This document shows, one piece after another, positions 1-64,000 of a stretch of 64,000 nt of DNA. The stretch covers positions 23,374,001 through 23,438,000 of the forward strand of contig OZ038526.1 of NCBI GenBank assembly GCA_964036665.1, given 5' to 3'. The notes under the pieces were generated by a model that saw only the letters and a list, made by a program, of their open reading frames with translations, made no database searches and was not told the origin of the DNA. The stretch is from Gordius sp. MW1 (lineage: Eukaryota; Nematomorpha; Gordioida; Gordea; Gordiidae). A program made the translations under genes and the position numbers. How positions within the stretch are numbered: the first letter of the stretch is position 1; each line of letters opens with the position of its first letter.

Positions 1-400
1 ACGTGGAGCAACAGCTGTTTAAAAAAATATTTAAATAAAAAATATTTGAAATATATAGGGTGTAATAGAAATTTTACTTGCTATTGGATAAGGTATGAAT
101 GGTACTAATTTTATATTTAAAATATTAAAAAACATAATTTAATTTATATTTTTGATTAAATTTATTTTTAAAAACCAAAATCTTATTAAAATTTTAAAGA
201 TAAAATTTATAAGAATGTATACCTGGTCTAGGCTGAGGTAGATAAAATGCTGTCGCTAACATAATAATCCTAAAGATTAATATTTTTTGAAATTTTTCCT
301 TTAGAAAATTAGATTTTAAATAATTTTTCGAGGAAAATAAAAATAAAAAATAATAAAAACTGAACATTAAATATTCTACTGAGCAATGAGTAAATGTACT
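1..400 (-). repeat. Copy 2 of a duplicated intron-exon block
   Basis: Bases 1 to about 400 match about 1639-2010 with few differences, including exon borders and intron sequence. The offset is 1638 bases. Part of that distance is a LINE fragment (758-1140), so the original unit was probably about 1.25 kb. Confidence 0.85.
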
Positions 401-1898
401 AAGCAAAATAATTTGTTCTCATTAAAAAAATATAATATTTTATAATTTATTGAATGTTCATTTATTTATTTTTAAATAATTTTTACCATATGGTATGTCG
501 GAACGAAATTCTAAAAATACAGAAATAATTATATTTATTTATTTTAGAATTAAATTTTTTCTGGAGCTGGTTGTGGTTTTTGAGATAAATTTAAATACTA
601 ATTTTTGTTTAATTAAATTCATTATTCAATCTAAATTTACAAACTTATTTTTAATTTTTGTAATGGATTTAATACAATTAAAATACATAATGTTGAAAGT
701 AATGTAAGGACTCAAATAATATAAAAGTTAAAAGTATTTAAGTATTTAATTCTAAGTGGCCTAAACGCCGGCTGGGACTACACTGCAGTGGATATATTTG
801 CCAAATCTAACGCCTCTCCCGACCTCATCTCTTATACTGAGAGAAAGATAGTGGAAAAATACAAATACCTCAGCAATATTATTTTTGTACGAGTAGTAGC
901 CACAACCCTCGGTAATCTAGGTCCCGAGGGCAGACAATTCCTTAAACAAACAACAAAATTTATAACCTCCATCACACACGATCCCAAAGAATGATTCTAC
1001 ATCAAGCAGAAAATCACCATGGAAATTGTAAAATCTAATACAATCTCAATCCATGGCTCGATGCCAGCTTATTAATTTAATATGTTTTAGCATATAACAA
1101 TACATATTTATTCGGAAATAAACTTCTATCGATTAAAAAAAATTGAATTTTTAAAAGTAATTTAATATTTATTCATTTTTTATTTAAATATAATTTTGAA
1201 AAATAGGATATAACATATTCATCAGATTGAATCGTTTAACATAAAATTAAAAAAAAAATTTGGATAAAATGGGACAATAGCTTAAATGAAAAAAAATGAA
1301 TTTTATAAAATAATAAATTAAATTTTGTTTAAATTTAAATTAATTATCGTGCAATAGGATAAATTGGCGCTAAAAAATTTAAATTTTAAATTCGAAATAA
1401 ATTTATATTTATATATTTTAGTTTTTTATTTTTTAAATATGTTTTTTTGTCATATAAAACACATTTCAATTGATTTTAAAGGCATTTAAGTATTTTGTAC
1501 GAATAAATTATATTTTATAAAATTAATATTTGTTAATTTCTCTATAATATTTAAGTCGATCGGTTTTTCTTTTGTACAAAACAAAATATTAAATCGTAAA
1601 AATAGATTTTGAATTTTACCTTGTCTTGGCTGATATGGACGTGGAGCAACAGCTGTTTAAAAAAATATTTAAATAAAAAATAGTTGAAATATATAGGGTA
1701 TAATAGAAATTTTACTTGCTATTGGATAAGGTATGAATGGTACTAGTTTTATATTTAAAATATTAAAAAACATAATTTAATTTATATTTTTGATTAAATT
1801 TATTTTTAAAAACCAAGATCTTATTAAAATTTTATTTTAAAGATAAAATTTATAAGAATGTATACCTGGTCTAGGCTGAGGTAGATAAAATGCTGTCG
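1..1898 (-). CDS. Pro/Arg-rich repeat micro-exons of the micro-exon gene
   Basis: Exons 1866-1898 and 223-255 (33 nt each) encode the identical peptide TAFYLPQPRP. Exons 1620-1652 and 1-14 (partial) encode VAPRPYQPRQ and its beginning. Between them 487-510 (24 nt) encodes FRSDIPY. All are phase 1 with AG/GT borders. The protein therefore repeats a Pro/Arg/Tyr module by genomic duplication of an exon pair with its intron. The gene leaves the window in the second copy, so more modules and the stop codon are probably to the left. The region around 570-590 reads QKPQPAP on the minus strand but lacks a GT donor, so it may be a decayed exon of the same kind. Confidence 0.75.
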
Positions 1899-4800
1899 CT
1901 AACATAATAATCCTAAGATTAATATTTTTTGAAATTTTTCCTTTAGAAAATTAGATTATAAATAATTTTTCGAGGAAAATAAAAATAAAAAATAATAAGA
2001 ATTGAATAAAAATTATAATTTTAAAAAATTTAATTATTACGTCTAACTTCGATTGTTTGAGAATCTTTGAAAAATGAATTAAAAATATAAATAAATATAA
2101 AAAAAATATAAAAAAGATTAAATTTGTATAATTTAAAACTACCTTTTCTTTGTTGTTTAAAATATTCTAGGAATAAAATTTAAATTAAATTTAAAAAACT
2201 TATAGAATATTTAAATGAAATCTTTACCTTTACATTGTTTTTCAATTTCTGTAGAAAAAGAATTATTTCAATTAAAATTTAATTTTAAAATAAATTATAT
2301 TAAATAAAATTTACTTTTATTTTTCTTTTTCAACTTTTTATCTCTTTTCTCATCATTTTCTTTGATATTAAAATTTGATAATTAAATAAAATAAAAGTTG
2401 ACATACAAAAAAAATAAATTCGAATTTAAATAATTGTCAAAATTAAACATTAGTTTATTGTAAAAAATGGAAAATTAAACGAAAACCTCATAAAATATTA
2501 AAATAAATAGGTTTGTTTTATTAATTTAATAAAACATTTATAAACATATTTATTTGTTTTCTACCAAAAAATTTAAATTTCCAAAATTTAGATATAATAA
2601 TATTTCTAACTACGTTGTTTTTCATATTCTTCCAAAAGCTCCAGTAATTTTCCTAAAATTAATTGACATATAATTAAAAATCTTTTCAACATTTTATCAA
2701 TATAAATAAATAATTTTTCAAAATTTTAATAATTTAAATATGATTTAGATTTAATTAAAAAACGTAAAAATAGCAAAAATACTAAAATTTTAACCGAAAA
2801 AAAGATTATATAATGTGAAATTTATATTTTTTAACAATTATTTTAGTAACAATTTAATAATAATATTTCTAATTAGGTTGTTTTTCATATTCTTCCAAAA
2901 GCTTTAGTAATTTTCCTAAAATTAAATTATTTAAATATAATTAAAAGACTTTTCAACATTTTATCAATATAAATAAATAAATTTTTCAAAATTTTAATAA
3001 TTTAAATAAACATTTGATTTAGATTTAATTAAAAAATCGTAAAAATAGCAAAAATACAAAAATTTTAACCGAGAAAAAGATTATTTAATGTGAAATTTAT
3101 ATTTTTTAACAATTATCTTAGTTACAATTTAAAATAAATTCACAAATATAAAATTAATATATAATACTAGATGAACCCGGCTAACGTTGTTTTGCCATTT
3201 ACCCGAGTGTATTAAATTATGTTGGAATTTTAGGGCATATACGGTGATAAAGCGGTTATTGAAGTAAAAATAAAGTTTGATGTCTATATGTTCTACTTCT
3301 ATTGTTCTATTTCCGTATACAGTGCAACGCGTACGAATACTCGAAGACTACTGGACCGATTTGGCTCGAACAAATCTTAAAACATGCTCCGGAGTGTCAG
3401 GAATAAACTGTGAAATTTTGAGCCAAATCGGTCTGGTAGTTTTCCAAAATTGGTGGCGGCATATATACACACACACACATAGTTCATTTTTATATATAAG
3501 ATATTTATATACTTTTTTTGTAATTTGAATCGTCTGCAATTAAGTAAATTAGTATAAAAATATTTTAAGCATAATTAGCAAAAAAATATCTATAATTTTA
3601 AATTATAATAAGTATTTTAATAAATTTTAGTTTACTATTAATTTAACATTTTAAAACAAATTTATTTTCGAATAAATATACGAATTTATAAAATTATATT
3701 GTTTAGAAAATTACAAAAAAAAACTTAAAAAAAGAATATTATTTGAATAAATAATAATTATTTTTCAAAATAAATAACCTTTTTTAATTTCTCTGAAATT
3801 AATACGATTATTTTCAACTTCATTTAAATTTTTCTTTAATATGGTATCTATAAGTTCAGTTTTGGTTTTTCCTTTGATTTCAAAAATCTCCATGTTCCCT
3901 TCTTTTACTAAAATTAAATAAAAATAAAAAATATTTGAAAAAAATAATAAAATTATAATTTTTACAACATTTTCATGATATTTTGCTGATAAATAACGAA
4001 CAAAATGTTAAATTTTCGATATTTTAAATACTATCTGTAAAATTATTAAATAAAATTAATAAAATTAAATATAAAACCATATTTATTAATATTTTTTTAA
4101 AAAAAACTACAATAAATTAAATTAATTTACTTTTTAAAGAATCAGCAAGGTTTAGTGGTCTCCTTATGTCTATATTTTTTAGGTATTTCAAAAAATTATT
4201 TTTAATCATATTTTTAAAATATTATAAATATATTTAAATAAACCTGTAACAAAATCTTTAAAAGGTATAACTAAAAAAATAATTTTTTTAATTTAAAAAA
4301 GGATTTTATAATAAAATTCTATGAAAAAATTTAAAGTATTGTTAAGTTTGTTACTTTCTCCGGTAATTAAATCTCTAACTCCGTTTTCTAAAAATATATA
4401 AATTATTAAAAAATAAATAAAATAAAAAATAGTAATTTCAAAAATGTTTTTTGTCATAAATTTTAAAATACTTAAGGTTCCATTTACAAGATCAACTAAA
4501 AATAAAAAAATACATAAATAAATTTATTAATAATTAAAAAAAATAATAGAAATTTTTTTTATTACTTTTATATTTTTGAATTAATGACCCTCTTTGATAT
4601 AATTCTATTTTAATAATAATCAAAAATTCATAAATAAAATATTTAATTTAATAAAAATCATATATAAATACCTATTAAAATTGCATTGGGCGACTCTAAA
4701 ATATAAAATCAAATGATTTTTTTATTAAATATTAATAAAAGGAACAAAAACAAAAAAAAAATATTTAAAAATTAAATATACCAAAAAAACTAGTAAAATT

Positions 4801-5240
4801 AAAATTAAAATTTAAAATATTAAAAATACTTGATATAGCTTCACGTAACGCTTTAAAAAAACAAAATTTATTAAAATATATTAAATAATAATTTTTTAAA
4901 TAAAAAAAATTTATTTACACATATCTAATTTTTTAATTTTGGTGTCGTAACCTATGGATAAAAAAATGAAAAAATTTTAGGTTTTAGTATAAATTCAAAA
5001 ATTAAAATAAAATTTTGCAAAAAGTTACCATCCATCTCGTTTGCAAAAACATAGGATCCAATAAACAGCATTCCCGCTATTATCTTTAAATTTAAATTTC
5101 ATAAAAATTTTGTGAATTTATTTTTGAATAAGAGAAAAATAAATAAAATCATCTAAAAAAAATAAAAAAAAATTACTTGAAAAAAGATGCAAAAATATAA
5201 AAATATATTTTTTTACTTTAATAATTTTGGAATTTTTCAT
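1..5240 (-). CDS. Micro-exon gene encoding a putative secreted protein (3' end outside the window)
   Basis: Reconstructed from AG/GT boundaries and frame. Exons in order: 5217-5240, 5029-5083, 4919-4951, 4830-4850, 4672-4695, 4566-4604, 4472-4495, 4355-4387, 4244-4270, 4131-4169, 3779-3907, 2614-2652, 2315-2359, 2228-2248, 2143-2166, 2041-2064, 1866-1898, 1620-1652, 487-510, 223-255, 1-14 (partial). Every complete exon after the second is a multiple of 3 (21-45 nt, one of 129) and starts and ends in phase 1. The joined frame stays open for about 246 codons with no stop at any junction. The product starts with a signal peptide, has a Lys/Glu-rich middle and ends in Pro/Arg-rich repeats. Schistosome micro-exon genes and aphid bicycle genes have similar architecture; sequence homology to either was not tested. 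No function is assigned. RNA-seq is absent, so individual junctions could shift. Confidence 0.8.
758..1140 (+). mobile_element. 3' fragment of the RLE-type LINE (copy A)
   Basis: A 5'-truncated copy within an intron of the micro-exon gene. It encodes GWDYTAVDIFAKSN, matching the conserved C-terminal WD-T-C-D-FA block of the longer copy at 29718-31745, and ends in an A-rich tail near 1131-1140. Sense is opposite to the host gene. Confidence 0.8.
1639..2010 (-). repeat. Copy 1 of the duplicated intron-exon block
   Basis: Partner of bases 1-400. It contains the start of the VAPRPYQPRQ exon and the whole TAFYLPQPRP exon. The high identity in intron sequence shows the duplication is fairly recent. 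Confidence 0.85.
2041..2652 (-). CDS. Lys/Glu-rich micro-exons of the micro-exon gene
   Basis: Exons 2614-2652 (39 nt, KLLELLEEYEKQ), 2315-2359 (45, NDEKRDKKLKKKNK), 2228-2248 (21, IEKQCK), 2143-2166 (24, YFKQQRK) and 2041-2064 (24, SQTIEVR). Each has AG/GT flanks, symmetric length and phase 1. The run is highly charged and probably helical or disordered, with one cysteine. The 39-nt exon has an almost identical second copy at 2877-2915 that has lost its donor. Confidence 0.7.
2877..2915 (-). pseudogene. Duplicated 39-nt micro-exon with lost donor site
   Basis: Nearly identical to the exon at 2614-2652, inside a tandem duplication of about 270 bp (about 2590-2856 and 2857-3130). The acceptor AG is kept, but the base pair after the exon is CT instead of GT, so it should not splice as a normal exon. 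Confidence 0.7.
3170..3505 (+). repeat. Degenerate short retroelement-like repeat
   Basis: Starts with an ACCCGGCTAACGTTG head and ends in a CA microsatellite and TATATATAAGAT. It contains mirrored segments around an 'accgatttggctc' motif. This layout resembles 3' ends of non-autonomous RTE-like elements; the family is an inference. A related head occurs at about 20255. There is no coding content. Confidence 0.45.
3779..3907 (-). CDS. Largest internal exon (129 nt) of the micro-exon gene
   Basis: Flanked by a T-rich AATTTTAG acceptor and a GTTATT donor, phase 1 to phase 1, 43 codons equivalent, no stop. It encodes a charged, helix-prone stretch beginning KEGNMEIFEIKGKTK and containing ELIDTILKKNLNEVENN. 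It is the only internal exon of conventional size in the gene. The downstream intron contains a retroelement-like insertion at 3170-3505 and a duplicated exon copy. Confidence 0.75.
4131..4951 (-). CDS. Eight symmetric micro-exons of the micro-exon gene
   Basis: Exons 4919-4951 (33 nt, YDTKIKKLDM), 4830-4850 (21, LREAIS), 4672-4695 (24, SPNAILI), 4566-4604 (39, LYQRGSLIQKYK), 4472-4495 (24, DLVNGTL), 4355-4387 (33, NGVRDLITGE), 4244-4270 (27, IPFKDFVT) and 4131-4169 (39, IRRPLNLADSLK). Peptides are the complete codons; each junction adds one residue. All have AG before and GT after, lengths divisible by 3, and one base before the first full codon. Because all are symmetric, any one could be skipped or duplicated without a frameshift. 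The exons stand out as islands of higher GC in introns that are almost pure A/T. I do not recognise the protein sequence. Confidence 0.75.
5029..5240 (-). CDS. Signal-peptide exons 1 and 2 of the micro-exon gene
   Basis: Exon 1 (5217-5240) is ATG plus seven codons, MKNSKIIK, ending at a GTAAAA donor. Exon 2 (5029-5083, 55 nt) follows an AAAG acceptor and reads IIAGMLFIGSYVFANEMD before a GTAACT donor. Together they give a basic n-region, a hydrophobic stretch of about 13 residues and a likely cleavage site near YVFA/NE, a classical secretory signal. The first exon joins in phase 0 and the second leaves in phase 1, which sets the phase of all following exons. The intron is 133 nt. This start was chosen because it is the only nearby ATG that gives an open frame into exon 2; a shorter start at the internal Met (MLFIG) is possible. 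Confidence 0.75.
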
Positions 5241-5289
5241 AGCTAATTCCCCGAGTATTGAAAGAATGAGAAAAAAAGGTTGTGAAAGC

Positions 5290-6640
5290 CAACTAATACT
5301 ACAAATTTATATCAGACTTATATAAATGCCTTTAGGGTAAATCGTAAATCACCGTGTAACTTTTCAAGAATTCCTTTATTATTTATTTTTATTTATTTTA
5401 CTTAATTTATTTTTATTTATATTATTTAACTTTATTTATTTTTTATTTTTAAAAATAACATAAGTATAATATGCGTTTATAAAATCAAAAATTTTAAATA
5501 TTTTTTAAATTAAAATAATTTATATTAAATTTAGTAAATATATTTAAAATATAAGATATAATTTACTTCCCTAAAATTTATTAAAATCAAAAATTAAAAT
5601 AAAAAGGAAAATTATATTGTTCATAAAATAAAAAATTTTATCTATGAATAGTTTGTTATTCTGGGACATGCCCTTAAGGTACTAACATTTAAAGTAACAA
5701 ATTCTTTATGTCTAGACAAGCAGTTTTTAAGAAAAAAATTATAAATACATTTAAAAATAAATAACATATTCTATTGAAAATAATAAAGAATATAAATAAA
5801 AAAACCGATTAAATCATTTTTTACTTCAATTTTACTTTTGCAAAAAATCGCAAATTTCTGTATTTTTTTAATTTGCAATAATTCTTAATTTATAAAATAA
5901 TTTAAAATATTTTTTAGATTTTAAAACAATGTTTGTAAAAATTTTATAACATGTTTTAGCGTTTTTATAGGGCACGAGAGGGTGTATAGTATATTATTCC
6001 GAAAGTAACTTATGAGGGACACAAATAGCCCCAAGGGTAGATTACAGATTTTTTTCTTAATTTTTTTTAAATATTTCAGCGCTTTTACAATAAAAGAATG
6101 GAATATTCTAGTAACTTTACAAGATAAATGATTTGTTTTTATTATTTAATATATAAATAATTTTTTTATTTTTGTAAAAATTAGAAATCAAAAACGTTTT
6201 TTTACTTTCAATCTAAATCTGGTTATTTTTAACTTGGGACGTTGTTATATTAACTCTAAATAAAATTATGCGAATTCCTGATTGTACATTTTTAATTATT
6301 AAAAATATCATTTGATACTTTTACAAAATTAAATTTCTAGAATTTAATTTAAAATAAAATATTTAAAAAAAACTAAATTTTTAGATCTTAATTGGAAACA
6401 AAAATAACATTTGTACATTTAGACGATGATTCAATGAATAGTAATTTTATCTGTTTTTTTAAATAAAATTTCTAATAGATACTTTTATTTTTTTTGTTTT
6501 TTTTATTTTTAAGAATAAGAATTATTGAACGGTATTTTAAAATATTATTTCCTTGTGTTTTCACATATATTTTACACAATTCATTTATTTAATTTAGAAG
6601 TTTCCTATTGAAATGAGTATGCATTTTTTTAATTTAGATT
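5290..6640. other. AT-rich intergenic spacer
   Basis: No convincing exon or element. Three short islands (about 5310-5355, 5655-5690, 5970-6050) share a loose 'CCCTTAAGGG'-like motif and may be decayed repeats. Confidence 0.5.
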
Positions 6641-7190
6641 TTTTACAGCCACCACAACGCAACCACCTATCACTCACATGCTCACTCCTTACAATTCTTC
6701 TTGAGCTAGCCAAATAATAAACTCCAAAAAGCCTATACAATCTCTAGGATTTCTAGAGGTGTTGGGGATTGCTTTAGTAATCTGTTAAACCAATCAATTG
6801 CCTTAATCACACACACGGGCGTAGTCAAGGGGGGGGGGCAGGGAGGGGTAGCTGCCCCTCTCTATATCCAAAAATTCACGGAAATTCAATAAAATTATGG
6901 CTCAAGTATCGCAAAAAGATCATTTGTCCTCCCTAAGTTATTATTGCCCCCTCCCCCTTCTAATTTCAATGCTGGCTATGTCCATGATCACACACAACTC
7001 GGCTAATCATAAGAATTGGGAAAGTCTCTTTACCTTGAGTCTTCACTCTAGCCATCCCCAACCCAGGTACCAAGCACCTCTCAAAGGACATTGAATCATC
7101 AATTTTGGAGATTGACCTCCTTAATCCCTTGAAACCAACCAAAGACTTTCAAGGGCCTTAGAGATGATTCCATAGAGGGGGGAGAGCAAA
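6640..7190. other. Unassigned moderate-GC segment interrupted by a MITE
   Basis: Sequence on both sides of the insertion at 6814-6986 appears continuous, but no open frame or known family was recognised. Confidence 0.35.
6814..6986. mobile_element. Short hAT-type MITE with 8-bp target duplication
   Basis: Ends CACGGGCGTAGTCAAG and, inverted, CATGGACATAGCCAGC. Flanked by ATCACACA at 6806-6813 and 6987-6994. The interior has a G-run followed by GCTGCCCC. Related copies occur at 37520-39493 and 38921-39033. Confidence 0.75.
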
Positions 7191-7199
7191 ATGTTTGAT

Positions 7200-7440
7200 T
7201 GAGGGGTGGCATAATAATAAATATTTTAAAATTTTAACGTTATTTTGTTTTATAGTTACAATTTTTTAAAATTTGGAGGCAACTGCCCCCCCCCAGCTTT
7301 ACTAGATACTCTAAGGCAAGGGGGTAAAATAACCGAAACCATTTCTTGTATTTTGCTAAATAGTTATTTATTTGATTCTCAAAAAACGCGTATTTCTGCA
7401 GTATTTTAAATGACCATCTGCCCACTGTATGATTTTTCAT
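7200..7440. repeat. G/C-run repeat related to the hAT MITE family
   Basis: Contains GGCAACTGCCCC and long C-runs like those in the 6814-6986 element, but no clear ends were found. Confidence 0.35.
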
Positions 7441-8517
7441 GCATTCAATTTTAAAAGCATTTCAATAAATTAAGAATATATAAAATATAATTGATAATTG
7501 TTTATTATGTAGAAAAATTTAAACAAATAGTTAAAGAGGGTCCAATTTTTCCGAATTTTTAAAGTACTACTTCTTTAAAGAGATATGGAAGTCAGTTAAT
7601 AAGCAAAAAAATAAAAATGATTTATTAGTATGGTTAATCACATTTTAAACTGTATTATACTATATTTGTTAATATCAAAAGGTCTTTAAGTGGGCAAATT
7701 TACTAATTAAAAATGGTACACTTTGCGTATGATATATACGACGGTAGGTTTTAATGGGAAGCAAAATCATCACACCCAGTTGATGACTAAGCTAAAAGGA
7801 TATCCCAACTAAATCAACAACATGAAGTCCGTTCAGCTCTCTTAAAATTCTGGAATCACGTGACTCAATCGCGCTAATCAACAATGCCACTTCAAACTCC
7901 TCCGGCCAAAAGCATCCCCAAGGTCAACCATTACCACCTGACCTCTCAAACGTCCCAGATATTCTCCTCGTGGGCTTCACTCTCCAGGAAGTGTTTGTAA
8001 AGACTCAACCGGGGACCTCGATGGGATACGATCAAAAAACGTTCAGACCTCATCAAACCCCAACTTGGGGTCACAGGCGCTACTAGCCAATTTAACCAAT
8101 GGAGGATACAATTCTCTCCTGAAATAGTTCCTCTCCTATTTGGTGGAAGCTCATTGATTTTAAAACCCGATGGTTCGAAATAATCACCTCTCGTATCCGT
8201 TCATCTCCGGCTTTTCTCCTTCCAAATTAACTTGGCTTTGGCGTGAAAGAAGGATGCGAGGCTGCTTGCCATGTAGCTCGAACATTTCGTGAGTCTTTCT
8301 TACCAAATGACCTCCTGGTCAAACTCGATTTTTAAATTAACCGAACCGCCTTTAGTGAACCGTTCATACTATAATTTTCTAAATTCCATCAGTTTTTGTT
8401 AAATAGCTATGATAACTAAACCTTTCTACATTTTGGGGACCGAATAATCAAGTCATCACAAGGGATCCAACAAGGCGATCTCTTGGCCCCTGCCCTCTTC
8501 TGTATGGCCATGCAAAC

Positions 8518-9733
8518 CAGAGATCAGAATGCCCGGGCCGGGCAACTGTCTTAAATTTTAATTTTCGGGCGGACCCGGGCGGGCACGCTTTGATAAGATT
8601 TGGGCTTAATTAAATTATTGTAGGGTGTGACTTTTTATATAAAATGTATTATTTTTGAAAATTTCTTGATTGAACTGCCTTAAGGTTACAGCTTCACCTT
8701 TAACCACACTTATAGTAATAGGAAAAGCTGCACATTTTTTATCCCCCGTGGGTTCGACACAATTTGATTAAAAATGGTATTTAAAATTGTATTTTAGTGT
8801 GCTTTATTAATGAAATTAAAAAAACTATATTAAGTGTAAATTAAAAAATTTGTTATTTTTTTATTTAAGAGAAAGCTTAGCTTAGCACCCCCTTCTTTTT
8901 ATTTAACCCTCGAGAGTATTTTGAAAATCCCGAATGCGAGAGCATTCGTGGGGTATATTTGGCCCCATTTTTTAACTTTATAACTAAACATTTATTCGTT
9001 GGGTACACATGAAAATTTACTTTTACGTCCTTTTTTTATTGCTTACTAACGCAACGCATGTGCGTGCAGTCTAGACAAACATCCAATTTTGTTAGGAGTT
9101 AAAAAGTAGATTAGAGAGAGATTATAAAATATTAAATAAGGAATGATTCATGAGAAAAGTGTTTTCCCTCTTTAAGTGTATAATATTATTTAAGTTTCAT
9201 ATTCAAATTTATTTTAACAAAAAGTTCCATTATTTATTCCATTCAGTAATTTATATTTATAAATTGTTTATTTTTTAAACAAACGTTAACACCTAATTAA
9301 CGAAAGACTAAATTATCCTAAGTTCAAATAAGTTTTTCTTATTTTCGAATCGATTCAAAATGAGAGAATCACATTAGTTTAACTAAAGTTAATTTAAAAA
9401 TCTGATTAATCAACTAAACGAATTTAAAGATAAAATTTCTTGGGTGTTCCGTTAATAAAAAATGCTGTACAATATAAGTTAGTGAATGTTATGATTTTAT
9501 AGCCTAACAAAATTTCCCCTTAAATATCTCTCCAAAATTTGGCTAGTTTTTATCGGGTAATTTTTAAGATAATTATAAAAAATTCGGGCTTAACGGACAC
9601 ATGTAATATTTCGGGCGGGCATTTCGGGCAGCTCTTGCGCTTTGAGCCGTGGGCGGGCCGGGCGGGCAGTTTAATCATAAAATTAAACCGGGCCGGGTTC
9701 GGGTAAAAATTTTTTAAACAAATCTGACCTCTG
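8518..9733. mobile_element. hAT-type non-autonomous element
   Basis: Terminal repeats CAGAGATCAGA and CAGAGGTCAGA, subterminal CCCGGGCCGGGC tracts, and 8-bp flanks ATGCAAAC (8510-8517) and ATGCAACC (9734-9741), one mismatch. No transposase frame is visible. It sits inside LINE copy B between conserved RT blocks and carries a piggyBac-like end at 8903. Confidence 0.75.
8903..8965 (+). mobile_element. Truncated piggyBac-like MITE end
   Basis: TTAA followed by CCCTCGAGAGTATT, matching the ends of the complete element at 18335-18947. No opposite end was found. Confidence 0.5.
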
Positions 9734-9942
9734 ATGCAACCATCATCGACAAACTCTCCTCTCTAACCTGTGGTACCTCGATGACGTATTCCAGGTTGGC
9801 CCAGTTGATTTAGTCGGGAAAATTCAGCAAGCTCAATATCACTCAGCCTAATCGCAGCGAATTGTGAGATGTTCACTAAGAATACCACAATCAACAAACT
9901 CTTCCTCCCATTTCCAGTTATTACAAGTGACGATTTTTATTA

Positions 9943-10897
9943 CAGCGTTTCTCTATTAGTTTGAACATCTTAACTCCCCTCCCGCACACTAGTAGGAGAG
10001 AAAAGGGTGATCAATCAAAGCTTTTAAAAAAGAACGCCCTTTCCTTCGCATGCAACTTACTCCCTCCCTGACCATTTACATGCCTTCGCTACTCTTACAT
10101 TATTGTTTGCCCTTTCTTATAATTTGCTGGTTTTGGTCAGAAATTTGTCGATTTTTTTGCCAAATTTTTTGATAAAAATGTGGCCGAAATTTTTAAACCA
10201 TTGCGTGGGATTTTAAATAAAAAAAACTGCTATTTTTTAAGTTTAAAATTTTATTTTTTAAAACATTTGGTGGTTTTTTCAAAGATTTTTTATTGCTAAA
10301 TTTTTTAAGGGACCAACAATTTAAAAAAAAGCAAAAAACTTAATTGCAAGTATAGAATATAGAATGACATTTTATCAAATTTTTTTACACATATACTAAT
10401 CTGAATATCTAATTTTTTTTTAAAACCTTTAAAATATTTCATACAAACTTCATACCAATTTTGTAATAAATTTTATAAATTTACATAACAGTTTTTTATT
10501 CAAAATTTCACGAAATATTTTCAAAATTTCGAATGTGGCAAAAAATCGACAATTTCTGAGAAAAACCACCAATGTTTAAAAAAATTACAATCTTACTTAA
10601 AAAAATAAAAGTTTCACAATTACGCAATAAATTAAAAATTTCGGCCACTTTTTTATCAAAAAATTTGGCAAAAAAATCGACAAATTTCTGACCAAAACCA
10701 GCAAATTATTTAAAAAAGGGCAAACAATAATGTAAGAGTAGCGAAGGCATGTAAATGGTCAGGGAGGGAGTAAGTTGCATGCGAAGGAAGGAGAGAGAAA
10801 GGGCGTTCTTTTTTAAAAGCTTTGATTGATCACCCTTTTCTCTCCTACTAGTGTGCGGGAGGGGAGTTAAGATGTTCAAACAAATAGAGAAACGCTG
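9943..10897. mobile_element. Foldback MITE with TA target site, Tc1/mariner-like
   Basis: Two long inverted arms (about 260 bp, near identical) start CAGCGTTTCTCTATT and are flanked by TA at 9941-9942 and 10898-10899. The interior is AT-rich with no ORF. The superfamily rests on the TA flank and CAG start only. Confidence 0.75.
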
Positions 10898-12149
10898 TAT
10901 TTAGGCGCTCCTATAGAAGATGTTAAATCTATAAACCTTTTAGAGAATTTCTCCAACATTATCAACTCCATAAGCCACACCCACATCTTAATCCCTACCA
11001 TGCTTTTTTTCTCCTACTTTTGATACTAAAAATAAACAATGGTTTACGCGCCTCGCCAGTCTTACCACAACATTAACCTACTCCGCGCAATCGAAAAAAT
11101 ATTCAAATGCTAATCGAAAGCGCCTTAACTTAAATTTTCAGCCCTCGCCAATGGCTGCAAGCCAACCCTCCCTCTAACCGTAGTGGTATAGGCATCCCCT
11201 TTAATTTAACTTGCATGCTTCATTTCATCCCGTTGATCAACAGACAAGTTATTCAAACAATTTACTCACATGCCAGACCCGCACCTCTACAGCGCCCTAA
11301 GGCTTGGGAAAACAAAATAGATTCCTCAACTCATTCAACTGGAACCATCCAAAGGAAATGGGATTTGCCCCTGATAGCGCTTCCGTTGCTTTCCCATCTT
11401 CGAATAACCTATTTGGATATCCATTTCAAATGGGCTTCCTCCGGGAGTTACGAATGACTCGAGGCCATACCAAGTCAAAACCTAGGCTTACACTTGTCGG
11501 GAGAGGAACTTCGAATAGCTGGGGTATGCCTTGATTGGGACATTGTGTCTCCCTTCAACTGCATCTGTCGCTAACCCGTTCTAGCAAAGAGCCATCATCT
11601 TTTATACCAGCAATACCGCAAGGGGCGGAATCTCCGTCATTCAAAATAAAAAGAATAATCGGGCAATTTATGTAAAAAGCCAGCTTTATAATCCACAGGA
11701 ACCCACAGGGCTAAGCTTTACTGAGGGTAAAAGACCCAACGGCGTACCAATCATCCCGTTGGCTCGTGGCCTAAACGTTTGTTGGGACTTCACAACGGTG
11801 GATATATTCGCTAAATCTAACACCTCTCCCGACCTCATCTCTTTTACTCGAGAAAGAAAGTGGAATACGAATGCTTTAACAATATCATTTTTTGTCCAAG
11901 TAGTGGCCACGGCCCTCGATTAAGGTTTCGAGAACAGCCAATTCCTTAAACAAATATTAAAATATATTTCCTTCATTACACAGGACCCTAAGATTAAATA
12001 TTTACTTCAAGCAGAAAATTACCATGGAAATAGCAAAATCCAATAAAATTTCAATCCACGGCTCTATGCCAGCTTATTAATACAATATACTTTGGCATGT
12101 ATCATTCATAATTACTTGGAAACAAATCTCTATGGGTTTTAAAAAAATA

Positions 12150-12800
12150 TTATTAAAATAAAAAAAATTACATTTAGATTTTATCAAAACAATGCCATCC
12201 GTTTAGTTATAGCGCGTTTTTATATTTTTTATTCGTGTATATCATAATTATAATTAATTGTTTCTAAAATAAAACTTTTAGACCATCAATTATTAATTTC
12301 AACAAATTTCCTAAATATTATTTATTTATCAAAATTTGATTTAATTATTCTAAAATATATACTTAATCAAAAATTTATTTTTATTACATTAAATTTAATT
12401 AAATCGAATAATTATTCAAAACATGAGTTGCCCAAAATGGTTTTAAATAATCTACAGCATATTTTATTGGTCAAAAAATTAAATTTTAGTTAAAATTGAT
12501 TTAATTTATAAATATTGATTAATTTATTATTTTTTTTATATTTTTACTAAAATTCTTTATAAAAACTAATAAAAGTATTTATAAAAAATAAATTTTCTTA
12601 TTTTAAAAATTAATTTTATTGTTCCAAAGTCTTGAATTCTGTTTCTGTACCAACAATAAATCCCAAAATTGGAGATTTTATTATTACTTTGCAGAAATGG
12701 AATTTCGTAAATTAAATAAAAAATAAAAATACCGTTAAGAGAATTTTAATTAAAATAATACTTTTATTAAATTATATAATGTATAATTGTCAATCCGTTT
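12150..12800. other. AT-rich spacer
   Basis: No gene or element recognised. Confidence 0.5.
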
Positions 12801-12858
12801 ATATGAATATTGTTGTGTTTGGATGGATAACGTAGGTAGAGGGAAATGGAACGGGATA

Positions 12859-12884
12859 TTTCGAGCAATTATGGCCCGCGTCAG
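12859..12884 (-). ncRNA. Decayed hammerhead-ribozyme-like core, left arm
   Basis: On minus: CTGACGC, a hairpin GGGC-CATAATT-GCTC, then GAAAT and ATC. The hammerhead core is CUGANGA ... GAAA with an NUH cleavage triplet. Here the last A of the first box is C, so it is probably inactive. Confidence 0.45.
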
Positions 12885-13211
12885 GGGAAAAAATAAAAAA
12901 GGAGAAGATGTAGTCTCAAAAAATAAAGTAAAGTGAATATAAACACGGTGATATAAAAATAGATACAAAAACACTAGAAATTACAAAAGTGGTTATAGCG
13001 AGAAATTAACAATAGTAATTGTAGGGTTGGATGTTTCAATACGAATAGAGTAGTACACGTGGAACTAGGAAAAAGGTGCGAAAAGAAATAGTTTAATAAT
13101 AATAAGCGAACAAAGAGAAAAATGGCACAAAGAATCCAAGAACACAAGGCTCCGTAAAGTAGATGCGCGACCCCTCCGCCATAACCGAACATTCGCTAAA
13201 ATCAACATAGC

Positions 13212-13370
13212 ATTGATTGGGACAACCCGACCGTTCTTTACAAAGCACGATTCGACAAAGAAAGGAAATTCGTAGAAAGCGTCTTGATCGACCGCCTCAA
13301 GCCGAAAATCAACGACCAACCGGGCCAATTTCTAAGCTACAAGCACACCCATCCTCACCAACCTTTATAA
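13212..13370 (+). pseudogene. GIY-YIG-region C-terminal fragment of a Penelope-like element
   Basis: Open frame of 52 codons and a stop, beginning IDWDNPTVLYKAR. An upstream piece in another frame reads SAITEHSL, so a frameshift separates them. A second, more damaged copy (TVLYRAR) lies at about 13540-13600. The GIY and YIG motifs themselves are missing. Confidence 0.5.
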
Positions 13371-14007
13371 TATCATTACAGATAATACTCTAATTTAATT
13401 TATAAATCTCCTGTGTCGATTACTATCAATTTTTAGACTTGGATAAACAACAATAAATGAACCTTGATACAAAGCTGCAAAGATGCGCGACCTACTCCGC
13501 CTTAGTCGAACTATTGTTAAAGAATTAACATTGCAGATTTGGAGAGCACGACTGTCCTTTACAGAGCGCGAAGCGTTTCTGATCGACCGCCTCAAGCCCA
13601 AACAACGACTATCCCATCCAATTTCATAACCACAAGCACAAACATCCACACACATATATATATAATTTACTATATATATCTACCTACCCTTTCATTACAT
13701 ATACTATTATTTATTAAACACAGTTATTATATTTATAAATAAAAACCTGTGTTCCCCTTTTCTTTTTCTTTCTCTTTTTTCGCTTATTATTATTAAACTA
13801 TTTCTTTTCGCATCTTTTTCCTAGTTCCACGTGTACTTACTCTATTTGTATTGTTGAAACATCCATCCCTACAATCACTATTGTTAATTTCTCGCTATAA
13901 CCAGTTTTGTAATTTCTATTGTTGCTGTATCTATATCACCGTGTTTATACTCACTTTACTTAATATTTATTTTTTGAGACTTCATCTTCTCCTTTTTATT
14001 TTTTCCC

Positions 14008-14038
14008 CTGACGATGTTCCATAATTGCCCGAAATATC
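14008..14038 (+). ncRNA. Decayed hammerhead-ribozyme-like core, right arm
   Basis: CTGACGA (14008-14014), loop CATAATT with a partly lost stem, GAAA (14031-14034), and ATC (14036-14038) as candidate cleavage triplet. The two arms suggest an ancestral stem II of GGGC/GCCC; each arm keeps a different part. Stem I is not convincing. Hammerheads are established in Penelope-like elements. Confidence 0.5.
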
Positions 14039-14099
14039 GCGTTCCATTTCCCTCTACCTACGTTATCAATCCAAATCCACCAAATTTCTACAGCAATAT

Positions 14100-14640
14100 T
14101 TATTTTAATATATTATTTAAAATTTAATTTTTAATACTAAACATTATGAAAAAAGATTAAATCATTTTATAAATTTTTTTAATATTATATTTTTTGAATT
14201 AATCAAAACTTGAAATTAAATATTGATTAAAATTATTTTCCCAAATTCGAATAAAATACTGGAGTAATGACTGCGTTTGACTCACCCGGCCAAAACACTA
14301 TAAGAGTGGTGTTAAATTGCTAACTAGCTTCAACTCCAAACGCGAGCACGCACACTGAACTGTTTAATATGCTTCATTAGCACAATGAGTGCACGCTGTT
14401 CGGTGCACTGGCAGAACAGTAGCATATAAAAATGCCCGAGAGGCTGTCGAAGCAGCAAAATCTGTTCAAGCATTGAGCAGATTGCCCGAGCAGTACACTC
14501 AAGCAGATAGCAGATATAATTGCTATTTGCTACGATATAATAAATTTAAATATTTGCTCATATTATTTGGTTTGCCCACCCCCCCCCCTTTTTTTTACTC
14601 TTTTTCTCACCCGGGGTGGGGGGGGGGGGTTATCCCCCCC
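14100..14640. other. Unassigned segment with long C and G runs
   Basis: 14260-14540 has moderate GC with no recognised frame. 14573-14645 holds runs of C, then T, then G, probably part of a decayed MITE. Confidence 0.35.
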
Positions 14641-16046
14641 TCCCTTTTTTGAATAAGGGTCATGGCTTGACTAATCTCTTTTGTTTTTATAACTTTATCG
14701 ACTTGCCCTTTCCACGTGACACGAGCTCTTCCTCTCTTCCCCGGTACCTCCATGTCAAGTACTTTTCGATTTGCATCATTTGACTCTCTTCTTAGTATAT
14801 GACCATACCACCTAGCCGATTTTCGTTAATCATGTCTGCCCTAGATTAAATACCCATTTTTGTCATGAGAAAGTCATTCGTCATTGGTCAAGCTTGCTAT
14901 ACCCCAAGCTCCACCATCATTATCATCTCTGTAGCTTGTAATAGCTTTTCTGCCGTCATGTTTAATGCCCATGTTTTACTATATAGAGTAACACCGGTCT
15001 TACGTTGGATTTGTAGGCGCTCTGCGGCCATATTGGATTTTCTTGTCGCACATTACACCGGATATACTTAGCCATTTAAACAATCCGGGGATAAAATTCT
15101 GTTGAGCAACCTCCCTCTTCATGTAGCATCAAGCCGAGGTGTGTAAACCTGTCGACTTTTGGGTAAGTTCGTCATTCAGCGAGAGGCTGCCTGTAGCGTT
15201 AATTTCTATATATACCCTTTTTCGATCGTGGACATTTAAATCATATCCAGGTCTTTGACCACTTCTCAACTTCTTCGTATATTTTCTCCTTTGTTTCCTC
15301 GCATAGTACTATATTATCGGCATATAGCATACACCATGGTGATGTCTTTTGAATGCCTCTCATTATCGTGCCTACAATTATATTAAATAAAAAGCGACTT
15401 AAAGCTGATCCTTGATGTAAACCAATTTAAACCCGAAAAAATTAATAGTCTCCAACTATCGTCCTAACGCAAGAGATTTGACGCTTAATAAATATTTTTC
15501 ATAAGCCGTATATATGCGTCAGGAATATTTTGTTTTCCTAAGCACCACCATACTAAATTGCGAGGGACCGTGTCATAATTTTCTCCAAGTCGATAAAAAC
15601 CATAAGTAGATCTCTTCTCTTTTCACCAAATTTATCCATCATGTGTCTTAGTGCGAAGATTGGGATTTCCAACTCGTTTTTTAGCCTTGTTACTAAGATC
15701 CTTTCCATAAGCTTCAAGGATTGGCAAGTTAGCTTAATACCTATGTAATTGCCACAGTTCTGTGTGTCTCCTGTGCTTTAAATAAGGGTATAATAGTCCT
15801 TGCTCTCCATTGATTAGATTTGACCTTCTACCAATATTTTGTTAGAGAGGTTCGTCATGATCGTGACTACTTCTTCACGGCATCGGAAATGCTTCCATAG
15901 ATATCTTTCTAGGCCATTTCTTTTCCTTTTTGCATCTTGTGTCCTGTAAACATCCTCTTAAAAGAGTTCGCCCAAACTTATGTTTGGCTCAATATGGGGA
16001 AGGGAATCTTTGTCATTTGCAATTCATAAGTTTTCTAAATAACCTT

Positions 16047-17158
16047 TGTAGGGGTTTAAGTCTACTTCATTCTAACTAAAGGAACTTTATTAATATCAAA
16101 AGATATAATATCAATATTCGATGGCACGCATTAGTTTATATATCATACTATCGAGGTTAATATGCATAACTCGTACGTTAGTTGGGGGTTATTCAAATTA
16201 TAATGATTGTGAATAGAATACGGCGGAGTATAAATAGTGTGTATTCAATTCGAGTGAGAAGGGTGTTCCAAGGTAACCATAATTTCCCTACAGATACTCC
16301 CCTTCTTAAAAATTTGCATAGCAATTCAAAAAAAGAATAATTTGCATTGTTTCGCCGAAATTGTAGTCTTTGCTCTTAAAGGCCGTGAAGGTTTGTGTTG
16401 TGTTGTTTGTGATGGCCGTGTTGAGTAGTGGAAAATTTCAATTTCGGCAGACGTTGCAAAAGACATTGTTAAGTGTAGTAAGGCGTTTAGATTTTCATCG
16501 TATCGCACCCAGATAGTTAGGTTAGTTCCACATATTGGGACACATTTACCTTTGGATTATAGTTAGGTTCGTTCCACATAATGAGACACATTTACCTTGG
16601 AATTGTAGTTAGGTTCGTTCCACCTATTGGGACACATTTACCTTGGGATTGTAGTTAGGTTCGTTCCACATATTGGGACACATTTACCTTGGGATTGTAG
16701 TTAGGTTCGTTCCACATATTGGGACACATTTACCTTGGGATTGTAGTTAGATGAAGGATTGTATGGTTTGAGAACCTAGTGCCCAAAAATAATTAAAAGG
16801 AACTGTTATGGGGAAAATAAAAACAAAAATGTAGCGTTGGGGTTATAAATATTTTTTTTTTGGGGGGGGGGGGGAATCAAATACATTCGGCTCCCCCCGT
16901 TAAGCTGGGTCACCAATTGTAGAAATTTAAGCCTACTTTATTCTAACTAAAGGAACTTTATTAATATCAAAAGATATAATATCAATATTCGATGGCACGC
17001 ATTAGTTTATATATCATACTATCGAGGTTAATATGCATAACTCGTACGTTAGTTGGGGGTTATTCAAATTATATTGTGAATAGAATACGGCGGAGTATGA
17101 ATAGTGTGTATTCAAATCGAGTAAGAAGGGTGTTCCAAGTAACCATAATTTCCCTATA
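16047..17158 (-). mobile_element. Miniature LTR retrotransposon (TRIM-like)
   Basis: LTRs 16047-16292 and 16918-17158 are highly similar, bounded by TGTAG...CTACA (degraded to CTATA in one). On minus, the LTR is followed by TTGGTGACCC, the same presumed primer-binding site as the Gypsy element at 48741-53345, and a purine-rich tract precedes the other LTR. The 625-bp interior has no gag-pol. It contains five 46-bp tandem repeats (16516-16745) and G-runs. It probably depended on a Gypsy-type partner. Confidence 0.75.
16516..16745 (+). repeat. Five 46-bp tandem repeats inside the TRIM-like element
   Basis: Units begin GTTAGGTTCGTTCCACATAT at 16516, 16562, 16608, 16654 and 16700, with exact 46-bp spacing; a partial sixth starts at 16746. 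Confidence 0.9.
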
Positions 17159-18334
17159 CCTACTACCTTTTCATAACTTCCTTCGGCTTGAATAAAATTT
17201 GAACTTTTCGTTTTTATCTATTTTAAGAACTCCTACATCGCCACTTTTCTTCTCCCTTATCTTGGCCAATTTCTACATAATCCCCAATTTGTTTGCAATT
17301 TCGATGTCCGCGGCATTATTCGCTATTGAATGGCCTTTGTCGCGGTTCTCTTTGCCTGTCTATACTCTTATCATTCTCCGACTATTTTGATTTATGCCCC
17401 CGTCTATATAGATTTTTCTTTCTTTCAATGAAATCCCTTATTGTTAATCCCACCATCATAGTTTCATGGTTATAGCTTTGCCTCCGTTGGTCTGTCCTGG
17501 AACCCGAATCGCTGTTTCCTTTAGGTCCTTAGTTAGCGATCGTCGTCTACGCCCCTTCGCAACTTCCTTATAGGCAAAAGTGAGGAGGTTTTTCGATGGT
17601 ATTTTTCGTTCGTCAACGTCCCCTTAAGCCTTGCGCATCGAATTCGTGGATCATAGACGTTTCTCACATCGGGAAATTTTTCTATCAAGATCCATAACAA
17701 TGGGACGAAGTTGCCGGAGATTTTTTCTCAGGGTATTACTTTGCAATCCTTGATAATCCATAAGTTTTTGGCCGTATGAGCAAATAGACAACGCTTCCTA
17801 CTTCTATAATTCACAATATGATCTTCGCGTTTTTGAAAATAGGTGTTAACGATCGCCATGTCGTATGCTTGTATTACTTAGAGAAATTTTTCCCCTTCTT
17901 TGTTTTTTATGCCATGCCCTAGCATCCATGATTGCGACCCGAGGCGATCTTTCCCTACGTGAGCGGTGAAATCCGCCCCAATAATTAGCCCTTCTTTCTG
18001 TCCGATTCCTTGTACTTCCTTTTACAATAAATCAAAGAATATGTCTTCCACTGATTCCAAACACCCAATTTTGGGAGCATACACGCATGACGGTTAGAAG
18101 ACCCCTTTCACGTTGTCCTTGAACAATTCGCTTGGAACGATACCGACTTTGTTTCTAGGATTTGGTGACCCACTGTAGAATAGTTTGTAACTTCCTTATA
18201 ACTCCCGGACTTTGGTTCCGTTTCACCTCGTTTCTTGTAGGCAGGCGATCTTTTTGTGCAACCTCGATGCTCTTCCCCGTCAACGTTCCTACATTCCAGC
18301 ACGTTAACATTCTTTCCACTACTAATTTCCTTAA

Positions 18335-18947
18335 CCCTCGAAAGTATTCGTGGGGTATTTTGGTACTAAACGCAAATTATAAATTTAAATATAAAACGCA
18401 ATTTAAATCTAATGAATCTGGCCTTTTCAGTAGCTTAATATTTTATCAAGAACTAGGTTAGGTGAAAATTTCATAGGTTTTGGCTTAATACTTTTTAAAA
18501 TAAAGAGCTTTTTTGTCTCGTGGGGTTCTGTTATACCCCACGAATACTCTTACGTAAGTTTTTTTCTATGTGAAAAAATGTATGTATTTTTTTTATATGA
18601 AAACATCTTTTACAATTTGTGTTTTTAATACATTTTGAACATTTTTTTAATAAAAAATCACGTGTATTTTGATTTATTTTAAGGTATATAATGTCAAGAG
18701 GTAAAATAAGGGAAAGCTCTAAAATAACCAAAATAAAAATGGGGGTCCAGAAAATTCTTAATAAGTTTTGTAATGTTGATTAGATTTATATTAATTTATA
18801 CCATTAATCTTAAGACCTTTATAAACATATGTTTATTTCAAAGGTTTTAAAGGAATACTTTAAAAGTTATAAGAAGTTTAAAAATGGGGTAGAGTTATAC
18901 CCCACGAATACTCTCGCGTTCGGGATTTTGAGGAATACTCCCGAGGG
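18335..18947. mobile_element. piggyBac-like MITE
   Basis: TTAA at both borders (18331-18334 and 18948-18951). Ends are CCCTCGAAAGTATT and, inverted, CCCTCGGGAGTATT. Subterminal repeats carry CGTGGGG. No transposase. TTAA duplication and CCC ends are the piggyBac signature. Confidence 0.8.
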
Positions 18948-19109
18948 TTAAAAGCCTTCGTTGTGAGTTTGGCAGTAATCCTAGAGTATTTTTCACATTG
19001 GACGGGTGGGGTATGCAGTGCGCGTCGTTTGTGAAGGACGTCCTAGCTTTTTGTTGTTTGTTAAAAACTATTGTGATTTTGGCGTTGGTTTTTATAGCCG
19101 GTTTCTGAC

Positions 19110-19410
19110 ATGACGCCAACCCTCCACTTCTTGCACACGGACTTGGGACCGTGAAGCGAATGATGTGAATCCAAAAGTACTGGACATGGAGGTTACGGGG
19201 AAGAGACTATGAGGACGACCTCGTGTAACGTGGAAAGGGCAAGTTGACAAAGTTATGAAATCTAAGAAGATCAATCAAGACATGACTCTTACCCGATGTA
19301 GATGGAAGAAACTCATCAAAACAAATCCAAAGACTGTGGGATCAAATACTTGATAAAGAAGAGGAATATGAGACCATACCCATTCGTCCAGTAAACTTAG
19401 ATTAATTTAC
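19110..19410 (+). mobile_element. RTE-type LINE 3' fragment
   Basis: Encodes GRPRVTWKGQVDKVMKSKK and RWKKLIKTNPKTVGS, the C-terminal end of RTE-type polymerases, with stops. Opposite in sense to the main copy. Confidence 0.65.
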
Positions 19411-19419
19411 TTCAATATT

Positions 19420-19740
19420 TAAATTTGCTATATTAAAAATTTATGGAAGATTTTATATCTCTTACAAAAATGTGTGAAACAAATTTTAAAGGTTATCTTT
19501 TTAACAAGTTCCCTTTATAAAATTACTCTAAGATTAGATTTTCTTTCCATACGATTAAGCTAAACTAATGATAAAGGTGAAAAAGCTGCCAAATATGTTT
19601 TATTGAAAATTTTTAACTTTAAAAATAGTTTCCAATATTATCATATTTGTCATGCATGATTTTGTGTTTTCCGACTAGAAGTGTTAAGGAAAAAACAGCA
19701 GGTAGAAAATATCGTTTAAAACTTTATCGTTGAAAATTTT
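19420..19740. other. AT-rich spacer between two LINE ends
   Basis: Nothing recognised. Confidence 0.4.
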
Positions 19741-19995
19741 TTTATTACATGTTTATTATCAAATCTTGTGACAATATTAAAATATCTTCTTCTTCTTTTT
19801 CTTTATCAGTTATTTGGTCCCACATTCGTGGGGTTTGTTTTGATAAGTTTCCTTCATCTTGACCGGGTGTGTGCCATGTCTTGACTAATTTCTTTAGTTT
19901 CCATAACTTTAACGACTTGTCCTTCCACGTGACACGGGGTCGTCCTCTTCCTCTCTTCCCCGGTACCTCCATGTCCAGTACTTTTCGATTTACGT
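19741..19995 (-). mobile_element. RTE-type LINE 3' fragment
   Basis: Open frame on minus with GKRGRGRPRVTWKDKSLK, the conserved Arg/Gly-rich tail of RTE-type polymerases. Only the last 75 or so residues remain. Confidence 0.7.
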
Positions 19996-20429
19996 CATCC
20001 GTGAAATATATTATTATGAAAACTACTATAAAATAAAGAAAAATTACAATAGCCTTATCAATTATTTTGACGGGCCCGGGGCAGGCGTAAAAATATACTA
20101 TTATTAACCTCTTTATGAATTATCAGAGCAATAGTTATTGCTGAATAAATACCCTTCATTTATAAATATATATATTAATTATTGATTAAAATCAAGCTAT
20201 TCATCCTTTTCGCTAGAGTCTAAATCACAAATTTATATATAAATTAGCTGTGCCCGGCCAAGCGTTGCTTTGGCTTGGTTCTTATTTGGCTAAATAATTG
20301 GTACATTTTGTTAGAATATTTGAATTCTAACAAAATGATTTTTAACAGAAAATAATCAAAAAAATAATAATGATAAAAAAATTTTCGTACATTTCCCACA
20401 TCACCCATCGTTACCATTCAAATTTTTAA

Positions 20430-20873
20430 AAAGCATTAAAAAGTAATGATATTAAAAACATAATCATCACGCAAAAACCTAATGAATCACTCTTAACCAT
20501 CTTACAAAATAACTATGATTCCGATTCACAGACAAATAACGTTGTCTATAAAATTACCTGTAGTGATTGCAACCAATTTTACATCGGGGAAACAAAAAGA
20601 GACATAAAAGTTAGGCTCAAAGAACACTTGGCCGCTTTATATCGCCCTAACGTGGTACCAACAGGAGTATCAAACCACATTTTAAAGGAAAATCACACAT
20701 CGACACCTAAACAATCCATCCTACTTTTTACAAAATCATATTTTGAAAGGAAGACGTTAGAGTCCTTCTTTATTAGAAGACTTAACCCCACTCTAAATGA
20801 AGATATGGGAAGAGTACCCCTCTACCCTTGGTTACACAAAAATTTATCACTACCAAAAGAACATACTATTTAG
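20430..20873 (+). pseudogene. Penelope-like element GIY-YIG endonuclease fragment
   Basis: Open frame of about 147 codons after a stop at 20427-20429. It contains NNVVYKITCSDCNQFYIGET, the expected KI-x-C-x2-C zinc-knuckle-like pair followed by the YIG core, then RLKEH and later NPTLNEDMG. This is the C-terminal nuclease of Penelope-like retroelements, which nicks the target. The reverse transcriptase is absent, so the copy is 5' truncated. A hammerhead-like motif follows 51 bases after the stop. Confidence 0.75.
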
Positions 20874-20924
20874 TTTATATTCTATTTATATTTATTCTAT
20901 TTTATTTAACTTTATTTTACTTAT

Positions 20925-20956
20925 CTAAAGATGTTTTCTATGAAAACGAAATATTA
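20925..20956 (+). ncRNA. Hammerhead-ribozyme-like motif after the Penelope ORF
   Basis: CTAAAGA (20925-20931), a perfect hairpin GTTTTC/GAAAAC (20933-20947), GAAA (20948-20951), then T and ATT. The spacing matches the motif at 14008-14038. The invariant G of CUGA is A here, so self-cleavage is probably lost. Confidence 0.5.
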
Positions 20957-20959
20957 TAA

Positions 20960-21840
20960 TAATTATAATATTTTTTTAACACGATCGAAATATCCCGAAA
21001 ATCTATCCTTGAAAAAAAATTTCTCCTGTTCTATTAAAAATATTAAATAAGTGTTAAAATATCCAAATAGCAAACTTTATATTTTTTGAAAAACTTTAAT
21101 ACACATTTTTAACGATTTAGCGCGACACGACAACTTATTGACAATATAAAGATATGAATTAGTTCATAAAAAACATTTTCTATGGAAAGGCAGACTGAAA
21201 AAACTATAAATTAATTTAAAGTATAGAATAAATTTTATTTTTCTAGCAAATTATAACATTTATATCAAATTAACTGTGTTTGTCAACTAAAAATAGACTT
21301 AGAAAATTATAAGTTCTCTTATAGTTGACTTAGTTGCATAATTGAGCAAATTGAGATCCTTCTTTAAATCAAAGTGCATGTATTTAATTTTATACAAAAA
21401 TCATTATAATCAAATTTGTATTAGAATTATTTACCTTCCAATCTAACTAACTTTGCCATTAAATATTAATTATCTAGTAGAGTATAGGTTCATGTATTTA
21501 TTCAATATTGCACAATTATAGTAATTTAAATGCACCTGCCCACCCAGCTTATAATGTGAAAAGTAATGCATATGACAAAACTACGTATTCACATAATGTT
21601 TTATTTAGGTTCAAAAATTTGGGAGGTATACTATTAGTTGAATCTTCTAGAAAATTCATAATTTAAGATTTAATCTATTGCGGTGTCATTAAATACTCTA
21701 TTGTACTTTTGAAATGGTTAGGCTGGTGCTCACAAAACTCCAGCCAGCTTGGCTTAACTTGTTTAATTATTCAAACTGATTGACCACCAATTTATAATTA
21801 CCGCATCATGCAGGATGAGTAACTGCGAAATTTAAATATG
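20960..21840. other. AT-rich spacer
   Basis: No gene recognised. A moderate-GC patch at 21710-21760 has no clear frame. Confidence 0.4.
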
Positions 21841-21844
21841 CTTT

Positions 21845-22276
21845 AGTAGTATTTACTATTCCATCAGAACTCATTCTAAGCCTAACATTCTGTAATATCC
21901 AATAATGCTATGGATACAAATATGTGATAAATATATTATAAAATTATTTACATACGCTAAGGATCAGCCATGCTTGGGTAAATGATTGCCAAATTTTAAA
22001 TTTTTTGCAAAAATATATACTATTTATTACACTTAGAAATTTTTCAAATATCAAATATATTCCATACATATTGATCTACACTTAATACCGTAAATGTAAA
22101 TCATGCAAATTAAAATACACAATAATTTAATAAAACCTAACGATCAATAAAAAGTCGAGATCTCGCCGTAAAAATCTCTTATCGTCTCGTCTCGACATCA
22201 AAATTCTCGTCTCGATCTCGACTCCATTTATCAATTTCTCGTCTCGAGATTTTTCTCGGTTTTTTCGCATCACTAG
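21845..22276 (-). repeat. CTCG-rich repeat, inverted copy
   Basis: Inverted relative to 27604-28018. Read on minus it starts GTGATGCGGAAAAACCGAG, followed by many CTCG/GAGACGAGA motifs and an AT-rich tail with a GGAATAGTAAATA end. Confidence 0.7.
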
Positions 22277-22484
22277 TCAGCTGAAAGATTTTAAAAAAAA
22301 TGCATTAACTTAAATAAGAGAAGATTTGTCCAAAAGTTATGTTGGTAAGCAAAACGTGGTACATTGAGGCTATGGCTTGCATTTTGGCTACAATGTGATT
22401 TTGCAATTAGAACTTTTAAGAAGAGCGACCTTCCTTTTTTGTTCAATCATTGTGAACACTCACAATATATCACGTTAATGAAGA

Positions 22485-22727
22485 ATGTGCGTTTTGCTTA
22501 AGCACCAATTTTATAAAATAAGACATAATTGTTCGGCATTTAAAAATATTTTCGGACGGCAAGTGTTGCACCACCATTCATTTTTAAAGAAACATTCAAT
22601 AATCTTGTATTCTTCAACTAGATCAAACCTTATTCAAGCCAGAAGGGGTGATGGAAAGGTGAAAGGTTATTCTAAGGAACTTAGGAATATTGCATATGAC
22701 AAAGATTGCCTTCGTGATATAAAGTGA
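22485..22727 (+). CDS. Hypothetical 80-codon ORF with a mitochondrial-presequence-like start
   Basis: ATG-initiated frame MCVLLKHQFYKIRH... The first 50 or so residues contain no Asp or Glu and many Lys, Arg, His and Ser, like a mitochondrial targeting sequence; the tail reads GYSKELRNIAYDKDCLRDIK. I do not recognise it. Splicing out of the end is possible (GTGAAA directly overlaps the stop). It lies 625 bases from the 3' end of ISCA2 on the opposite strand. It may be a chance ORF. Confidence 0.3.
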   Translation: MCVLLKHQFYKIRHNCSAFKNIFGRQVLHHHSFLKKHSIILYSSTRSNLIQARRGDGKVKGYSKELRNIAYDKDCLRDIK

Positions 22728-23351
22728 AACCCTTGCCGTTCAGTTTAGCCTCTGTGGCCTCCTTCATCACTGTCACAGTACTCATTTGAAAGATCTGATT
22801 TCAACCCTATCCAAACCTATCTTCTAAATCAAGAGAACTGTTGATCATAATTAAAATCTCAGCAGACTTAAACAGAACAAAAACTTAAACCTCAGAAATA
22901 AATAGAATACAAACTAAAATGGGGCTACCAGGGCAAGGATAACCTAGGGTGGGGTGGGATAAGAGCATGTTTTGTCATTTGTCTCATGGATAACACAAAA
23001 AGAATAAATGAATTTTTAATTTATAAATTTACTAAGCCTTTTTATAATATGATATATTGCCTTTAACAGATTTAGAGACTAATCGGCTTCTTAATTATGC
23101 CAGTAGGCCTATTTTCTAGATCATAGGTCCGGTTTGGGCCTCAAACTCCTCGTGCAAATTGAGGCCTAAGCATCAATTCAGCAAAAACATTCAATTTTTT
23201 CTGGCTATGCCCATGTATTAATACAATAAATGTTTTGAAGTCAGTTAGATATTTTACAAAGAAACATTAAATAACAAAAAACAACTTATTTGCATTTTAT
23301 CGATTATTATATTAGATACAGTTAAAATCTTATAAAGATGTGAAAAAATAT
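22728..23351. other. Spacer between the hypothetical ORF and ISCA2
   Basis: A short minus-strand frame MSTVTVMKEATEAKLNGKG at about 22790-22730 has coding-like composition but no supporting context. Otherwise nothing recognised. Confidence 0.3.
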
Positions 23352-24140
23352 TCATTCCTTTATTGCAAAAGAAGCTCCACAAGAACAACCCACAGATGCT
23401 TTAGGATTTTGTATGATCCTAAAAGCACATCTTATTAGTTCATCTTGATAATCTAAAGTGGAATCAGCTATGTATGGAAGAGAAGATGTGTCAATAATAA
23501 CCTTCACACCATCTGTTTCCACAATACTATGAAAACATAATATAAATTATATAGAGTAAAATAATTTATAACAAATGCATATAAGATGAATTGTCTATAA
23601 TAAATCATTTAATAGTAAAGTAATACAATTAATGAAGCCATGCAAGTTTATGAAATAATAAAAAAATTAAGGGATTTGACTAAAAGGCAACATTTGTTGC
23701 TTTAGTCTACAAATTTAATGTCAAAATATGAGGTTTAAAAATATATCATTACATATACACCTAATTTTAATATGATGTAACTAAAATGTAAAAGCAAACT
23801 ATTAGAAACAAAAGCAGAATATCAGCATAAATTTACAAAAATTATACAAATACAATCTTAACTACATGTCATCGGAATTAATAGTAGCGTCGAGCTCAAA
23901 TTTGTATTGAAATCCTGAACAGCCACCACTATCTACACTGATTCTCAACATACCATTTGAAGTACCTAATTCTTTTAATCTCTTTTACAAATTAAATAAG
24001 TACAAATTAATTACTTCAATGGCATTAGAATTAATTATAATACTTTTTTGTTTTACTGCAGAAAATAATTTCCCGTATTCAGGTTCTTTATAATTTATGA
24101 AAACTTGTAATAATCTCCGATAAATAAGGTTTTTTTGCAT
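23352..24140 (-). CDS. ISCA2: Iron-sulfur cluster assembly 2 homologue (ISCA2), three exons
   Basis: Mitochondrial A-type Fe-S carrier acting late in [4Fe-4S] assembly with ISCA1 and IBA57. Exons 24015-24140, 23866-23981 and 23352-23526 join to 417 nt, 138 residues plus stop. The three conserved cysteines are present: [15 protein letters not shown] in exon 2 and [11 protein letters not shown] near the C-terminus. Other family blocks are [13 protein letters not shown] and LDYQDELIR. The N-terminus [14 protein letters not shown] is basic and suits mitochondrial import. Length is close to the usual 150. Intron 1 is only 33 nt (23982-24014) and contains an in-frame stop. Removing it places IE directly before RLKEL, as in the family. 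Intron 2 is 339 nt. No damage is seen; the gene looks functional. Confidence 0.93.
23982..24014 (-). other. 33-nt intron of ISCA2
   Basis: GTAATT donor and TAAAAG acceptor, 33 nt, between codons. Retention would add an in-frame TAA. The flanking protein aligns with the family without a gap only if it is spliced. Confidence 0.85.
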
Positions 24141-24256
24141 AATGGACAAAAGTACCAAATAAAAAATAGCGATGAACGCTCATGTTTCCCTTTAATTTTG
24201 TAAGGATGTCAGAAGAGCAAATATATATATATATAGATAAAGATATAGTTTTCAAG

Positions 24257-24490
24257 GGAACCAGTCAAAGGAGCTCATCAGAACTCATCAGAAAAGGAGC
24301 ACACTGCTCAGGATGAATTTAACAAATTGTCTTAGCACAAAATATTTTATATTAACATGTCCTAGTGATATCATAACAAGTAAATATATGGGTTAGGGTA
24401 TATTAGGGCCAGGGTGGTTAGGGTTTGGGTTATAATAACAAAGTGTGCTCCTTTCCTGATGAGCTCTGATGTGCTCCTTTGACCCCCACT
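24257..24490. mobile_element. MITE with 9-bp target duplication and telomere-like core
   Basis: Terminal repeats share GTCAAAGGAGC and CATCAGA blocks over about 45 bp. Flanks are AGTTTTCAA at 24248-24256 and 24491-24499. A 9-bp duplication suggests the Mutator superfamily. The middle (24390-24432) has degenerate GGGTTA repeats. It lies about 117 bp upstream of the ISCA2 start. Confidence 0.8.
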
Positions 24491-24982
24491 AGTTTTCAAT
24501 CAAGCTTTTTCTCCCGTTATTTTTTTATCGAATTCGCTTGTTCGTTCTCTACTCCTTAGATCTTGACGCTCTGCCCCTCCCCCTAGAAGAATCATTTATT
24601 AAACTTCCTCCTTCCTTATTTTAAGTGCCTGAATATATAGAACGATTCCCTCTGACCCTGCGTTCGTGATCACGCGCGAAGCGAAAAAAAGCGAAGCGAA
24701 TTTTGTTTGGCAAAATTGTTTAAGCGATTCGCAGGCGATCGTTGTTCATGATGCGTGCGATTTAATTCGCTTATAACATGGTTTCACACCTAACGTTAAA
24801 ATACTTATATTTATATAATGCTGAAAAAAAGAAATGAAAATAAGATCAATGTAAATATGGTGAAAGAAAGTGAATATTACCCTACCTTTTCTAAATTAGT
24901 GATCTATCATCTAATGAGATTTTTTAATTATCATAAGATAAGCAAGGTATTTATATGTTTTCATTTAGTTTATGCTAGGTAA

Positions 24983-25415
24983 AGATTTATAGTTGTTGAT
25001 GTTGGTAGTAGAGGCAGTAAATCAGATGGAGGTATATTTTCCAACTCAAATTTATTTAAACAATTGGAAAATACCTATTCCTCCCCCCAAGAAGTTGCCA
25101 AACTCAAATATTATAGTTCCCCATGTGTTTGTGGCAGATGATGCCTACCCATTAAAGACTTATATCATGAAGCCCTTTAAAGGTTTGGGCACCAATTCCA
25201 TCAGACACTTTAATTATAGGCTTTCTAGAGCTAGAAGGCTTGTTGAGTGTGCATTTGGTATACTCTCCTCCAAATGGAGGATTTTAGGGAGATCAATGGA
25301 TACAAAAACATTTACAATCGATTTAATAATAAAAACATGTGTGATTTTACATAACTTAATTATTGATAAAGAAAATCCTTATATAACCCGTGATCTATCA
25401 AAGGATCTAAAATAA
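24983..25415 (+). pseudogene. Harbinger DDE transposase, frameshifted
   Basis: First frame (24983 to about 25070) reads RFIVVDVGSRGSKSDGGIFS, with the first catalytic Asp. A one-base shift leads to LPNSNIIVPHVFVADDAYPL (second Asp) and RRLVECAFGILSSKWRIL (catalytic Glu). These match the HARBI1 nuclease fold in order. The N-terminal third is missing. Confidence 0.8.
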
Positions 25416-25782
25416 AAAGATCAAGGATTCTTTCATCCACAATCTTTGAAAAATTCCACTCAAGAAGCTAAACATATTCGCCAATTATTTTGTAATTTTT
25501 TTGATAATAATATTTTAGAATGGAAAAAATTTTAATTCATTTTGTAACTGCCTTAGATTTTTATATATAATATATATTCGATTTGCTGTATCTAAATCTT
25601 TTACATATATTTATTTTATTGGTTGTACATATATATGATACAAATATAATAAAATTTTTATTCATCATCAGATATAAAGGTTAAGCATTCCAATATTATT
25701 TTTTTAGATAATTTTTCTCTACCCTTGTCAGATCTTTTGTTCAGTGTTTCTTCAACTACAGCTTTGCTTTTTGACTTCAAGG

Positions 25783-26115
25783 TCAAAAAGCTTCTCCAAA
25801 AAGTTGTTCTGCACTTTTCTTTCTTTTCAATAATTGGAGTTCAGAATACATGCTATCTAGGTTAAATGATACATCTTCTCCAAACATTATTGAGTCATCT
25901 AGACTAGACCATTGACTCCTAGGTTCTAAGGTAGGTCTTAAAAAGTCCCTTTCAGTAAAATAAGACCAATAAGATGTGGTCAAACTACTTCCACTTTTAA
26001 GATTTTTTGCCTTATTCAATATATGTGTCTCTAAGATTCTTCCATCTTACTTTTATATCTTCACTTAAACTAATTAACATTTTAAAGTTATATTATTACT
26101 TAAGACCAAATATTT
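25783..26115 (-). pseudogene. MADF-domain protein of the Harbinger element, frameshifted
   Basis: Reads IKVRWKNLRDTYIE, a frameshift, then NLKSGSSLTTSYWSYFTERD and FLRPTLEPR. This is the middle of a MADF/Myb-like domain; Harbinger elements usually encode such a partner that directs the transposase to its ends. Confidence 0.7.
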
Positions 26116-26682
26116 TTGGGCTAGTTTCTCAAGTTCTTCATTCTTTTTTTTAATATCCTTATATTCATCATAGAATTTATCATAATCATTGATCAGATCA
26201 TAATTATGCAATTTCAATTTTTTCACCATCGCGCGAAAAATACAAAATGAGTTGTATCTTATTTTGTGCGCTTTTTGCCGCGTGCGAAAATAATCGTCTG
26301 CGCTTTCACTATGAACGCCTTCTATTTAATTAATCCATTTGTTATTTTCGTGCGAATTAATTTACAATTCGCGCATCATCACGAACGCGGGGTGAGTCCT
26401 CGATACACTATTATGGGTAAACAAAAAAGAAATTAATGGGTTAGACATAAAAGATTTTGGTTGATAATTCTCTCATTCATCCTAACATATTTTTGACAAA
26501 TAAATTGATTTATGGTTCAGAATCCCGAAAACGCAGAATCCCGAATTTCGAAACTACGTTTTTCCGGCAATTGAAAATTTGGAAAACTCTTTAACTATTG
26601 CAAATCAAGATAACAAAGAGAATATAAGGAAGCTTTATTATGCAAGTATACATATATTGTTATAGGTTTAAAAAAATCGAGT

Positions 26683-26885
26683 GGGGGGTCAAAGGAGCAC
26701 ATCAGAGCTCATCAGGGAAGGAGCTCACTTTGTTACTATAACCCTAACCCTTACCCTAGCCCTAACACTTACCCCAACCCATATATTTACTTGTTATGAT
26801 TTCACTAGGACATGTTAATATAAAATATTTTGTGCTAAGACAATATGTTAAATTCATCCTGAGCAATCATGACGAGTTCGCGAAT
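26683..26885. mobile_element. Truncated copy of the 24257-type MITE
   Basis: AGTGGGGGGTCAAAGGAGC end, CATCAGA blocks, degenerate CCCTAA repeats (26742-26790), then loss of the other terminal repeat after GCAATCATGACGAG. Confidence 0.65.
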
Positions 26886-26924
26886 CTGGTGCACATTGTC
26901 CGAAGTGCATTATGTAATAAACAT

Positions 26925-27600
26925 CCCAAAGTAGACACGAAAACTAAAATTTATAAAATTGTGAAATTATGATATGTAATTAAACTACTTAATAAAAAGA
27001 TGCTTTAATTGTTAATTAAAACAAAATAAATTATATCCAAATGTATAATACTATTTTATAAATAAATACATATTAACAAATAAATCACTAACTCTAATAT
27101 CTAACATGTGGGTGTTAAATTAGAATAAAATGTATGTAGTTATAAAAGTATTAAAATGCATAAGCTACTATTTTGTATACGATTATATAATAAATTATAA
27201 GGCTTTCATATAACCAAACTGCATAAGTAATCGTGATATGATAAAAAAAATACATTAAAGCATGTCTTTTAATTAAGCATGCGTGTTTATATATATTATT
27301 AATAGCCTATTTAAAATATATAATAAAGGAGGTTATACAACTAGAAATATATTAAAATGCATAAGCTATTATGTTACAACCGATTGATTAATGAACTACT
27401 CGTGTATATATAATATAGCTAATTAGAAATTTATATAAAGAGAGGTTAAACTGATCGCTTTAGATTTAGATAACTAAAGCTAGAAATAAATTGAAATGCA
27501 TAAGCTATTATGTTATAACCGGCTGCCTAATGAAAGTTTCGTGTATGTATAATATAGCTTATTAGAAATAAAGAAAGGTTAGGCATTTAATTGCTTTAGA
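26925..27600 (+). repeat. MULE-arm-like sequence and three tandem repeats
   Basis: 26928-27010 resembles the outer end of the large inverted repeat (GACACGAAAACTAAAA versus GACACAAAAACTAAAA at 41841). From about 27145, three copies of a 140-190-bp unit with AAAATGCATAAGCTA follow. No coding content. Confidence 0.5.
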
Positions 27601-27603
27601 TTA

Positions 27604-28150
27604 GTGATGCGGAAAAACCGAGAAAAATCTCGGCTTGAAAAACTGACCCGAGATCAGGACGAGATTTTTGATGCCAAGAGGAGACGATACGAGATATTTT
27701 CGGCGAGATCTCGACTTTTATTGATCGTTAGATTTTAGTAAATTATCGCGTATTTTTATTTTCATGATTTACTTTTGAGGTATTAAGTGTTAATTAATAT
27801 GTATGAAATATATTTGGTATTAAAAAAATTCATCGATGTAGTAAATGTTATATATTTTTGCAACTAATTTTAAAATTTGGAAATCATTTACCTAAGTATG
27901 GTTGACCCTTAGGGTATGTGAATAATTTTATAATATATTTATCGCATATTATCCATAGCATTATTAAATATTATAATATTTTAGGTTTAGAATGAATTCT
28001 GATGGAATAGTAAATAGTAGTGATGCGGAAAAACCGAGAAAAATCTCGGTCTCATCTAGAGAATTTGAAAAATTGAGTCGAGATCGAGACGAGAATTTTA
28101 ACCTCGAGACGAGACGAGATTTTATCAGCGAGATCTCGTCTTAATTTTTG
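27604..28150 (+). repeat. CTCG-rich repeat, one and a third tandem copies
   Basis: Full copy 27604-28018, then a second copy starts at once at 28019. Both start GTGATGCGGAAAAACCGAG. The motif ACCGAGAAAAATCTCGGT forms a 7-bp stem with an A4 loop in the second copy. Confidence 0.7.
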
Positions 28151-28159
28151 TTTTTAATT

Positions 28160-28560
28160 ATTGAGTCAATTTAGCAAATTATAAATAATAATAATAGTTT
28201 AAAAGTTTACTCTCGCATTTTTGTCATTATTTTAACGTTATTTTATATAAGATTTCAATAAATTCATTAGGTTAAAATATGAGATATTATTAAACTTTAT
28301 CCTTTTGTTGAGTCTTAGCTAGGAAATAAAATTTATTAATTAGCAACTTTATACCTTTGAGTCACCTAGTATATAAGTTATATTAATGCTATCTACTTTA
28401 AGTTACTCATCTAACTTGTGTTTTGGGTTTTGAAATAAAAAATTAGTACCATTTTGACAATTGATATCTTATATAATAACTCATACCTCTTCATATATAG
28501 ATATGAAGAGTAATACAAAATCAGGCCCCCCCCCCTTTGAGACCGGATATACACTGGCGA
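28160..28560. other. AT-rich spacer
   Basis: Nothing recognised. Confidence 0.4.
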
Positions 28561-28601
28561 TGCAACTGTAAAATATTATATAGGTTTTAAAAATTATTTA
28601 C

Positions 28602-28676
28602 TTTCACCATCCTCTAGCATTTGGTTGGTGGCATCGACCAGGAGCAAGGCATCCTGTAGAGAAGAGTCCAGCTGGC
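28602..28676 (-). CDS. Candidate 75-nt symmetric host exon
   Basis: TTTTTCAG acceptor, GTAAAT donor, 75 nt, phase 1 to phase 1, about half GC in an AT-rich setting. It encodes QLDSSLQDALLLVDATNQML followed by EDGE. Phase matches the micro-exon gene at 31819-32736 upstream on the same strand, so it may be a further exon of it. Not recognised. Confidence 0.5.
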
Positions 28677-28839
28677 CTGAAAAATTATAATAAATTTAAA
28701 TCTTATGTTAGATATTACTTTCTGCCCTAACATTGAGGCCTTGAGAATATATTGCTGGATTAGTTCTTGAATTGGAAATGAACAATTTAAAATTTCAGAC
28801 GGAAGAGTGGAAAAGATTTCAGTTGGGATTTGTCTAAAA

Positions 28840-29720
28840 TGCGGGAGAATAGGCGATGGCTACATCTACCATTTATTTTAGTAAGCGCAACCTTTTGAAA
28901 AATGCGTTTCTTATAATTACCATTTTCCGATCAACAAATGATTGGTATTAAGATGTCGTTGTTTACAATTAAATAGCGCAATTCAAGAGGCTGTCTTATT
29001 TTCTGTAAACTCATGTGAATACAAATTTAGGAAAAGCTAACCAAATATGCTTTTAAAATTGTTTGGAACAAATCAACTTATCAAAATGTTTGGATTTCTC
29101 ACACATATCAGATAATAGTTTTCTAGTTAATGGGGAGCAATTTAATATCACAGAAACCACATGCTCATGTGGCTTTCAAAGCAGCATATTGTTGCCTTGT
29201 TGTCACCTCTTTAAGGCAAGGAAATTTAACAACATTAAATACTTTGACACTAAATTATGCCCAGAGAGATGGGTAAAATCTGGGCCAATCAATGTGGATT
29301 CTGAAAATGAGGTTATCATTCAAATTGACAATGTGCCTACAACTGAAAAATCATTGTCCAAAAATACAAAAAATTCCAACCATAACTTCAGAATTAAATT
29401 CCATAGCATGTGAGATGGATGATAAGTTGTTTGATATGTATTTCATTAGTATTGAACATTTCAAAGCTAATATGTTAGAACTTAGAGTCCCTGACATTTT
29501 CAGAATGGCTGCAAGTATAAGATGTAGGCAATCACATAGTTACTAATAATTATGATGTTAGTGATTCTCAACAGCCTTTTCTAAAAGTAATTAAATTTAA
29601 ACTGTTGTAAACTATTTAGCTATTGAAAATAGATTTGAATCTATTAAATTTTTATTTTATTTTTTTTGATTAATAATAGTATCTTTTATTAAATGAAACT
29701 ATATACTACTATAAAAATTA
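28840..29720 (+). mobile_element. MULE-like transposon remnant with SWIM domain
   Basis: Shares 28846-28980 with 33620-33690 and with 57600-57720 (inverted). The coding part (29063-29413) has a SWIM zinc finger. The end (29660-29715) reappears inverted at 33696-33740. Confidence 0.55.
29063..29413 (+). pseudogene. SWIM zinc-finger region of a MULE-type transposase
   Basis: FNITETTCSCGFQSSILLPC followed by CHLFKARKF gives the C-x-C...C-x-H pattern of SWIM, then DTKLCPERWVKS, as in ZSWIM3-like, MULE-derived proteins. Only the C-terminal part survives. Confidence 0.6.
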
Positions 29721-31745
29721 TATGCTAGGTAAACATTCAAAAATTGCGATCGCGTTGAAATGACAAATTATAATTCCGATTTTCTGTTTTAAAAAAAAAG
29801 TTTCCCTTTGGTCAAGGGTATTGGCAGCTATACGGCGCCCCAATTCTTTCAGGAGGGCTTGGGTTTTGGGACCTATTGTTGTAAGGGTAGTGGTCACTAT
29901 AGGGCAGAAAAGGAGTGAGGAATTATGTTCTGCGTATTTAGCTGACTTTATTCTTTCAGAATCGACAAGGGGGTCTTTGTTTTGGTTTGAGGGTGCAAAG
30001 GCATCCGGACAAGTGTAGTCCCATGCTAGGCATAGCCCTTTTGCCCAAGGGATGTGGGTCTGTCCATCGGGTCTCTTCTTGTCGCTAAGGCAAAGACCAT
30101 TAGGCTCCAATTGGGAGGGAAAGCCAGCCTTATTGAATGTCTTCTTTAGAAAAGCATTAACAGATGTGTGACGTAAAAATCTGGCCTTATTAAATTTGCA
30201 ATGAAGGCCGTGATGACCTTTTGTACCTACAGATGAGCCACATAAGTTGCATTGATGGGGGGCAACTATATCACAACCTAGGCGGAGCCCTGTTGCGATC
30301 CTGAACTCGTTGTTGGAGAGTTGAAGGTCATGGGTCCGACTTGGGATGGCCTCCAACCACTAGTGGCCGGACCTTGATGCAAAACTTCTTAAAGCTGGTA
30401 ACTCCTACAACGAAGCGCCCGATATAAGAGTTTTAAGGGCATGGTCGTAGAGAGGAGTGTTCCAACTTTTTTGAGAGTTTATGGTAGGGAATGGAGTGTT
30501 AGGGTCGGACAAAGAGCTCCACATGTCGAGAGCGATTTGGGTAAAGGGATCTGGTTGATCGATTATTTTGTCGATGATTGGTTTGGCTGAAAGTCGACTC
30601 GAGATGAAGGCCGACAAAGCTACTAGAGGGGGTGATCTCAGACCCAAACCACCATATTTTGTGGGGAGACACGCTTGTTTCCATTGGGACCCTGTAAAAG
30701 AAAGGTTTGTGATTTCCTCGACTACACCTTTGAGTTTTTGTTCGAATATAGATAGAGCATTAGGATTTAAAAGTGAGGTGGATGACCTGAAGATATGATT
30801 TATCTTAGGTAAAGAATAGCAGTTTTTAATTAAAAAGAAAGCCTGGTGGGCTGGCAGGTAAGAAAGGAGAGGTTTGATTTCTACTAGTTTTTGTATTGTC
30901 TCTGTTAATGACTTGTTACAAGGGTGTGAGCCACCTACGGGAGATCCTAAGTGCGTTAGTTCGTTAGGGTGAATATGTTTGAAAGCGTCAAAGTATGGGT
31001 CTAGGCTTAAAGAGTCAGTATTGTTTTTGCAAACCTCGGTCTTGCTATGATTTAGATGGAGACCAATTTTTGAAGCCTCGACTTCTAGATAAGAGAGGGC
31101 TTCTTTGACGTCTTCGGCATTTCCGTTGATGGTACCATCGTCTAGGTACCACAAGTTGAATGATAGATTATATTTAGACGCTAGGTCTTCAGTCAGGGAT
31201 TTTATACCTAGGCAGAATAGTAGGGGGCCTAGCGGGTCTCCTTGTTGAATGCCGTCACTCGATGCAATTATTTTGGAATTAAAGTTGAGCATGGAAGTAG
31301 GAGCGTAGCATGCGTTAAGGAAAATGGAGTACTCGGGAAGAGATTTGTAAGCCTCGGTTAAGAAGTGTGACCTGTAGATCGTGTTAAATGCGTTTTTGAA
31401 GTTAATCTTAGCTAGGATCGAATGGTCGGGATGGGCTAGGGCTATGCGAACAGCGTGAGAGGCGATTTCACAACCACCCTTGGTTCCAAAACCTAGCTGG
31501 ATAGGAGCTAATTGATCTGCAATGTCGGATTTTACTCGTGCAATGATAAGTTTGCAGCATATGCGTCTAAAAATTGAACCCATGGCAATTGGACGAAGGC
31601 CACCATCAGGTTTGGTAAAAGATATTAAGGTGGCCCCAAAAAAATAGGGAGAGATCGCGTCAGGTACTAAGCCTTTAATAACCTGGTTAAGGAAGGTTGC
31701 TAAAGTGGATGTGAAGTGGCCAGACCTGTTTAGTTGAAGTTGTTG
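29718..31745 (-). mobile_element. RLE-type (R2-like) LINE, copy C, best preserved
   Basis: One frame covers RT to C-terminus with only two in-frame TAG codons (at about 30406 and 30361). RT blocks: KPDGGLRPIA (just upstream of the ORF ATG), QLGFGTKGGCE, INFKNAFN, DGIQQGDPLGPLLFCLG and the catalytic WYLDDGT (about 31140). The C-terminal part has CNLCGSSVGTKGHHGLHCKF (a CCHC-type knuckle) and LEPNGLCLSDKKRPDGQT with LAWDYTCPD, resembling the restriction-like endonuclease of R2-group elements. The copy is 5' truncated at 31745. Confidence 0.85.
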
Positions 31746-31818
31746 GAATCATTATTTTAAAAATGATATTAATAATGTTGATATTTTTTCTTATCCGCAT
31801 ATTGTAAATTATTTACAC

Positions 31819-32736
31819 GTTGAACATTATACAGAGCCTTGCAAAAATATATCAATTCAATTGTTGCTAGTACTAATCTTATTGCTTTTATTACATGTTT
31901 TATTGTTCATATTTTTATATAATTACTTATAGTATCTAAAAATTCATAACAATCAATTTCATTACTAACTTTAGTTTCTGGAGTATGAGATAAAGGTTTA
32001 AAACATTAGTAACTTAAAAAGAGTTAATGTAAATCCTGTTAGATCATTGACAAACTTTATAAAGCTAATAAGCTTAGAAAACTATTATTATTAAATATAT
32101 ATTTAGCTTATGTATACAGACTTAATTAGAACTATAATACAATTGATATAATAAACATATCTTTATTGGATGTAATAAATAACAGTAATCAAGCTTTAAG
32201 TGCAAATTTTCTCATAGGATAATTTCTTTCTTTTCTGATCTGTTTCTTAGATTTGATACTTAATTCATGTTTGGTCATGCATCTACGCATCATTATTGTT
32301 AGAATCTATTTACAATAAATTTAATAGTTAATAGTAACTAACAGTTAATGTCTATGATAATCAATCAAGTGACATTACTTGGTATTATATCATCCACTGA
32401 GTTTAATTGCACCTTGACATCTTAAAAAAATCTCAAAAAATTATAGACATATCTTACTTTCTTGATTTTCTATGGGTGTAGAGATATTTTCTATAACCAT
32501 AACACTTGTTGTTTTTCATTCAAAGCTAAATTTGTATTAAAAAACTTTTAAGTTTCTTACTTTTGAGATTTTGTTTTTGTATAGGATTTTGGGAATGTTC
32601 TGATGTTATCATAAAAATATTATATCTAAAGACAGCTCTTCCTAGGCATTTACATATACTGTAGGCCTGCACTTATAGTATACTTTACCCATCTTACCTG
32701 CTCTGATCTTGATATAGTCAAACTTTTTGAAAGTGA
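31819..32736 (-). CDS. Second micro-exon gene (5' end not found)
   Basis: Exons with AG/GT borders, all phase 1 and multiples of 3: 32698-32736 (39 nt, [12 protein letters not shown]), 32561-32641 (81, [20 protein letters not shown]...), 32458-32490 (33, [10 protein letters not shown]), 32379-32420 (42, [13 protein letters not shown]). The first donor is a perfect CAG/GTAAGA. Two continuations are possible: a short terminal exon 32283-32305 (SNNNDA, stop), or exons 31927-31977 (51, [16 protein letters not shown]) and 31819-31872 (54, [17 protein letters not shown]). Upstream exons are hidden by the MITE at 32753-33476 and further repeats. LINE copy C begins just beyond the last exon. The protein is not recognised. 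Confidence 0.6.
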
Positions 32737-32752
32737 CTATATCATTTTTTCG

Positions 32753-33476
32753 AGTGGGGGTCAAAGGAGCTCATCAGGAAAAAAAGGAGCACACTTTGCT
32801 AATTTAAAATAAATCAAGGCAAAACTATCAAACCTAATTCTAAGAAGAATTCGCACAAAGAAGGGTGTATTAATTTTAAAATAACCTAACCCAAATCAAG
32901 AAATCAGTCCCTCATTTTTTTTAAAAAATATATTATCTCATAAAATGTCAATATACATCATGCAATTATATCACATGTATATAAACAAAATGATACAATA
33001 AAATCTTTTCATACATGATTGACTTTTATTATAAGTAAGAAAAAACATCAGGATAAATAAAATATGTAATTTTATAAAAATCCATAGTTGGTATTTAAAA
33101 AATATAAGTGCTAAATTATACAATAAAATCTTTCCATACATAAATGACTTTAATTATAAGTATAATATCAGGATAAGATTTGCTAAAACAATATGTTAAA
33201 TTCTGATATACATGATGAGAAATGTTCCAATACAATCTTTATATATTCATATATTTACTTGTTATGATTTCACTAGGACATGTTAGTATAAAATATTTTG
33301 TGCTAAGACAATATGTTAAATTCTGATGAATAATATGAGATAAGTTCCAATAAATTCTCTAAAAATTTATGTATATATATATTACTTGTTACAAATTAAC
33401 CATATCAAAAAACCCTGAGTCTGAGCAATCATGACGAGTTTTGCTCCTTTTTCTGTGCTCCTTTGACCGGTTCCCC
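32753..33476. mobile_element. Long copy of the 24257-type MITE
   Basis: Ends AGTGGGGGTCAAAGGAGC and, inverted, GGGGAACCGGTCAAAGGAGC. Flanks CATTTTTTC at 32743-32751 and from 33476 agree over 9 bp. It lies about 17 bp upstream of the first exon of the second micro-exon gene. Confidence 0.65.
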
Positions 33477-33497
33477 ATTTTTTCTGTTAGATTTTTT

Positions 33498-33565
33498 GGG
33501 AACCGGTCAAAGGAGCCCAGAAATAGGAGCGAAACTCACTTCTGTGCAAATCGTAATATAGGCAA
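33498..33565 (+). repeat. Fragment of the same MITE family
   Basis: GGGAACCGGTCAAAGGAGC end followed by about 50 bp, with no partner end. Confidence 0.5.
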
Positions 33566-34464
33566 ATCGTAATATGTGCATTATGTCCGAAATTTAATTT
33601 TAACGTATTCTCCGGCCATGGCTACACCTAACATTTATTTTAGTAAGCGCAACCTTTTAAAAAATGCGTTTCTTATAAATACCATCCCAATTTTTATAGT
33701 AGTATATAGTTTCATTTAATAAAAGATATTATTAGCTCAAAAAAATTTTTTTGTTTGTTTACGTGTAAAGAATAGCCATTTGTAAAACAACATGGATGAC
33801 AAATGTAAAAAACCCACAGTGTGTAATTACTTATAGTTGTTTTAATCTAAAATTTAGGTAATGTAATTATCTAAATATTGGAATTCAAATTAAAGTTTAT
33901 GTAATTAATTTTGCAAAATAATTTATGCAATTTTTTTAAGTTTCAAGTTAAATGAATATCAAAACAATTAAATTTAAATGTCTTGCACTATATAATATAA
34001 AAATGAGAATTGTATATATGTCTAGGTTCTTATTTAACTTTATTGATAAAGCTGACCCATAGACTAAATAGACTGCTCATCCCCTTCGTAAAAGTGTTGC
34101 CTCGTTTCCCGCCATTTTAAAAGGTGAAATGATGAGACTGTTATACTGCTAGAGAATGGTAATCACATATACCCTCTATTAACATATGAAATTTGTTATA
34201 TATTTTTATGAATCTACGACTGAAATTTTTAAATATAATTTTAAAAAACTATTATTTACTAATAATATATCGTTAGTCGTGATTTAAGAATAAAAAGACT
34301 AAAAAATTGTCAATAAAAAACACTAATTTAATGAAATTAAGTAACTTTAGTTTTAGCGCCACCTATACTTCGTTGAATATTATAATAGACATTCATATAT
34401 TTTTTTATTTTTAAAATATAACCTAATTAATAGAAGATTGTAAATAATCACAGAATAAAATATA

Positions 34465-34725
34465 TTATTGCCCTAAAAATAAAATATTTTTATTAAGTTT
34501 GTTACGAATATTTAATTTTAAAGTTTGATTTAAAATACGCAAATTGTTATGAAATAAAATTTTAAGGTATTTACGTATAATAAGTTTAATTAATATATAA
34601 AAATGGGATGACAAATTATCTTGCTCCAATATATGTTGAGACAAATCATCAAAAAGAGAGGTGCCAATTATTTTAGAAAAATTTTTATTTTTAATAATTA
34701 CATATACAGGTGATTTGGATTTCAA
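34465..34725 (-). pseudogene. C-terminal fragment of a THAP9-like transposase
   Basis: Ends IRNKLNKNILFLGQ after SSHFYILIKLIIRKYLKI, matching the typical end of P-element/THAP9 proteins (a long hydrophobic-basic helix and a final KLxKxILFxxQ). The catalytic core is not preserved in one frame. Confidence 0.65.
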
Positions 34726-34985
34726 AATAAGATCTTTGATTTTTTCAATGGAACATTTTAAAAACCCTAAAAAATATTATCAACTCATTATAGAATTTAC
34801 CAGGATTAACATCAAGACAAATGCTCCACCTTCTTAATGATGATTGTGAAGGGAGGCAAATAATATTCCTAAGGTGCCTATATGCACTTGCTGAATAATA
34901 GTGCAATGTGAGGGCTAATTGTTTGAATGGTTGGCTAAAGAATTGTTAGTGCTCCTTGTCGGTGCAGGTTTCTAAAATTTTATAA

Positions 34986-35207
34986 TTACAATAATTGATT
35001 TAATAATACTTTTTGAAGATGCTCTGGTAAATTAAAAATTGTATGTATTGCACCTTCTCTAAGTTGCTTATATTTATTGGGGGTGGGATAAAATAAATCA
35101 GGAGTAAAATGGGCACTGCACATTAGGGATTCTTTGGTTGGAATAAAATCTCTTTTGGCATTATGAAGCCAATTCTTAAGAATTGGTTTGTTCTTTAGGG
35201 GAAACCT
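34986..35207 (-). pseudogene. THAP zinc-finger domain fragment
   Basis: 73 codons: RFPLKNKPILKNWLHNAKRD, then CSAHFTPDLF and EGAIHTIFNLPEH. These are the RFP, W, C..HF and AVPTIF-type elements of THAP domains. The first two zinc ligands lie upstream and were not found. Confidence 0.75.
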
Positions 35208-36244
35208 AATTAGTTAGTTGATGAGCAAATAATATATATAAAAAATAACATAAGAATAAATGTTAATCATATATTAAAGTGTATGATGGTTTAATATATT
35301 TTTAAATTTACTTGTGGAAGGAAAGATCCTTATTTTTAAGTCTAGAATTGTTTCATCCATAACAGCACAATATGCCATTATGTTATTTTAGTTATTCCTA
35401 TCAAACTTAAAATCATTTAACACCTCACATCATGATGTCACAATACGACTTGATAGTAATCGTAATTACTTAATTAATTAACAAGCAAGAATTCATATAA
35501 TCAAATATATACACAAAACATATAAAATAAATATGTTTTAATCGATGTATTATTAAAATATAGTTTAAACATAGCAAATAACAATTAACTTACTTATGAC
35601 TGTTCACCTTTTAAAATGGCGGAATGTTGGGTACACATTTTTCAAATGAATGCCACTTCGATGAGCAGTCTATTAGTCTATGAGCTGACCTTATTAAAAA
35701 TGTATAGATCATTTTAGTAAATTTTAACACAAATGAAAGAGTTTTTGCACTATATAATATAAAAATGAGAATTGTATTTATGTCTAGGTTCTTATTTAAC
35801 TTTATTAATAAAAGACTGTAATAAATAATTTAGTATAAAATGCATCTTTTATTAACCATAAATTATAATATCAAAATGTATACATCATTTTAATAAATTT
35901 GGGAATTTTAACACAGGTGGAAGAGTTTTTTGCACTTCAATAGGTTTGCTTTTCTGCTTAAAGATTAAACCTAAAAAAATTGTATAATATAATTAATATA
36001 TTTTAATTAACTAGTGTCCTTTTCAATCTACCATAGCCTTTCCTAAACTTTGGAGGCAATGTTCGAGAATGCGTTAATGTCGCTAAAGAATAAATAGTAA
36101 ATTTAAAGCAAGCAGCGGGCAAAGGGTTTATTTTTTCTAACCTTTACCAAGCCTTTACGCCTATCAGAGGCAAAAAAACCATTTAATAATATCTCCTAAC
36201 AGTTATTTCCATGACAACTGTTGAATACCAAACATCAAAATAGC

Positions 36245-37100
36245 TGGCATTTTACTCTACTACAGGTTTATCCCAAATATCCATAATCCTTCTACGTGAA
36301 CAACACAAACTCCACAACCCAAACCGGAATCTGCCCAGTCTGCTACTTGGCTTCAATTACCCTCTCTAATTTGATTTACGTTCACGGTCCATTAAAACAG
36401 AGGTGCCCAGGCTCTGGAAAACATCCAGCAGCTACAGTCCCCAAGAGGTCTACCTCTACTCACAACCATTTATTGCATTATACCTACTCCCCGCTCGAAA
36501 CCACCACCACCAATACATATTCAGACATTCCTCATTCTCCTGTTAACAGGATTCTAAAAAACATCCCTAAAGGTGCCAGACATCAAGTTCTAATTGTCCT
36601 TACTGATGCCATCTCAGACCTCTCTAAGGACCCAAGCAGCACCCTCCATTGGGCCAACCTTTTTCAATTTACTTCCCGTGTCCTTTCAATACCACCATCA
36701 AATTACAAAGGTACCCTCTCGAATTGGGTTAAACAAAACTCAGCAAAATGGGACGTTTCATCACCCCCCATTATCTACGAGCCACACATCCATAAGATTA
36801 CATCAGTTCAACAAAGAGCCAAACGGGTTTCCTCAAAACTCAACCACTTTGACATCCAGGGTGCCCTTCGCCTGGCCAATTAAGACTTCCCCAGACACTC
36901 AAGAAACCTTCGAATCTTTACAAACTAAACACCCTGAAAGAAATTGCTCCCAATTTCCCCCTACAATCAACTCCCCCTTCAAGGACTTCACATCGCCCGA
37001 AATTCTCGAGGCTATCGGTTCTTTTAAAAAATCCTCAGTAGGTTCTGGTTTAGACGGCTTCCGTGCTTCACATTTAATAGAATTAACAAGACCTCACAAC
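36245..37100 (+). mobile_element. RLE-type LINE, copy D, 5' part
   Basis: A frame from 36287 (no ATG) carries an N-terminal zinc-binding region, CPVCYLASI and VHGPLKQRCPGSGKHP, typical of the start of this LINE group, and runs to 36883. After a frameshift, EAIGSFKKSSVGSGLDGFRA (about 37010-37070) is the block just before the RT. The copy then breaks off near 37100. It complements copies A-C and E-F, which lack the 5' part. Confidence 0.75.
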
Positions 37101-37520
37101 ATATTAGCATCAGTTACTAACCCTAACCCTATATAAGGTTACTTGTGAGATGTCATTCAGTGGTTGAAACTTGGTTATAGCTAAGGTTGACAATGCTAAT
37201 AAATAAATAAATTAATCCATGTTTAAAAATTATACTTTTATGTGGTATAATAAGATGGGGCTCAAATTTAATAAATTTTAAAATGAAACCAATGGAAAAA
37301 TATCATATGGTAATTTCAAATCGTAGCCATAGCCTTATCGTAATTTCGGGATTGTGCGGTTTAGGGAATATGCGGGGTTCCCTTGGTTTATATAAGCTTG
37401 GCTTGGTAAGTAAGTTGTTAAGATATGATAACTACGGTACTTGAAGAAATATTGATGCCTTTAATTTGAAGGGGAATTTAGGTATCGATTTATTCGTTCT
37501 ACCAAGTATTAGATCAATAT
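37100..37520. other. Spacer with a short CCCTAA run
   Basis: TAACCCTAACCCTA at 37117-37131 adjoins the broken end of LINE copy D. Otherwise nothing recognised. Confidence 0.4.
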
Positions 37521-37535
37521 GCGTAGCCAAGGGAG

Positions 37536-38298
37536 CAGGGTTTCTTTCAGAAAAAATGCTCCGGGGGGGGGGGGGGGTATTTTCAACTTTCGAGGGGGGG
37601 GGGGTAAAAAATGTTTTAATTGCTAAATCATTTTGTATAATATTTACTGATTTTTATTGGTGATATAAGTGATATATTAATAGATAAATACACGCATAAT
37701 CATTAAATAAATACATGTAATATTTTAACGGGCAAGTGTTCTTTTAAGAAAGTAACCGAATTCTTCTTTGTTTTTTAAAGGCATACTTATTAATCGCCAT
37801 ATCTAGATATTTTTCAGTAGGAAGGTCGGCCCCATCTATAGATATTCTCATACAGTGGTCTAAAGATATCTCCCCTAGCCTGTTTCTTAATGCAACCATA
37901 ATTCGGTTCATTGTACCAAAGGACCTTTCAACAGTCGCCGTTGTCATAGGGATTGTCATTAGTTTGGCATTGAACCGTTTCACCTCTGCATACCCCAAAT
38001 TGCATTTTTGAAGAAATTTTAAAGGTGTTTCTGATCCATTCAAAGTAGCCGCAAGAAATTTGAATGATTTTATGTCGGCATAAAGATATTCTTCGTCAAC
38101 GTCGTGAAAATGACGACACATCATTTTTTACGTCAGATTCTCGGATCTGTTGGACCCTTTAACTCTGGAAAAATGAGCATCCTGAAAACAAAACTCTTCG
38201 GGGGGGGGGGGGGAGGTATTTAAAATTTCTGGGGGGGGGGGGGGGGGGGTATTACCCCCTCCCCCCCCCCCCCGGGCTTCCCCCTGAAAGAAACCCTG
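37536..38298 (-). mobile_element. hAT element with perfect ends, internally deleted
   Basis: Inverted ends CAGGGTTTCTTTCAG (perfect), flanked by CAAGGGAG at 37528-37535 and 38299-38306. Subterminal G-runs flank a C-terminal transposase fragment. It inserted into the MITE at 37520-39493. Confidence 0.9.
37744..38124 (-). pseudogene. hAT transposase C-terminal dimerisation domain
   Basis: TIPMTTATVERSFGTMNRI followed by LRNRLGEISLDHCMRISIDG is the hATC signature (VERSFS...LR..L...L..L). Only the last 126 residues remain; the DDE core is deleted. Confidence 0.75.
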
Positions 38299-38358
38299 CA
38301 AGGGAGGACATGGAGGGGCGGCTGCCCCCTTTAAATCCAGATATTTGTTAAAATGTAT

Positions 38359-39381
38359 TAGAGACCTGCGACGGGCCTGTTTAGGTCAGTCGGCCCGCCC
38401 GTAATCAAAATTTAAAAGCCCGGCCCGAGCCCGTCAAAATTTTAAATTATAAGCCGGGGCCCTAATTTTATACAAAGCCCGGCCCTGGCCCGTAAAATTT
38501 TTTAATTTAATTTTTTTTTGTTTATTTTTTTACCCATATGGTTACAATATGTATGTGTTAAAAATGTTAATAAACTATTGTAAAATAATAAATTAATAAT
38601 TCCCGATCAGACGAGATCTTCAATCTTTTAAGAGGCGACCTACAGGGAAAAAATTTATTTTACAAGTGGCACTTAGGGATATAACTATATAGGCCAAATA
38701 TACTTTTAAACCCCTTATTTAAGGCTATAATGTTTTTAATAAAGTTACTTGGCTTCTTGGCTTTTCCACCATTTTTAATTTTTAGTTTATTGCTAAAAAA
38801 TGAAAAAACAGTGATATTTTACAAAATAACTTAAAGAAATAAATTTTAAAACTTGTTTTATATAAATAATCTAATATAATATTAAATTATTCACTCAATA
38901 TTGCTAGAGGGTATTAATGGGGAAGCAGGGATGAGCAGCTGTCCCCCCTCTAAATCCAAAAATTTTTAATCTAAAAAACATTTTTTGCCCTACTTAAACT
39001 GCCCCCCTCTAATTTAAATTGGCAACGCCCATGGGATCATTGCATTGTGTGTGAATATCTTTAACATTTATAGTGCGGGTTGAGATGATGAATTGATGAA
39101 CTAAGATGGAAATAAAATTTAACTTTCCTTGTTAATTTATACACATAAAATAAAGATAATTAGAACATTAAAAAACACCTTCTTTTGTACTAAATCTAAT
39201 TAATTCTCTATCTGGCTTTTAACGGGCCTTACTAGGCCTGACCCGAGCCCGTTAGGTTATATTACGGCCCGTCCAGGCCCGGTCCGTTGTTATATTTTTA
39301 AGCAGAAGCCCTTCCAAGCCCGGCCCACGGACCGGGCTTTTAGGCCCTTCCGCGGGCTGGGCCGGGCCGTGCAGGTCTCTA
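38359..39381. mobile_element. hAT element with GGCCCG-rich ends
   Basis: Perfect inverted ends TAGAGACCTGC and an 8-bp AAATGTAT at 38351-38358 and 39382-39389. Subterminal regions are rich in GGCCCG, like 8518-9733. It carries a small MITE (38921-39033). No ORF. Confidence 0.9.
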
Positions 39382-39509
39382 AAATGTATTAAAATTATGG
39401 CTAAAATTTTTAAAACTTCTTATTTTGTTCCTCTCTAAATTATTATAGCCCCCCCCCCCCTTCTAATTCCAATGCTGGGTACGCCCATGACCAAAATTGA
39501 CGATGGTGG

Positions 39510-39765
39510 GACTATGACCAGTTTCCTCTATCTTGATAAGGTAAACCTTAGGTCATAATGTATCTTCTTAGTTTTTATGACTATGACTCTTTATTTATAC
39601 GCATCGTGGCACGATATGGTTTTCTTCCTCGTTTCCCCCCAGCACTTCTCCAATACTTTTAAAATTGCTTTAATCGCCTCCATTCTAGTAAATGACCATA
39701 TCACTTAGTCAATTTCGTTAATCATGTCCGCTATAGGTTGAATTCCTATTTTAGACTTTGTACTA
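39510..39765 (-). mobile_element. RTE-type LINE 3' fragment
   Basis: Resembles 14700-14870 (ATGACCATA-TCACTTAG ... TTTCGTTAATCATGTC), the region coding the C-terminal tail of the RTE-type LINE. Strongly decayed. Confidence 0.45.
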
Positions 39766-39928
39766 ACATTTGTCTTGGCGTAACTCAAATTTAGCATTCC
39801 TATAAATGCCTTTATCTTCGCATTTTATATTCCGGCAACTATAATATTCCTGCCCGGGCTTTCCCATCTTTAATTTGGCACATTGTAAACCACCTATAAT
39901 TAAAAGGTCTTTTATTAGTGGATAATAT

Positions 39929-41760
39929 AAAATCAACCGATCAAAATTCATATCCAAGATAATCAAACCTAATTTAAGCGATAAATTAATTTCCCATCAA
40001 TTAGGATTTGGCGTTAAAGGCGGCTGTTAGGCTACTAGTTACTCTGCGGGAATAGGCTTACAGCTAATTCCCTCAAATCACTGCATATTTGAATTGGACT
40101 TTGCCAATGCCTTTGATAATATTCGCCAAGAAAGGGTAATAAACTCCTTCCTTGGTGAGTACCTAAAGCTCTTAAATTACATAATTTTAAGTTATGGTTC
40201 AAAACCAAAAATATTGGGGACTTCCTAATGGAATTTCTGAAGGTATAAAAAGGTGACCCACTAGGTCCACCTTTGTTTTGCCTAGGGATTAAGAATTTAT
40301 TTATATCGCTCTTTACTCAATGCGCAATAACATTAAACGTCTGGTACCTTGATGATGCCACCCTATGCGGCCCTCCTGAAGAAACTTCCAATGCCATATA
40401 TTTAATCCGTGATTATGAAGCCGCTTAAAATCTAAAATTAAATATTTCTAAATGCGAGATATTCCAGTGCCCTAATACCGATATTTCCCCATTTTAAACT
40501 CTTTTTAAAAGTCGAAATGGAGATTTTTACACATCTGGGCTCTCTACTAGGGGACCAAACTGCCTTAAAAGAGTTTCTACATAATCATTTATCAAATTTA
40601 ATTTTATAGATGGAACTTCTCAATACCCTCTCCAAACATCAAGCATTTTACATCATTAAAAATCGTTTCTATATCTCCAAAATCTAACACTGTTTACGTT
40701 CCTCATCGATTTTCTGCTTCCTGATACGATAGCTTTATGAGAAGTACTTTGGAAACAATTCCTAACATTAAATTAAGCGCTTCCTCGTGGCACCAAGCCT
40801 CATTACTCGCTAAAGCAGGCGGCTTGGCATACGCTCAGCTGCCTCAATTTTCGTGGCTGCCTTCATCTCTCCTTTAAATCCGCCCATGTTTTAATCGACA
40901 GATTAAATACACCAAGCGAGGACCCATCTTTTATACTCGCTCTAGATGTCTTGTCTGCCAGCTTCAATCCAGGGACCTCCTTCACCTCAACCTCAAGACA
41001 AAAGGATAGAGATGCCAAACTCGTATCGTATCGAGCAGCAACGCCCGCCAGCACTTTAACCTCAAGTGTTTGGTTTTTGACGCATCGGGTCCGAGTGGCT
41101 AATCCTAGTTCACTTTCTGGATTGACATTGGAGGACCCCGAGCTATCATACTTTCGTTCGAAAGAATTGTCCAGCCGCAACTACTCCCAGCAGGTAGATG
41201 TATACTCAAGACACCCCACCCCCTACAATGCCTTATTAAATTTAAATAGACCCGAAACGAAAAAGTAAACCCTTATCCAGGCCGCTTTTAAAAAAGCTAA
41301 TACCCCGTCCGTTTAAGAGGCGTCTCCCTTCGTTGGAAGCAAGAATGCAACCCCTTAAATGGGATTTCATTTGTATAGACATTTTCGCCCCCTCCCATCA
41401 AAATTACAATGCCCTGATCCTCGCCGAAGCGCGTTAAACGGCTAAATACCAGGCCCTCCTATCTTCAATTATTTTTACCCCTACTGGGACTTTTGGACCA
41501 GCCGCCATTAAGCTGTTTAAAGAAATCAGCCGGTGCTGCCCGGTCTCTAAGTATTTAACCCAACTTTGGTAATTTAATCGCGAAGTGTAATTTTAAATCC
41601 CTCGCTGACCGCTTTTAACGGATGAGATACTTGCGACGTCTTAAATTATGATTTATATTTTTTATTTCTTATCCGCTTTTATATTTTTTATATTTCCCGT
41701 ATTTTTACTCGCCTTTATAATGTTTCCACATCGAATAAACAAAATTTAAAAATATTAATA
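39929..41760 (+). mobile_element. RLE-type LINE, copy E
   Basis: Decayed frame with HQLGFGVKGGC, stop, ELDFANAFDNIRQERV, the YLDD motif in VWYLDDATLCGPPEE (about 40340), and WDFICIDIFAPSHQN (about 41363). It extends to an A-rich tail near 41760. Starts within the RT. Confidence 0.75.
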
Positions 41761-43214
41761 ATTTAAAATGCGCAACGTGCGCAGCAGCGGAATCCCATTC
41801 ATAAGGTCAATCATTTAAAACGGCAATGATATTTACTAACTAGACACAAAAACTAAAAATTATAATTAAAATGGCAAAATTGTAATATATTAAAAAATTA
41901 CTAAATAAAAAGTTATTAATATAAATTAAATTACATATGCATATGCTTTTTATTTATATTTATTTGCACATTAATTAATGAATAATAATAGAAAGTAAGG
42001 TGCACGCGACCCTTTATAATGCAAGGTATACACGCTTACGTATTTTAAATGATAAGCTATACGTTTTAAGCAATAGCGCATTATACATTGAATTTTTATT
42101 ATATATTATCTTATATCTGTGTGTACTTATAATATTATTTAATAACATAGAATGAGGACTATGTTTAAAATTGATTTTGCATTTTGTATTAAATACATTT
42201 GTTTGTACTCCAATTATTCCTTGTTATAGACTAAAATATATTCATTTCAAGACAAAATGCATAATTTAATAATACTTATATATAGTTATATATTAGCAAA
42301 TTAATTATTATTTGAAAGTTTGCCATCTGATTAGTGTACATTCTTGGATGTATTAATATTATCTAAATATATGGATGACATATATAAAATATGTTAAACT
42401 TTCTTATAAAATGAATTAGATTGAATTTACTTGAGTTACAGAACTCTACATATCTCAGGATAATATTGATAAAACATTGACTTTTTTGAAGGATATTTTA
42501 AATTAATAAATACATAATCATTTGCATGTTATTAATTAAATTATATTTAATAAAAAACAAAACATATAAATGTCTAATATTAATAAATTAATTGGCATTA
42601 AGTTGACTTAAGCCTTACAATTTGAAAAATATAAACATGAAATAAAAAATTGAGGTGTACATTGCATTGCTATGAACCTTTTATTATATTGAATATTTGG
42701 AATTTGAAATATGATAATCTTTCCTAAAATTGTAATTTTATTATTTGATTTTGACAAGTAAATTAGTATTTAATTTACTGTTAAAAAACTCTAAAACTCT
42801 GAGGATAATATTAATTGCTATGCAATTTATGGGCTCGTTTTTTGGTGTCCGTCCGTCCGTTGTCCGTTGTCCGTCCGTTACCCTATCTATTTGCATTGGG
42901 TATATTAGGTTATCGCTTTTTTAAATTAATGCATGAGAAAGAGGTGCCCCACCCCTCATCTCTATCTCCCTCGCTGTGTTATTTTTTAAATTAATGCATA
43001 AGAGGTGCCCCACCCCTCATCTCTATCTCCCTCGTTTTCGAGCGGAGTCGGGTTTTAATTGCTACGTTAAATTAATGCATAAGTATATTATATAATAAAC
43101 ATAAATAAAAGTTGTTTACTTTTTAATTGCTATGCAATTTAACTAGTTTTGGGGTTAGAATCCCGGAGTTTTTTTGACTCTTATGATTGTTCTTGTTACT
43201 ATCATTGATAATAA

Positions 43215-43860
43215 GAATTTTTGGCGGTCCGCTGGCTGCTGACCAATGAAAAAAATGACCATTAGCCAAAATGTGAATCGAAAATATTTTTTTCATTTTT
43301 TTTTGACTATTATGATTGTTCCTGTTTCTACCATACCATTGCTATTATGACTTTTTGGCCGTCCGCTGGCTCCTGACCGATGGAAAAAATGACCATTGGC
43401 CAAAATGTGAATGGAAATTATTTTTTTTTGACTATTATGATTGTTCCTGTTCCTACCATTGCTATTATGGGCCGTCCGCTGGCTGCTGACCAATGGAATA
43501 AAATGACCATTGGCCAAAATGTTATTCGAAAATTTTTTTTCGTTTTTTTTGACTATTATGGTTGTTCCTGTTCCTACCATTGCTATTATGACTTTTTGGC
43601 CGTCCGCTGGCTGCTGACCAATGGAAAAAAATGACCATTGGCCAAAATGTGATTCGAAAATTTTTTTTTTGTTTTTTTTACTCTTATGAATTTATATCCA
43701 CTTTTACCGTGTGCTGGCTGCCGACCAATGGAAAAAAATGACCATTGGTCAAAATGAGCATCAAAATTTTTTTTTCCGTTTTTTTTTGGCTATCATTGAC
43801 TTATAGAGTATCTGTTGATACTGACCAATGGAAAAAAAATGAGCATTAGCCAAATTTTAT
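43215..43860 (+). repeat. Tandem CCAATGG...CCATTGG palindromic repeats
   Basis: Six units of 105-135 bp. Each has CTGACCAATGG, an A-rich centre and TGACCATTGGCC, a short imperfect palindrome followed by a T-run. More copies lie at 43970-44010 and 45620-45780. Confidence 0.8.
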
Positions 43861-43879
43861 ATATTGTATAACCATTGAA

Positions 43880-45140
43880 GCTAGTCAGACGTTCAATCCA
43901 CAGAGCTATTAGACCTCAAAATATTTTTGAATATTATATCACTTATATATAGCATAACATTTTTTTGACCTTCCGCTGGCTACTGACCAATGAAAAAATG
44001 ATCATTGGCCAAATAAATCGAAAATTTTAAATTTTTCGTTTTTGAATAGGTTTTGATAATTACCCTATGCCCTCCCCTACAAGTACCTATTAATTGTTTA
44101 AATTAAAATATTTTGTTCTTGTTGATATTTGTTAATCTATAATATCTTTTTTAAGCCTATATTACATTTTGCTCATTTTGGGAACTATTTGAAACGGCGT
44201 ATAAATACACATTAACCGGCTATATTTTTAAAGGTTCTAATTGGTTTTTGGCGTAATATAACATGTATTACGCAACTAGATGCAAACACTAAATCTAACC
44301 CTTGCCTATATTACATTTTGCATATGTTACATTGCAAAATACGAAATTAAGGATTTAATAATCATATTTTTAATATATTGGACCACAAATATTAGTTATT
44401 GAAACGGTGAATAAATACACGTTAACCGGCTATATTTTTTTTAAATATCTATCAATTCAACGTTATTGCAATTTTGAAGATTATGAAACTCCTACCACAC
44501 TGTAAGTGATTATCTTAATTTCTGTTTATCACCAGTGTATTGTTGAAAATTTTCTAAATTATTTTTATTTATTCTCAAATGTGATATTTTGTTCATGATT
44601 GTTTCTTGCATGTGCTAGTGTTTAGGCTTTCAACATTAATATTCTTTCAAATCCATTTTTACACATTGAATTATTTATTTTAAAGATTACTATTTTTGTT
44701 TTTTTGTGTTCTTGCATAAAATTAGGTTTTGTCTTTCATTTATCTACATTATATTGCCTACTTATTTTATATTGCTTTGTTTTCAATGGTTAGTACCAAT
44801 CATTGTATATATCTTGCATGTAGTTTGATTTCAACCATCATTTACAATTTTTTGATATATCACCTGTAAACTTATTATGAATTTATTGGCCAGGTTCTGA
44901 TTCCTGTAAGCAATTTTGAAAATTATGAAACTTCTACCACCCTGTAAGTGATTATTTTAATTTCTGTTTATCAACAATGTATTGTTGAAAATGAAATAAT
45001 CATTAAGTTAGGCAGATTAAATTTTTCTTATTTAGTATGTAATTAGACATATCTTTTGGCCAAATAGTTAAAATAAAAATATTATGTTCCTTTTAAAAAC
45101 TAATTTAATTTTATTAGGCAACAAATCTTATAGAATAACT
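43880..45140. other. Segment unique to mosaic unit 1
   Basis: Contains two diverged direct copies of a segment with a GTAAGTGATTAT end (44490-44560 and 44910-44985), and CCTATATTACATTTTGC motifs shared with 45950 and 47770. No clear gene before the Kelch exon. Confidence 0.4.
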
Positions 45141-45148
45141 ATATGCAG

Positions 45149-45343
45149 GTAATAGATGATGTGATATACGTGGTGGGTGGCTTTAATGGAGTATTTTCCA
45201 TACAACAAGTGGATTGCTTCAATGACAAAACCGATGACTGGTTTAAAAAAGCGCATTATACGAATTTATCCCGAAGGGCCTCGATTGCTTGTGTTATTGC
45301 CAATTTACCAAACAAAAATAAATTCATATATTCTCGGCTCTAA
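45149..45343 (+). CDS. C-terminal exon of a Kelch-like (KLHL-type) protein
   Basis: After a TATATGCAG acceptor, 64 codons and a stop: VIDDVIYVVGGFNG is a Kelch-repeat strand with the double Gly, followed by DCFNDKTDDWF (the Trp position) and RRASIACVIANLPN, matching the usual end of KLHL proteins. AATAAA follows about 70 bases downstream. KLHL proteins are usually Cullin-3 substrate adaptors. Upstream exons were not identified, and the surroundings are repetitive, so it may be a captured or orphan exon. Confidence 0.6.
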   Translation, partial: VIDDVIYVVGGFNGVFSIQQVDCFNDKTDDWFKKAHYTNLSRRASIACVIANLPNKNKFIYSRL

Positions 45344-46119
45344 CATAAAATTCTCTTTGCCTTTTCAATTTAATGTTGAATTAATAAATCTTTGTGTGTC
45401 TGTAAGTGTAAATAAAAGATATTTTATCTAAAGTATGTTTGTATTGAGTTAACTTATTCTTAATTTAGTACATGAACGTACGCAGGTTTTGAATTGTGGG
45501 GGGGGGGCAGAATTAAAAAAATATTTATAATCAATATATTACGTGTTAATTCCCATTAGTGTTCACCTATTTTTTAAATTAAATTAATATTTTGTTCTTG
45601 TTAATACCATTGATAATATGACTTTTTGACCTTCCGCCGGCTACTGATCAATGAAAAAAATGACCATTGGCAAAATAAATCGAAATTTTTTTCCCGTTTT
45701 TTTGGCTATCATTGACTTATAGAGTATCTGTTGGTACTGACCAATAGAGAAAAAATGACCATTGGTCAAATTTTTGATTTTTTTAATTAAAAATTGTTCA
45801 AATTCAACAAAAAATTTCTCCCAACAATTCTGCAAATTCTTAACATTGTGATGTTTTATAATATAATGTTTGTTAGACCCATAATCACTAAAGGCCATAA
45901 AAACTAATGTAATACGCAACTAGGTGCAAACACTAATTCTAACCCTAACCCTTGCCTATATTACATTTTGCCTATATTACATTTTGCCTATAAATGGAAA
46001 ATTTGTATAAATAATTAATTAATCATTAGGCATTTAATACCCCCCTATAGGCATTCTCGCCCCTTCCCACCTTTCTCGCCCATAAATTGCATAGCAAATA
46101 TGATACATTTATACGAAGT

Positions 46120-46195
46120 ACAGATGAGTCGTCCCCCCTTCCCTTCCCCTCTTCCCTTCCCTTCTCCCCCTTCCCACGAGGGCCGAAGGCCCGAG
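46120..46195 (+). repeat. Polypyrimidine tract and GGGCCGAAGGCCC hairpin, unit 1
   Basis: Pure C/T tract (CCCCCCTTCCC...), then a 5-bp stem with a GAA loop ending the mosaic unit. Confidence 0.6.
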
Positions 46196-46587
46196 TTTTT
46201 TAAATAACATTCACTTTAATAAAGATATTTTAAATTAGAATATAAATAATCATATATTAATTGCTATGCAATTTATGGGCTCGTTTTTGGTTGTCCGTCC
46301 GTCCGTTGTCCGTCCGTCCGTTACCCTCCTATCTATTTGCATTGGGTATATTAGGTTATCGATTTTTTAAATTAATGCATGAGAAAGAGGTGCCCCACCC
46401 CTCATCTCTATCTCCCTCGCTGTGTTATTTTTAAAATTAATGCATAAGAGGTGCCCCACCCCTCATCTCTATCTCCCTCACTTTCGGGCGGGGTCGGGTT
46501 TTAATTGCTACGTTAAATTAATGCATAAGTATATCTATTCGTTTTTGAATTGGGTAACATTGATATTAATTGCTATAATTACCCTAT

Positions 46588-46720
46588 GCCCTCCACTACA
46601 AAGGCCTATGCCTCTACTGATATGGGTCCCTGTGCCCCTACAAAAGCCTATGCCTCTATTAATGTGGGTTCGAACCCCGGCTAACGTTCTGAGTTGCTGG
46701 TTCGATTCCCGGAGAGGGCA
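46588..46720 (+). repeat. tRNA-like segment with two B-box-like motifs
   Basis: GGTTCGAACCCC (46667) and GGTTCGATTCC (46699) resemble Pol III B boxes. GCCCTCC (46588) can pair with GAGGGC (46714-46719), and an A/T run follows. At 133 nt it is not a tRNA gene; it may be a tRNA-derived SINE head. Confidence 0.35.
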
Positions 46721-46779
46721 AAAAATTTTTTTATTTTTTATATTAAGTTAATATATTTTTCCTGTTACTACCATTGATA

Positions 46780-47590
46780 ATATGACTTTTTGGCCGTCCG
46801 CTTGTTCTATTATTGTTTCATTTTATTATATAATAAACATAAATAAAAGTTGTTTACTTTTAATTGCTAAGCAATTTAACTAGTTTTTGGGTTAGAATCC
46901 CGGAGTTTTTTTTTGACTCTTATGATTGTTCTTGTTACTATCATTGATAATAAGACTTTTTGGCCGTCCGCTGGCTGCTGACCAATGAAAAAAATGACCA
47001 TTGGCCAAAATGTGAATCGAAATTATTTTTGTTTTTTTTGACTATTATGATTGTTCCTGTTCCTAGTCCTACCATTGCTATTATGACTTTTTGGCCGTCC
47101 GCTGACTGCTGACCAATGAAATAAAATGACCATTGACCAAAATGTGATTCGAAAATTTTTTTTTCGTTTTTTTTGACTATTATGATTGTTCCTGTTCCTA
47201 CCATTGCTATTATGACTTTTTGGCCGTCCGCTGGCTGCTGACCAATGGAATAAAATGACCATTGGCCAAAATGTGATTCGAAAACTTTTTTTTCGTTTTT
47301 TTGACTATTATGAATTTATATCCACTTTTACCGTGTCCTGGTTGCTGACCAATGGAAAAAAATGACCATTTGCCAAAATGTGATTCGAAAATTTTTTTTC
47401 CTTTTTTTTTACTCTTATGAATTTATATCCACTTTTACCGTGTGCTGGCTGCTGACCAATGGAAAAAAATGACCATTGGCCAAAGTGAGCATCAAAATTT
47501 TTTTTTCCGTTTTTTTGGCTATCATTGACTTATAGAGTATCTGTTGGTACTGACCAATGGAGAAAAAATGACCATTGGCCAAATTTTTGA
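46780..47590 (+). repeat. Tandem CCAATGG palindromic repeats in unit 2
   Basis: Six units with the same palindrome and T-runs as 43215-43860. The order of unit variants is similar, indicating duplication of the whole mosaic. Confidence 0.8.
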
Positions 47591-48004
47591 TTTTTTTAAT
47601 TAAAAATTGTTCAAATTCAACAAAAAATTTCTCCCAACAATTCTGCAAATTCTTAACATTGTGATGTTTTATAATATAATGTTTGTTAGACCCATAACCA
47701 CTAAAGGCCATAAAAACTAATGTAATACGCAACTAGATGCAAACACTAAATCTAACCCTTGCCTATATTACATTTTGCCTATATTACATTTTGCCTATAA
47801 ATGGAAAATTTGTATAAATAATTAATTAATCATCAGGCATTTAATACCCCCCCCCCCTATAGGCATTCTCGCCCCTTCCCACCTTTCTCGCCCATAAATT
47901 GCATAGCAAATATGATACATTTATACGAAGTACAGATGAGTCGTCCCCCCTTCCCCTTTTCCCTTCCCTTCTCCCCCTTCCCACGAGGGCCGAAGGCCCG
48001 AGTT

Positions 48005-48740
48005 ATTGTTATGTTTATTAAATTGCTATCAATAAAATAACAATCATTATACTAAACATATAAGTTGTTGTTTTCCTTATTGTCTATTATTGATAAATGA
48101 ATTGGTATTAAATTGACTTAGGCCTTATAACTCTACATGTATTTGTACAATTATCTTGTCACAGGTGCACTAAAAAATATAAACAGCAAATTACAAATAA
48201 GTATATACATTAAATGACTTTGAAAAATCACCACTCTGATTTCACATAATAAATATGTTCTAAATTTAAACAATGGTCACTAGGCAATCTATTTATAAAT
48301 TATTAATCATAGAGAAATTTTAAATTCTTAAGTAAAATGAAACTATTTATATAAGAATAATTGTAAATTTCAGCAATGACTTCCATCATGCCTTTAAGTG
48401 AGTGAGATTAAATTAATTTGACAGATTTTGACTACATTTCAAATTAAATTTTGTTTTAAGTCAAGGAAGATTAATACATTTAAATTTACACATATGTAGA
48501 TTTAGCTTGTCATATATAAAAAGAAATAAAAGTAATTATTATATTTTTGTAATAGCCTCATACATGTATGCTTAGCTAAATCTATTTGGGTTTGAGGTCT
48601 ATATTTAATATGATCAAGATTTAATTACATCAAAACTATTAAATCCGCACTCCTGCATTTTAATTTAATGGTGTAAATATAAACAGGAGCAAGTTTATCT
48701 CTAATACCTTATACAAAAGCTTATGTATTAATAAATGGAG
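48005..48740. repeat. Left-arm segment of the large inverted repeat
   Basis: Matches 58886-59880 inverted. It contains CCTCATACATGTATGCTT at about 48561, the empty site for the MITE at 59063-59360. Confidence 0.7.
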
Positions 48741-49027
48741 TATCGGGAAGTCATTACCATTATAAAGTAATAAATACTTTATTATATATCCAATAAAAAC
48801 GTTTGCGAGAAAAGTTGAAAAGAAGTATTTTACACGTCTTTATATTAACGCGAATTAATTGAAATACATTAAAACAATTTAACATTTAGTGGTGAATCCG
48901 CGAGCTATATGTGATTGGTCAATTAACGTCGCGAAGTAGTAAGGTAATGTAAATGAGTCCATTAAGTTTCAAAGTAGACATAAGTAATATGCCGCGAGCA
49001 ATCAATTAAATAGTAATGGATGCAACA
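48741..49027 (-). repeat. 3' LTR of the Gypsy element
   Basis: Pairs with 53053-53345 with scattered differences and small indels, so the insertion is not very recent. Confidence 0.9.
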
Positions 49028-49166
49028 AATATTCCGCTGAGTAAAAACGGAGTTCATACAAAATTAACAAATTTTTTGGGCCAATGAACTTGTCGCCAAG
49101 ACTTGTTAATGTTTGGGTTAGAAAGTGGTGCGCTAGGTCTTAAAGAAGAAACTATGGTAAGTTGGT

Positions 49167-50270
49167 TTAAATTTTGGTTCGGTGAGTGATTGTTTGGTTT
49201 GGGGAATTTGGGTCAACTGATGAATTCGGGTTATCAACCTTAGGCCCGAGAAAAGCTGGCTTTAATCGATCAATCGAGACAGTGTCTTTTCTCCCATTGT
49301 GGTCTATGATAAAATGTATAGTATGCTTTTCAATCACTTTGAAAGATCCTTCATAGGGGGGAACCAAAGCTTTGCGTAGCCGGTCAGTCCTAATAAAAAC
49401 ATGGGTGGATTAAATTTTCGGAAATTTGTTGTTTGAGTTCGATGGTCGGGAAGGTGTAAATCGGACATCATCGAACTGCTGTCGAAGGCGTTGGATGTAA
49501 TCGGCGGCGTTTATGGCGCAATCCGACGGTTGTAAAGAATCTCGTGGGAGTCGTAAGTACCGTATACCAGCTCAGCGCTTGAACAGGCGAGGTCTTCCTT
49601 GATGGTGTTGCGAATCCCTAGGAGTACAAGGCAAATAAGGTCGGACCAACGGGTAACGTCACCTTTTGTCAAGATTGAATTTTGAGCTGTCGGTGAAATC
49701 GCTCTACCATCCCATTGGCTTGTGGATGGTAAGCTGTCGTAGTGATATTGTGATAACCTAGTAAAATAGATAATTGTTTAAAAAGGGTTGATTGGAATTG
49801 CCGTCCTCGGTCCGTGGTTAATGTCACTGGAACACCAAAGTTCTATCCTGTGTGTCAAAAATGTGCAACGGTTTCGGCTGTTGCGTCTTTAATGGTAATT
49901 GCAATCGACCATCGGGTGAAACGATCAACGGCAGTAAAAATGTAAATGTGGCCGTTAGTGGTAAGGGTCCGACGAGATCTACATGTACGTGGCTACTTGC
50001 GTCTGGCAGCGAACGTGCCTGGGGTTGATATTACGTATCTATTTACCTTGCATTTTTGACATGCATTGCATTGCATTGTCCAATCGCGTCTTTGTTCATT
50101 CCCGGTTAGACGAAACGTTGGGCGATTAGTTTAAGTGTTGGGCGTAAAGCTGGGTGAGAAAGACCATGTAGCTGATTAGATACTATGCGTCGGAGCGTCC
50201 TAGGTACTAAAGGTCGAAGTCGATTGTATCGCACGTAATAGTTAAATTTGTACCTGGAATTAAGCGTTGT
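49167..50270 (-). pseudogene. Gypsy integrase region
   Basis: The C-terminal frame VPPYEGSFKVIEKHTIHFII and DTVSIDRLKPAFL is the usual end of Gypsy integrase. The catalytic core is spread over several frames. Confidence 0.7.
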
Positions 50271-50276
50271 TCCAGT

Positions 50277-50963
50277 TTAAGGCTTTCGAGCTCTTCTAGT
50301 TGATATTGCTCTTTTTTGTGTCATAGCGATTCTTTCTGTGAGTGATGTGTTTGGTTGTTGGATAGAGTTTGGTTGTTGTATGGAATCGATATCGATTCGT
50401 GACAAAGTGTCTGCTACTATATTCGCCTTACCTTTAATAAACTGTATATCTGAAGTAAATTGGGAGATATGGTTATTTGTCATATTTCGCGCGGCGAGTA
50501 TTTATCGGATTTACAAGTGAGAGCGTAAGTTACGGTTTGTGATCAGTAAAAATTGTAAAGTCGCGACCTTCTAAAATGTGTCGGTAATATTTAATTGAAT
50601 AAATTGCTAGCAGTTCTCTCTCGAATGTACTATATCGAGTTTGTGTTTTGCTCAATTTAAGGGAGAAAAAGGATAAAGGACTGATTTTCCCTTTTACGAT
50701 CTAATGTAGAACGGCTCCAATGGCAGAGTTTGACGCGTCGGTTGTAATAGAGATGTTGGCACCATCCACTAAATGATTAAGAGTCGAGATTCATCGAGCA
50801 TTATTTTAATCTTGTGGAATGCGCCGTGTGCGCTTTGCGTCATGTTCAAGGGTCCTTTTGTGTCGTTGAGGAGATCAGTCAGTGGTTGTAGAAGAAGTGC
50901 ACAGTTGGGTATAAAATGCCTGTAAAAATTTACCATTCCCATGAAACGATGTAGTTGTGTCAT
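50277..50963 (-). pseudogene. Gypsy connection/RNase H region
   Basis: LHRFMGMVNFYRHFIPN starts the connection domain; FIKGKANIVADTLSRI is the end of RNase H. Frames are broken between them. Confidence 0.75.
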
Positions 50964-51106
50964 AGTGGTCGGGGTGGCAATATTCTTGATGGCCGAGATC
51001 TTCTCCGATATTGGCGTTAAATCTTGTGGGGACTTGATGTCCTAGGAATTCCAGAGAAGAACATCCCCATTGGCACTTGTCCAGGTTAATTTTTATATCA
51101 AATCTC

Positions 51107-51794
51107 TTAATTAAAAACCTGACGCAAGTGGTCTAAATGTTCACTAATTGATGTACTTACGATTAAAATATCGTCCAAATAAGCGAAGGTGAAATTGAGA
51201 CCACGGAGAGCTTGGTTAATGAAGAGTTGGAATGTTTGAGCAGCATTTCGTAAACCAAAAGGCATTCGCAAAAATTCATAAAGACCGAAAGGTGTAGTTA
51301 TTGCGATCTTTGTAATGTCTTCCAAGGCTACGGGTATTTGATGGTAAGCTGTGACCAGATCTATTTTGGTATAGATTGTTGTGCCGGCTAGGTTAAATGA
51401 GAAGCAGGTGTGGCAAAGGGTAACGATCCGATATCGTTAGAACGTTAAGTGCTCGGTAATCTCCACATGGTCGCCATTTTCCTGGAGTTTTTTTCGAAAC
51501 CATGTGCAGTGGAAAACTCCAGGGGCTTTCTGAGGGTTGAATTATGCCGAGTTTGAGCATGTGTGCAAACTCTTGTTTGGCAATCTTTAGCTTGACAGGG
51601 TCTAATCGTCTAGGTCTGGCATAAACGGGTGGTCTTTGTATAAGTATGTAATGAACTATTTGGTGGCTTACGCGTGACCTGTAATTTGAAAGGGCATAAA
51701 TAACGGGGAACTCTTTTAACACATTTTTAAAATATGGTGAATTGATCTTTGTTAAGTTGTAAATTATACAAGTTCGAGTCAATATATCGCCCAT
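51107..51794 (-). pseudogene. Gypsy reverse transcriptase
   Basis: [20 protein letters not shown] and DYRALN, then [20 protein letters not shown] and the catalytic [11 protein letters not shown], in two frames. Confidence 0.85.
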
Positions 51795-51967
51795 AAGACT
51801 TTAAAGTAGTATTAGAGTCTAACAAACATTTACGGCGTACATCAACGAGAAGGTTATAAGATTTAAAAATCCAGCCCCGGTGATAGGTGTCTTAACGTCC
51901 GCGATTGTAAAAACTATTGAAAACTTCTCCGTAAGCTAAGGTCCAGTTCCATTGATTTCTGGCCACG

Positions 51968-52342
51968 TCAGTATGGAACTATTATTTGCAGCTTGGAAGG
52001 GGATGTGTGAGGGGTGAGATGGTGGTTACGCGGGGGTGGTATGACACTGAGTTCCCCGCCAGTATCTATTAAAAAACGAAATTTGGTTGATTTATCGTAA
52101 ATAAAAATAAGCGACTGATATGGCCTGAACCAGGTGTCGCGGATTCTGGCAGGCCTATGGGTTTTACGAGGAAAGCGGGGTATAATTGCAAGGCTGTCGG
52201 CATTTAGTGGCCTTTTCCTTATATCTTTGATGATAACAACACCAATCTTGGGGAACGTCTGCGCGGGGTTGAAAAAGGGATCGAAATCGCATTGATGTAG
52301 ACCTATTTCTCGACTGAAAACGATTTTTTTGACTGACCTCAT
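51968..52342 (-). pseudogene. Gypsy aspartic protease region
   Basis: FRFLIDTGGELSVIPP has the DTG active site and the SVIPP follow-up typical of Gypsy proteases. Confidence 0.75.
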
Positions 52343-52595
52343 GCCGCAATGTCTCGATGCTCACGCTCAATTTATTGACCATGTCTCTGAGCGTCTTAAT
52401 ATCATTGTTTGATCTATGTGTGGCAGGGGCGACGTTGGATATTTGAGGCGTATGGTATGTTTCCACGATTTTATCAGCTGTTTCAGCTAGCTTGATTAAA
52501 GTCTGGTCACTTGCACAGATTGCCGGTTGACCAGTTTTTCCAACCCAATTGTTTTAAGATGACGTCATCCATTTTGGCGGTACCCAGGAGGCTTT

Positions 52596-52904
52596 TCATG
52601 TGTCTATAGAGTTGTATGGTGTACGATCACCCAATTGCAAGTTGGAGAGTAAGTCGTGGAATCGTGCTAAGTCCGACTTTATCGTGCGGTCGATGATAGC
52701 TGTCGAGATGGTAGTGTAAGCCTCAAACGGTAAATTTTCCAAATAATCTTGGATTTCGATTGTGACTTCTTGTGGGAGGCATTCAATCACGTATCCAAGT
52801 TTGCTAGACTCAGATGTTATTCGGCGTATCGTGAAAATGGCCTCTATTTGGACAAACCATAGGCGGGGATTTATACAATTAAAGGGGGGTAATTTAAAAA
52901 ACAT
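52596..52904 (-). pseudogene. Gypsy gag
   Basis: KLPPFNCINPRLWFVQIEAI and YVIECLPQEVTIEIQDYL match the common gag motif PPF...P..WF...EA.F. No zinc knuckle seen. Confidence 0.75.
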
Positions 52905-53052
52905 AGCGTTTCCGATTTAATTTGGGCGTCATCTAACTGGTTGGTATCCATTTACAAGGTTGCGTTTAACAAGGGTTGGGTAAGGGTTGGGTAAAAGGGT
53001 GCATATAACAAGGGTGGGTAGAAGGGTGCGTATAACAAGGGTGGGTCACCAA

Positions 53053-53345
53053 TATCGGGAAGTAAACAATTATAAAGTAATAAATACTTTATTATATATC
53101 TAATAAATGTCAAACGTTTTCGAGAAAAGTAAGTTGGAAAGAAGTGTTTTACACGTCTTTCTATAATCGCGAATTAATTGAAATACATTAAAACAATTAA
53201 CATTTAGTGGTGAATCCGCGAGCTATATGTGATTGGTCAATTAACGACGCGAGGTAGTAAGGTAATGTAAATGAGTCAATTAAGTTTCAAAGTAGACATA
53301 AGTAATAGGCTGCGAGCAATCAATTAAATAGTAATGGATGCAACA
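53053..53345 (-). repeat. 5' LTR of the Gypsy element
   Basis: See the 3' LTR. Ends CCCGATA directly before TTGGTGACCC on minus. Confidence 0.9.
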
Positions 53346-53804
53346 TGGGGTAATAAATTTTTCAAAGATAATTCTTCCATATCATTAGAGGATGTACAAA
53401 GAATTGAAACATAAATTTGATAATATTATTTAATTGTGATAGTAATCAATATTTTGCTGCAATAATTTGTTCTTATCTTTTAGTACACATTATATAAAAT
53501 TGACTACAAAGTAGTTAGATAAGTCAAATAGTAGATATTATTATACTCAAACAATGATAATTATGGCTTAGAATATATGAATGCACCCATTTAGTAGCAT
53601 AGATATGCACTCTTTTCGATAATAAATCATTTGTTATAACACAATTATATACAAAACAGCTTATGCATTCTGTTATATGTTTAATTATTTTAGATTTTAT
53701 AAAACTTTATAACAGATAGATTTATAAATTCCAATTTTAGAAATTTTGTATTTTAATATTTTCATATGCTTTTTCGTCTTTATTGTGGAAAAGTTGGAAA
53801 AGTC

Positions 53805-55545
53805 ACCTCTGTAAATCCGCCCTTCGAGAGAGGGATGTTCAAGGATGGAAAGAACTTTTGCCCGTTTGTGGGCAGCTTGAAGCAGAGTATTAATTTTTGG
53901 TGCCTACTATACCGGCTTTTGTTAAATTTTCAATGCAGAGGGTGACGCGCTTCCTCATCTACAAGTGAATTACAAAGCCGGCAGGGGTATGGAGACGTGT
54001 ATTTACAGCCCAAACGGAGGGCTGTGATGAATAGGACATGGTATGGTTCTCTAAAAACATTCCCGAAAACTTACTAGGGTATTCAAGCCATTCATGACCG
54101 GATTGGTCAAAAGCCAATGACCTAAGGTTGCAATGCTGTTTGGAGTCGCATGTCGAGCGAGGGTAAGCAACGGACCGCGACACCAAACTTGCATCCAAAT
54201 AATTTTGGGCATATGATTGTGGATAGTCAACTCCTAAATTGACATTCTCATTCCATAGAGATAAGGCTTGATTGATAGAGGGTTTGAGTGAGAAAGGGAC
54301 AAGGTCGTTAATAGGTTGTTTAAAAGAAAGGGAAGAGGAAATACAGGCGGCTAAGGAAATCGCAGTAGGAGAGCGAATACCTAGATCACCGGATTTTGTG
54401 GGAAGAGTGGCTTGATACCAAGTAATCGTGTTAAAAGAAATATTTAAAATCAATTCAAGTGTGGATTTAAAAAAGTGTTCATAATTGTGTAAAACATCTT
54501 TAAACAAAAAAGCTTGCGTGGAGCGGAAGCAGAATAAAATTTTGCTAATGTTGTAATAATTTTTTATACTATAAAAGGAATGATGAGAGGGCATTGATCA
54601 AAAAGGTCTAATTTGGTTTTTAAAAAAGAGAGATTTTTGTCTAAAAAGTTTTTGAGGCACTCAGGTAGGTCCCCGATTATTGCGCCTAAAACATACATAT
54701 TGTCTTTTTTAACTTTGGCAAAGTCAAAAAACTTTGAGTGAATATTATCCAAATCAGATTATATTTCACTTTTAGAGGCGTTTAAACATAAGTTTAAAGT
54801 GGGGAAAAAGCATGTATTACGTCTAGTGCTTGGACTACGGTGTCAGGGGTGTCAACAAGAGTGGCGTCATCTAGATACCAGACATTAAGTTACAATGTTT
54901 GTTAATTTTATTAATTAGGTGATTTATAGCCAAACAGTAAGGGGGGCCTAGGGGGTTGCCTTGTTGGATCCCTTCTGCAGATTCAAGAAAGAATTCTCCA
55001 AATTTCAAAATCGAAGGGCATCAGTAACTTAAAATGATGTAGTTGGTGTATTGGGGAAATAGCTTGATAAAATCATTAATGAAAGCAGTGCGGATGCTAT
55101 CGAAAGCATTTTTAAAATCCAGTTTTAGAAAGGAGTCACACAGAGGGAGGTGTTCCAGTGCTAAGTGTGCGGCATGGGTAGCTATCTCGCACCCTCCTTT
55201 GACCCAAAAGCCTAGTTGATGCGGAATTAAAATCGGGGTCAATATGGGTTTGATGGACGAACAAATTAATTTAGAAATAATTCTTCGAAAGACATCGCCG
55301 ATAGCGATACGCCTGGCTGAATTGTCGGTCTTCCTTATAGCTAAAAGTTTAGCTCCAAAGACTATGGGTATTTCTTTAAGTATACACCCATTGACTCAAA
55401 GGTTACAAAATTTGGTGAGTAAGTCTAGTAAAATGGAGGAGTTATTATTATCAATTGTTATTAGATCTTTTAAAAATATTGGTTTAATGCTGTCGAGACC
55501 ACCTGCAGAATCCAAGTATCATGTTCCGGCGGCGCCATAAAAGTA
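53805..55545 (-). mobile_element. RLE-type LINE, copy F
   Basis: Minus frame blocks: SAGGLDSIKPIFLKDL (about 55500), HQLGFWVKGGCEIATHAAH, LKLDFKNAFDSIRTAF, a degraded catalytic region near 54870, LPTKSGDLGIRSPTAISLAA, and a CRLCNS-type zinc knuckle near 53960. It sits exactly between the inner ends of the large inverted repeat. Decayed. Confidence 0.75.
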
Positions 55546-55773
55546 AGACTCCCCTGTGGGGAGGGCCAGGAATCGCATCCTGTAAAGCTATAAATTCATC
55601 TTAATTTAAATGCCTTATGATCGCCCCACTATAACCCCCTATCCTTCCTTCCAATTCTCCCAATTTCCTGATTCCCCCTCCCTTCAAACCTATTTTAAAT
55701 CGTGTTCCGGGGGACCTTTCCTTTATTTAATTATTCCGCCGCGGAGGGAACGCGATACATAGGAAAGGATAAG

Positions 55774-55918
55774 ATGGCATCTCGAATGTCTGATGACTTA
55801 AAAGCAATATCTGAAGGTTGCGAAGGCGATAGGTAAGTAGAGGATAGACTCTGGGGAAGAGAACCATTTACTCATATGATTTTTGTGAAGAACTCAAAAA
55901 TGAATTGTCTTCTTTAAG
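55774..55918 (+). CDS. Candidate first two exons of a host or captured gene
   Basis: AAGATGG start, MASRMSDDLKAISEGCEGD, then a consensus AG/GTAAGT donor at 55833. If a 29-nt intron (55833-55861) is removed, the frame continues TIYSYDFCEELKNELSSL to an AG/GTATCT donor at 55919. The upstream 200 bases are unusually GC-rich for the window and could be the promoter/5' UTR. The protein is not recognised. The gene lies inside the large inverted repeat, so capture by the transposon is possible. Confidence 0.4.
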
Positions 55919-56049
55919 GTATCTCATTGCACTTTTTATGTTGAATAAATGAATTTTCTAGAGATTATATTCGCTTTTTGTTTGGGGGTTAATATTTGGG
56001 ATCCATTTTATCCTTGTTATATGCTAAAGGGCTGTTTTGATTGTCAAAA

Positions 56050-57760
56050 TTCAAAACTGATTGGTTAATATTATGGGTGATATTTGCTTCTTTCTCTTGA
56101 GGAATAGATACAATGTAAAAAGAGAAATTAAATAATTTCTCCCAATAGGATATGTTCTGAGGGAGAGTAATAATATTGTTAAGTAAGTTTTAAAAACTGT
56201 TGCATGCACGCCCGGGCCCCCTTGGAATTCTGGATATGGTTGGTGTGAATGTTGTTTACGTGGCAAGAATAGCCATTTGTAAAACAACATGGATGACAAA
56301 TGTTACAAACACTAAGTGTCAAATTACTTATTGATAGTTGTTTTAAAAAATTTAGGTAGAGTAATCATTTTAATATTAGAATTCAAATCAAGTTTTATGT
56401 AATTAATTTTTGCAAAATATATGCAATTTTTTAAATTTCAAGTTAAGTGAATATCAATTATTATGAAGCATTAAAGATAACTAACAATTAAACTTAAATG
56501 ACTTTTTTATATAATTTAGTTTGATGTCATATATAATATAAAAATGAGAATTGTACATTTACTTATTGAATTTTATTAATCGTTTATTGATCATAAATTA
56601 TAATAAAAAAAAATGTATAGGATAAACATATCATTTTAGTAAATTTGGAAATTTTAGCAGAGGTGGGAGAGATTTTTGAACTTCAATAGGTTTGCTTTTC
56701 TGCTTAAAGGCTAGACCTAAAAAAATTGTAAAATATAATTATTATACATTAATTTACTAGTGTCCTTTCAATCTATCATTGCCTTTCCTTGGAGGCATTT
56801 TAATAGACTCTTCTATTTTCAATACCTAAAAAGTTTAAAACAGTTTAAATATAATTACTTTTTAGAAAGCGCTGATGAGAATCACTAACATCATAATTAT
56901 TAGTATCTATGTTGGATTGTTCAGGATTGCCTACATCTTAATTATGAAATTAAAACAATAAAACTTATGTTACTTGCAGCCATTCTGAAAATGTCAGGGA
57001 CTCTACACTTTAACATATTAGCTTTGAAATATTCAATACCAATGAAATACATATCAAACAACTTATCATCCCTCACATGCTATGAAATTTAATTCTGAAG
57101 TTTTGCTCTAAAATTTTTTGATTTTTGGACAATGCTTTTTCAATAAACTCATTTTCAGAATCTACGGCCCAGATTTTACCCATCTATCTAGGCATAATTT
57201 AGTGTCAAAGTGTTCCATGTTGTTAAATTTCCTTGCCTTAAAGAGGTGACAACAAGGCAACAATTTGCTTCTTTTAAAGCCACATTAGCATGTGGTTCCT
57301 GTTATATTATATTTTTTCCCATTAATTAGAAAAATATTATATGATATGTGTGAGAAATCCAAACATTTTGATAAGTGGATTTCTTCTGAGTTTATTGAAC
57401 TTTTTCTTATGACAAGGATGTTGCTGTATAGAAATTGGTGAAAATTTTCTTCTCATATTCTGTCTTGGCTTTTTGTTAATCGTATATTATAATAATGTCC
57501 AAAAATTTCTTTCTATAGCAATATAATATTTAAAATAAGTGTACTTACCATCTTTATACAATTGAGAATGACCCTCGGCGATCAAAATCAAACAATAAAA
57601 AAATTGCGCTATTTTTGTAAACAACGATATCATAATACCGAAAACTTGTTGATCGGAAAATGGTAATATAAGAAACGCATTTTTAAAAAGGTTGCGCTTA
57701 CTGAAATAAGGTGGCCCGTCAACTTGCCGAAAACCATCTTGCCGAATTGAATGTTTAATG
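56050..57760 (-). mobile_element. MULE-like coding remnants inside the large inverted repeat
   Basis: 57540-57760 reads FSKRNLFKNAFLILPFSDQQ on minus, ending in a GTAAGT donor; its relative occurs at 28850-28980. 57090-57330 carries the SWIM segment. 56267-56790 is the repeat shared with 33762-36060. Confidence 0.5.
57090..57330 (-). pseudogene. SWIM zinc-finger segment, second copy
   Basis: LPCCHLFKARKFNNMEHFDT and KLCLDRWVKSGP, close to 29063-29413. The first CxC is degraded. Confidence 0.55.
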
Positions 57761-58068
57761 TTAAAAAATATCCCCCAATTAGAAAATAATGTCCCCAACA
57801 AAAAGGCATATTAATCATTCAATTTCGGATTAAAGTTATAATTTTGGTATTTTATATAATAAAATTGGTAATTATTATAAAAGGTACTCAATTTAGGGCC
57901 TTCTTTATGATAATGGGGAAAGAATCGCTAATGTCCCAGCGTGAATTCGGCAAGATTGTTTTCGGCGAGTTTATAGGACCCTAAAATAAATGGTTAAGTA
58001 TAGCCATCGCCATGTTATGACTTCTTTATTTTCACTTCTACGCAAAATGTGGAAAGCTGAAAATACAG

Positions 58069-58161
58069 AAAACGCTTCTGTTCAAAAAGACAATCGTCCA
58101 TAATGCCAATGCTTCAGAACGCCAATGGCTAAACCAATCAAAAGTTACCAAAGTTTTGGAG
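58069..58161 (+). CDS. Candidate 93-nt exon
   Basis: After an ATACAG acceptor, 31 codons including IVHNANASERQWLNQSKVTK and ending VLE at a consensus GAG/GTATGT donor. It ends about 20 bp before the inner edge of the right arm. It could belong with 55774-55918. Not recognised. Confidence 0.35.
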
Positions 58162-58306
58162 GTATGTGACATAACGTCTAATATTGACTTTTTCAACTTT
58201 TCTACAAATAAGACCTAAAAGCATATGAAAACATTAAAATACAAAATAATTATGTAATACCAATCCTTTGAAATTTGTAGAATTTATTTTTAATAATGGT
58301 AATTTT

Positions 58307-58472
58307 GATTGATAAAATGAGAGGGTGGAAATGGGTTTAGATATTTCGATTGTCCAGCAATCATTGTCATTTGTAATTCACCTCACTTGCAATTTATTTA
58401 TTTTTTTATTGACAATGATTGCTGGACAATCGAAATATCTAAACCCATTTCCACCCTCTCATTTTATCAATC
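58307..58472. repeat. Perfect 63-bp inverted repeat with 40-nt loop
   Basis: 58307-58369 and 58410-58472 are exact reverse complements, and pairing continues outward with one indel. The matching place in the left arm has no such sequence, so it arose after the arms duplicated. Confidence 0.95.
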
Positions 58473-59062
58473 CAAAATTATTATTGGAAATTTGGAATTT
58501 ATACTTAAACTATCTGTTATAAAGTTATTATGGAATTTAGAATAATTAAACATACAACAGAAGCATAAGCTGTTTTTTTATATATAGTTGTGTGTAAACA
58601 AATAATTTGTTATATTAAAGATTGCATAACTACGCATCTAAAAGGATACATTCATATATTCAAAACCATGATTATCATTGTTTGAGCTTAATGGTCCATA
58701 CTATTTGACTATCTAACTACTGTTGTGAATTTTATATGATTGTATTCTAAAAGATAAGAGCAATTTATTACAGCAAAATATTGGTTACTATCACAATTAC
58801 ATTTATATGATTAATTTATGTTTCAATTTGTTGTACATCCTCTAATGATTATGGAAGGATTATCTTTAAAAGTTGATTACTCCACTTATTAATACATAAG
58901 CTTTTGTATCAGATATTAGAAATAAACTTGCTCCTGTTTATATTTACACCATTACATTAAAATGCAGGAGTGCGGATTTATTAATTTTGATGTAATTTAA
59001 TGCTGATCAAATTAAATATAGCACTCAAGCTAAAATAGATTTAGCTAAGCATACATGTATGA

Positions 59063-59360
59063 GGCCAATGTTACACGATCCAAATTCTTGTACTGTATAA
59101 GCAATCTGACATTCCATTTTTTTATTCGATCCAAAGAAAGTAATTATGTATCTTGAACCTAAAATGACTACCCTAACCCTAACCTGCCCTTGCGAGACCG
59201 AAATCACAATATGAAAACGTGAGTAAGAAATTTTGTTGATTTGTGTTTTTCCCAATGCGAAAAACACAAATCGGCGCTTCGTTATTTTTTGGATCGAATA
59301 AGAAAATGGAATGTCAGATCGCTTATACAGTACAAGAATTTGGATCGTGTAACATTGGTC
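59063..59360. mobile_element. MITE with 9-bp target duplication and CCCTAA core
   Basis: Ends GGCCAATGTTACACGATCC and, inverted, GACCAATGTTACACGATCC. Flanked by CATGTATGA at 59054-59062 and 59361-59369. Long inverted subterminal parts surround a CCCTAACCCTAACC run (59171-59185). Confidence 0.88.
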
Positions 59361-59949
59361 CATGTATGAGGGTATTACTACAATAATCACTTTTCTTTCA
59401 AATATTTGTTTTTTTTGGATTTTGACAAGCTTAATCTGCATTTTTTTACATTTAAGTGTATTAATCTTCTATCACTTAAAACAAAATTTAATTGGAATGT
59501 AGTCAAAATCTGGCAAATTGATTTAACATCACTCACTTAAAGGCATGATGGAAGTGATTGTTGAATTTACAATTATTCTTATATAAAAAAGTAGTTTGAT
59601 TTTTATAATAAGATTGCCTTGTGATCATTGTTTAAATTTAGAACATAATTATTATGTAAAATCAAAGTGTTGATTTTTTTCTCATAGTTAATTCAATGTA
59701 TATCTTTATTAGTGATTTGCTGTTTATATTTTTTAATGCATCTGTAACAGGATAATTGTACAAATACATGTAGAGTTATAAGGCATATGTCATTTAATAC
59801 CAATGCATTTTTAAATATTAGTATAAGGAAAACAACAACTTATATGTTTTGTTATATTGTATTTATTTTATAGATAACAATTTGACATATATGATTATTG
59901 AAAATCTAATTTACAATTTCTTTAAACTTTATTAAAGTGTATGTTATTT

Positions 59950-60720
59950 AAGTATTATCCTCAGAGATTTAGAGTCTAACAATAAATTTAATACTAATTT
60001 TCTTGTCAACATCAAACAATAAATAAATACAATTTTAGGAAAGTTCATCATATTTAAAATCCATATCTTTAATATAATTAATTTTCATAGCAATGCAATT
60101 CTATCTTAAATTCTAATTTTATGTTTATATCTTTTAAATTGTAAGGCTACCAATTCATTTATCAATATTGCACAATAAGGAAAACCCAACTTATATGTTT
60201 TTTTATTATATTTATTTTATTGTTAGCAATTTTATTCAAAATCTAATTTAAAATATCATTATTAAAGTCTATGTTGTTTAAATGTTGTTTAAATATTATC
60301 CTCAAAGATTTAAAGTTATATAAATTAGTAAATTTAATACTAATTTACCTGTCAACATCAAACAATAAATAATTATAATTTTAGGAAAGTTTAACATATT
60401 TTAAATTCCATATATTCAATATATAAATTTTCATAGCAATGCAATGTATATCCCAATTTTTCATTTCATGTTCATATATTTTAAATGTCAATTTAATACC
60501 AATTTATTTATCAATATTAGATACTTATATGTTTTGTTTATGCTTATTATGTGTTTAGTTAATAGCATTATGCAAATGATTATGTATTCACTAATTTAAA
60601 ATATCTTTCATAAAAGTCTATGTCCTATTAATATTATCCTCAGATATTGAGTTCTGTAACTCAAGAAAATTTAATATTAAATCATTTGTCACCAAAAAAT
60701 ATATAATTAATAATCATAAG
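59950..60720 (+). repeat. About 340-bp tandem repeats in the right arm
   Basis: ATTATCCTCAGAGATTTAGAG-type starts recur near 59951, 60296 and 60631, each followed by a CAACATCAAACAATAAAT-like stretch. Confidence 0.65.
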
Positions 60721-61249
60721 AAAGTTTACCATATTTTATATATGTCATCCATATTTTAGTTAATATCAAGAAATTCAAGAATGTGCACTAATCAGATGGC
60801 AAACTTTCAAATCATACTTAATTTGCTAATATCCAACTATATATAAGTATCATTAACTTATGCATTTTGTCATGTGAATATATTTTAGTCTATAACAAGC
60901 CATAATCGTAATGCAAATGTATTTATATACAAAATGCAAAATTAATTTAAAACATAGTCCTTATTCTACTGTTATTAAATATTATTATAAGTACACATAG
61001 ATATATGATAATCATTATAATAAAATTAACTGTATAATGAGCTATTACTTAAAAATAATAGCATATGGCTTATCATTTAAAATACGTACCCTACTCTATA
61101 TTATTCATTAGTTTATGTGCAAGTGAATATAAATTAAAAGCCTATGCATATGTTATTTATTTTTTTATTAATAGCTTTATATTTAGTAATTTTTTAATAT
61201 ATTACAATTTTGCCATTTAAATTATAGTTTTTAGTTTTTGTGTCTAGTT

Positions 61250-61443
61250 TGATACAGTCATTGGCGTTGTGGATGATTGACATTATGGATGGGATTCACA
61301 GAAAACTAATCAAATATATTGGCAATTTCGCAAAAATGTGTGTCAAAAGAACTAAAACCAATATGTATGTTTTGAGCATTTTACGTGTGATCACAAATAG
61401 TGTTCATATGTATAATTATATTAAGGTATCACAACAAATTATT
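61250..61443 (+). other. Edge sequence between the inverted repeat and the satellite
   Basis: 61370-61430 recurs at about 63640-63690 (TGTGATCACAAATA-TTCATATG). No gene supported. Confidence 0.4.
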
Positions 61444-61935
61444 TGCTAAGTATTTTATTCATATTGCTAAGTATTTTTAGCGTCATTGCTAAGTATTTTA
61501 TTCATTTGCTAAGTATTTAATTTGTTTGCTAAGTATTTAAATTAATGCTAAGTATTAAATCCAAATGCTAAGTATTTTATTCATTTGCTAAGTATTTAAA
61601 TAAATTTTGCTAAGTATTTTATTGTTTTGCTAAGTATTTTATTTATTTGCTAAGTATTTTATTTATTTGCTAAATATTTTATTTGTTTGCTAAGTATTTT
61701 AATGTTTTGCTAAGTATTTAAATTATATGCTAAGTATTTAAATATATTATGCTAAGTATTTAAATTATTGCTCTAAGTATTTAAATTATTGCTAAGTATT
61801 TAAATATATTATGCTAAGTATTTAAATTATTGCTAAGTATTTAAATAAATTGTGCCAAGTATTTAAATTATTTGCTAAGTATTTAAGTAAATAATGCTAA
61901 GTATATTATCTAGGGTAAATAAATTATGCTAAGTA
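61444..61935 (+). repeat. GCTAAGTATTT satellite, forward array
   Basis: About 24 units of 18-22 bp, each TGCTAAGTATTT plus a variable AT-rich spacer. Confidence 0.95.
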
Positions 61936-62112
61936 AAGATTTTATAAATTTAAACAAATAAAGCTGTCTGTTGATTTTAAATTCATGTTTCAAATTTTGA
62001 CTAATGAGGTCATGAAAAGTAATAAAAATGCAGTTTTTGAAGTTCTTGTCATTGAGCCAGTGCAATTCATAATGCATTTAAAGCTGTTTTTGGGGATAAA
62101 ATGGTTGTGGTA

Positions 62113-62132
62113 TAGGGTTAGGGTTAGGGTTT
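62113..62132 (+). repeat. Short TTAGGG run
   Basis: TAGGGTTAGGGTTAGGGTTT: about three telomere-type units between the two mirrored arrays. Confidence 0.9.
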
Positions 62133-62419
62133 ATTGTAGTTGAATAAAATCTATATCAATTATCCTATTGGCTATTTAGATTATTTTATATATGAAGTAA
62201 TTATAGAACATGAAGGGTATTTCTTCACCTACAAATAAATAATCATAATTTTTTTATTCAAATCTAAAATAAATTATTTTTTATATTATAACCATATAAA
62301 AGTGAAATATTATATTTTTCAACTATAAATTTTGGTAATTCATTGAAATAATTCCCATTAAAACTTAACTTCAAATTTCAACACTTTTTTGTGTCATAAA
62401 TAAAACTTTGAATTAAAAA

Positions 62420-62990
62420 ACTTTAATAACTTAGCACTTCAAAATAGAAAACCTAGCATTTTTAAAAATTAAACATTTTCTTTGAAATTATTACCATTAA
62501 AACTTTGTCCTTTTTAGCTTCAAAACCTTATTATCTTATATTTTTTTAATACTCAGCATTTTGATTAAAACTCATAATTTAAATTTTTTTTAATAAAATA
62601 CTTAGCATTTTAATAAAAAAAACTTAGTATATGAAAATAAAAACTCTGCAATTTAATAATAAGAACGTAGCATTTAAAAATAGAAAACTTAGCATTTAAA
62701 AATAAAATACTTAGCATTTCCTCTAAAATACTTAGCATTTAAAATAAAATACTTAGCATTTCCTGTAAAATACTTAGCATTTTAAAATAAAATACTTAGC
62801 ATTTAGATTAAAATACTTAGCATTTAATAATAAAATACTTAGCATTTAGATTAAAATACTTAGCATTTACATTAAAATGCTTAGCATAAAATACTTAGCG
62901 TTTTTTAATAAAATACTTAGCACTTTAATTAAAATACTTAGCATAAATTACTTAGCAATTCGTAATTATTTACTTAGCAGTTAAATAACA
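62420..62990 (-). repeat. GCTAAGTATTT satellite, reverse array
   Basis: More than 20 units of AAAATACTTAGCATTT, the reverse complement of the forward array. Units in the right half are most regular. Confidence 0.95.
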
Positions 62991-62999
62991 CCCTTAAGG

Positions 63000-64000
63000 T
63001 ATTATATATATTTAAACTCATCTATATATTAATAGGTATATAAGCATTAAATATATACATTTACACTTATATAAGCACAATATATCATTATTATTATAAA
63101 TTTATCCATATACATAGCTACTTATACAGACACTATAAATAATATTTTTAGTTGATTTGTAAATACAAATAAGTTTAAAATGTGTTGCTTTATTACTTGA
63201 AAGAATCTATTTAAATCAGAATTTGTTAGCACTTCAAATGCAAAAACATAATTATGTCACGCTTATTAATTGAAGTAACTATCAAAAATAAAATGTTTAG
63301 CATTTTAAAAGCAAAAATTTAATTGTGTCAAGCAGCAATCATTTTTCACATATTTATATGTTATTTATTACCTGAGGGGATCTATCTAAATCAAAATTTG
63401 TTAGCATTTTAAAAGCAAAAACCATATGTCAAGCAACAATAATTTTTTACAAACTTTCAACCTTATGTTATATTACTTCAAGGGATCTATCTAAATCAAA
63501 ATTTGTTAGTATTTTGAAAGCAAAAACCTAATTATGTCAAGCAACAATCATTTTCACAAACTTATATGTTTTATATTACTTGAAGAAAAATATCTAAATA
63601 AAAAGACTAAAACCAATTAAATGCTTTGACCATTTATCACCTTATGTGTGATCACAAATAATATTCATATGTATAATTATATTAAGGTATTATATATATT
63701 TATACTCATGTATATATTCTTAGGTTTATAAGCATTAAATGTATACATTTACACTTATATAAGCAATATATATGATTATTAATATAGATTTATATATTTA
63801 CACCTATATATAGCTACTTAAAGACACTTTAATAAATAAATTGTAATACATGTAATATGTACGTATTATATAAGATTTTTAATTGAAATGCACAAATAAG
63901 TTTGAAATATGTTGCTTTATTACTTGAAGAAATCTATCTAAATCAAAATTTGTTAGCATTTTAAAAACAAAACCTTAATTATGTCAAACTTATTAATTGA
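63000..64000 (+). repeat. AT-rich tandem repeats around ATCAAAATTTGTTAGCATTT
   Basis: At least four units of about 110-120 bp (from about 63205, 63380, 63485 and 63930), each with GAA-ATCTATCTAAATC, GTTAGCATTTT and ATGTCAAGC. The block at 63000-63180 recurs at 63690-63900, so there is a larger period as well. Confidence 0.75.

Follow-up and report, generated by a model that had tools for sequence, protein, structure and literature searches.

Organization of the predicted gene

Positions 5240 to 1344 on the minus strand of the window (the whole stretch of 64,000 nucleotides analyzed here) hold a predicted micro-exon gene of a gordiid hairworm, confirming at the level of sequence what the first-pass annotation had observed. 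The final model contains 21 exons of 741 nt in total, namely two signal-peptide exons, 18 internal exons and one terminal exon. Hereafter, C8 denotes this gene (or, where coordinates follow, the sequence that carries it), and C6 minus and C6 plus its paralogs on C6, according to strand; scan denotes the frame-blind splice scan presented below. The features, all on the minus strand, are as follows.

5317..5326 (minus): TATA-like box TTTATATAAG, read from the sequence; the start codon follows about 80 nt downstream
5217..5240 (minus): exon 1, MKNSKIIK with start codon; 24 nt, phase 0 at both ends; C6 minus keeps the start, the frame and the gtaaaa donor
5029..5083 (minus): exon 2, remainder of the predicted signal peptide, IIAGMLFIGSYVFANEMD; 55 nt, phase 0 to 1; one 3-nt indel versus C6 minus; scan starts it 7 nt later
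4919..4951 (minus): micro-exon 3; 33 nt, phase 1 to 1; scan and paralog alignment
4830..4850 (minus): micro-exon 4; 21 nt; scan and paralog alignment
4672..4695 (minus): micro-exon 5; 24 nt, identical at all three loci; scan and paralog alignment
4566..4604 (minus): micro-exon 6; 39 nt; paralog alignment; missed by the first scan, found with another exon length limit
4472..4495 (minus): micro-exon 7; 24 nt; scan and paralog alignment
4355..4387 (minus): micro-exon 8; 33 nt; scan and paralog alignment
4244..4270 (minus): micro-exon 9; 27 nt; scan and paralog alignment
4131..4169 (minus): micro-exon 10; 39 nt; scan and paralog alignment; C6 plus has lost its donor
3779..3907 (minus): exon 11, the sole larger internal exon; 129 nt; paralog alignment; scan took an earlier internal donor (102 nt, still phase 1)
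3513..3533 (minus): micro-exon 12; 21 nt; both C6 copies without donor; missed by the scan; paralog alignment
3165..3480 (minus): dispersed repeat in intron 12; at least 43 matches (43 listed; 2087 first-look candidates)
2869..2915 (minus): near-duplicate of exon 13 without donor, reading to TAG; possible alternative terminal exon
2614..2652 (minus): micro-exon 13; 39 nt; the scan uses a donor 3 nt downstream; if both donors are bypassed, the frame runs to a TAG ending at 2606
2315..2359 (minus): micro-exon 14, NDEKRDKKLKKKNK; 45 nt; missed by the first scan, found with another exon length limit
2228..2248 (minus): micro-exon 15; 21 nt; scan; counterpart in C6 minus
2143..2166 (minus): micro-exon 16; 24 nt; scan; counterpart in C6 minus
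2041..2064 (minus): micro-exon 17; 24 nt; scan; counterpart in C6 minus
1866..1898 (minus): micro-exon 18, proline-rich TAFYLPQPRP, tail module copy 1; 33 nt; acceptor supported by C6 minus
1716..1742 (minus): micro-exon 19, PFIPYPIA; 27 nt; scan and tail-module comparison
1620..1652 (minus): micro-exon 20, VAPRPYQPRQ; 33 nt; scan and tail-module comparison
1344..1369 (minus): terminal exon 21, APIYPIAR and stop; 26 nt; tail module copy 2 carries a gtaaga donor at the corresponding place
700..1080 (minus): dispersed repeat within the duplicated tail module; at least 40 matches (40 listed; 883 first-look candidates)
487..510 (minus): extra tail-module micro-exon in phase 1, FRSDIPY; scan and tail-module comparison
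1..349 (minus): beginning of the second tail module copy (exons 255-223, 104-78 and 14-1), which runs on beyond the window, with a third copy next

The earlier annotation had proposed at least 21 minus-strand exons, the internal ones being multiples of three (21-45 nt, apart from a single 129-nt exon) in phase 1 with AG/GT borders, joined in an open frame of about 246 codons. All this is borne out: the frame is open for exactly 246 codons, and each of the 18 internal exons has a length divisible by three, AG/GT borders and phase 1 at each end, exon 11 being the single exception to the 21-45 nt range. Exons of 45 nt or less carry 75% of the coding sequence, the introns measure 61-860 nt, and GC content is 0.29 in exons versus 0.14 in introns. 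Beyond the model, the window contains at least four further phase-1 exons, all belonging to the tail module (510-487, 255-223, 104-78 and 14-1).

The most likely boundaries of the first two exons are 5240-5217 and 5083-5029, given that C6 minus retains both splice sites and the frame; a longer exon 1 (5240-5177) was set aside, since in C6 minus this reading meets an in-frame stop and lacks a GT donor. The AAAGGCATTTATA context of the TATA-like box is also present in this paralog. Together the two exons encode MKNSKIIK followed by IIAGMLFIGSYVFANE, a predicted signal peptide that is conserved in C6 minus and shows a hydropathy peak of 2.4 over residues 6-16, behind a lysine-rich start; peak and conservation both support the proposal that the protein carries a signal peptide. 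The predicted body appears by eye to be rich in K, I, E and L, and is charged and free of visible repetition, whereas the tail has 12 prolines and four tyrosines in 41 residues; the 246 residues include a single cysteine.

Protein searches with queries lacking exon 14 returned no match at E <= 1 among 559 and among 6548 candidates (in the former, the query also carried the longer exon 1, 5240-5177), a result in which divergence could hide kinship. The full model, exon 14 included, found no credible relative in Pfam, the best match being CDC45 (E 0.0055, 15.5 bits vs a cut-off of 34), which falls in a lysine-rich stretch and was taken as chance; in the PDB the best E value was 0.16. No annotated relative emerged from these protein and Pfam searches.

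Recovery of the exons without regard to frame

At the composition of the exons, the chance of 246 open codons is about 1e-10. This figure ignores the freedom in choosing exons, and weight is therefore placed on a splice scan that ignores reading frame, the results of which were compared with those for 300 dinucleotide shuffles, the plus strand and reversed DNA. (Two dispersed-repeat stretches, revealed by the first scan, were left out of the shuffle test.) The scan called 22 exons in the gene, 18 of them multiples of three and 17 also open in phase 1; the shuffles yielded a mean of 1.17 and a maximum of six such open exons, while the controls gave 2/12 on the plus strand and 0/12 and 2/9 in reversed DNA. 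The fraction of exons divisible by three, 0.82 in the gene, is less decisive alone because at least one shuffle reached 0.86. Of the 19 exons in the model that have two splice sites, 12 were recovered exactly, four had one edge displaced (exons 2, 11, 13 and 18) and three were missed (6, 12 and 14), exons 6 and 14 being recovered under another length limit. For exon 18, the scan favoured an acceptor 14 nt upstream, which gives a stop.

Paralogs and tail modules

By sequence, the gene appears to belong to a small family in which C8 and C6 minus are open over their shared body, C6 plus is decayed and one further member is a fragment. (The fragment lies at C6:17600571, and further short matches occur at, e.g., C8:21675544, C4:16708381 and C4:19242077; AT-rich matches near 7 Mb of C2, C4 and C6 were set aside as satellite-like, the 8 of 16 loci inspected having 3-14% GC and no open micro-exons.)

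Between C8 and C6 minus, the 438 aligned sites of exons 2-12 contain a single indel, of 3 nt, whereas the 1168 sites of introns and short flanks contain 37; about 14 exon indels would be expected at the latter rate (Poisson P 1.4e-5). Over exons 2-11, with 138 shared codons, 56 substitutions have introduced no stop in the phase-1 frame as against 14-18 stops in the other frames, and 73 of 5000 neutral simulations were without any stop. The differences fall 12/24/20 at codon positions 1/2/3, and dN/dS is 0.78 in frame versus 0.89 and 0.46 in the shifted frames; the codon-position pattern alone does not single out the phase-1 frame. The bodies of the paralogous proteins would differ at 28% of shared residues. 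At the level of predicted exons, the body tolerates substitutions and hardly any indels. C6 plus lacks exons 1-4, has lost the donor of exon 10, and has a 1-nt exon indel and a stop in the counterpart of exon 14, with one indel in exons vs 25 outside.

C6 minus lacks the donor of exon 12 and a recognisable exon 13, but still continues in phase 1, where counterparts of exons 14-18 follow, that of exon 14 being 48 nt long and open. In its tail the scan called 27 exons, 24 of them divisible by three and 21 open in phase 1, of which 12 are repeat copies of three exons; its tandem units code HYKTP, TVLYEPP and IILKPN, and C6 carries a four-fold unit. In C8, the tail module is present in three tandem copies continuing beyond the window, which differ at 0-1 of 138 exon sites and 10-17 of about 1500 others; they are too alike and therefore cannot show constraint. 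The last donor is missing in two of the three copies, and in the modules beyond the window 5 of 18 exons called by the scan are open, many within repeats. The 3' end of the gene is ambiguous because both near-copies of exon 13 in C8, as well as the counterpart in C6 plus, read to TAG at the same place.

Among these predicted genes, exon loss and tandem repetition of the proline/tyrosine-rich tail modules have both taken place with the frame unbroken. The evolution of the paralogs as predicted here displays the skip-or-duplicate design that the first-pass annotation had attributed to the exons, loss and duplication in frame both being seen between paralogs.

Comparison with other systems and interpretation

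The micro-exon genes (MEGs) of schistosomes have a signal peptide, a coding region mostly of very small symmetrical exons and fast protein change, as described in PMC4350168 and PMC10526429. The hairworm gene resembles them in its predicted signal peptide and symmetrical exons (18/18 internal ones), but belongs to a different phylum, has exons of 21-45 nt instead of mostly 15 nt and introns of 61-860 nt instead of 0.1-5 kb, and carries proline/tyrosine tail modules in tandem; no sequence relationship to MEG proteins was found among the proteins scored (E <= 1; 559 and 6548 candidates; queries without exon 14). The published description of the bicycle genes of aphids, phylloxerids and coccids reports an average of about 17 exons, signal sequences, rapid evolution, difficult detection by sequence, and many small internal exons, almost all of which begin at codon position 2, corresponding to phase 1 in our model (PMC9168663). 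Compared with that description, the hairworm gene shares the numerous small internal exons that begin at this codon position, but with its lone cysteine has no CYC motif, canonical in bicycle genes and described as not obvious in their non-aphid homologs; the protein searches made gave no match to bicycle genes.

Bicycle genes belong to Aphidomorpha and Coccomorpha, whereas the mitochondrial COX1 of this genome, 97% to Gordius sp., identifies a gordiid hairworm of the Nematomorpha. An aphid or scale-insect origin, prompted by the bicycle-like plan, is ruled out by COX1. (Of three matches to phytoene synthase, considered as an aphid marker, the one tested was squalene synthase.) Hence the earlier caveat that the plan is common to MEGs and bicycle genes with kinship not shown was right: both look like the hairworm gene by plan, and kinship is unsupported by the tests made, given the absent CYC motif and the different phylum. 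Elastin, too, is built from many small same-phase exons and has a proline-rich repetitive part, as does the hairworm gene; elastin-type proteins alternate hydrophobic and cross-link modules throughout, whereas here the tail alone is modular and the body is charged and, by eye, K/I/E/L-rich.

The interpretation initially given to the locus is partly supported. Probably, the locus is a genuine protein-coding member of a small micro-exon gene family in a gordiid hairworm, with a secreted product that would act at the interface with the arthropod host. The short signal peptide would send the product into the secretory path, leaving a mature protein whose body is lysine/glutamate-rich and whose tail is proline/tyrosine-rich. 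Since each internal exon is divisible by three and runs from phase 1 to phase 1, the frame would be kept when exons are omitted, gained or repeated at the genomic level and, presumably, in mRNA too; the protein would be released where variability is an advantage, the most likely site being the interface with the arthropod host.

That the AG/GT pairs of AT-rich DNA have merely aligned by chance is very hard to believe. Such DNA does yield AG/GT chains when frame guides the choice, and a first, looser chain score rated reversed DNA at 108.7, close to the 120.1 of the gene; this score gave no separation and was dropped for the frame-blind shuffle test. The latter, with 17 open phase-1 exons vs a shuffle maximum of six, goes against chance, and so does the conservation between paralogs. 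A former gene family now drifting toward pseudogenes is improbable: C6 plus is broken, tail modules lack donors, dispersed repeats sit in introns and dN/dS is not clearly below 1, but C8 and C6 minus are open over 138 shared codons despite 56 substitutions and have one 3-nt exon indel vs 37 outside exons, and even C6 plus has one vs 25.

A structural or adhesive secreted protein (of cuticle, egg string or glue), in which tiny phase-1 exons record repeat amplification, as in elastin, and are not a device for variability at the host interface, seems unlikely, yet deserves more weight than either of these. The composition of the tail (12 prolines and four tyrosines among 41 residues) and the HYKTP, TVLYEPP and IILKPN units of C6 minus would suit it, as would the small same-phase exons of elastin; the charged, not visibly repetitive body argues against it, as do the 28% of shared residues that differ and a dN/dS near 1, unusual for a structural protein.

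Returning to the host-interface reading, we tentatively raise the possibility that hairworms independently evolved a frame-neutral micro-exon system diversifying secreted host-interface proteins, in which a fast-changing body is combined with proline/tyrosine tail cassettes copied as ready-made multi-exon units. If so, they would be the third animal lineage with the same solution, after flatworms and sap-sucking bugs. Hairworms drive their arthropod hosts into water. The mechanism by which they change host behaviour is described as 'largely unknown' (PMC12456768). Genes of such a plan evade similarity search and are probably missed by ordinary annotation as well; a single worked example and its paralogs, in which exon loss and cassette duplication are visible within a single genome, can serve as a model in the search for further hairworm genes of this kind and in tests of whether micro-exon secreted proteins originate repeatedly in parasites. 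When the surrounding 224 kb were scanned for other micro-exon genes (intervals with at least seven open exons), the phase-1 intervals other than the gene itself all fell in stretches of one tandem repeat family or on its other strand, as judged by reading three regions and, for C8 23416001-23418501, by motif count only; one phase-0 interval, C8 23360501-23362501, contains 7/11 open exons.

Gene model and phase of the exons

The predicted micro-exon gene on the minus strand of the window (5240-1344, contig C8; hereafter the C8 gene) comprises, as predicted from DNA, 21 exons totalling 741 nt and encoding 246 residues plus a stop, counts identical to those of the first-pass annotation. Its two signal-peptide exons, of 24 nt (phase 0-0) and 55 nt (phase 0-1), are followed by internal exons that are all multiples of three (18/18) and all phase 1-1 (18/18), as had been claimed; 17 of the 18 measure 21-45 nt (exon 14 has 45 nt) and one 129 nt. 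Exons have a GC content of 0.29 versus 0.14 in the introns, which are 61-860 nt long. Two different dispersed repeats sit within the introns, at window 3165-3480 and 700-1080, with 2087 and 883 first-look candidates genome-wide, respectively.

Because the reading frame can bias which exons are picked, we used a frame-blind splice-site scan (generic splice weights, both dispersed-repeat stretches excluded) and scored the phase-1 chain afterwards. The scan predicted 22 exons in the C8 gene, 18 being multiples of three and 17 additionally open in phase 1. Across 300 dinucleotide-shuffled sequences, the count of these open exons averaged 1.17 and never exceeded 6, which bears out the earlier judgment that the open chain is unlikely to arise by chance; the fraction of multiples of three by itself was 0.82 in the real sequence versus a shuffle average of 0.34 and maximum of 0.86. 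Among controls, 2/12 exons were open on the plus strand and 0/12 and 2/9 in reversed DNA. With the repeats left in, 19/26 exons were multiples of three and 17 of these were open; the nine other predictions consisted of five within or touching repeats, two short extras and two 47-nt versions of the TAFYLPQPRP exon, which use an acceptor 14 nt upstream. Nineteen model exons have both splice sites; this latter scan found 12 of them exactly and 4 with one edge shifted, and missed exons 6, 12 and 14. Exons 6 and 14 were recovered by a further scan with another limit on exon length.

The 5' end of the gene was modelled with the help of a paralog on the minus strand of contig C6 (hereafter C6 minus). 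An alternative exon 1 extending to 5177 and joined at 5076, giving 242 residues without exon 14, was rejected because its C6 minus counterpart runs into a stop and has no GT donor. In both genes, gtaaaa follows ATTAAA as a donor and exon 2 has an acceptor seven bases earlier; with these sites, exons 1-2 yield MKNSKIIK followed by IIAGMLFIGSYVFANEMD in one gene and MKNSKIIK followed by IIAGMLFIGSLNVFANEMD in the other. About 80 nt upstream of the start codon lies a TATA-like box that is found again in the paralog in a similar context. At the 3' end, exon 13 of the C8 gene has a near-duplicate upstream that lacks a donor, and both copies, as well as their counterpart in a decayed copy on the plus strand of C6 (C6 plus), continue to a TAG whose position is the same in all three. 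A short form ending at this TAG, without the proline tail, is possible; inclusion of exons 14-21 would then require a splice out of exon 12 or exon 13.

Paralogs, constraint and exon turnover

A search of the genome DNA with the 5' part of the C8 gene produced 193 matches in all, including C6 minus (17620150-17622030, in two pieces) and C6 plus (17606962-17608076); among the matches listed, most of the remainder fall in three AT-rich clusters (8 of 16 fetched loci inspected). Across exons 2-12, C8 and C6 minus differ at 63/438 sites with a single indel of 3 nt, versus 225/1168 sites and 37 indels in introns plus short flanks (substitutions, Fisher P 0.024). At the non-exon rate, 13.9 exon indels would be expected (Poisson P of at most 1: 1.4e-5). 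The comparison with C6 plus gives one exon indel (1 nt) and 25 non-exon indels, with 11.4 expected in exons (P 1.4e-4). The phase-1 frame of exons 2-11 contains no stops in either C8 or C6 minus, versus 14-18 in the other two frames, and neutral simulation of the 56 substitutions left no stop in 73 of 5000 runs.

Differences between C8 and C6 minus are spread 12/24/20 over the codon positions, the third not being enriched, and dN/dS is 0.78 in frame but 0.89 and 0.46 when the frame is shifted; taken by themselves, the substitutions would therefore not single out the frame. We read these data as suggesting strict constraint on frame and loose or shifting constraint on amino acids. Exon 14 and the codon-position result shift the odds of the reading in opposite directions. 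The dN/dS of C8 and C6 plus is 0.83; the value of 3.2 between the two C6 copies (Fisher P 0.04-0.16, depending on how the 2.5 synonymous and 28.5 non-synonymous changes are rounded) is suggestive only, and weaker still as evidence because C6 plus is decayed: it is missing exons 1-4 as well as the donor of exon 10, and a stop lies in its exon 14 counterpart.

C6 minus lacks the exon 12 donor and a recognisable exon 13, and counterparts of exons 14-18 follow in the same phase. The frame-blind scan of its tail predicted 27 exons, 24 of them multiples of three and 21 open in phase 1; twelve of these 21 are four copies each of the HYKTP, TV(S/L)YEPP and (T/I)ILKPN exons, arranged in tandem units of 837-853 nt. 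In the C6 plus tail, 5/6 exons were open. Contig C8 has three copies of a proline/tyrosine-rich tail module of about 1.64 kb (exons TAFYLPQPRP, PFIPYPIA, VAPRPYQPRQ, PIYPIA and FRSDIPY), which run past the window start. Four nucleotides forming a gtaaga donor in copy 2 are missing from copies 1 and 3, so that the exon there turns terminal; since gtaaga also stands at the matching position of C6 minus, the version with the donor is probably ancestral. Similarity among the modules is 98-99%, too high for constraint to be read from them. Beyond the window, 5/18 exons of the C8 tail were open, many of the 18 lying inside a dispersed repeat. The repeat at 700-1080 travels with all three modules. 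As far as can be judged from DNA, C8 and C6 minus would thus have lost exons and multiplied cassettes without damage to the frame, in agreement with the earlier proposal that exons can be skipped or duplicated without frameshift.

Similar genes and the predicted product

Searches against 5.8 billion proteins, with exon 14 left out, gave no match at E <= 1 either for the single C8 sequence (559 word-sharing candidates) or for the two-paralog alignment (6548 candidates). With exon 14 included, the single Pfam match was CDC45 (E 0.0055; 15.5 bits, far under the cut-off of 34), and the best PDB match had E 0.16. Protein and module searches of the genome found no extra gene beyond short matches and a fragment at C6:17600571; such searches detect recent copies only, and unrelated genes of the same plan could lie anywhere in the genome. 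Phase-1 windows with at least seven open exons also occur elsewhere in the surrounding 224 kb, all of them in stretches of a tandem repeat family or on its opposite strand. The repeat unit (about 107-129 nt) has AG/GT-bounded, open copies (ASGRPKSHNSN), which mimic phase-1 micro-exons and mislead structural scans. It was located as follows:

C8 23281501-23284001, 23325501-23328501 and 23494001-23496501: ASGRPKSHNSN tandem repeat, from structural scans
Flanks of the C6 paralogs: ASGRPKSHNSN tandem repeat, adjoining the paralogs
Window 43293-43691 and 46941-47315: probably the ASGRPKSHNSN tandem repeat, linked to ORFs by eye

Elsewhere in the window lie what we take, by eye from translations, to be transposon remnants (20430-20873, 24993-25415, 29718-31748, 36287-37136, 37744-38127, 51393-52553 and 53959-55395), labelled as reverse transcriptases, a gypsy-like piece, pieces of hAT-like and Harbinger-like transposases, and a GIY-YIG-like piece.

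The structure of the C8 gene follows the plan of schistosome MEGs, whose coding regions consist for the most part of very small symmetrical exons (PMC4350168), and of bicycle genes, which have internal exons that begin at codon position 2 and about 17 exons (PMC9168663). However, these belong to different phyla and have no sequence match to the C8 gene, which also lacks the CYC motif of bicycle genes; membership by descent is therefore not supported, as the first-pass annotation had already cautioned. Among the titles listed by literature searches, mostly of open-access papers (20 of 820, 20 of 33, and one paper on flatworm phylogeny), none pointed to a hairworm micro-exon gene. The predicted product of the C8 gene most likely acts at the host interface as a secreted protein that changes fast; the leading alternative is a structural or adhesive protein whose proline/tyrosine tail is modular.

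Source organism and genome background

The genome (211.8 Mb, 12 contigs) includes a 14.8-kb contig, C12, that bears mitochondrial COX1. Among the 120 matches listed for it, 'Gordius sp. VVA-2019' ranks first at 97% identity, followed by Gordionus alpestris (92%), two other gordiids (84-85%) and the remainder (69-71%). These nearest relatives identify the source as an arthropod-parasitic hairworm of the Gordiida (Nematomorpha). Nuclear COX1 copies occur at C8:2829490-2830827, C5:672658-673997 and further places on C1, C3 and C4, one of them spanning 435/436 profile positions (24 matches including the mitochondrial one).

A piece of a squalene synthase gene (match at C3:3815202-3815438, within the locus C3:3813702-3816938) is nearest to PDB squalene synthase chains (E 5e-19; Pfam SQS_PSY). 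The enzyme is said to be absent from nematodes and arthropods, so its presence on a nematomorph chromosome could reflect either contamination or retention. Satellite-like DNA is found near 7.046-7.053 Mb of C2, 7.031-7.062 Mb of C6 and 7.61-7.63 Mb of C4, with a GC content of 3-6% on C2 and C6 and 14% in the C4 locus (8/16 loci inspected). These clusters, one per contig among the matches listed, are candidate centromeres.
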